From: Waterburya agarophytonicola KI4
GTDB taxonomy: Bacteria; Cyanobacteriota; Cyanobacteriia; Cyanobacteriales; Xenococcaceae
DNA length: 36,453 nt
Assembly: GCF_020640915.1 (NCBI RefSeq)
Contig: NZ_JADWDC010000012.1
Span: forward strand, 1-36,453
Direction: 5' to 3'
Part shown: positions 1 through 36,453 of the stretch, piece by piece
Position numbering within the stretch: the stretch's first letter is position 1
How the letters are laid out: each line of letters opens with the position of its first letter
Notes under the pieces: generated by a model
The model's database searches: none
What the model was told of the DNA's origin: nothing
The model's input: the letters and a program-made list of their open reading frames with translations, nothing else
Position numbers and translations under genes: made by a program

Positions 1-530
1 ATCGTCGGTGAAGTTTTGCTGTCTGATGTGGGATAAGAATTATTGGGGATTCAAGTCAACGTTGTTAGCTCTTAATAAAAGGGCAAGAAAAAGACAAGAC
101 AATCTGCCTTCTTCAGTTAATTTGTACGCAGCGTAAATTATCTGAGCCAATTAAAAACTTCTGCATGATTGTGTGACACTGCACTCCATCATACTTAGGT
201 GATTTCTGTTCAAGAATATACTCTCGTTCGACAAGTCAACTACGTACATATGTACAATGTATACAGGGATGAACCCTAGCACTTTGTTGAGTATTTTCTT
301 TTCGCTTAACCGCCTTTTTTAAAGCCTTACTTATATTAAATATTATATATGATAATACAAGAGTTTTACTCAGTGCGACATTACTTAACATTAATTTATT
401 GTGAAAAATATATACAAAAAGTTTCAACGATCAATTGTAATGGTTTCAACGAATAAATTTAAGAAATAATGCTTTGAATGAAGAAATAATTACTGACCGA
501 GATCTATATAGGTCAAATAGTGCTAGGATT
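1..530. other. Gene-free region upstream of thiC
   Basis: I see no credible gene here. The possible minus-strand frames are short, cysteine- or phenylalanine-rich, and one runs across the riboswitch. Visible signals are a 12-bp perfect palindrome GTACATATGTAC at 244-255, a 10-bp direct repeat GTTTCAACGA at 421-430 and 443-452 (22 bp start to start, about two helical turns), and an inverted repeat TGACC-N12-GGTCA at 494-515 just before the riboswitch. These could be regulator sites for thiC or for a divergent gene outside the window, but I cannot assign a regulator. Confidence 0.5.
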
Positions 531-535
531 CCTTT

Positions 536-2019
<1,484 letters not shown>

Positions 2020-2054
2020 TTGACAACTATTAAATAGTTGATTAGTTTAATTAT

Positions 2055-2090
2055 GGAGTAAGTTATTTATAGCTTGCTCCTTTTTTATTT
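2055..2090 (+). terminator. Rho-independent terminator of thiC
   Basis: GGAGTAAGT (2055-2063) pairs with GCTTGCTCC (2072-2080), allowing two G-T wobbles, around a short A/T loop. TTTTTTATTT follows directly (2081-2090). It lies 35 nt after the thiC stop. A second hairpin without a T-run, CAACTATT-A-AATAGTTG, lies at 2024-2040. Confidence 0.85.
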
Positions 2091-2115
2091 AAAAGCGATT
2101 TATTATTAATATTTT

Positions 2116-4029
2116 ATGGAAAGTTTGGGTACTATTTTTAGTGTTTTTATTGGCTGTTTGACTGCGACTTTAGTTGCTTGCTTGATCGTCCACTTTAACG
2201 GCAAAACTGTTATTAGTACTATAGATTTAGTTTCATCTTTATTTAATAGGGTTAACAAAAAAAATAATTATACTGTCAAAAAATGGTTGCCTATTGCTAC
2301 TGAAAGAGAAGTGATTATTCTAGGACTAGTCCCTCTGGCGATCGCATCTTTAATTAGTACTTCTGAGGGGAATTGTTATCATAGTATTCCAAGTTTTTTG
2401 ATTACAGAAGCAGTTGTTTTTAGTTTATTTTGTCTCAATTTCAAACAAGCAAACTGGAACAATAATTTATTCGGCAGGAATTTTTTAAGTAGAAATTTAG
2501 TAGTTTTTTTACTAGCTACTTTATGGTGTTTGGTATTTAGTATTTGGTGTTTTTTCTCTTTCAATCCTGCTTTTAATGCTGGTGCAGATCGATTAATTAT
2601 CAACGGTAATGCAGATATGTGGTTTTATACCAGAAGATTTGCTGGTTACAATTTAGATAATGTTAGTTTTGATAATAGTCCTGCTTGCGCTTATCTACAA
2701 ATAAGTCCTAAGAAATTTAGTTCTTTTATTGGTTCGATTCTTGTCTATTTCTCTCCCACAACAGTGTTTGCTATTACTTTGTTTCAAGGATTGCTTAGTT
2801 GTAGTTTGTTTTTGAGTTTGTTTGGTCACTGGCACAATTTTATTTATAACGGAAAAAGTTTATCTTTCAAGGCTGCTATTCTGGCTATTTTATGGGGAGT
2901 TACCTCTCCCTTAATTTACTGGTTGCTGATAACTTCTTATGCTTCTAATATTTTGTTTATCGCTATTTTTGTCTTAGGAATCACTGCTGCTAGAAATATT
3001 TGTCTCAATCGCGATCGATATCCTGACTTTACCGAGGCAATAATGTTATTTAGTTTTGTTATCTGTGTATTTTCTTTTTATATTGTTTTATTACCTGTTG
3101 CTTTATTTTTCTATCTAATAACTTTAATTGTTTATCAATACGAACAATATTTAACTCCTATTTATGGCATTAAAACCTTTGCCAAACTGATGTTGACTGC
3201 TGGAATAGCTATTCTATTCTGCGTTATATTTTTTAATCATCAAATAGCCCTAAAAGAAGTAGCAGGTAATTTAAATATTATGGAAGGACACGGGAAAAAT
3301 TTTGTCCCCCTCAACCCTTGGAGTTTATTACAAGAAAGACTAAATCCCATGCCCGTTAGAAGAGATTTTGGGGTTTGGTTTAATATTGTCGTGGGTACTA
3401 TAGTCTCTGGTTTTATTCTTAAAATAATTTACACTCAATTATCGATTCTAAACAACAAAAATCAAAGTAAAACTTTTTACTATAAGGACTTAATTGCTGC
3501 TGCACTTGTAATAGTAGCCTATGTAATTTATTTATTTGCTTATATTCCTTTAGATTTTACTTATCGCTTAGGTAAATTTGTCGTATCGCTTATTTACCCT
3601 CTAGCAATATTAGGCTTGTTACCAACCATTCTTTGGTATAGAGATAGTTATTATCATGCTAAATCTCGCACCTTTAAATTAATTGGTTCTGGATTAATTA
3701 CTTTACATCTCGTTCTACATTTAAGCCAAATGTCATTAAGCGTCAAACCAATGGGGAAATATCAATTAATCTCTACTAAAAACGTTAACAAGATTGATAG
3801 CCTAACAATTATTAAATGCCAGAAAAGCGATCCGAGTCAAAAATATCAAAAAATAGTTGGTTTAGATTTAGCTAAACAATATCCCGATCTAAAAATTAAT
3901 ATTTTAACGGAAGATAGCGCGATCGCTAATTACCCAGCAACAGATTTAATTTTGCGAGGAAGAGACATAGAAATCGAAGATGATGATAATGATGATAATA
4001 TTGTCTGCGCATTTGAGATAGATATTTAA
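2116..4029 (+). CDS. Large polytopic membrane protein of unknown function
   Basis: I do not recognise this 637-aa protein. At least ten hydrophobic segments are visible: one at residues 5-26, then around 65-82, 93-107 and 126-148, a run between roughly 200 and 345, and more to about residue 525. Between the fourth and fifth lies a 45-60 residue polar loop containing GNADMWFYTRRFAGYN. After the last segment come about 90 soluble residues ending in a very acidic tail (EIEDDDNDDN). A long early extramembrane loop with an aspartate among many helices is the layout of GT-C glycosyltransferases and polysaccharide-assembly proteins. That is a topology argument only, not homology. The gene is more AT-rich than thiC and aroC, has no strong ribosome-binding site and stands alone between the thiC terminator and a repeat-rich spacer. 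Real coding status is likely because the frame is long and shadow-free. Confidence 0.8.
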   Translation: MESLGTIFSVFIGCLTATLVACLIVHFNGKTVISTIDLVSSLFNRVNKKNNYTVKKWLPIATEREVIILGLVPLAIASLISTSEGNCYHSIPSFLITEAVVFSLFCLNFKQANWNNNLFGRNFLSRNLVVFLLATLWCLVFSIWCFFSFNPAFNAGADRLIINGNADMWFYTRRFAGYNLDNVSFDNSPACAYLQISPKKFSSFIGSILVYFSPTTVFAITLFQGLLSCSLFLSLFGHWHNFIYNGKSLSFKAAILAILWGVTSPLIYWLLITSYASNILFIAIFVLGITAARNICLNRDRYPDFTEAIMLFSFVICVFSFYIVLLPVALFFYLITLIVYQYEQYLTPIYGIKTFAKLMLTAGIAILFCVIFFNHQIALKEVAGNLNIMEGHGKNFVPLNPWSLLQERLNPMPVRRDFGVWFNIVVGTIVSGFILKIIYTQLSILNNKNQSKTFYYKDLIAAALVIVAYVIYLFAYIPLDFTYRLGKFVVSLIYPLAILGLLPTILWYRDSYYHAKSRTFKLIGSGLITLHLVLHLSQMSLSVKPMGKYQLISTKNVNKIDSLTIIKCQKSDPSQKYQKIVGLDLAKQYPDLKINILTEDSAIANYPATDLILRGRDIEIEDDDNDDNIVCAFEIDI

Positions 4030-4147
4030 ATCTCTTGTAAAATAATTTTAAGTATTAATAGTTATTGGTTATTAATTATTGGTAATACTCCCCAATTATG
4101 CGATCGCTGGATTACTCGCAATGCTCCATTACTAATATCTGTATCGT

Positions 4148-4180
4148 CTAATAACTAATGACTATTGACTAATAACTAAT
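4148..4180 (+). repeat. Direct repeat CTAATAACTAAT, two copies
   Basis: Identical 12-mers stand at 4148-4159 and 4169-4180 in the 212-bp spacer before aroC. Imperfect relatives (TATTGGTTATTAATTATTGG) lie at about 4062-4081. Such degenerate 'ttattggttatt' runs are common in cyanobacterial spacers. No function is assigned. Confidence 0.6.
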
Positions 4181-4241
4181 AGGAAAAGTACGCCAGGTAC
4201 GATAAAATACAGAGTCGCTTATCTAAGATATAACAAGCATC

Positions 4242-5342
4242 ATGGGGAACACATTTGGCAAGATATTTCGCATTACTACTTATGGAGAGTCTCATGGAGG
4301 TGGTGTCGGGGTAGTTATTGATGGTTGCCCCCCCCAGCTAGAGATTAGTGAAGCAGAAATACAGGTAGATCTAGACCGCAGAAGACCAGGACAAAGTAAG
4401 ATTACCACTCCTAGAAAAGAAAGCGATACTTGCGAAATAATGTCGGGGGTTTTCGAGGGGAAAACTTTAGGTACGCCAATTTCAATTCTAGTCAGAAACA
4501 AAGATGCGCGATCGCAAGACTATAATGAGATGGCGGTTAAATATCGTCCTTCTCACGCCGATGCTACCTATGATGCCAAGTATGGCATTCGTAACTACAA
4601 AGGAGGTGGTAGATCTTCAGCTAGAGAAACCATTGGTCGAGTCGCTGGTGGTGCGATCGCCAAAAAGATTTTACACCAAGTTGCAGGGGTGCAAATTATT
4701 GCTTATGTCAAGCGCATCAAAGACATCGAAGCAGAAGTAGATAGCAACACCGTTACCCTGGAACAAGTAGAAAGTAACATAGTTCGTTGTCCTAATAGTG
4801 AATGTGCCGAAGTAATGATCGATCGCATCGAACAAGCCAGAAAAGATAAAGATTCTTTAGGAGGGGTGGTAGAATGCGTGGCACGTCATGTTCCCAGAGG
4901 TTTGGGCGACCCTGTATTTGATAAATTAGAAGCAGATTTGGCTAAAGGTGTGATGTCTCTTCCTGCAACTAAAGGTTTTGAAATTGGTTCGGGTTTTGCT
5001 GGGACAACAATGACGGGTAGCGAACACAACGACGAATTCTATATTGACGACAATGGAGATACGAGGACGGTTTCCAATCGCTCTGGAGGAGTCCAGGGGG
5101 GTATTTCTAATGGCGAAAATATCGTCATTCGGGTGGCGTTTAAACCCACTGCAACTATCGGGAAGGAACAGAAAACCGTGACCAAAGATGGAGAAGAAAC
5201 TTCTCTCGCAGCCAAAGGCAGACACGATCCTTGCGTATTACCCAGAGCAGTTCCAATGGTAGAAGCAATGGTAGCTTTAGTATTGTGCGATCGCCTTTTA
5301 TATAATAATGCCCAGTGTAAAACATTGAACGATTCAAACTAG
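4242..5342 (+). CDS. aroC: Chorismate synthase AroC
   Basis: Last step of the shikimate pathway: 5-enolpyruvylshikimate-3-phosphate to chorismate, using reduced FMN, in the cytosol. The family signatures run the whole length: [20 protein letters not shown] at the N-terminus, [47 protein letters not shown], and [17 protein letters not shown] near the C-terminus. Length is 366 aa, close to the family's 350-390. The ATG at 4242 gives the normal MGNTFGK start. The next intact gene on the strand is chorismate lyase at 6152, which uses the product; a broken dehydrogenase lies between them. Two HIP1 sites lie inside the gene, so it looks native. Confidence 0.97.
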
Positions 5343-5401
5343 GCTAACAAATAGCTATCCTAAAAGTAAGAAAACACTGAAAAGCTGAAAAAAAGACAAC
5401 C

Positions 5402-6045
5402 ATGACATCGATAAAAGCTTATGCAGCACAAACAAAAGCTGCCCTCAAAGAATTTGAAATTGAACGTCGCAACTTAGGTTCGGATGACGTACAAATTGCG
5501 ATCGATTATTGTGGAGTCTGCCACAGCGATCTGCACATGGTTAACAATGACTGGGGTTCGTCTTCCTATCCCCTCGTACCAGGACACGAAATTATTGGTC
5601 GCGTTACGGAGGTGGGAGACAAGGTAAAAGAGTTTAAAATAGGCGATCGCGTTCGTGTCGGTTTTTTGGTAGATTCCTGTCGCACCTGCGAAGCTTGCTA
5701 AGTCGATCTCGAACAATATTGCCTGAATGGATTTACTTTGACCTACGGTAGCAAAACTCCAGATCCAGGGGGTTATACTTATGGCGGTTATTCCAAAATG
5801 ATTGTTTGCGATCGCAATTTTGTTTTGCGCGTACCAGAAAATTTAGACTTAGCTGGTGCTGCACCATTATTGTGCGCTGGCATTACAACTTATTCACCTC
5901 TAAAGCATTGGGGCGTTAAAGCAGGTCAAACAGTCGGTATTATTGGACTGGGTGGATAGATAAAGTTAATGATGCCTACAAACGAATGCAAAAATCAGAT
6001 GTGAAGTATCGTTTTGCGATCGACATGAATACTTTAGCAGACTGA
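5402..6045 (+). pseudogene. Decayed zinc-type alcohol dehydrogenase (CAD/YahK-like)
   Basis: Remnant of a medium-chain zinc alcohol dehydrogenase that would act on aldehydes with NADP(H). The N-terminal part reads normally: GVCHSDLHM with the catalytic zinc cysteine, GHEIIGRV and CRTCEAC. An in-frame TAA at 5699-5701 then cuts it where the family has a sense codon. The same frame continues through EQYC, the GGYS and AGITTYSPL blocks, to the start of the Rossmann motif GIIGLGG, and meets TAG at 5957-5959. From 5959 in the next frame comes the normal C-terminus, ending RFAIDMNTLAD at 6045. About 130 codons of the NADP-binding domain are missing between these parts. The three lesions (stop, deletion, frame change) make a functional product very unlikely. 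Confidence 0.93.
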
Positions 6046-6151
6046 TTGAGGGTAATTCTTTTCAGACAAAGGGTTTTTCCTCGCCAACGAGAAATTTTGA
6101 GCAAATAGCGTTACCATCTTTATTAACAAGAATAAAGTTTTGTAACTAAAA

Positions 6152-6754
6152 GTGACTGCAACCCGATCATTCGATATTCAAACTACTCCTAGTAGCTGGC
6201 ACTCTCTCCAACCCATTTGGCAGGGGGGAAAAGATATAGTGCAGCAAGGTTTACCCCACCATCAGCTTGCACCTACTTGGCAGATGCTTTTATTGGGTGA
6301 TGGTTCGCCAACCCATCTTTTACAGTTACTTACTGGGGAGCAAACTGAAGTAGACGTAATCGATATGTCTCTCATTGGTCAAAAAGATGATGGCGCGCCC
6401 GAGGAGATTGAAGCAATTTCGGGTTCTAGATTGAGAAGACAGGTATGGCTGCGTACAGCATCTGGTCAAAGATTAGCCTACGCTGCTTCATGGTGGAATG
6501 CGAGGGTGGTTGATGATTATCTGCAAAATCGCTCTGAACCTATTTGGCGTAGTCTTTCAACATTACATACTGAGCTTTATCGAGATGTGCGAGGAGTCTA
6601 TTGTGGCTCTTGTCCTACTCTAGAAGCAGAATTTGGCGAAAAAGCACCATTTTGGGGTCGTCATTATCTATTTTGGCACGATCGCCAGCCGTTAACTTTG
6701 ATTTATGAAGTATTTTCTCCTTATTTACAGAAATATCTTGGACAAATGAGTTAG
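6152..6754 (+). CDS. Chorismate lyase, cyanobacterial type (DUF98/Ycf21-like)
   Basis: Predicted to split chorismate into 4-hydroxybenzoate and pyruvate, the entry to plastoquinone head-group synthesis in cyanobacteria. The 200-aa sequence resembles the cyanobacterial family that includes Synechocystis Sll1797, rather than enterobacterial UbiC in detail. Recognisable features are HHQLAPTWQMLLLGDGSPT near residue 40, SGSRLRRQVWLRT, LAYAASWWN, and a C-terminal stretch GRHYLFWHDRQPLTLIYEVFSP. The start is GTG at 6152; I see no ATG that fits better. It lies about 100 bp past the alcohol dehydrogenase remnant, on the same strand as aroC. I am confident of the family and less sure of the exact enzymatic proof in this organism. 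Confidence 0.85.
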   Translation: MTATRSFDIQTTPSSWHSLQPIWQGGKDIVQQGLPHHQLAPTWQMLLLGDGSPTHLLQLLTGEQTEVDVIDMSLIGQKDDGAPEEIEAISGSRLRRQVWLRTASGQRLAYAASWWNARVVDDYLQNRSEPIWRSLSTLHTELYRDVRGVYCGSCPTLEAEFGEKAPFWGRHYLFWHDRQPLTLIYEVFSPYLQKYLGQMS

Positions 6755-6794
6755 AATCAGAAGTCTTTTTTACCAGAGAATTTGGGTCTATTAT

Positions 6795-6968
6795 TTGGGA
6801 TTGAACACCACGATTGATTTGAGCCAAAACTACAAACGGAACATCAAACTGTTTGGCAATGTCCTTACAAGCACCAGAATATTTGCCAATAGCTTGCGCT
6901 CTGTTCCCTGCTGCTCTATCTCCAAGCTTCTGAATATAATTCAAGCACAACTAATCCTAGTTCACCTC
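6795..6968 (-). pseudogene. Fragment of a DnaB-type replicative helicase
   Basis: Reading the minus strand from 6968 gives GELGLVVLE. After one extra T near 6940 the next frame gives YIQKLGDRAAGNRAQAIGK, then DIAKQFDVPFVVLAQINRG. This is the Walker B (LVVxxYIQ) and sensor region of the RecA-like domain of DnaB-family helicases, about 55 residues. No Walker A part and no C-terminus are present; similarity stops after VQSQ at 6795. It is therefore a frameshifted scrap, starting right at the stop codon of the next minus-strand gene (6971). A cyanobacterial dnaB paralogue or mobile-element helicase is the likely source. Confidence 0.85.
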
Positions 6969-6970
6969 TC

Positions 6971-7276
6971 TTAGACTGAATTTTTCTTAGCCTTGCGACG
7001 TTGAGCATCAGGACAAGGAGGAGAAGACAAAGAGCCATCGAGCCATCCCGCAGCTTGATTGATGTGTTCTAAAGCTTCTTGGGGTCGATCCTTTAATAAA
7101 AATACTAATGCCGAGGTCAACTGCTGTTTTGCTTGTGCTTTGCGGTTTCCTTTCAAACGATGCCAATCTTGATGAGCAATGAGATTTCTTTCTACTAGTG
7201 CTTGAGCGAGTTCCAAATCGCTTAGATCGGCAGGTACTTTGTTTTGATTGCTAGATAAGGGCGTTACTTCAAACAT
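6971..7276 (-). CDS. Small conserved cyanobacterial protein (possibly DUF6439)
   Basis: A 101-aa soluble protein, probably alpha-helical, with a basic C-terminus (RRKAKK). The core LSDLELAQALVERNLIAHQDW followed by KGNRKAQAKQQLTSALVFLL looks like a small family I associate with cyanobacteria and plastids (DUF6439, from memory and unverified). No enzymatic motif is visible. The ATG at 7276 starts MFEVTPLSSNQ. It is divergent from the gene at 7326, with a 49-bp shared spacer, so the two may share a regulatory region. Its stop codon is followed directly by the dnaB scrap. Confidence 0.75.
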   Translation of the reverse strand: MFEVTPLSSNQNKVPADLSDLELAQALVERNLIAHQDWHRLKGNRKAQAKQQLTSALVFLLKDRPQEALEHINQAAGWLDGSLSSPPCPDAQRRKAKKNSV

Positions 7277-7325
7277 AGGTTAATATCGTGTCGATCTAAA
7301 TAATGCGTCATCTCTAATTTTAACG

Positions 7326-7670
7326 ATGTCTTCTCCTAAATCTAGCGATATAAAAGAAAATGACCTAGAACAAATATTGATGGAGGTAGAAAAATCCCTC
7401 GAACAACTACAAGAGCGACATACTCAGGTCAAGCAAGATCTAGAAAAGCGATCGCAGATCCAAGAACGTCAGCAAGAGTTAAAAGAGCAACAAAAAGCAA
7501 CGTCTGCTGTCAAACCACTTAAAACAGAATTAAAAAGCTTACAGGAAGAGTTGGATAGTCTGGAATTAAGTCTCGAAAGCGTTTTGTTACCCGATATCTT
7601 TTGGCAAGTAGTGCGGTTTGTTTTTTTGGGAATTGCGATCGGCTGGTTTTTGCATATGTGGGCGAGTTAG
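7326..7670 (+). CDS. Coiled-coil protein with C-terminal membrane anchor
   Basis: A 114-aa protein of unknown function. Residues about 12-88 are charged heptad-like sequence rich in E, K, Q and L (EVEKSLEQLQERHTQ and similar), predicted as a long coiled coil. Residues about 92-111 form one hydrophobic segment (FWQVVRFVFLGIAIGWFLHM). The layout is that of a tail-anchored protein with the coiled coil in the cytosol. ATG 7326 is the natural start. Divergent from the small gene at 7276. The group II intron begins 58 bp downstream, in antisense orientation, so the gene itself is not interrupted. Confidence 0.75.
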   Translation: MSSPKSSDIKENDLEQILMEVEKSLEQLQERHTQVKQDLEKRSQIQERQQELKEQQKATSAVKPLKTELKSLQEELDSLELSLESVLLPDIFWQVVRFVFLGIAIGWFLHMWAS

Positions 7671-7768
7671 TATTGCTGCGCGAAAGTAATAAGTTAAGTC
7701 AATAAGTATTGATTTATTTGGTAATTGATTAGGTCGAGGTAGCTGTTTCCAGCTTACCCCTCCTATCC

Positions 7769-7802
7769 GAACCGTGCTTGTCACTTTCACGACACACGGC
7801 TG
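7769..7802 (-). ncRNA. Group II intron domain V
   Basis: On the minus strand, AGCCGTG pairs with CACGGTT and TGTCGT pairs with GTGACA around a GAAA tetraloop, with a two-base AG bulge. This is the catalytic hairpin with the AGC triad at its 5' base, and no change that would destroy it is visible. Domain VI follows at about 7729-7768, with its own GAAA-capped stem and the bulged adenosine at 7734. Confidence 0.9.
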
Positions 7803-7837
7803 CTCAAACGTATCCACTATTGTCATTAACTGACTTC

Positions 7838-8887
7838 TCAACTACTAAATACAACGGGAATGTCGTCAATCCAAAGGTAGTCAACTTTAGACCATTCCTT
7901 TGCTAATTTCTTGTGGAAAATAGATGATTGTTTCTTCCTAATTTCAGTCATATCTAGGGCTGTTTTAGCGTCGTGACAATGTCCATGAAGGAGTTGAAGA
8001 TTTTCGTAACAATTTTTACCACCAAGGGCGGTAGCAATGATATGGTCTTCTTCTAGGATATCTCCTTCACGAAAGTGTAATCCACACCAGTTACATTTGC
8101 CTTTTTGCTTTTTGAGCTTATAGGCTTTTGAGGGAGGCATTTCGGTATGTCTTCCCATTCTGGTACTCCAGTAAACTAGATTGCCGTCATATGGGCTTTT
8201 ATCGCCTTTAACTTTTACATAATCAGTTGAACTGCTACCAAAGTCTCTATGCAGAAGTAACCGAAGGGGGTTCGCGTCCCCTTCTTTGGTTGCGAATATC
8301 CAGTTTTTATTACCGATTTTTGTAAAATATTTCTCATAAGCAGTTTTGAGACTTTTACATCGGTATCTTCCCCAAGCTCTTAATTTCTTAAAGACTAGAT
8401 AGTCTTGAAGTACGAACTTGTTAGTTGTAGAGGCATCAGAAAAATTGTAGTAGTTGCACCATCCTCTGATAATGGGATTTAATTCTCCTATTAAAAGGGC
8501 TTGTGGTGAATGTTTGTGTTTCTTGACTACTTTCCTAATGCTTTCCTGATGTTTTTTACAGGATTCTTGGGAAGGGTTAATGATGGTTTTAAAACCTAAT
8601 ATGTCACCGTTTGTTTTATGTGCCGAAACATATTTTCCCGCAGGGTATTGTCGAATGTTGTATCCGAGAAAGTTGAATCCTGCTTTTTTATCCTCGCTTA
8701 ACTCTGAATATAGAGTATGAGCGATTCTTGTTTTGGATGGTTTTAATTCCAAGCCAATGTCTTTTAACCATTCCGAAATTAAATCTCGGCATCTTATGAT
8801 TACATGAAGATCTTGATGTGTTACTACAAAATCATCAGCATATCTGATGTCGATCCCTACCAGTTTTTGTCTGGGGATGTAGTTGGG
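7838..8887 (-). pseudogene. Group II intron-encoded protein, C-terminal part
   Basis: About 350 codons of a reverse transcriptase/maturase/endonuclease without its beginning. The frame opens after a TAA at 8888-8890. It starts with GIDIRYADDFVVTH, the reverse-transcriptase catalytic block 5, at about 8800-8860. Then come RT6-7 (KTRIAHT, FNFLGYNIRQ) and maturase domain X (GELNPIIRGWCNYYNFSDA). The end is a complete HNH endonuclease: CNWC, EEDHIIATALGGKN, LLHGHCHDAKT. RT blocks 0-4 are absent, so reverse transcription is lost. The maturase and HNH parts have no stop codon, so decay after the deletion may be recent. No convincing start codon or ribosome-binding site is seen; a TTG at 8752 is the first possible one in frame. 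Confidence 0.92.
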
Positions 8888-9453
8888 TTACTTCGTTCCT
8901 ACAGTCATTTGTTTGAGTTCTTTAGGGCTTACCTATCCACCTATGTGAACTGAATGTGCGACACCAATAAAGTTAAGACTGGTGCTTCTAAGTTCTGTCT
9001 GATGTTCCAGACGTAGGGTGTGGTCTTTTACACCACTAGCTTATTCCCCCTACTCAGCCTTAGAGATGGTTCGGACGGTAATTTGTTTCCTACCCCACGA
9101 TGTCCTTTTCCTTGATATTATCTCAGTCCAGGGTCGGATATAGAACTCTTGCTTGCGGTTAGGCGTTTTCAGCAATTATCGCTCTGTCCGCTTTTACTCC
9201 CGCAGATTATATCTAGGTTATCAGTCCAGATATAAGGGAAACTTCTCTTCCTCGTCACCGAGGAGGACGCTGTATGCTTTTCTACCCCGCACAAGGGCGC
9301 AAAGACTTGGTTTTCTAGGTTACTCACCTCACTTTGATGAACTGTAAGTTATCATTTCTAAAGGATTAAAGTGCGAACTCAAGTCAGGGTGACTTACTTT
9401 AGAAATGTATTCTATCCCTCCATATGTATGGGTTTCAGAATAACGAATCGCAC

Positions 9454-9589
9454 TAACTTTTTAGACTGGGAAGTCCCGCGCTACAAAGCGAGGGCGACGG
9501 ACGGGCGGTATAAACGCCTGGGGTTTCCCCAGGGGACACGCCCTCATGAAAAGCCTAGGAGTTGAAAGGCTCAATGCCTTGAAAAAGAG
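9454..9589. other. GC-rich structured spacer between intron and TnpB element
   Basis: This is the 5' exon side of the intron. It contains a strong hairpin CCTGGGG-TTT-CCCCAGG (9517-9533), nested inside a weaker GGGCG...CGCCC pairing (9503 to about 9543), and much GC-rich sequence unlike the AT-rich surroundings. It may be the 3' remnant of an older IS200/IS605-type element. No protein-coding frame is convincing. Confidence 0.4.
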
Positions 9590-9623
9590 TATTCTACCAT
9601 TTGTTTTTATTTGTGGTAGAATA
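9590..9623 (+). repeat. Left-end hairpin upstream of tnpB
   Basis: A perfect 10-bp inverted repeat, TATTCTACCA (9590-9599) and TGGTAGAATA (9614-9623), with a 14-nt T-rich loop ends 14 bp before the tnpB ATG. IS200/IS605 elements have such subterminal hairpins, recognised by the TnpA transposase. It could alternatively act as a transcription signal. Confidence 0.65.
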
Positions 9624-9637
9624 ATTTAAATAATTTA

Positions 9638-10978
9638 ATGATTCTAAATTACCGCTACCGCATATATCCAGACTTACAACAAATCGAACTACTCAATGAG
9701 TGGCTCGAAACTTGTCATGTTAGTTATAACTATGCGCTGCGAGAACTGAAAGATTGGATTGCTTCTCGCAAATGTCCAATCGACAGGTGTAGTTTGGAAT
9801 CAGAATATATCATGGCTGCGGATTATCCGTTTCCTAGTTACCACCAACAACAAAACAATTTACCCAAAGCAAAGAAGAAATTCCCACGACTCAAAACAGT
9901 ATCGTCTCAGGTATTGCAAACTAATATCAGACGACTGCATGATAGTTGGGATTGTTTCAGAGCAAGAGGCTACGGTTTTCCGCGCTTCAAAAAGTACGGG
10001 CAAATGAAGTCGATATTATTCCCTCAGTTCAAATCTAATCCTTTGAGTGACTGGCAAATACAATTACCAAAATTGGGAAAAGTTAGAATCAATCTTCACC
10101 GACCAATACCTGAAGGATATGTAATCAAACAAGTCAGGGTAGTCAAAAAAGCAATGGGTTGGTTTGCGGTGGTAGCGATAGAATCGGATCTTGTTATTCC
10201 TAGTCCTGTACCTCACGGTCATGCTATCGGTATCGATGTCGGCTTGTTGTCATACGTGGCAACGAGTGATGGATATACAGAAGCTAGACCTAAGTTCTTC
10301 AAGACAGCCTATCGTCGGCTGAAAGTGCTACAAAAGCGTCTGTCGAGAAAAATGAAACGGGGTAAGAACTACAAGAAAGCAAGAATCAAAGTAGCCAAAC
10401 AACATAACCATATAGCGTTCAAACGCACTGATTACCAATTCAAATTAGCCCATAAGCTTTGTGATATGGCAGACACTATCTATATAGAAGACTGTGATTT
10501 TCGTATCATGGCAAAAGGCTTTCTGGGCAAACATACAATTGATGCAGCCTTTGGTAAGCAAAGGGACATATTAGAGTATGTAGCTAAGAAGCGAAATGTT
10601 TTTGTCGGTCGTGTTGATCACAGAGGTACATCTCAAACTTGCCCTAATTGTCGCTCGGTCGTTAGAAAAGATCTCAGTGTCAGAATAAGCGACTGTAATG
10701 AATGTGGTTATGTTGTAGATAGAGACATCGCCTCTGGGCAAGAAATTTGTAATCGAGGCGAGGAAACGTATCGCGGGACTCGCGAAAAGCAAGAAATTGG
10801 CTCTCAAGAGGGGCTGAGGGGCGAATGCATTCGCCCCTTTAAACGCCCCGTCGTCGTACTGTCGGGCAACCTAGTTGTAGATAAGTGGCGCAACCTGGAT
10901 TTATCCAGTAGGAGAGCAAGATCCATTGGCGACGATGGAAGCCCACACTGTAATCCGAACGGAGCGATAGCGAAGTGA
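9638..10978 (+). CDS. tnpB: TnpB RNA-guided nuclease / OrfB accessory protein
   Basis: TnpB of IS200/IS605-type elements is an RNA-guided DNA nuclease, ancestor of Cas12, that cuts empty donor sites with an omega RNA made from the element's right end. The N-terminal helix-turn-helix part starts YRYRIYPDLQQ. The three RuvC acids are visible: D200 in GIDVGL, E284 in IEDCDF and D363 in DRDIASGQ. The zinc finger is C335-x2-C338 ... C353-x2-C356. All catalytic residues are intact. At 446 aa it is longer than the usual 350-420. The extra length is a low-complexity basic tail after residue 370, where a 22-bp palindrome (10817-10838) is part of the coding sequence, so the tail may not be native. ATG 9638 fits the usual MILNYRYR start. 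Confidence 0.93.
   Translation: MILNYRYRIYPDLQQIELLNEWLETCHVSYNYALRELKDWIASRKCPIDRCSLESEYIMAADYPFPSYHQQQNNLPKAKKKFPRLKTVSSQVLQTNIRRLHDSWDCFRARGYGFPRFKKYGQMKSILFPQFKSNPLSDWQIQLPKLGKVRINLHRPIPEGYVIKQVRVVKKAMGWFAVVAIESDLVIPSPVPHGHAIGIDVGLLSYVATSDGYTEARPKFFKTAYRRLKVLQKRLSRKMKRGKNYKKARIKVAKQHNHIAFKRTDYQFKLAHKLCDMADTIYIEDCDFRIMAKGFLGKHTIDAAFGKQRDILEYVAKKRNVFVGRVDHRGTSQTCPNCRSVVRKDLSVRISDCNECGYVVDRDIASGQEICNRGEETYRGTREKQEIGSQEGLRGECIRPFKRPVVVLSGNLVVDKWRNLDLSSRRARSIGDDGSPHCNPNGAIAK
10817..10838 (+). repeat. 22-bp perfect palindrome inside tnpB 3' end
   Basis: The core GGGGCGAATGCATTCGCCCC (10818-10837) is flanked by A and T, making a perfect 22-bp palindrome. Similar AGGGGCGA...TCGCCCCT palindromes are, as I recall, widespread dispersed repeats in cyanobacterial genomes. 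Here the repeat lies in frame in the tnpB tail and is followed by a further CGCCCC. Confidence 0.85.
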
Positions 10979-11003
10979 GTATTCAGTGTTGGGAGGATGT
11001 CAC
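10860..11003 (+). ncRNA. Candidate omega RNA of the TnpB element
   Basis: In this family the guide RNA scaffold overlaps the 3' end of tnpB and ends at the element's right border, with the guide coming from flanking DNA. The stem CCCACACTG/CAGTGTTGGG encloses a loop containing GGAGCGATAGCGAAG and spans the tnpB stop (10976-10978). If the right end is at 11003, the guide would start CTACAGAGATTATGG. The 5' limit is a guess; the palindrome at 10817 may also be included. Confidence 0.45.
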
Positions 11004-11035
11004 CTACAGAGATTATGGAAAGCAATGGTATCTGA

Positions 11036-12088
11036 GTGAATACAAATTACGATCGCCTATTTGATAAAATTCAGGAGTTGGTTTTATATCATTCTCCTAG
11101 CGGATTAGAAACGGAAATAGATCGAGCTTTATTAAAAGAGTTAACTGCCCTAAAGGTAGAAAATTGGCAGGATCGGGCGGGAAATGTCATTGCTAAAATT
11201 CCTGGTCGAAATTCTTCTAGGGCGATCGCAATTACGGCTCACAAAGACGAAATTGGTATGATTGTCAAATCTATCGATAGCAATGGCTGCTTGCAGGTGC
11301 GTCGTCTTGGCGGTTCATTTCCTTGGGTATATGGAGAAGGGGTAGTTGATATTATTGGTGACAACCAAGTTATTAACGGTATCCTGTCTTTTGGATCCCG
11401 CCATGTGTCCCACGAATCTCCTCAAAAAGCTCAACAGCTAGACACTCCCCTGGGTTGGGAAGATGCTTGGGTAGAAACTAAATGTAGTTTGGCAGAATTA
11501 GATGCTTTTGGCGTGCGCCCTGGTACAAGAGTAGTTATCGGCAAACATCGCAAACAACCTTTTCGACTCAAAGATTATATAGCCAGCTATACCTTAGACA
11601 ATAAAGCTTCAGTTGCCATCTTATTGGCTTTAGCCGAGACAATAATCGATCCTCCCGTAGATATTTATCTCGTCGCATCGGCAAAAGAAGAAGTCGGTGC
11701 AATAGGGGCGTTGTATTTTACACAAAATCAAACTCTAGATGCCCTAATTGCTTTAGAAATTTGTCCCCTCGCCGATGAATATCCCATCGAGTCGGGAGTA
11801 GCCCCCGTATTATTATCCCAAGATAACTACGGTGTATACGATGAATTTCTCAACGCCGAAATCCGCCAAGCAGCAGTTAAAGCAGACATTCCCCTACAGC
11901 TTGCTGTATTAGATGGCTTTGGTAGCGATGCCTCTATTGCTATGAAATTTGGTCATGTTTCTCGGGCTGCTTGTTTGAGTTTCCCGACTCAAAATACTCA
12001 CGGTTATGAAATTGCTCATTTGGGCGCGATCGCCAATTGTATTGAAATTTTAACTACTTACTGTCTGAGAGAGTGCAAAACTAATTAA
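11036..12088 (+). CDS. M42 family (TET-type) aminopeptidase
   Basis: Zinc- or cobalt-dependent cytosolic aminopeptidase of family M42 (glutamyl/leucyl aminopeptidase, FrvX-like), 350 aa, expected to form a dodecamer that trims peptides. Metal-site motifs are visible: AHKDEIG with H69 and D71, YTLDNKA with the bridging aspartate near 190, KEEVG with the catalytic and metal glutamates near 220, and THGYEIA with the last histidine near 325. The start is GTG 11036; a TGA at 11033-11035 blocks any longer frame. The tnpB element ends only about 30 bp upstream, so the native promoter has probably been displaced. The next genes downstream include the proteasome-like Anbu. Confidence 0.9.
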   Translation: MNTNYDRLFDKIQELVLYHSPSGLETEIDRALLKELTALKVENWQDRAGNVIAKIPGRNSSRAIAITAHKDEIGMIVKSIDSNGCLQVRRLGGSFPWVYGEGVVDIIGDNQVINGILSFGSRHVSHESPQKAQQLDTPLGWEDAWVETKCSLAELDAFGVRPGTRVVIGKHRKQPFRLKDYIASYTLDNKASVAILLALAETIIDPPVDIYLVASAKEEVGAIGALYFTQNQTLDALIALEICPLADEYPIESGVAPVLLSQDNYGVYDEFLNAEIRQAAVKADIPLQLAVLDGFGSDASIAMKFGHVSRAACLSFPTQNTHGYEIAHLGAIANCIEILTTYCLRECKTN

Positions 12089-12129
12089 GATAATAAGTAG
12101 AGCAAGATCACAAGAGAGTAATTGACTTT

Positions 12130-12675
12130 ATGTCATATACAGCGAATTTAACGGAAAATCGGCGTATCGCGATCGCCAATAGAGGAAATCAAACTACGAT
12201 TAGTTTGACGTCGAGCAATGTAGGACAGCAGCAGAGTCAAACTACTGGTTTTACCACGGGAAGCTGGCAATCCCTACCTCAGCTATATCAATTGGGAACA
12301 AATTTTGTTCTGAAAATAAATAGCGATCGCAATTCCTACTACTTATTAATACAAGCACATGGTATTAGTACAATCCCTGCACCAGATTTAAACAATGCAG
12401 TTGAAGTAGATTTACAAAAGAGTGAAGATTCTACAACAATACCTCACAAGATTGAATTTGAACCCATGGCACCCATGCCACCCATGCAGCCGATGAAGAT
12501 GGGTAATATGTCGATGGATCTTAATTCCATGTCAATGAAAATGGGTAATATGTCGTTGAATATGAATGATTCCCAAACATCCACATCCACCAAACATTTT
12601 TGTTCCCAATGCGGACAAAAAGCCAAAATAAGCGATCGCTTTTGTAGCAGTTGCGGTTATCAATTAGATCGATAA
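12130..12675 (+). CDS. Zinc-ribbon protein with methionine-rich linker
   Basis: A 181-aa protein of unknown function. Residues 1-105 form a beta-rich N-terminal domain (TENRRIAIANRGNQTTISL, SWQSLPQLYQLGTNFVLKI) without signal peptide. Residues about 115-145 are a low-complexity linker of repeated Met/Pro/Asn units, including MKMGNMSMDLNSMSMKMGNM. The last 25 residues hold a zinc ribbon with two CxxC pairs, FCSQCGQ and FCSSCGY. Such C-terminal zinc ribbons usually bind nucleic acid or protein partners. It lies 41 bp after the M42 peptidase and 45 bp before Anbu, all on the same strand, which suggests co-transcription. Confidence 0.8.
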   Translation: MSYTANLTENRRIAIANRGNQTTISLTSSNVGQQQSQTTGFTTGSWQSLPQLYQLGTNFVLKINSDRNSYYLLIQAHGISTIPAPDLNNAVEVDLQKSEDSTTIPHKIEFEPMAPMPPMQPMKMGNMSMDLNSMSMKMGNMSLNMNDSQTSTSTKHFCSQCGQKAKISDRFCSSCGYQLDR

Positions 12676-12720
12676 CCAACTCCTCAATTTTTCAAAATCT
12701 CTCAATTCTTATTTTTTTCA

Positions 12721-13488
12721 ATGACTTATTGTCTCGGTATTATCAATCAACTCGGCATCGTGATGGCTTCTGATTCTCGTACTAATGCGGGGGTTGACTA
12801 CATCTCTTCTTATAGAAAAATGTTCGATTTATCTTTACCAGGAGAAAGATCGATTATTATTTGTAATTCAGGTAGCCTGTCGGTTTCTCAAGGAGTTCTA
12901 ACACTTTTAAATCGGGACATTCAAAATAAAGAAGAACAAAATCTACATACATTAGAAAATATGTACGATATGGCTCGTTATATTGGCAACAAGAGCCGAG
13001 AGATTCAAGACAGAGATCGTCCTTGGTTAGAAAAAGACGGCATTGACTATAGCTGCAATTTCTTATTAGGCGGTCAAATAAAAGGAGAAGTGCCCCAACT
13101 GTATTTAATTTATCCTCAAGGAAATTTTATTCAAGCAACTCCAGAAACGCCCTTTCTCCAAATTGGCGAAACCAAGTATGGCAAACCCATCTTAGACCGT
13201 ACCATAACTTATAATACTCCCCTAGAAGATGTGGCAAAATGCGCCCTATTATCTTTGGATTCTACAATGAAATCTAATATTTCAGTTGGCCCGCCAATCA
13301 ATTTAGTAATGTACCAAGCCGATAGTTTTGAGATTAATCGCAAGCTGGAATTACGTATAGGTGCGCCCTATATTGCTAAGATCCGTAAACTATGGGAAGA
13401 ATCGGTACGTCACGCTTTTGAATCGATGCCTGAAATCGAATGGGAACAGGAAACAAATGATTCAGAAGAAGATATTTTTATCGATTGA
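12721..13488 (+). CDS. Anbu, proteasome-type Ntn-hydrolase (COG3484)
   Basis: Anbu (ancestral beta subunit) is a self-assembling proteasome homologue. The protein begins M-T-Y-C; removal of Met would expose the nucleophile Thr1. The catalytic aspartate and lysine fall at D17 (ASDSRTNAG) and K32 (SYRKMF), counting from that threonine. Other family features are GSLSVSQ and FLLGGQIKGEVPQLYLIYPQ. Its 255 aa fit the Anbu size of about 240-260. Elsewhere Anbu genes usually travel with a transglutaminase-like protein, an alpha-E protein and a circularly permuted ATP-grasp protein; none of these is here. Instead the gene lies between two small zinc-ribbon genes, after an M42 peptidase and 13 bp before an RNA-modification gene. 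Confidence 0.93.
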   Translation: MTYCLGIINQLGIVMASDSRTNAGVDYISSYRKMFDLSLPGERSIIICNSGSLSVSQGVLTLLNRDIQNKEEQNLHTLENMYDMARYIGNKSREIQDRDRPWLEKDGIDYSCNFLLGGQIKGEVPQLYLIYPQGNFIQATPETPFLQIGETKYGKPILDRTITYNTPLEDVAKCALLSLDSTMKSNISVGPPINLVMYQADSFEINRKLELRIGAPYIAKIRKLWEESVRHAFESMPEIEWEQETNDSEEDIFID

Positions 13489-13501
13489 TTTAATCTAAAC
13501 A

Positions 13502-14089
13502 ATGAAATATCTACTATTTTATAAACCCTATGGAGTGTTATGTCAGTTTACAGATAATAGTAGCGATCGACGCCCAGTTCTGAAAGATTATATATCGATA
13601 CCAGGAGTTTATCCCGTCGGGAGATTAGATTTAGATAGTGAAGGATTGTTGTTACTAACAGACAACGGACAGTTACAACATCGCTTATCCGATCCTAAAT
13701 TTGCCCATCCCCGTACTTATTATGTTCAGGTAGAACGCATACCCGACGAAATAGCTTTAGATAAACTCCGTCATGGTGTCACCATCAAAAACTATCGCAC
13801 CCGAAAAGCAAAGGTAAGTAAATTATCTAGGGAGCCAAAATTACCATCTCGTATTCCGCCCATACGCGATCGCAAAAATGTCCCTACCTGTTGGTTAGAA
13901 ATAACTCTAACTGAAGGAAAAAATAGACAAGTTAGAAGAATGACTGCTGCGATCGGTTTTCCTACTCTTCGATTAGTTAGAATAGCTATAGGAAAAAATA
14001 CTCATCAAATCGATTTGACAGGCTTAGAACCTGGTCAATGGCGAGAATTAACTGGGAAAGAAGTACAAATCTTGAATAGCTTAAAATAA
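13502..14089 (+). CDS. rluE: rRNA pseudouridine synthase, RsuA/RluE type
   Basis: Forms pseudouridine in ribosomal RNA. In E. coli the closest type, RluE, modifies 23S rRNA position 2457. The catalytic aspartate is D43 in GRLDLDSEG. Other motifs are KPYGVLCQF at residues 8-16, HPRTYYVQV and the C-terminal [21 protein letters not shown]. Its 195 aa and lack of an N-terminal S4 domain match RluE better than RsuA or RluB. Target position in this organism is inferred only. It starts 13 bp after the Anbu stop, so the two are probably one transcript. Confidence 0.92.
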
Positions 14090-14106
14090 ATATTAATTTA
14101 TTACTT

Positions 14107-14400
14107 ATGGCGTTAAAACCCTGTAAAGTTTGCGGTACTCTCAATGCAGAAGGAGTAGATACTTGTCTTAGTTGCGGTTACGATCCCCAGGGAAGCAAAA
14201 GACCAGCTATCTTTCGTTATATTGCGATCGCTTTAGTAATTTGTTTTGTTCTACCTTTTTTATCAGGATTAATTAACTGGGTTTTACTGCAAATAAAACC
14301 AAAATCACCCACACCAACTCAACCTAAAATTTCCTTAACTCAGAAAAATCAAATAACAATTCAATGCTTCAATGTTTATGATTTGAGCCAAAAATCTTGA
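14107..14400 (+). CDS. Small zinc-ribbon membrane protein
   Basis: A 97-aa protein I do not recognise. Residues 6-24 carry two CxxC pairs (CKVCG and CLSCG), a small zinc ribbon. One membrane segment follows at about 39-63 (YIAIALVICFVLPFLSGLINW), then a Pro/Thr/Lys tail. The likely topology puts the zinc ribbon in the cytosol. It starts 17 bp after rluE. Its 3' end overlaps the convergent wecB by 25 bp, so the last codons also encode wecB sequence on the other strand. Confidence 0.7.
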   Translation: MALKPCKVCGTLNAEGVDTCLSCGYDPQGSKRPAIFRYIAIALVICFVLPFLSGLINWVLLQIKPKSPTPTQPKISLTQKNQITIQCFNVYDLSQKS

Positions 14401-15494
14401 GCTAGTTTGACAATTTTTTGGGAAGCCGTACCATCCCCAAAAGGATTGATAGCGGTTGCCATTTTTTCATAAATAGCTTCATTCTCTAGTAGCTCGGCGG
14501 TAGAATCAACAATGCTTTGAGCCTTAGTCCCGATCAGTTTTGCCGTTCCTGCATCCACTGCTTCTGGTCTTTCGGTGGTTTCTCGCAAGACTAAGACGGG
14601 TTTACCCAAACTCGGTGCTTCTTCTTGCAATCCACCAGAATCTGTCAATAAAAGATGACAGCGGGAGATCGCTCCTACCAATTCGGGATAGTCTAACGGT
14701 TCGGTCAAAAACACTCTAGGGTGATTGCCCAATGCTGCTTTAATCGGTTCTCGCACGGTAGGATTGCGATGCAATGGTAATAGCAGAGCGATATCGGGGA
14801 AACGATCTAAAATAGTGGTAAATCCTTGCAAGATATCTTCTAAGGGCTTACCCCAGTTTTCGCGACGATGAACTGTTGCTAACAATACTCGATGCTTATC
14901 CCAGTCTAAATTAGGGACTTTACATTCTGGCTTTTTATTGGCAACGGTCAAAAGACTATCAATTACCGTATTACCTGTATGATGAATTGCTCCCGTTACT
15001 CCAGATTTTTGCAAATTTTGCACTGCTAATGCTGTCGGTGCAAAGTGCAGTTGGGCGATCTGAGAAATTAAGCGACGGTTAGCTTCTTCTGGATAGGGAT
15101 CGTAGAGATTATTGGTTCGCAAACCAGCCTCCACATGCCCCAGGGGAATTTGATGATAAAACGCAGCCAAGGCAGCCGAAAATGCTGTTGTGGTATCTCC
15201 CTGGACAAAAATAAATTTAGGCTCGATCTCAGCGAAAACTTTTTCCAATCCCTGCAAACTATCACAGGTAATATTAGTTAAGGTCTGCTTGGGTTTCATA
15301 ATTGCCAGGTCACAATCTGCCTCAAGGTCAAATAATTCCATGACGCGATCGACCATTTCCCGATGCTGTCCTGTAAGTATCAGATGAGTTTTAGTCTGAC
15401 TGAGAGAGTTGAGTTGCTTGATTACTGGGGCGAGTTTAATTGCTTCTGGTCTAGTACCTAGAATTACCCCTACAGAAATATCTGGTGCAGTCAT
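14376..15494 (-). CDS. wecB: UDP-N-acetylglucosamine 2-epimerase (non-hydrolysing)
   Basis: Interconverts UDP-GlcNAc and UDP-ManNAc for cell-envelope polysaccharide. The family motifs are GTRPEAIKLAPVIK at the N-terminus, HVEAGLRTNN, ATVHRRENWGKPL, LLTDSGGLQEEAPSLGKPVL and RETTERPEAV. The frame could start at ATG 15506, but ATG 15494 has a Shine-Dalgarno (GGGAGA) about 4-6 nt upstream and gives 372 aa, the typical length. An outer-membrane barrel gene ends at 15514 just upstream on the same strand, so the pair is probably co-transcribed. The 3' end overlaps the convergent small gene by 25 bp. Confidence 0.95.
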   Translation of the reverse strand: MTAPDISVGVILGTRPEAIKLAPVIKQLNSLSQTKTHLILTGQHREMVDRVMELFDLEADCDLAIMKPKQTLTNITCDSLQGLEKVFAEIEPKFIFVQGDTTTAFSAALAAFYHQIPLGHVEAGLRTNNLYDPYPEEANRRLISQIAQLHFAPTALAVQNLQKSGVTGAIHHTGNTVIDSLLTVANKKPECKVPNLDWDKHRVLLATVHRRENWGKPLEDILQGFTTILDRFPDIALLLPLHRNPTVREPIKAALGNHPRVFLTEPLDYPELVGAISRCHLLLTDSGGLQEEAPSLGKPVLVLRETTERPEAVDAGTAKLIGTKAQSIVDSTAELLENEAIYEKMATAINPFGDGTASQKIVKLAQDFWLKS

Positions 15495-15513
15495 TTTATC
15501 TCCCATTGTTTGT

Positions 15514-16221
15514 TTAAAAAAGCCATTCTAAACCAAGACTAAAACGATTATCCTCATCTTCAATTGAATTTTGCCTTTCAATATCTCCAGATAAACGCAA
15601 ACTCGGAGCAACAGCATAGCCTACAGAAAAAGAAGTAATTCCTACTTCTCGATCGCCCCCAACAGAAACAAAACTTTGGGAAACGGAAATATCCCCCCCT
15701 CCAGTGCGAGAAAGAGCCAACATCAAACGCAATCCTAGCCGAACTCCATCGGTAAAGAAATCATTGCTTTGAATATAGCGATATCCAACTAAGGGTGCAA
15801 AATTGAAATAGCTACCCAAAGGTAAAAGAAAATAATGTAAATCCGCTCCTGCTGCATTGCGATCGCCATTGAATGCGGTTTGATAGTCCACACTCAAAGT
15901 AAAACCGCTACGTTTGATAAATATATCTTCAATCCCCAAATTAAGTCCAGAACTATCTTTACTAGAAGGAAATATCGTAAAACCCAACCGCACACGAGAG
16001 CGAAAAGCAGGATCGTGTTTAATATCTTCTAAAACATTGGGTATTTCTTCGAGCCATTTCTGCAATACGGGACTTTCTTCAACAATTTCTGGAGGAAAAT
16101 CGATATTATTACTCTCATCTCTACTGTTTGCTTCGATTGTTGCAGCCCCAGCAGTAGTAGGAGGAATTAGAAATATCTGAGCTAAATAATTGCACAGGAA
16201 AAATAAAACAAACAATCTCAT
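15514..16221 (-). CDS. Exported beta-barrel protein, unknown function
   Basis: A 235-aa protein with a signal peptide (hydrophobic residues 3-24, cleavage probably near AGAAT). After a 45-residue acidic stretch, residues about 75-235 alternate polar and hydrophobic residues in strand-length blocks with aromatic ends (SRVRLGFTIF, FTLSVDYQTAF, FAPLVGYRYI, GVRLGLRLML, SFSVGYAV). It ends in LEWLF, a C-terminal aromatic typical of outer-membrane barrels. No specific family recognised. The gene overlaps nothing and lies 8 bp upstream of the longest wecB frame. Confidence 0.78.
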   Translation of the reverse strand: MRLFVLFFLCNYLAQIFLIPPTTAGAATIEANSRDESNNIDFPPEIVEESPVLQKWLEEIPNVLEDIKHDPAFRSRVRLGFTIFPSSKDSSGLNLGIEDIFIKRSGFTLSVDYQTAFNGDRNAAGADLHYFLLPLGSYFNFAPLVGYRYIQSNDFFTDGVRLGLRLMLALSRTGGGDISVSQSFVSVGGDREVGITSFSVGYAVAPSLRLSGDIERQNSIEDEDNRFSLGLEWLF

Positions 16222-16279
16222 TTCAATAATCAGTCCTTAAGGGTACCCTATGGGGTTCGACTTTGCATATTATCAGCTA

Positions 16280-17305
16280 TCAATATCGAATTCTCGGATC
16301 GATATAGGCATTAATAATATCGATCGCGATACTAGCCATTACTACAATCACTCCAAAGAATACCATCACCCCTTGTACAGTGGGATAATCCCGCAAAGAA
16401 ATCGCCTCATATAGTCTATTACCCAATCCTGGCCAAGAGAAGGTTACTTCTGTTAATACTGCTCCACCCAACAAAGCAGCGAAAGTCAAACCTAAAACCG
16501 TAATCACAGGAATTAACGCATTTTTCATCGCGTGAGAAATTAGAATTGTCCCTTCGGGAATTCCCCTAGCTCTAGCTGCTTCCACATAATCAGCCTGTAG
16601 AGTCTGCTTGAGATTAACCCGTACAATACGCTCAAAAATACCACTCAACAGCAAGCCAAGGGTAATACTGGGTAATGCTAGATAATGAAGCGTATTCAAT
16701 AGCATCCCCATATCTCCTGCCAGAATACTATCAATTATATATAAGCCTGTTGCGGGGGGTGGGGTTGGCGCGCTAATAGGAAAGCGAGTCCCCAAAGGAA
16801 ACCAGCCCAGATTTACGGCAAAGATCAATTGCAACACCATTCCCACCCAAAATAGAGGTAAAGAATAGGTGATGATGCCAAACAAACGTCCTAGGGCATC
16901 GAGAAATTTATTTTCGGTAGAAGCGGAAACCATTCCGACAAATACCCCAACCGTCACAGCTACAACCATGCTGCAAAAAGATAGCTCGACGGTAGCAGGA
17001 AAATATTCTTTGATTACATCCCAAACTGCTAAACCACGACTGCTAAGGGAACTACCCAAATCAAAACTGAGTAAGTTTTTTAAATAATCGAAATACTGCT
17101 GCCATAAAGGATCGGTCAAACCTAACTGCGATCGCAAGGCTGCTTTAGCTGCTTCTGGAGCGCGCGTACCCAAGATTGCATCGGCTGGATCTCCAGGAGT
17201 CGCCCTGAGTAACAAAAATACCAGAGTCGCGATCATTAACAGCATGAGAGGAGCTAAAAGCAAACGAACTAAAATATACGATTGCAGGGCTTTGGAGCGA
17301 GACAT
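16280..17305 (-). CDS. ABC transporter permease, DppB/OppB family
   Basis: Inner-membrane permease of a peptide/nickel-type ABC importer, 341 aa. The N-terminal block LLRATPGDPADAILG, about six membrane helices, and the coupling-helix motif EAARARGIPEGTILISHAMK (which contacts the ATPase) followed by NALIPVITVLG are all present. The end HxxDYPTVQ-like stretch (LRDYPTVQGVMV) and DPRIRY are also family features. The partner permease (DppC type), ATPases and binding protein are not in the window, so the gene stands alone, as is common in cyanobacteria. The substrate cannot be told from the sequence. Confidence 0.93.
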   Translation of the reverse strand: MSRSKALQSYILVRLLLAPLMLLMIATLVFLLLRATPGDPADAILGTRAPEAAKAALRSQLGLTDPLWQQYFDYLKNLLSFDLGSSLSSRGLAVWDVIKEYFPATVELSFCSMVVAVTVGVFVGMVSASTENKFLDALGRLFGIITYSLPLFWVGMVLQLIFAVNLGWFPLGTRFPISAPTPPPATGLYIIDSILAGDMGMLLNTLHYLALPSITLGLLLSGIFERIVRVNLKQTLQADYVEAARARGIPEGTILISHAMKNALIPVITVLGLTFAALLGGAVLTEVTFSWPGLGNRLYEAISLRDYPTVQGVMVFFGVIVVMASIAIDIINAYIDPRIRY

Positions 17306-17389
17306 ATTTAGCTTTAGCCATAATAAATAGTTTTATTAGTTATAGCAGTTCTCTCCTTAATTACTAAGACAAGGCAATATTATTGATTC

Positions 17390-17632
17390 TTATTGATCTT
17401 GCCCGATACCCAACTCTTTTTTACTGCGTTTTAGATCTTTCCAAAGAGATTTGATTTGTTTGTACGCGCTCTCTGGGGGTAACTTCCCTGCTGTTTCCAA
17501 ATTGCAAATATAGTTTATTTTTTGAGCAAATTCTTGCAAATTAGAATTAAATACTAAGTTTTCTGGTTTAACTTTTCCATGATATCGATGGCGCGGATAA
17601 AGAAAATCGTTAGTTTGTTTATTAGTTGTCAT
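17390..17632 (-). CDS. Small conserved cyanobacterial protein
   Basis: An 80-aa soluble protein of unknown function. The motif YPRHRYHGKVKPENLVFN, then ANLQEF-like and YICNLETAGKLPPESAY, ending WKDLKRSKKELGI, belongs to a small family I recall only from cyanobacteria (perhaps DUF7219; unverified). I chose ATG 17632 (MTTNKQ) over a TTG at 17653 because family members begin close to the YPRHRYHG block. It is 84 bp upstream of the ABC permease on the same strand. Confidence 0.72.
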   Translation of the reverse strand: MTTNKQTNDFLYPRHRYHGKVKPENLVFNSNLQEFAQKINYICNLETAGKLPPESAYKQIKSLWKDLKRSKKELGIGQDQ

Positions 17633-17845
17633 GGGGTTGAATATTTTTCTCAAACAGTTTGACTGGAACTCTGAATAAAATTTTGACTGAGATAATCCCT
17701 AAGTTGGCAGTTTTAAATTTTATTTAGTTTCTATTTTAATAATTTTTAACATTTAAGCGTGATTTATTTTATATGGACACAAACGTTACTTGATGACGCT
17801 ACTATAAACAGGGTTTTATTTTAAATATTAACAGGAGATTTAAAA

Positions 17846-17869
17846 ATGGTTAACCAAACCTTAACCTAA
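17846..17869 (+). other. Seven-codon open frame with strong ribosome-binding site
   Basis: AGGAG at 17833-17837 precedes ATG 17846, and the frame MVNQTLT stops at TAA 17867-17869. It lies 58 bp before the purC start. It could be a leader peptide, or the surviving start of a deleted gene. Confidence 0.35.
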
Positions 17870-17927
17870 ATTTTAAAACCTTACTGTTGAGTTCTACCGA
17901 ACGTTGAATTCTAGGCAATTATCAAAA

Positions 17928-18671
17928 ATGTCACAGACAGAAAAACTTTACGAAGGCAAAGCCAAAATTCTTTACACTACAGACGATCCAGATATTTTAT
18001 TAACGGTTTACAAAGATGACGCAACGGCATTCAATGCTCAAAAAAAAGGGCAAATTACGGGAAAAGGAGCAATAAACTGTCAAATTACGGCAGCTTTATA
18101 CGAACTCTTAGAATCTCTGGATATTTCAACTCACTATGTAGATTGCCCCCAGCCTGATCGCATGAGGGTCAAAGCAGTTACTATTGTTCCCGTAGAAGTA
18201 GTGGTGAGAAATATCGCTGCGGGGAGTCTTTGCCGTCAAACAGGATTGCCAGAAGGTAAAGTACTAGATGTTCCCTTAGTGGAATACTATTACAAAAGCG
18301 ATGAATTAGGCGATCCCCTTTTGACTCGCGATCGCATATTCTTGTTAGATTTAGTCTCCGATTCAAGATTGGCTCAAATAGAGAAAATGGCGCGCAAAAT
18401 CAATCAACATTTACAAAGCTTTTTCGACCAATGCGACATTATTTTAGTGGATTTTAAATTAGAATTTGGCATCGATAGCCAACAAAATCTACTTTTAGCC
18501 GATGAAATCAGTCCTGATACTTGTCGTCTTTGGGATAAGAACGAAACAGATCCTACAGCAAAAGTAATGGACAAAGACCGTTTTCGTAAAGATTTAGGTC
18601 GAGTTGAATCAGCTTATCAACAGGTTCAACAAAGAGTTTTAGCCCAAATAAAAAAAAATGATTGCAGTTAA
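17928..18671 (+). CDS. purC: SAICAR synthetase PurC
   Basis: Purine synthesis, step eight: carboxyaminoimidazole ribotide plus aspartate and ATP to SAICAR, in the cytosol. The sequence shows KLYEGKAKILYTTDD at the N-terminus (nucleotide loop), the GAINCQITAALYELL block, VVVRNIAAGSLCRQTG, LVDFKLEFG and ADEISPDTCRLWD near the C-terminus. With ATG 17928 the protein is 247 aa, the family norm of about 240. A longer frame from TTG 17904 adds eight unlikely residues. The upstream 270 bp hold the short frame at 17846 and probably the promoter. No neighbour belongs to the same pathway. Confidence 0.96.
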   Translation: MSQTEKLYEGKAKILYTTDDPDILLTVYKDDATAFNAQKKGQITGKGAINCQITAALYELLESLDISTHYVDCPQPDRMRVKAVTIVPVEVVVRNIAAGSLCRQTGLPEGKVLDVPLVEYYYKSDELGDPLLTRDRIFLLDLVSDSRLAQIEKMARKINQHLQSFFDQCDIILVDFKLEFGIDSQQNLLLADEISPDTCRLWDKNETDPTAKVMDKDRFRKDLGRVESAYQQVQQRVLAQIKKNDCS

Positions 18672-19020
18672 ATAACTAATTATTACTATCAAAAATTCAA
18701 CCTGAATCTTTCAATCTAATAAAAATTATTCCTCAATAAATTTGGGAACATTAAATACCGTAAATAGTCATAATGCCCTGAAGATGAAGAAACAAAATTA
18801 TTGGGGTGGAAAAAATATAAGTGGATGATATAAGTGGATGGGCTAGCTACAGCGATCGCCCTAGGGATAAAATCCCTAATAATCGAAGCTTGTTTCATTT
18901 TATAGATTTTAAATTGCTATAGTTGACAACCAGTTATGACAATTTGCATCTGAAGTCAAATCAAATAAATTGGTTACGTAAATCTTTAGCGGTCAACTTA
19001 TCGAATGTCTTATTTGGTGT
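18672..19020. other. Spacer between purC and omp85
   Basis: No gene is convincing. The spacer carries a perfect tandem duplication of ATATAAGTGGATG (18815-18827 and 18828-18840), a HIP1 site, and directly after it a hairpin TAGGGAT-AAA-ATCCCTA (18862-18878) without a T-run. It probably also holds the promoter of the outer-membrane block. Confidence 0.6.
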
Positions 19021-21144
19021 GTGGAAGTGTTAATTGAATTAAAAAAAGTGCGTCTATCTCCTATTGCGATCTTAATCTTAGCAACTACTCTAAATCTGGG
19101 ATTATCTTTACCTAGCAAAGCAGCAAAAGAAAATTCAAGAGTCCAGTCCAACAAAATCATCGTAGCTAACGGTGCAGCTTTGCTGAGGAATATCAAACCA
19201 AATGCTATAGCTCAAAATCCCGATGGGATAAACCAAAAACCATTTGAGACAGATAGCAATACGGAAGTAGATCCTAATCTTAAGCTACCTGAATTCAAAC
19301 CACCCCAATCAGAATCTGTACCCGAAAATTCCGCAGAAAACGAAAACTCAGAAAAATCTCAAGAGCCACGGGTGCTAGTAGCAGAAGTGGTAGTAGAAGG
19401 AGCAAGCGAAGAACTAAAAGATATTGTTTATGCCAGCATTAATACAGAACCAGGCAGAACCACTACGAGAACCCAACTTCAGGAAGACGTAAATGCCGTA
19501 TATGCGACTGGTTTTTTCCAAAACGTAGAAGTAACCCCAGGGGATACTCCTTTAGGGGTCAGAATCACTTTTACCGTCGAACCAAACCCAGTTTTAAACA
19601 ACGTCTCGGTTATAACTGTTCCTCAAAGAAATCCAAGTCAAGTTCTACCGCCAGAAAAAATCACCGAATTTTTTGGTAAAAATTACGGTCAAATTCTCAA
19701 CCTGAGAGATTTACAACAAGGTGTTATCAAAATCAACGAATGGTATAGCGAAAATGGTTACGAACTAGCTCAAGTCGTCGGCGCGCCTCAAGTTAGTCCC
19801 GAAGGAGAAGTTACTCTGATTTTGGCAGAAGGCATAATTGAAGATATCAATGTTAGATATTTTGATGAAGACGACGAACCGATAGAAGGCAAAACCAAAG
19901 AATATATTGTCAAAAGAGAGGTAGAACTAAAGCCAGGAGATATCTTCAAGCGAGATACGGCTCGACGAGATTTACAGCGAGTTTTCGGCTTGGGTATTTT
20001 TGAAGATGCTCGTTTTTCCTTTAGCCCTGGCACAGATCCGAGTAAAGTCGTGGTCAACGTTGATGTAGTTGAAGGCAGTAGTGGGTCAATCTCAGCGGGC
20101 GCTGGTTATAGTTCCTCTGGCGGACTATTTGGTACAGTTAGCTATCAGCAAAAAAACTTTGGCGGTAACAATCAAACCCTAGGTACTGATATATCTTTGG
20201 GTAACAATAGTTTGCTTTTTGATGTCAACTTTACCGATCCTTGGATTGGTGGCAGCGAAAGCCGTACCTCATATACAGTCAACGCTTTTCGTCGTCGTTC
20301 CATCTCTCTAGTATTTAATGGCGATAATGATATCGAGACAGAAAATGGTAACGATTCACCTCGTATAATTCGTACTGGGGGAGGGATTAGTTTTGGTCGC
20401 CCTATTCCAGGAGATCCTTTCAAGCCTCGCGAATGGTCTTTATCAACAGGATTTCAATATGAACGAGTCGAAGTAAGAAATAGCGATGGAGATATTTCAC
20501 CCATATCTAGAGCCAGTAATGGTAGTGAAAATTTGGCTATCAGCGATGATGGTACTGACGATTTATTTATCTTGCGTTTTGGGGCAAATCGCGATCGCCG
20601 TAATAATCCAATACAACCCACCCAAGGTTCTGTCTTAAGACTGGGAACAGAACAAACAATTCCTATCGGTTCGGGTAGTATTCTGTTTAATCGAGTGCGG
20701 GGAAACTTTAGTCAATACTTCCCGATTAATATCATTCGCTTTAGTGATGGCCCTGAAACTCTAGCTTTCAACATTCAAGCGGGTACAATCTTAGGAGATG
20801 TTCCTCCCTATGAATCCTTTATCCTAGGTGGTAGCAACTCTGTACGAGGTTTTGGCGATGGTGAAGTTGGTAGCGGTCGCAGTTATTTCCAAGCTACAGC
20901 AGAATATCGCTTTCCAATTTTTAAAATTATTGGGGGTGCATTCTTCTTCGACTATGGCACTACTTTAGGTTCTGATGATGCAGTACCAGGAACGCCATCG
21001 AGGGTAAGAGGACTACCTGGGGCTGGTTATGGCTATGGTTTGGGAGTACGAGTCCAATCGCCTTTAGGCCCGATTCGGGTTGATTATGCCATTAATGACG
21101 ACGGCGGTAATGAGATTCAGTTTGGTATTGGGGAGAAGTTTTAA
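19021..21144 (+). CDS. bamA: Omp85/BamA outer-membrane assembly protein
   Basis: Cyanobacterial Omp85 (relative of chloroplast Toc75) inserts beta-barrel proteins in the outer membrane. The 707-aa precursor has a signal peptide (hydrophobic about residues 12-30). A Pro/Glu/Asn-rich linker follows to about 110, then three POTRA repeats (about 115-190, 195-275, 275-350), each with the EVxVEG- or GI-type strands. The 16-strand barrel runs from about 355 to the C-terminal F. The conserved loop-6 motif appears as VRGFGDGE, and the C-terminus ends FGIGEKF. The start is uncertain: GTG codons at 19021, 19027 and 19048 are all possible, and none has a good ribosome-binding site. It heads the order omp85-lpxC-fabZ-lpxA, known from other cyanobacteria. 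Confidence 0.95.
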   Translation: MEVLIELKKVRLSPIAILILATTLNLGLSLPSKAAKENSRVQSNKIIVANGAALLRNIKPNAIAQNPDGINQKPFETDSNTEVDPNLKLPEFKPPQSESVPENSAENENSEKSQEPRVLVAEVVVEGASEELKDIVYASINTEPGRTTTRTQLQEDVNAVYATGFFQNVEVTPGDTPLGVRITFTVEPNPVLNNVSVITVPQRNPSQVLPPEKITEFFGKNYGQILNLRDLQQGVIKINEWYSENGYELAQVVGAPQVSPEGEVTLILAEGIIEDINVRYFDEDDEPIEGKTKEYIVKREVELKPGDIFKRDTARRDLQRVFGLGIFEDARFSFSPGTDPSKVVVNVDVVEGSSGSISAGAGYSSSGGLFGTVSYQQKNFGGNNQTLGTDISLGNNSLLFDVNFTDPWIGGSESRTSYTVNAFRRRSISLVFNGDNDIETENGNDSPRIIRTGGGISFGRPIPGDPFKPREWSLSTGFQYERVEVRNSDGDISPISRASNGSENLAISDDGTDDLFILRFGANRDRRNNPIQPTQGSVLRLGTEQTIPIGSGSILFNRVRGNFSQYFPINIIRFSDGPETLAFNIQAGTILGDVPPYESFILGGSNSVRGFGDGEVGSGRSYFQATAEYRFPIFKIIGGAFFFDYGTTLGSDDAVPGTPSRVRGLPGAGYGYGLGVRVQSPLGPIRVDYAINDDGGNEIQFGIGEKF

Positions 21145-21159
21145 CTACTAATTACGGAG

Positions 21160-21990
21160 ATGGGAAGTACATTAAAAGCTGAGTTTGAGTTGTCGGGGGT
21201 TGGGTTACATTTTGGCGTTAAGACAACTGTCAAAGTTATGCCCGCCAATCCTGGGGATGGTCGCTATTTTGTCCGAGTAGATCTGCCAGAAAAGCCCATA
21301 ATTCCCGCAGAAGTAGCAGCGGTGGGTCAAACTACTCTTTCGACAGAATTGGTGGCAGAAAATGTCAAGGTACGTACTGTAGAGCATTTATTGGCTTCCC
21401 TCTCGGCTAATGGTATAGATGAGGCGCGGATTGAAATTAATGGCGAAGAAGTTCCATTATTAGATGGTTCGGCTAAAATTTGGTGCGAGGAGATCGCCAG
21501 ATCGGGAATCGCGATCCATAATTCTGCTTTAATTCCAAGTCTTATTGTTTTAAGAGAACCTGTTTGGATTAGAGAAGGAGATGCTTTTGTGGCTGCCTTA
21601 CCCGCATCTGATGTTAGATTTACCTATGGTATAGATTTCCCTTATGATGCGATCGGCAATCAATGGCATAGTTGGAATCCCACTCAAGAAGATTTTACTC
21701 AAGAAATTGCCCCCGCCCGTACGTTTGGATTTGCCGATCAAATAGAACAGTTACAACAGGCTGGATTAATTAAGGGTGGAAGTCTGGAAAACGCCTTGGT
21801 ATGTAGCCATTCGGGATGGGTCAATCCTCCCTTAAGATTTACGAATGAACCAGCCCGTCATAAACTATTAGATTTAGTAGGGGATATGAGTTTGTTGGGT
21901 CAGTTTCCCACGGCTCACATTATTGCCTACAAAGCCAGTCATAAATTACATATTCAATTGGCGAACAAGCTGACTGAGATTGGTAGTTAA
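21160..21990 (+). CDS. lpxC: UDP-3-O-acyl-N-acetylglucosamine deacetylase LpxC
   Basis: Committed zinc-dependent step of lipid A synthesis. Zinc ligands are H76 (in TVEHLLASL) and H234/D238 (in [11 protein letters not shown]). The general base E75 stands beside H76, and the C-terminal histidine is at about 264. Other blocks are [24 protein letters not shown] and GGSLENALV. At 276 aa it is slightly shorter than the 300-residue norm, as is usual for cyanobacterial LpxC. ATG 21160 follows CGGAG closely. It starts 15 bp after omp85, so the two are very likely co-transcribed. Confidence 0.96.
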
Positions 21991-22013
21991 ATTAGTAATT
22001 AATAATTTAAAGA

Positions 22014-22487
22014 ATGGATTCCGCTATCGAAACCCCAGATAATTCGATTAAAACCACCCTTGACATTCGAGAAATTCATCAATTATTACCCCACCGCCAT
22101 CCTTTCGCTCTAGTCGATCGCATTATCGATTATGTGCCAGGAGAGAAAGCAGTAGGAATTAAAAACGTTACTTTCAACGAACCATTTTTTCCTGGGCATA
22201 TTCCTGACTTTCCCTTAATGCCTGGAGTATTGATGGTAGAAGCGATGGCACAGGTAGGAGGGATTATCCTGGTGCAATTGCCAGGAATGAAGGGGAAATT
22301 TTTTGCTTTTGCAGGAATTGATAAGGTGCGTTTTCGTCGCCCTGTCGTTCCAGGCGATCGCTTGACTATGACCGTAGAACTTCTATCATTAAAACAAAAT
22401 CGTATTGCCAAAATGCAGGGTCGGGGCGAAGTTGATGGCGAACTGGCGGTAAAAGGAGAAATGATGTTCTCTTTAATTGAAATGTAA
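22014..22487 (+). CDS. fabZ: 3-hydroxyacyl-ACP dehydratase FabZ
   Basis: Dehydrates beta-hydroxyacyl-ACP in fatty acid synthesis. It competes with LpxA for the same hydroxyacyl-ACP, which explains its place between lpxC and lpxA. Hot-dog fold protein of 157 aa. The active-site pair is H62 in [15 protein letters not shown] and E76 in EAMAQ. The N-terminal [14 protein letters not shown] block is present. ATG 22014 begins 23 bp after lpxC. Confidence 0.97.
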
Positions 22488-22545
22488 TTACAATACAGAC
22501 TTAGTAAATTATCATATGACCTCTAGCCCCTAGCCTCTGGGAGAA

Positions 22546-23343
22546 TTGATCTTGAGAACCTCGATCCATCCGACTGCTGTCATTGACGATCGCGCCAAAC
22601 TTCACCCTACTGTAAAAGTCGAACCCTATGCGGTAATCGGCAGTCAAGTTAGTATTGGTGCGAATACTGTTGTGGGCAGTCATGCCATTATTGACGGACT
22701 AACAAAAATCGGTCGCGATAATCAGATTTTCCCTGGTGCAGCTATTGGTTTAGAACCTCAAGATCTCAAATATAAAGGGGCAAACAGCCAGGTCATAATT
22801 GGCGATCGCAATCGTATCCGCGAATATGTTACCATCAACCGCGCTACCAATGAAGGAGAGGCGACTGTTATTGGAGATGATAATTTATTGATGGCATACA
22901 GTCATGTAGGTCATAATTGCATTATTGGTAATGAAGTGATTATTGCTAATAGTGTGGCGATCGCTGGTCATGTCCACGTCGAATCAATGGCAATTATTAG
23001 CGGCGTTTTGGGTATTCATCAGTTTGTCCATATCGGTCGCATGGCAATGGTGGGTGGCATGAGTCGTATCAGTCGCGATGTTCCTCCCTACATGATGGTG
23101 GAAGGAAATCCCGCTAAAGTGCGATCGCTAAACTTTACGGGATTAAAAAGACGGGGTTTTTCTCAAGCTGAAATTCGTCAATTGAAAAAAGCCTTTAGCT
23201 ATTTGTATTTGAAAAACTTACCCCTACAAGATGCGATCGCGCATTTGGATGAATTCCCAGATAGCCAGCATATCCAACATCTGCAAGAGTTTATGCAGTA
23301 TTCTATTGCTGATGGTAGAAGAGGTTTGATTGCAGGAAAGTAG
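22546..23343 (+). CDS. lpxA: UDP-N-acetylglucosamine acyltransferase LpxA
   Basis: First step of lipid A synthesis: transfers a hydroxyacyl chain from ACP to UDP-GlcNAc. Left-handed beta-helix built of hexapeptide repeats over residues about 8-190, then a helical C-terminus. The catalytic histidine block is SHVGHNCIIGN, and later GGMSRISRDVPPYMMVEGNPAKVR is diagnostic. 265 aa, normal. No ATG start exists: TTG 22546 (or TTG 22552) must be used, and GGGAG at 22539-22543 may serve as ribosome-binding site. That G-rich stretch is the end of a small repeat (CCTCTAGCCCCTAGCCTCTGG-like, 22520-22540). lpxB does not follow, unlike in many cyanobacteria. Confidence 0.95.
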   Translation: MILRTSIHPTAVIDDRAKLHPTVKVEPYAVIGSQVSIGANTVVGSHAIIDGLTKIGRDNQIFPGAAIGLEPQDLKYKGANSQVIIGDRNRIREYVTINRATNEGEATVIGDDNLLMAYSHVGHNCIIGNEVIIANSVAIAGHVHVESMAIISGVLGIHQFVHIGRMAMVGGMSRISRDVPPYMMVEGNPAKVRSLNFTGLKRRGFSQAEIRQLKKAFSYLYLKNLPLQDAIAHLDEFPDSQHIQHLQEFMQYSIADGRRGLIAGK

Positions 23344-23353
23344 AATTAAGCAA

Positions 23354-23381
23354 TAAATAATAAATAATAAATAATAAGTAA
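23354..23381 (+). repeat. Heptamer tandem repeat TAAATAA
   Basis: Three perfect TAAATAA units and a fourth with one change (TAAGTAA) fill the spacer between lpxA and the next gene. Heptanucleotide short tandem repeats (STRR) are a known feature of cyanobacterial genomes. The repeat ends 8 bp before the ATG at 23390. Confidence 0.9.
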
Positions 23382-23389
23382 TCAAGAAA

Positions 23390-24262
23390 ATGGCTACTTT
23401 ACAACAAAAGCGATCGGAAAATGTCGATGGTGATTTCTATGTCGATTCTACCTGTATCGATTGCGATACCTGTCGTTGGGTAGCACCAGATATATTCAAT
23501 CGTCAGTCGTCTATGTCTGCGGTATATTATCAGCCACAAACAGAATCTGAAAGAGTTTCGGCAATGCAAGCTCTTCTATCTTGTCCGACTGCTTCTATTG
23601 GCACGGTAGAGAAACCCAAGGATGTCAAGCAGGTACAGAAAACTTTTCCCATCCAGATAGAAGATGATGTTTACTATTGTGGCTATCATTCCGAGTCTTC
23701 TTTTGGTGCAGCGAGTTATTTTATTAAAAGACCCGACGGTAATATTTTAATTGACTCTCCTCGATTTACACCGCCTTTGGTTAAGCAGTTGGAAAAGTTG
23801 GGGGGAATTGAATATTTGTACTTGACTCACCAAGATGATGTTGCCGATCATCAGAAATATCATGACCATTTTAATGGTCAGCGCATTCTCCATCTTGATG
23901 ACATCAAACCCGCTACCAAAGAAGTCGAAATCAAACTCTCTGGGACAGAAACCGTAGAATTAACCCCAGATATATCTATTATCCCCGTCCCAGGTCATAC
24001 AAAAGGACATACGGTTTTACTTTACAAAAACAAATTCTTATTTACAGGAGATCATTTAGCATGGTCGCCTCATTACGAGCATCTTTATGCTTTTGCTCGT
24101 TTTTGCTGGTACGATTGGTCGGAACAAATCAAATCGATGGAAAAGCTTGCTAATTATTCTTTTGAGTGGGTCTTACCAGGACACGGACGTCGCTATCATG
24201 GAGATCTGACTACTACTAAAAAACAAATGGAACAGTGTATTAGTTGGATGAAAGAGCAATGA
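23390..24262 (+). CDS. Ferredoxin-domain/metallo-beta-lactamase-fold fusion
   Basis: A 290-aa two-domain protein. Residues 15-70 are a ferredoxin-like [4Fe-4S] domain with C22, C25, C28 and C65 (CIDCDTC, then SCPTAS). Residues about 90-290 are a metallo-beta-lactamase fold. Its metal motif is unusual: instead of HxHxDH there is H147-Q-D149-D150-V-A-D153-H154, so the second histidine is an aspartate. The later ligands H203 or H207 (PGHTKGHT), D221 (TGDH) and H265 (LPGHGR) are present. Such proteins occur in cyanobacteria and plants; the substrate is unknown to me. The fusion suggests redox control or electron supply to a hydrolase-like site. It is 46 bp after lpxA and convergent with a GST gene. 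Confidence 0.9.
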   Translation: MATLQQKRSENVDGDFYVDSTCIDCDTCRWVAPDIFNRQSSMSAVYYQPQTESERVSAMQALLSCPTASIGTVEKPKDVKQVQKTFPIQIEDDVYYCGYHSESSFGAASYFIKRPDGNILIDSPRFTPPLVKQLEKLGGIEYLYLTHQDDVADHQKYHDHFNGQRILHLDDIKPATKEVEIKLSGTETVELTPDISIIPVPGHTKGHTVLLYKNKFLFTGDHLAWSPHYEHLYAFARFCWYDWSEQIKSMEKLANYSFEWVLPGHGRRYHGDLTTTKKQMEQCISWMKEQ

Positions 24263-24291
24263 GCCAAGGACAACAAACAATTAACCTGTAG

Positions 24292-24345
24292 GGTGGGCAG
24301 CACAAGGAAATTTTGCAGCCAAAATTAATATTATTATTGCCCACC
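24292..24345. terminator. Possible bidirectional terminator or dispersed inverted repeat
   Basis: GGTGGGCA (24292-24299) and TGCCCACC (24338-24345) form an 8-bp inverted repeat between two convergent genes, with A/T-rich sequence on the far side. The 38-nt loop is long for a simple terminator; 'TAGGGTGGGCA...TGCCCACC' units are also seen as dispersed repeats in cyanobacteria. Confidence 0.45.
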
Positions 24346-24370
24346 ACTTATTTAACTAATTAATTAATTA

Positions 24371-25168
24371 CTACTCAATATTAATTGAAGTGGGAGAAGA
24401 ACTAGAACTATTGCTACTAGGAATACTAGAACCTTGACGGAAATCGGCATAAAGGCGATCGCGCCAAGCGAAAAATGGTTCAAAAGTGATATTATCTGCT
24501 AATCCTGGGATACCTTTTCCTTTAAGAGGATCGGGAATATCAAGATAAGAACCTGCGGGGAATTTTAAGAGAATACTCAATCCTGCTACTGCCAAGTCAG
24601 CCAAAGTGGGACTATCTCCCGTGAGATACGGTTGATTTTGTAGAATCAAACAAAGTGCTTCTAAGTCTTGAGTTAAGCTTTTTTTAGCTTCTTTGACCGC
24701 ATCTCCCCCAAAACCAACACCAGTACCCAAAACATCTAGTAACTCCCCAGGAATTGCACCTACGGCAGTTTTAACTATGTCGGGAGTGTTGGCTGGTAAA
24801 ATTGAAGTGCGAAAGTTTTGATTTTGGTTTAAAGCACCAATAAAGGCTTTTCTTCCTTTCAAACCAATCGAAGCATCTGCCCATTCTTCTATCAGTAAGC
24901 ATTGTCCTTTTGCTAAGGAATCTGTAGGAATAATCGGACGTTCGGGATATTTGCGTTCTAAGTAAAGAGCAATTTCGGTAGAGTCAGAAACATAAGTACT
25001 ACCATCTTTAAGAACTGGTACTTGACGGCTACCAGATTTTTGCATTAATTCGATTTGTCCCACACCTGGGGTGACTTCGATTTTGCGGTATTCTAATTGT
25101 TTGTAATCTAGGATGAGGCGAGCTTTTTCTGAATACTGAGATAATTCAAATTGATATAGTTCTAGCAT
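24371..25168 (-). CDS. Glutathione S-transferase family protein
   Basis: A 265-aa protein with an N-terminal thioredoxin-like domain (residues 1-80). The SQYSEKARLIL block holds the likely catalytic serine, and QVPVLKD (cis-proline) and DSTEIALYLE follow. The helical domain runs from about 90 to 230, with YLTGDSPTLADLAVAGL near residue 190. It ends in a serine-rich low-complexity tail of about 20 residues. Expected to conjugate or reduce small substrates with glutathione; the actual substrate is unknown. ATG 25168 has AGGAG a few bases upstream. It is convergent with the ferredoxin/MBL gene and followed upstream by an unrelated spacer of 159 bp. Confidence 0.9.
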   Translation of the reverse strand: MLELYQFELSQYSEKARLILDYKQLEYRKIEVTPGVGQIELMQKSGSRQVPVLKDGSTYVSDSTEIALYLERKYPERPIIPTDSLAKGQCLLIEEWADASIGLKGRKAFIGALNQNQNFRTSILPANTPDIVKTAVGAIPGELLDVLGTGVGFGGDAVKEAKKSLTQDLEALCLILQNQPYLTGDSPTLADLAVAGLSILLKFPAGSYLDIPDPLKGKGIPGLADNITFEPFFAWRDRLYADFRQGSSIPSSNSSSSSPTSINIE

Positions 25169-25327
25169 GAAGACTCCTTATTATGAGGATCGACTCTATA
25201 GGTAATTTACAGTTGTTAATGTAGCTTGTTTATGGGATCTAAAACATCGTTCTCTAGTCTAAAGACGGCTGTTAATATAGCTCAAAATCCTCTACATATC
25301 TTTATAAGTAAGGATCGGGGAAGCCGA

Positions 25328-25762
25328 TCAACGCAAAATGCGAATAAATTCCAGAGGTAAACTATCGGTATCGGCAATAAAAGCAACCTCATAAATCCGA
25401 TCGCCAATTTGTTGCTGTTCGGGTTTTAAAAGAATTTTTAAGGGTTCAATTTGTGCTTCGGCTGTTTCTAAGGCGATCGCATTTTTAGCTTTCAAGTCTT
25501 CTAGCCAGGTAGATAAGTCGCTCGTTACCTCAGTAAGGTCGAAAGAAAGGTGATAGTAGCCGACATAATGTTCGTCAGCAAAAGCATCAGGGGCGGGTTT
25601 TGGTTCGGGAATTTGAATCAGTTCAATCCTGCCTCCCAGCCCAGTCATCCAGCAAGCTAGAGTATATCCTGTGGTAAAGCGTTCTCGCACCGTAAAGCCC
25701 AGTTGTTCGTAAAAAGCGATCGCTTTGTGAATATCTGCGGTGCGTATTGAAGCATGATGCAT
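25328..25762 (-). CDS. VOC/glyoxalase family protein
   Basis: A 144-aa vicinal-oxygen-chelate fold protein with two paired beta-alpha-beta-beta-beta modules. Module one begins HHASIRTADIHKAIAFYEQLGF and contains GGRIELIQIPEP. Module two has YYHLSFDL and ends SLPLEFIRILR. The candidate metal ligands are a histidine at the N-terminus (HHASI), E in RIELIQ, H in YYHLSF and E in PLEFIR, the usual H/E/H/E set. It could be a glyoxalase I-like isomerase or a dioxygenase relative. It is 50 bp downstream of the TIGR02652-like gene on the same strand. Confidence 0.88.
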   Translation of the reverse strand: MHHASIRTADIHKAIAFYEQLGFTVRERFTTGYTLACWMTGLGGRIELIQIPEPKPAPDAFADEHYVGYYHLSFDLTEVTSDLSTWLEDLKAKNAIALETAEAQIEPLKILLKPEQQQIGDRIYEVAFIADTDSLPLEFIRILR

Positions 25763-25812
25763 TGTTCTGATAATGAATATTTAGTATTTGGTATTTAATA
25801 TTTAATTTTGAT

Positions 25813-26319
25813 TTATTCAAACAAGAAGCGGTAAGGATAGTGACGGGGAACTCCTGGCTCTTTTTCTAAAGTAAAATTAATTATTTCCCATTGGGGTTCG
25901 GCGTTTTCTTCAGAACTAAAGCCAATGGGCAAACCATAAAGTTTGGGGGATTTAAACTCGGAACTATCTCGCCAGGGATGGCTGCGTCCTAAATAGGAGC
26001 TAACTAAATCTCGATAGCGGTTGGCAATAATTACTTTTGTAGCGCGATAGCCTTCTGTGTATAAAGCATCTAAAGCTTCATGAATCTCAAAACGAATACC
26101 ATCGGGGTGAGTATGTTGGCGATACCATTGTTCTTCCCAAAGTCGCCACCGTCTGCTAGAAGGTAAATGAACTAATTCTTTGATTTTGGGATCAGCCTCA
26201 AAAGCTCCGTGACGGTTGCATAAGTAAGTGTCTGTTAATGTAAGAGCAGGAATCAACTGTCGGCAATGAGGGCAAATTATTTCAGGGCCAAAAACAGGAT
26301 ATTGTAAAGCTAAATTCAT
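25813..26319 (-). CDS. TIGR02652-like conserved cyanobacterial protein
   Basis: A 168-aa soluble protein of unknown function. An N-terminal zinc-binding-looking segment, CPHCRQLIPALTLTDTYLCN followed by RHGAFEAD, gives a CxxC plus C/H pair. The middle is rich in aromatic and basic residues (SRRWRLWEEQWYRQHTHPDG), and YRYLVSSYLGRSHPW-like sequence follows. It resembles the cyanobacteria-only family TIGR02652; this is from memory. ATG 26319 is divergent from the gene at 26413, with a 93-bp shared promoter region. Confidence 0.8.
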   Translation of the reverse strand: MNLALQYPVFGPEIICPHCRQLIPALTLTDTYLCNRHGAFEADPKIKELVHLPSSRRWRLWEEQWYRQHTHPDGIRFEIHEALDALYTEGYRATKVIIANRYRDLVSSYLGRSHPWRDSSEFKSPKLYGLPIGFSSEENAEPQWEIINFTLEKEPGVPRHYPYRFLFE

Positions 26320-26412
26320 AAAACAAAAAAATTATTCTTTTACCTTATAACACGGGTTACTCTAATCCAACTCAAATGTTTAGATATCATTCTCATAGGT
26401 GATTTGTAGATC

Positions 26413-26937
26413 GTGAATCAATTTCAAAACTTGTCTTGTTCCAACCCCGATTTATCTTTGACAACTTTTGTGGCAAATAATGCTACGGTAATAGGCGATG
26501 TTTCTTTAGCAGAAGGCTCTAGTGTTTGGTACGCAGCGGTAGTTAGGGGCGATGTTGAAAAAATAATTATCGGCAAATGCACTAATATTCAGGATGGGGC
26601 GGTATTGCATGGAGATCCTGGTAAGCCGACTGTTTTGGAAGATTATGTAACTGTCGGTCATCGAGCAGTAATTCATTCTGCATATATAGAAACGGGTTGT
26701 TTGATCGGCATCGGTGCAATTGTTTTAGATGGGGTTCGAGTGGGGGCGGGAAGCATTGTGGGGGCGGGAAGTGTAGTCACCAAAGATGTTCCCGCGCGAT
26801 CGCTTGTGATGGGCATACCCGCACGCAAAATTAAAGAAATTGGCGAGAAACAAGCGGAAGAATTATGGGAACACGCCCGCAATTACCAACAATTAGCACG
26901 AGTCCATGCAGAAAAGAAAAATAATCAACCTCAATGA
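26413..26937 (+). CDS. Gamma-carbonic-anhydrase-like hexapeptide protein
   Basis: A 174-aa left-handed beta-helix trimer protein of the YrdA/gamma-carbonic anhydrase family. The three zinc histidines are present: H66 (VLHGD), H83 and H88 (VGHRAVIH). R45/D47 (VVRGD) and Q60/D61 (NIQDG) stand at the expected places. It ends with the SVVTKDVPARSLVMGIPARK signature. Hydration of carbon dioxide is possible, but many such proteins lack activity in tests. The start is GTG 26413. The stop TGA overlaps the ATG of the lipid kinase gene (ATGA at 26934-26937), so translation of the two is coupled. Confidence 0.9.
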   Translation: MNQFQNLSCSNPDLSLTTFVANNATVIGDVSLAEGSSVWYAAVVRGDVEKIIIGKCTNIQDGAVLHGDPGKPTVLEDYVTVGHRAVIHSAYIETGCLIGIGAIVLDGVRVGAGSIVGAGSVVTKDVPARSLVMGIPARKIKEIGEKQAEELWEHARNYQQLARVHAEKKNNQPQ

Positions 26938-28232
26938 AAAGCACCGTTTTATTTGAACATCCCTTGGCATTATTGCCTGAAAAGCCCGAAAAATCGGCAA
27001 TCTTGATAAGTAATGCTTTATTTTGGCAAGAAAAAGGGGAACAACGACAACTATTACTTCAGGATGTAGTCGGTGTATCTATGAGCGATCGAGAAGAATC
27101 TGAATTTCCTTGTTTATTAATACACGCCTATCCCTATCAAAAAAATTCGAGAGTATTAAAAGAATATTGTTTTACTTGTGCTAGTTTAGCAGGGCGATCG
27201 CTATGGCAACAAGCTATTAATAATGTTTTAGTCGGACAACCCATTGATGCAGTGGATCGACCGCGATATTTACAGGTAATTGTCAATCCTGTAAGTGGAA
27301 AGCAACGGGCCTTGAAAATCTTCGATCGCATTCGTCCTTTGTTCGATCATAGTTATTTGAACTATAGCGTAAAACAAACATCTAGTAGCAGGGATATTCA
27401 AGACTTTGTTAGCAATTTAGATTTGACTCAAGTAGATGGTTTAGTAATAGTTGGAGGAGATGGTACTGTCCACGATGCGATCGCGGGATTGATGAATCGT
27501 CTTGACTGGGAAAAAGCGATCCGTCTTCCTCTGGGGATTATTCCTGGAGGGACGGGGAATGGTTTGTCTAAGTCTTTATTAGAGTTTTCTGGAGAGATTT
27601 ACGACCCTCTCAATGCTGCTTTTTTAATTGCTAAAGGTAAGCAACAAAGTTTGGATTTAGCTGCAATAAAACAGAATAATCGAAACTACTATAGTTGTCT
27701 TTCTTTGGCTTGGGGTTTAATTAGCGATGCTGATATTGAATCGGAAAAATTTAAGTTTTTAGGCTCCCTTAGATTTGATTTATATGGTTTATTTTTAATT
27801 TTACTGCTGCGTACTTATAAAGGAAAATTTTCTTTTATTCCCCATCCAGATTGTCACCAAAATCTTCAACAAACTACTAAAAGAAAAGGCGAATGGCACA
27901 TAATTGAAGATGATTTTATCTTTTTATGGGCGATGAATGTTCCCTGGGCTGCCCACGATATGAATGTGACTCCCTATGCTAGATTAAATGATGGAGCGAT
28001 CGATGTTTTGGTAATGCGCAAAGGAACATCTCGGTGGGAACTTTTAAACGCCTTATTGCTCTGCGGTAAAGGAAAACATCTTGATTTACCCCACATGGAA
28101 TATTATAAAGTACGTTCTTTCTGTTTAGAACCATTGACTAAAAAAGGTATTTTAGTAGTTGATGGCGAACTGGTTAATTATTCCTCGGTAGAAATGCAAA
28201 TAATGCCTAGTATGGTTTGTATTAATAATTAA
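26934..28232 (+). CDS. Sphingosine/diacylglycerol kinase family, eukaryote-like
   Basis: A 432-aa lipid kinase. Residues 1-100 form an N-terminal PH-like or beta-rich extension, as in eukaryotic sphingosine kinases. The DAGK catalytic domain starts at VIVNPVSGKQRALKIF (about 115). It has the ATP loop GGDGTVHDAIAGLMNR (174-189) and GIIPGGTGNGLSKSL (201-215). Residues 253-300, SCLSLAWGLISDADIESEKF then FLGSLRFDLYG and LLLRTYKGKFSFIP, closely resemble the C-terminal half of plant and animal sphingosine kinases. The usual C-terminal VDGE appears as VVDGELVNY. Most bacterial members (DgkB, YegS) lack this middle block and the N-terminal extension. The likely substrate is a long-chain base, ceramide or diacylglycerol. 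It is translationally coupled to the gamma-CA-like gene. Confidence 0.92.
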   Translation: MKSTVLFEHPLALLPEKPEKSAILISNALFWQEKGEQRQLLLQDVVGVSMSDREESEFPCLLIHAYPYQKNSRVLKEYCFTCASLAGRSLWQQAINNVLVGQPIDAVDRPRYLQVIVNPVSGKQRALKIFDRIRPLFDHSYLNYSVKQTSSSRDIQDFVSNLDLTQVDGLVIVGGDGTVHDAIAGLMNRLDWEKAIRLPLGIIPGGTGNGLSKSLLEFSGEIYDPLNAAFLIAKGKQQSLDLAAIKQNNRNYYSCLSLAWGLISDADIESEKFKFLGSLRFDLYGLFLILLLRTYKGKFSFIPHPDCHQNLQQTTKRKGEWHIIEDDFIFLWAMNVPWAAHDMNVTPYARLNDGAIDVLVMRKGTSRWELLNALLLCGKGKHLDLPHMEYYKVRSFCLEPLTKKGILVVDGELVNYSSVEMQIMPSMVCINN

Positions 28233-28410
28233 AAATGCTTAAAATAATATTTGATGTAAATTAGAATTGAAAATTATATTTGACTAATTTACATCAAAAT
28301 TGTTTTTTCCTCGGCATGAGAAATTTATTTTTTGTACTCTGGAGATTTAATAGTTTTTTAGTTTTTTATTTGCAGCTTATTCATCAATCAATATTTTTAC
28401 TAAATGACAA

Positions 28411-28857
28411 TTACTGGGCTGTTAAAAAAGTAAAAGTAAAATGTTTTTTATTGGTATTAGACATTAAGGATAAATCCAGGGTAGGATAAGTTGCCAAAAA
28501 CATGTCAAATTCTGTTGTTAATTGAGAACCATTAATAGACTTGGCAAAAGTTTTTTCTGAACTAAGATTATAATTAGGAATATTAGCTTTTTTTCCAGAA
28601 TAAGCATACCATTTACTATTTTTATTCACCATTATAGGTGAATAAGGTAGATACTTTTTGGTGTTACTAATATTTTCAGTTAAAACAGTTTCCGAATTAC
28701 TATTTTGCTCAATTTCAGTTAAAACAGTTTCCGAATCAATATTTTGCTCGATAATTATATTTTCTGCTCTAACAGTTATTTGCACGCCAATACTAGTCGC
28801 ACTAATTAATAGCAGCATTCCCAATAATGGTTTTAATTCGATTTTTTCAGTAAACAT
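28411..28857 (-). CDS. Exported or membrane-anchored hypothetical protein
   Basis: A 148-aa protein of unknown function. I chose ATG 28857 (MFTEKIELKPLLG), which gives a clean signal sequence: hydrophobic residues 10-27, then VRAEN as a cleavage candidate. The frame can extend upstream to TTG 28911, but that start would bury the signal. The mature part begins with a 13-residue repeat, SETVLTEIEQNSN and SETVLTENISN, encoded by a 23-bp DNA repeat 39 bp apart. No catalytic motif is visible. A plus-strand frame overlaps its end but is not coding. The gene is convergent with the lipid kinase. Confidence 0.6.
   Translation of the reverse strand: MFTEKIELKPLLGMLLLISATSIGVQITVRAENIIIEQNIDSETVLTEIEQNSNSETVLTENISNTKKYLPYSPIMVNKNSKWYAYSGKKANIPNYNLSSEKTFAKSINGSQLTTEFDMFLATYPTLDLSLMSNTNKKHFTFTFLTAQ
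28675..28736 (-). repeat. 23-bp direct repeat, in-frame
   Basis: The 23-mer starting TTCAGTTAAAACAGTTTCCG occurs at 28675-28697 and 28714-28736. The period is 39 bp, thirteen codons, so the duplication keeps the reading frame of the minus-strand gene. Confidence 0.9.
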
Positions 28858-29033
28858 AAATTTTAATGCTCGATTGCCTTGTTGAACAACATTGCTGTAT
28901 TCTGCATCCAATTAAAATAAATATCTCTACCTGCGGTTACTAGTTATCTGTGATCTCGATCTTAAATATTTAATTGTTTTGGGGAACTATATAAATATAG
29001 TTATTAAAAATCCCAATTAAGTATTAATTAATC

Positions 29034-29393
29034 ATGGCATCTAAATATTCCGATCAAGCTAACTCAAGATTTGGTGAAATAATCATTACTACTTTAGAAG
29101 GTGTACCAGGTAAAGAGATAATCGAACATTTTGGATTGGTACAAGGAAGTACCATTCGTGCCAAACACGTTGGCAGAGATATTATGGCTGGGTTAAAAAA
29201 TCTTGTGGGAGGAGAGTTAAAAGGATATACCGAACTATTACAAGAAGCTAGAAAAGAAGCGGTAGAAAGAATGCTCCAACAAGCAAATTTTGTGGGAGCT
29301 AATGCTGTAGTTAATGTTCGTTTTGCAACTTCTTCTGTAGCCCAAGGTGCGGCCGAACTTTTTGCTTATGGAACAGCGGTAAAGGTACAATAA
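29034..29393 (+). CDS. YbjQ/UPF0145 family protein, first copy
   Basis: A 119-aa soluble member of the YbjQ (UPF0145, 'heavy-metal-binding') family, which forms pentamers in known structures. The motif run TTLEGVPGKEIIEHFGLVQG is followed by LKNLVGGELKGYTELLQEAR, then REAVERM-like ML, and GANAVVNVRFATSS near residues 85-100. No signal or membrane segment. Biochemical role is not established in general. It starts an operon: the next gene begins 3 bp after its stop and is a diverged paralogue; the third gene is an M48 protease. Confidence 0.9.
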   Translation: MASKYSDQANSRFGEIIITTLEGVPGKEIIEHFGLVQGSTIRAKHVGRDIMAGLKNLVGGELKGYTELLQEARKEAVERMLQQANFVGANAVVNVRFATSSVAQGAAELFAYGTAVKVQ

Positions 29394-29395
29394 TT

Positions 29396-29836
29396 ATGGA
29401 TTTAATCTTTTTAGTAATATTGTTAGGTGTAGGCTATTTCGTAGGCAGTTATCTAGAAAAAAAACATTATCAAGATATTAAAAAAAGAGAACGTCAAACT
29501 CTGCACGTACCTGTAGTAACTTTTGGTGCTAAACAAGCAATTCCCCATGGTAATGAAGCTGCTCTTTTTTTAGGAAGTGTTGTGGTTTCTGCTGATTATT
29601 TTAAAATGTTTGCTTCTTCTTTACGTAACCTTGTCGGTGGTAGGGTAGTAGTCTATGAAAGCGTGCTAGATCGCGGGCGTAGAGAAGCTATTTTACGCAT
29701 GAAAGAACAGGCAATTTCTTGGGGTGCAACTCAGGTGGTTAATGTTCGTCTAGAAACATCTACAGTAGGCAGTCAAAGTGGCGGAAAAGGACTAGCTGCT
29801 ATTGAAGTGACTGCTTATGGTACGGGTATTCGTTAG
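29396..29836 (+). CDS. YbjQ/UPF0145 family protein with N-terminal membrane anchor
   Basis: A 146-aa paralogue of the preceding protein. Residues 3-20 form a membrane helix (LIFLVILLGVGYFVGSYL), followed by a basic stretch, so the YbjQ domain (about 40-146) is probably anchored with its bulk in the cytosol. Shared blocks are LRNLVGGRVVVYESVLDRGR, REAILRMKEQA and GATQVVNVRLETSTV. The GKEI region of the first copy is replaced here. Stop-to-start distances are 3 bp upstream and 16 bp downstream, which marks a tight operon. Confidence 0.9.
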   Translation: MDLIFLVILLGVGYFVGSYLEKKHYQDIKKRERQTLHVPVVTFGAKQAIPHGNEAALFLGSVVVSADYFKMFASSLRNLVGGRVVVYESVLDRGRREAILRMKEQAISWGATQVVNVRLETSTVGSQSGGKGLAAIEVTAYGTGIR

Positions 29837-29851
29837 GCAATTATAAAATCA

Positions 29852-30682
29852 ATGGTATACAAACCGAAAGAGATTCCAGAGGGCGTTAATGTTACTTCCG
29901 TTCATCCTCTGGTTAATTTTGCCTATTTATTGGGTACGGTAGTAGTTTTTAGTGGATTGGTTTATCTAGGTTTGGGAGCGATCGCAACTCAGTTGGCGAC
30001 TCGTATTTCTCCCGAATTGGAAGCAAAAATAGGTAGGGAATTAATATCTGATATTCCTCACCTCGATCGAGAATCTAATTCTCCAAAACAGCAATATTTA
30101 GAGGAGTTATTAACCTCTCTTCAGAAGTCTAATGTTAATAGTTATACCCCCTTGACTATTTATGTTCAAAAAAGCAAAATTTCTAATGCTGCAATTCTTC
30201 CTGGGGGACATATTATTATTACTACTACTTTACTAGAAGAAGCAGAGTCGGAAAATGAATTAGCGTTTGTGATTGCCCACGAATTGGGGCATCATATAGC
30301 AAGAGATCATCTCAAGGGATTAGGGCGATCGCTTGTTTTATTGACCGTAGCTAGTGTTTTGGGTGTCGGTGGCGGTAATGCAAATATTGTAGGTATTACA
30401 GGATCTTTAACCAATTTACACTACAGTCGCCAACAAGAGTCAACAGCGGATCTTTATGCTTTGTCAGCGATCGTCGATTATTACGGACACGGTGATGCTA
30501 GTTTAGATTTTTTCAATCGGATTCAAACTAAGAATAAGGATAAAAGAGGTGAGTTTTCTGCTTATTTTTCTACTCACCCTTTAACTCAAAAAAGAATCAA
30601 TTATTTACATCAGTTTGCCAAGAAAAAAGGCTGGAAAATGAAGGGTGAAATTAAAAGCTTACCAAATAATATTTTTGATTAA
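29852..30682 (+). CDS. M48 family membrane metallopeptidase
   Basis: A 276-aa zinc peptidase of the M48 (HtpX/Ste24/BepA-like) family. A single membrane segment is at residues 22-46. The zinc motif is HELGHH (H143, E144, H147), and the third ligand is E196 in QQESTADLYAL, with D200 conserved. The ILPGGHIIITT stretch before the motif is typical. A second hydrophobic stretch at about 160-180 may be a helix over the active site. In this operon the two YbjQ proteins may act as partners or substrates; that is an inference from order only. The stop codon TAA (30680-30682) is immediately followed by the polA stop on the other strand. Confidence 0.92.
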   Translation: MVYKPKEIPEGVNVTSVHPLVNFAYLLGTVVVFSGLVYLGLGAIATQLATRISPELEAKIGRELISDIPHLDRESNSPKQQYLEELLTSLQKSNVNSYTPLTIYVQKSKISNAAILPGGHIIITTTLLEEAESENELAFVIAHELGHHIARDHLKGLGRSLVLLTVASVLGVGGGNANIVGITGSLTNLHYSRQQESTADLYALSAIVDYYGHGDASLDFFNRIQTKNKDKRGEFSAYFSTHPLTQKRINYLHQFAKKKGWKMKGEIKSLPNNIFD

Positions 30683-33622
30683 TTATTTAGCTTCCATCCA
30701 ATTTTTACCCATATTAATATCTACTAATAAAGGAATGCTTAATTCAACGGCATTTTCCATTGTAGATTTAATCATAGGTTGCAATTCTGTCCACTCTTCA
30801 GGAGGTACTTCTAATACTAATTCATCGTGTACTTGAATTAATAAACGAGCTTGATAATCTTGTAGAATATTCTGTAGTTTGATCGTGGCAATTTTGATGA
30901 TATCGGCACTCGAACCTTGAATGGGGGAATTGGCTGCTGCGCGCAATATTTGAGCATCAGTATAACTGTATTTCAAGCTGTCTAAATTGATCGCCTCGGG
31001 ATTAATTCCACGTAATTCTTTGAGTTGATCGCTAATCAGGTTAACGTAACGTCTTCTACCGAGTATTGTAGTAACATAGCCTAAAGCGATCGCTTGTTTT
31101 TTGACGCTGTCTAGATATTGAAATACCAAAGCATATTTTTGACGATATTTATCGATAAATTCTTTGCCAATATCGGTTTTAAAACCAGATTCTCGCGAAA
31201 ATCTTTGCGCCCCCATGCCATAGATAACACCGAAGTTAATTATCTTACCTAAGCGTCTTTCTTCTGAAGTTATATCTTCTTTTTCAAATAGTAATTGGGC
31301 GGTAACAGTATGAACATCTTTGTTATTTTGATAAGCATCTAATAACACTGGTTCTTGACTGAGATGAGCGAGAATTCTTAGTTCGATTTGAGAATAGTCG
31401 GCTGCTACTAATAGCCATCCTGATTGTGGAAGAAAAGCCTGTCTTATTTGACGAGAAAATTCAGTACGGATGGGAATATTTTGCAGATTGGGGTTGGAAG
31501 ACGATAATCTCCCCGTAGCTACTACGGTTTGATTAAAATTAGTGTGTACTCTGTTGGTTGACTTCCTAACTAGTGCGGGTAAGGCATCGACATAAGTTGA
31601 TTTTAGTTTAGCTAGGGTGCGATATTCCAGCATATTATCGATTACTGGATGATCTCCTTTAAGCTTTTCCAATACTTGTTGATTTGTAGAATAGCCCGTC
31701 TTAGTTTTACGCGACTTTTTTACATCTAATCCTAGTTTCTCAAATAAGATTACGCTTAATTGTTTGGGCGAACTAAGATTAAATTCTTCTCCTGCTGCTG
31801 TATAGATATCTCGTTCTAATTTTTGCAGATCCTTATTTAGTTTTTGGGAAAATTGCTGTAAGTATTCAATGTCTAAACTAATACCAGTTTCTTCCATGAT
31901 TGCTAATACTGGTTCTAGAGGCTGTTCGACTTCTAACAGTAGTTTTGATAACTGGGGATAGTTACTTAATTCTGCTTTTAGTTTATCTGTTAAATAATAG
32001 GCAGCATAACAATCTAGTCCGCAATAATCAGCAGCAACCAGAATATCTAAATCGGCAATAGTTTGCTTTTTAGAAAGCCCCAACTCTTTATAACTTTTAG
32101 CCTTAATTCCTAATTCATAACGCTCGGATAAATCTCCTAAATTATGAGTCATTTCGGGATTGAGTACATAACTAGCTAACATGGTGTCAAATACTACTCC
32201 AGATAACTTAATTCCCTGATGGTGTAATACCAGGCGATCAAATTTGGCATTCTGCAAACTTTTAGGATATTTAACGTCTTCTAATATTGGTTTGAGGCTA
32301 GATAATACTAATTCTTTAGCTAGCTGTTTTCCTACTTGATGATTAATGGGAATATAGGCAATGTCACTATCTTTATTACCCCAGCAACAACCAATTCCCA
32401 CTAACTCTGCTAGATGAGTTTCTAAGGAAGTTGTTTCCATATCCCACGCCACAGGTTTATTAGTATTTATTTGTTTTTTGAGGGTGGAAATTAATTGTTT
32501 TAATTTAGTTTCTGTATCGATAATTTGCGTATTGAGTTGGGGAGTAAATATTTCTACAGGCTTTTCTTTTGGTTCGGTTTCAGTAGGATCGGCAAATAAA
32601 GATAGTTGTCCGTTATCTGGCTGTTTACGATCTCTTTTAGGTTTAGAATCTTCAATTTCAGCTTCGCCACCCAATTTTAACTGTAATTTGCTCAGATTAT
32701 CAATGGTTTTTTTAAGCTCCAACTGTTTGAGTATGGGCAATACTTCTTGTTCCCCAAACCCTACTAACTTACAGTTATCTAAATCTATTTTAACAGGACA
32801 ATTTAACTCGATCTGAGCTAAAAATCGAGAATGTAGGGCATCTTCTTTTCCTGTCTCTAATCTCTTCTTCGTCGCACCTTTTATCTTATCAATATTTTCA
32901 TAGACTTCTTCGAGGGTAGGGTACTCATTCAACAGCTTAACCGCCGTCTTATCCCCGATGCCTTTTATCCCAGGAATGCAATCAGACTTATCCCCACAAA
33001 AAGCTTTATAGTCAACAATTTGTTCGGGAGTTACCCCCATTTTCTCAACTACTCCAGCGCGATCAAATTCTGTATAGTTGCGCGCTGTCTTCTTAAAAGT
33101 TTGGTTGTGCAGATACAAAACACTAATATCTCGTTCGTCATCTACCAACTGAAACAAATCGCGATCGCCACTAACGATTTTGACGCGATAGCCCTCATCA
33201 CTCGCCCTAGTAGCAATAGTACCCAAAACATCATCCGCTTCGTATCCTGGCTGGGTAGCAATAGTTAGATTGAATGCCGTCAATAACTGTTGTAAGTTAA
33301 TCATATCGGGAATAAAATCCTCGGGTGTTTCCGTGCGATCGCTTTTATAATTCTCATCAGCTTCGTGTCGGAAAGTTGGTTCTCCCAAATCGAAAGCGAT
33401 CGCCATAAATTGGGGTGATTCTATTTCTAATAACTGCAATAAAGAATTTAAAAATCCAAAACAAATACTGGTGGGAATTCCTGTTGACGTTATCAAAGGT
33501 CCTCGACGAGAATTACTTAAAGCATAGTAAGCACGAAATGCTAAAGAATGACCGTCAACCAAAATTAAGAGAGGTTTTGTATTATTAGAAGTCGTTAATT
33601 CAGTTACAACAGATGAGGGCAT
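30683..33622 (-). CDS. polA: DNA polymerase I PolA
   Basis: Repair and primer-removal polymerase. With ATG 33622 the protein is 979 aa; a longer frame starts at TTG 33637. Domains in order: 5' nuclease (about 15-310; VDGHSLAFRAYYAL, AFDLGEPTFRHE, YEADDVLG, SGDRDLFQLV, IKGIGDKTAVKLL); 3'-5' exonuclease (about 380-590) with D and E intact in WDMETTSLE and later YCGLDCYAAYYL; polymerase (about 620-979). Polymerase motif A is AADYSQIELRILAHLS, motif B is RRLGKIINFGVIYGMG, motif C is QVHDELVLEV. All three active sites look functional. The end meets the convergent M48 gene with no spacer. Confidence 0.97.
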   Translation of the reverse strand: MPSSVVTELTTSNNTKPLLILVDGHSLAFRAYYALSNSRRGPLITSTGIPTSICFGFLNSLLQLLEIESPQFMAIAFDLGEPTFRHEADENYKSDRTETPEDFIPDMINLQQLLTAFNLTIATQPGYEADDVLGTIATRASDEGYRVKIVSGDRDLFQLVDDERDISVLYLHNQTFKKTARNYTEFDRAGVVEKMGVTPEQIVDYKAFCGDKSDCIPGIKGIGDKTAVKLLNEYPTLEEVYENIDKIKGATKKRLETGKEDALHSRFLAQIELNCPVKIDLDNCKLVGFGEQEVLPILKQLELKKTIDNLSKLQLKLGGEAEIEDSKPKRDRKQPDNGQLSLFADPTETEPKEKPVEIFTPQLNTQIIDTETKLKQLISTLKKQINTNKPVAWDMETTSLETHLAELVGIGCCWGNKDSDIAYIPINHQVGKQLAKELVLSSLKPILEDVKYPKSLQNAKFDRLVLHHQGIKLSGVVFDTMLASYVLNPEMTHNLGDLSERYELGIKAKSYKELGLSKKQTIADLDILVAADYCGLDCYAAYYLTDKLKAELSNYPQLSKLLLEVEQPLEPVLAIMEETGISLDIEYLQQFSQKLNKDLQKLERDIYTAAGEEFNLSSPKQLSVILFEKLGLDVKKSRKTKTGYSTNQQVLEKLKGDHPVIDNMLEYRTLAKLKSTYVDALPALVRKSTNRVHTNFNQTVVATGRLSSSNPNLQNIPIRTEFSRQIRQAFLPQSGWLLVAADYSQIELRILAHLSQEPVLLDAYQNNKDVHTVTAQLLFEKEDITSEERRLGKIINFGVIYGMGAQRFSRESGFKTDIGKEFIDKYRQKYALVFQYLDSVKKQAIALGYVTTILGRRRYVNLISDQLKELRGINPEAINLDSLKYSYTDAQILRAAANSPIQGSSADIIKIATIKLQNILQDYQARLLIQVHDELVLEVPPEEWTELQPMIKSTMENAVELSIPLLVDINMGKNWMEAK

Positions 33623-34521
33623 AAAGTTTAGTTTCAATCGAAAAAGTATCTTAAAGTTAAGTCAATATTTCAGTTAACAAATGTCTGTAAACATTAGTAA
33701 ACATATCTTGTTTTCTCAAAATAGCAGTGCTAGTTTATTAACAGGTACAGAGAAGCACACCAATCTTCTTTCAAAACGCAGATGACCGTAAGTACCTCCT
33801 AGCGGGAGTCTACACAATAATTCATTCCATAGATGTCAGGTAAAAAATAGGTGCATTATTCTTAGTTATTATGACTGAATCGAACGGTTAATAACATTAA
33901 GAAAATCACAATCTTAGCCAGAAGTGGCGTGTTACCAGATCTAAATACTTAATTTAATTATTGTGCCATAGTTGTCAACATATTAGTAAGAACTTTATTG
34001 AACACTCTACTATCAAATTCAACTCTACAGGATACGACTTTGGGAAGTCTTATTAAGTTTACAAGTTTGCCAGATAAAGACAGGAGAGGAATTGTTTAAA
34101 GGCTAGTTAGTTCGATTACGTCTTTAAAAAACCAAGGAGGTTTATTAAATACTAGCCCCGTCCTCTCCACCCAATAACCCTTCTCTTAATTTAATATTTT
34201 ACAGAATGCGATTCATGATAAAAGATGTCATGGTCGTTTTTTGGTGTTTTTGTGACCGATGGGCGATCGCTTTAAAATGAAATAAAATTCAGATTGCAGC
34301 TAGAAGAGTCGGAAGTAATCAAGATTCTTGACGATTTGGCTGGCTATATCTCGTATTTCTCAGAGAAAGTCACAGAAGACAATCTTCATCAAAAATTTAT
34401 CCTTGTGACAATATACTTAGTGAAATAATCACAAATAGTGGTGTTTATCTGGTCAAATATACTTACAATGTTACTAAAAACATAATTAACATAGCTCTAT
34501 TTTAAATATCAGGTAGCTACG
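33623..34521. other. Gene-free region between polA and the COP23-type gene
   Basis: About 900 bp without a credible protein gene. It must hold the divergent promoters of polA and of the gene at 34522. A small hairpin CTCC-TAGCG-GGAG (33798-33810 region), a HIP1 site at 34263-34270, a TTTCTC-A-GAGAAA palindrome near 34358, and the candidate structured RNA at 34083-34168 are the visible signals. No tRNA or rRNA-like sequence is seen. Confidence 0.6.
34083..34168 (+). ncRNA. Candidate structured RNA
   Basis: Two long-range stems and one local hairpin nest in order. GGAGAGGA (34083-34090) pairs with TCCTCTCC (34161-34168). GGCTAGT (34101-34107) pairs with ACTAGCC (34151-34157). Inside them AAACC-AAGGA-GGTTT forms a hairpin whose loop shows an AAGGAGG Shine-Dalgarno-like stretch (about 34129-34143). 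No T-run follows, so it is not a simple terminator. Strand is not proven; I assume plus because the gene downstream is on plus. Confidence 0.4.
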
Positions 34522-35043
34522 ATGAATAAAAAATCCATATATACCGCCCTTGTTAGTTGCGCGATCGCATTTTCCGCTACGCCTCTTCAAGCAGAAGAAA
34601 ATTCTCACCAAAACTCTGCCAAAAATATCTTTGTCTGTGCTACGCAGGGAGATATACCAACTATGTTTGCTTATACACCAGGAGAAGTAAATTTAACTCC
34701 TTTGATGAGTTGGCATGCTGAATATTTGCTGCCAGGACAATCGGGTCAAGAAATTTGTCAGCAAACCGCAACTAAATTACAGGCTTCTATCGAACAAAAA
34801 GAAGAAAAATTTCTCAAAGCTTATACAGAAAAACAAAGTAAAAGTAATCTTGTCTGTCTCGTAGGAGAAGCAGAAGAAACTTGTGCTTCCGAAGAAAGCG
34901 AACAACTTTTCAGAGTCAATCCTAATTATAATCCTGGCTGCGTTTTGAGCAATAAAAAGCCTATAGATTGCGCAGCTTTAAATGTTAGAGGTATTTATAG
35001 CTATAACGAACAGCCGTATCAACCATTATGGTGGCCTTGGTAA
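34522..35043 (+). CDS. Secreted COP23-domain protein
   Basis: A 173-aa protein of the cyanobacterial COP23 family (named for a circadian-oscillating membrane protein). Signal peptide residues 1-24 (TALVSCAIAFSATPLQAEE, cleavage after LQA). The domain shows FVCATQGDIPTMFAY, then SWHAEYLLPGQSGQEICQQT. Conserved cysteines are in FVCAT, EICQQ, LVCLVG, EETCAS, GCVL and IDCAAL, probably disulphide-bonded outside the membrane. It ends in an aromatic tail PLWWPW. The first of three exported-protein genes on this strand. Confidence 0.88.
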   Translation: MNKKSIYTALVSCAIAFSATPLQAEENSHQNSAKNIFVCATQGDIPTMFAYTPGEVNLTPLMSWHAEYLLPGQSGQEICQQTATKLQASIEQKEEKFLKAYTEKQSKSNLVCLVGEAEETCASEESEQLFRVNPNYNPGCVLSNKKPIDCAALNVRGIYSYNEQPYQPLWWPW

Positions 35044-35180
35044 AACACTCTTTCGTAATTAATATTAATGTTTTTTGGTTTTCTAGGTTATTTCATTAGT
35101 TTAATAAACTTCGGATAGATAATCTAACCATTAAGTGCAATATCTCAGTAAAAGCATGTACATATAATTTCAGTGCGTCA

Positions 35181-36176
35181 ATGCCCTTTGTAAAAAAGTC
35201 CCCCGTTCTATTTAGCATCTCGACCGCTCTAAATATTTTATTTCCTTTTATTGGCGATCAAGTAAAAGCCGAGACGATCTCCAATAAAAAAGCTGACGCA
35301 CTACTAACAATAACAGCCGAAAACCCCAAACAAATAGAGGGGATAGAGTCTCATCCAGCTAATCTCATGGTTAATGGCACTATTCCCATCGCGATCGAAT
35401 CATCAGCTGATTCAGAAAAAGGAAGCCCCGCTTTGCGCCGTCAACCAACAGGAGGAGAAAGATTTGAGCCCAAAAGAATACCTTTGCGAATTCCGTTACC
35501 CAAGCAACCCTATCGAGCATCCCCTAGTATAACCGTGATTAATCCCTCTGCTTATGGTGCATCTTGGGGAAGTTTTGGAATTGGTTTTGGATTTCAAGAG
35601 CGAGCGCGCTTTATAGATCGATCGGATGGGGTAATTGGTTTGGGCTTTGGTGTGGGCAATCCCCAAAAAAATGTAGGAGCGCAAATAGGAGTCAGTTTGG
35701 TTGATGTGAGTTCTCTATTTCGCGATGGTGCAATCAATGTCAAGTTGCACCGCCGTTTACCCCAAGATTTTTCGGTGGCTTTAGGGGTACAAGGCATAAC
35801 CACCTGGGGAGATACCGACGGAGGATCTTCTGTGTATGGAGTAACTACCAAAAGGTTTAAGCTCCGTAAAGATAGAACCAAACCCTTTAGTGAAGTATAT
35901 ACCACTTTAGGATTGGGGGGAGGACAGTTTCGCTCTGAGTCAGATATCAATAATGGCAATGAAACAGTGGGAGTATTTGGCAGTGTGGCAGTGAAAATCA
36001 TCGAACCAGTAGGCTTTGTAACTGAATGGACTGGTCAAGATTTGACCCTTGGCTTACCACTGGTTTTGTTTAGAAGATTACCCTTGGTAATTGTACCTGC
36101 TGTTACTGACGTTACGGGTACAGCTGGAGATGGAACAAGGTTTGTTGTGGGTGTTGGTTACAGTTTTTCATTTTAA
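35181..36176 (+). CDS. Exported barrel-like protein, unknown function
   Basis: A 331-aa protein with a signal peptide (residues about 8-30, cleavage near VKAET). A linker follows to about 115. Residues 117-331 form short strands rich in Gly and aromatic residues: GASWGSFGIGFGFQ, VIGLGFGVGN, GAQIGVSLVDVS, SVALGVQGITTW, TTLGLGGGQF, FVVGVGYSFSF. The strand pattern, and the C-terminal phenylalanine, are as in outer-membrane barrels. No named family recognised. It lies 137 bp after the COP23-type gene and 33 bp before the repeat protein, so the last two may be co-transcribed. Confidence 0.75.
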   Translation: MPFVKKSPVLFSISTALNILFPFIGDQVKAETISNKKADALLTITAENPKQIEGIESHPANLMVNGTIPIAIESSADSEKGSPALRRQPTGGERFEPKRIPLRIPLPKQPYRASPSITVINPSAYGASWGSFGIGFGFQERARFIDRSDGVIGLGFGVGNPQKNVGAQIGVSLVDVSSLFRDGAINVKLHRRLPQDFSVALGVQGITTWGDTDGGSSVYGVTTKRFKLRKDRTKPFSEVYTTLGLGGGQFRSESDINNGNETVGVFGSVAVKIIEPVGFVTEWTGQDLTLGLPLVLFRRLPLVIVPAVTDVTGTAGDGTRFVVGVGYSFSF

Positions 36177-36209
36177 ACATACGGATATTATTTGAGGCGG
36201 ATATAAAAC

Positions 36210-36453
36210 ATGAAATTATTTCAATTACCCATCAAAATAGCTTTAATCTTGACTTGGTTTTCGATCGCAACAATTCCCGTTCGTTCTCAAACGGGTAATA
36301 TGTCTGATATTACGATGCCAAATCCTGGAGAAATTACCCCAGACACTCCTGATGATGTAGAAACTCCCACAGAGCCAGTTGCTGAAGGAGCTGAAGGAGA
36401 TGTAGAAACTCCCACAGAGCCAGTTGCTGAAGGAGCTGAAGGAGATGTAGAAA
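36210..36453 (+). CDS. Exported repeat protein, cut by window end
   Basis: The first 81 codons of an open frame that runs off the window. Signal peptide: MKLFQLPIKIALILTWFSIA, with cleavage probably near VRSQT. After an Asn/Pro/Asp-rich stretch come 15-residue repeats of composition G-D-V-E-T-P-T-E-P-V-A-E-G-A-E, two full and one starting at the edge. The repeats are very acidic and proline-containing, so the mature protein begins with an extended, disordered region. Function and length are unknown. A GAGG at 36194-36197 may be its ribosome-binding site. Confidence 0.75.
   Translation, partial: MKLFQLPIKIALILTWFSIATIPVRSQTGNMSDITMPNPGEITPDTPDDVETPTEPVAEGAEGDVETPTEPVAEGAEGDVE
36354..36453 (+). 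repeat. 45-bp perfect tandem repeat
   Basis: Two identical 45-bp units (36354-36398 and 36399-36443) and the first 10 bases of a third at the window end. The unit is fifteen codons, so copy-number change keeps the frame. Identity at DNA level, including third codon positions, indicates recent expansion. Confidence 0.95.

Follow-up and report, generated by a model that had tools for sequence, protein, structure and literature searches.

Is a group II intron that has kept both of its ends while its middle is gone still a mobile element, served in trans by the protein of a relative, or is it what remains of an intron that has stopped moving? The window analysed here (the whole stretch of DNA examined, 36,453 nucleotides from Waterburya agarophytonicola KI4, contig NZ_JADWDC010000012.1) raises this question at 9453-7728 on the minus strand. 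A preliminary description made from the sequence alone had recognised an internally deleted group II intron there, which is borne out by Rfam, by an extra ~1 kb in related introns and by Pfam. It had also suggested that the intron might be moved or spliced by a relative's protein, and this suggestion fared less well. We propose, with a probability of roughly 0.87, that an ordinary retrohomed intron was later broken in place by an internal deletion and is now a relic. The parts of the element and its flanks are:

9453-7728, minus strand: group II intron, whole element, 1,726 nt, retaining its two ends, domain I, domain V, domain VI and matching exon-binding sites
9454..9468, minus strand: 5' exon with IBS1 (9460-9454) and IBS2 (9468-9461), at the tip of the left flank of a TnpB element, on the basis of the pairing test and homologous intron-free flanks
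8848..9453, minus strand: intron nt 1-606, comprising the 5' end GTGCG and the domain I region up to the junction, with EBS2 (9062-9055) and EBS1 (8975-8969) inside
8845..8852, minus strand: deletion junction at intron nt 602-609, ambiguous by a few bases, with 995-999 bases missing relative to three related introns
7838..8848, minus strand: 3' part of the intron-encoded protein, with reverse transcriptase (RT) from just before YADD (8848-8654), domain X/GIIM (8557-8324) and HNH (8095-7958)
7769..7802, minus strand: domain V hairpin with AGC triad, from the RF00029 match
7728..7766, minus strand: domain VI with a bulged A at 7734 and the intron 3' end ...CTAAT, from the RF00029 match and the fold
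7671..7727, minus strand: 3' exon side, an AT-rich stretch adjoining a small ORF (7326-7670, plus strand)

The 5' end at 9453 reads GTGCGATTCGTT, and relatives at other loci begin with the same 12 bases or nearly so. At the other end, the Rfam model RF00029 fits 7804-7728 on the minus strand over model positions 1-77 of 77 (47.1 bits, cut-off 40) and thus accepts the domains V and VI that had been seen by eye. The bulged A at 7734, read by eye, is the probable branch point. Introns in the genomes that we label G162, G268 and G244 align with it at both ends, as far as nt 1725-1726, and so does one in G263, as far as nt 1722, in agreement with the proposed limits. The domain V bulge (hairpin at 7802-7769) is AA, or AAG in the Rfam register, as it also is in introns whose RT domain is whole and in a multi-copy family of RT-less introns, whereas the available text of PMC4424553 gives an AY bulge. 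A lesion was considered as the reason for this bulge and rejected: relatives with a whole RT likewise have an A where a pyrimidine is usual, and so do 27 of 44 pattern matches, the window hairpin among the 27 and at least three of the 44 being plainly not domain V. The A therefore looks like a feature of the lineage. The Rfam models of domains I-IV matched neither the window stretch nor any of four relatives and are therefore uninformative.

IBS1 (AAAGTTA, 9460-9454) and EBS1 (TAACTTT, 8975-8969) form seven of seven Watson-Crick pairs, as had been claimed; a random 7-mer pairs as well within the 37-nt EBS1 region with a frequency of 0.002. The pairing of IBS2 with EBS2, previously called plausible, comprises 7 of 8 positions by eye (one G.U, one mismatch) and 6 of 7 when scripted. 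Exon-loop pairs of each intron were compared with swapped pairs. Out of 17 sequences with the 5' end aligned, 13 introns were entered (C22, G149, G206 and the duplicate G244b were left out), and G244a yielded no loop, leaving 12; the evidently wrong EBS1 loop of G280 was retained. The own EBS1 mean was 5.83 versus 5.33 (p = 0.012), although for three of the 12 introns (G046, G227b and G050) the own loop paired more poorly than the other loops did on average. The observed EBS2 sum was reached in 0 of 20,000 permutations, two of the 12 introns being worse with their own loop. Because own pairs beat swapped pairs, the window intron occupies a site that fits its own EBS elements.

The 5' boundary is also supported by the intron-free left flanks of related TnpB genes, which are homologous from 9454 in G120 (L106) and from 9460 in G233 (L105), the two of five TnpB loci compared (L105-L109) with homology up to the intron. 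An orthologous empty site was not to be had, as the flanking genes stand apart in relatives, which restricts the comparison to the TnpB gene's left flank. In a pattern search of 13 genomes for this left flank, the window was the sole match. Both the TnpB gene and the ORF at 7326-7670 lie on the strand opposite to the intron.

Relatives were sought in 291 genomes of the order, 50 of which had a match at E <= 1e-20, and two candidates were scored per genome. Relatives align to nt 1-601/606 and resume from nt 605-612 of the window intron, with 995 (G046), 999 (G263) and 995 (G162) extra bases between the matching parts and, by the same arithmetic, about 1,091 in G272a. The junction, which the preliminary description had placed near 8845-8880, is corrected to 8852-8845. 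The G046 intron was used for the junction only; its alignment ends at nt 1493 and no domain V is listed there, and it was rejected as a complete, full-length relative. G162:C23 and G263:C40 are full-length relatives from the same taxonomic family, aligning at ~69-78% identity to nt 1-603/606, 605/606-1495/1505 and 1626/1627-1722/1726. Unlike the window intron, they contain the block described below and open frames of 626 and 632 amino acids. Related loci in named records are cyanobacterial in 7/7 cases, including Pleurocapsa and Xenococcaceae MAGs.

What fills the gap in relatives is a conserved block, followed by the first RT blocks from the ORF start onward (nt 760 in the G046 intron, nt 753 in that of G263). 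The regular expression GATGGG...AAGC...GACGT...CGC matched this block in 10 of the 43 sequences searched, nine of them distinct, and was unmatched in the diverged sequences of RT-less introns and of the other introns of the same genome. In the nine aligned block sequences a 5-bp hairpin is paired in 45 of 45 cells, and three of its five pairs are changed on both sides. Its covariation score was 0.578 versus 0.313 in shuffled alignments (0 of 500 shuffles as high); in one measure, the number of further pair types, it fell short of the shuffled mean (4 versus 5.9; 500 of 500 at least as high). We take the missing block to be domain II, J2/3 and domain III, named by its likeness to Ll.LtrB, and read the loss in this way, although the Rfam models gave these names no confirmation. 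The earlier claim that domains II and III and the early RT blocks are gone stands as regards the absent block, to which J2/3 and the ORF start have to be added. The window intron thus shares with bacterial RT-maturase-HNH introns a domain V with AGC triad, a domain VI, the GUGYG 5' end and the pairing of EBS1 and EBS2 with the 5' exon. It lacks their complete ribozyme, the conserved block of relatives that we read as domains II, III and J2/3 being absent from it.

The remaining protein has a frame that is open from 8887 and ends with a stop codon at 7838, and Pfam recognises RVT_1, GIIM and HNH in it, each above cut-off, in keeping with the YADD, domain X and intact HNH noted earlier. Only positions 150-205 of the 205 of RVT_1 are matched, falling short of a complete RT with all its blocks. 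Standard start codons occur in frame at just four places, TTG at 8752 and ATG at 8158, 8140 and 7951; none lies near the 5' end of the remaining ORF. Private changes were counted and dN/dS was set aside because many synonymous estimates were saturated. From RT5 to domain X the window intron has 19 private amino-acid changes and 9 synonymous ones, versus a summed 28:33 in relatives (5:14 in G207, 9:7 in G244a and 14:12 in G268; Fisher p = 0.069). This is a weak hint of relaxed selection on the RT-X part, though it is not significant and G268 comes near the window ratio. In the HNH tail the window has 4 amino-acid to 7 synonymous private changes and the three relatives 15:15.

The preliminary description had proposed a search of the same genome for full-length relatives. 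Such a search did find relatives, but the closest, C22:38132-38981 (85% identity over the first 360 nt), is itself deleted, and next comes C142, at 64% identity over the matched part; no closer intron in the draft has a whole RT domain. The C22 deletion differs from that of the window intron, and HNH is the sole domain retained. Its HNH part is closest to G149 (dN 0.076) and G162 (0.106), versus 0.393 to the window. C22 (G000:C22:38132-38981, or L020:2133-2982) may thus be a chimera, since its 5' part is window-like and its HNH part resembles the G162/G149 sublineage. The C22 5' part also contains a perfect 36-nt palindrome. A 26-nt stretch common to C22 and C111 (L020:2105-2130 and L025:1709-1734) forms the 5' exon in C22, and the exon of G162:C23 looks similar (ACTGGCGTTAA...CATG), which suggests a repeated homing target.

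Besides C22, deletions were found in introns of G259 and G227. The G227 intron (L060:131-1819) has an in-frame RT deletion that fuses RVT_N and positions 1-80 of RVT_1 to HNH in a 306-amino-acid open frame; there is an additional deletion in domain I, and a TnpB-like coding sequence follows the 3' end by eye. Three other loci (L057, L059 and L061, from G268, G280 and G244) are twintrons, with an RT-bearing group II intron inside the RT frame of the outer intron and the RVT_1 matches divided near profile position 123-125. This insertion place looks recurrent across several genomes of the genus (for example G268:C106 and G249:C23). It was considered as the site of the window junction and rejected, since the latter lies at RVT_1 position 150.

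Introns without RT were surveyed through the 133 RF00029 matches in 13 genomes of the genus, with an RT match counted within 3 kb upstream of domain V. An RT match of at least 550 nt accompanies 73 of them and a shorter one 11; 49 have none, an uncounted share of these lying at contig ends. Regions around 20 of the 49 were fetched, of which 13 are whole and seven are cut by contig ends. Six of the 13 whole regions (L080-L083, L089 and L098) have ~0.83 kb in common at 77-93% identity over aligned pieces, with several copies in G162 (L080-L083, L089) and one in G198 (L098). No RT or HNH match is listed for these six, which are presumably ORF-less introns. Two of the six, L080 and L082, can be aligned directly, over 77-79 bases, with the domain II/III block as it stands in G280 or G272a. 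Multi-copy introns without RT thus occur in the genus and, as judged from their sequences, look different from the window intron. The survey is a useful by-product, in that it places families of RT-less introns alongside relics such as the one studied here.

If the window intron were non-autonomous, spliced and mobilised in trans by the protein of a relative, its retained ends, EBS1, EBS2, domain V and domain VI would be expected, and the RT-less family just described would be a precedent within the genus. The model case is Thermosynechococcus elongatus, for which the available text of PMC2882425 describes 17 ORF-less introns with one common DIVb deletion that can be mobilised in trans; the 0.83-kb family is possibly parallel to these TeI3 introns. 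The window intron resembles TeI3 as a cyanobacterial intron that has lost most of its ORF by internal deletion, but all 17 TeI3 introns are cut within DIVb at identical break-points, whereas the window intron is also without the DII/DIII block and one copy was found. ORF-less introns in general are called rare in bacteria in PMC4424553. Those mobilised in trans keep the ribozyme, lose only the ORF and carry the same deletion in several copies at different sites, and none of this was seen here. Even L080 and L082 still have the domain II/III block. A second copy of the window deletion was found neither in its own genome, a draft with some introns cut at contig ends (C142, C87), nor in 291 (with two candidates scored in each) or 388 genomes of the order. 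The junction pattern used in the 388 genomes (24 bases, at most three mismatches, with more diverged copies outside its reach) matched in two, namely at the window and at one three-mismatch site in another family, and by our own estimate about one such match is expected by chance. With the nearest whole RT domain in the genome belonging to an intron of 64% identity, mobilisation in trans, as suggested in the preliminary description, is improbable.

It is very unlikely, too, that the remaining ORF has been retained, once the RT was lost, to encode a free HNH endonuclease in an HNH-only intron or gene. The Pfam HNH domain does survive in three of the four RT-deleted introns read (window, C22 and G227), and the changes in the window HNH tail lean towards synonymous ones; however, HNH is lost in G259, the difference between RT-X and HNH in the window is not significant (p = 0.146), and the ORF has no start codon near its beginning. 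An internal Shine-Dalgarno sequence with ATG for an HNH-only protein was rejected, because the GGAG-7nt-ATG before HNH is unspecific: the same AGT serine codon is present in 21 of 21 introns, four of which have a leucine codon in place of the ATG. A wider version, in which the lineage would repeatedly lose RT and keep HNH, with HNH-only or HNH-plus-maturase introns homing by double-strand-break repair and DII/DIII supplied in trans by full-length relatives, we regard as highly speculative. A collapsed or mis-joined repeat in place of a real deletion is the least credible reading. Drafts of this kind do have contigs broken by introns (C142 and C87 both stop within one, and seven of the 20 fetched regions were cut by contig ends), but the 100.7-kb contig runs through the element, and a search of the assembly turned up no near-identical parent for the sequence on either side.

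The in-place deletion is in accord with the combination observed, a recognisable intron with essential parts lost and a single copy, as is typical of degenerate group II intron relics. A full-length cyanobacterial intron of the RT-maturase-HNH type would have retrohomed into the site under the guidance of its EBS elements, coming to lie just upstream of an IS605-type TnpB gene and antisense to it; such a normal insertion is indicated by the intact ends and the matched EBS/IBS. An internal deletion of ~1 kb would then have placed the codons just before YADD directly after the 3' part of domain I. Having lost J2/3 and domains II and III, along with the beginning of domain IV and the early RT blocks, the intron would neither splice efficiently nor be mobilised, and it would drift as an intergenic relic. 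We infer this order of events and the domain names, and deduce the loss of splicing from the missing parts. Weighing against a relic are the well-kept domain V, domain VI and EBS and the clean HNH frame.

Decayed group II introns are already documented in bacteria: the available portions of PMC3522654 and PMC4496777 describe, respectively, inactive copies whose genome generally has no counterpart of the intron and inactivation in place with loss of the 3' end. The window intron resembles both, but it differs from the latter case in that both ends are retained and the middle has been lost. It illustrates clearly how a mobile bacterial intron can die where it sits while the elements that recognised its target stay legible, which allows the history of its insertion to be read; beyond this example and the survey it has little significance. 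Elsewhere in the window, a TPP riboswitch (532-629, plus strand, 62 bits) lies upstream of an ORF at 622 that, by eye, looks like ThiC.
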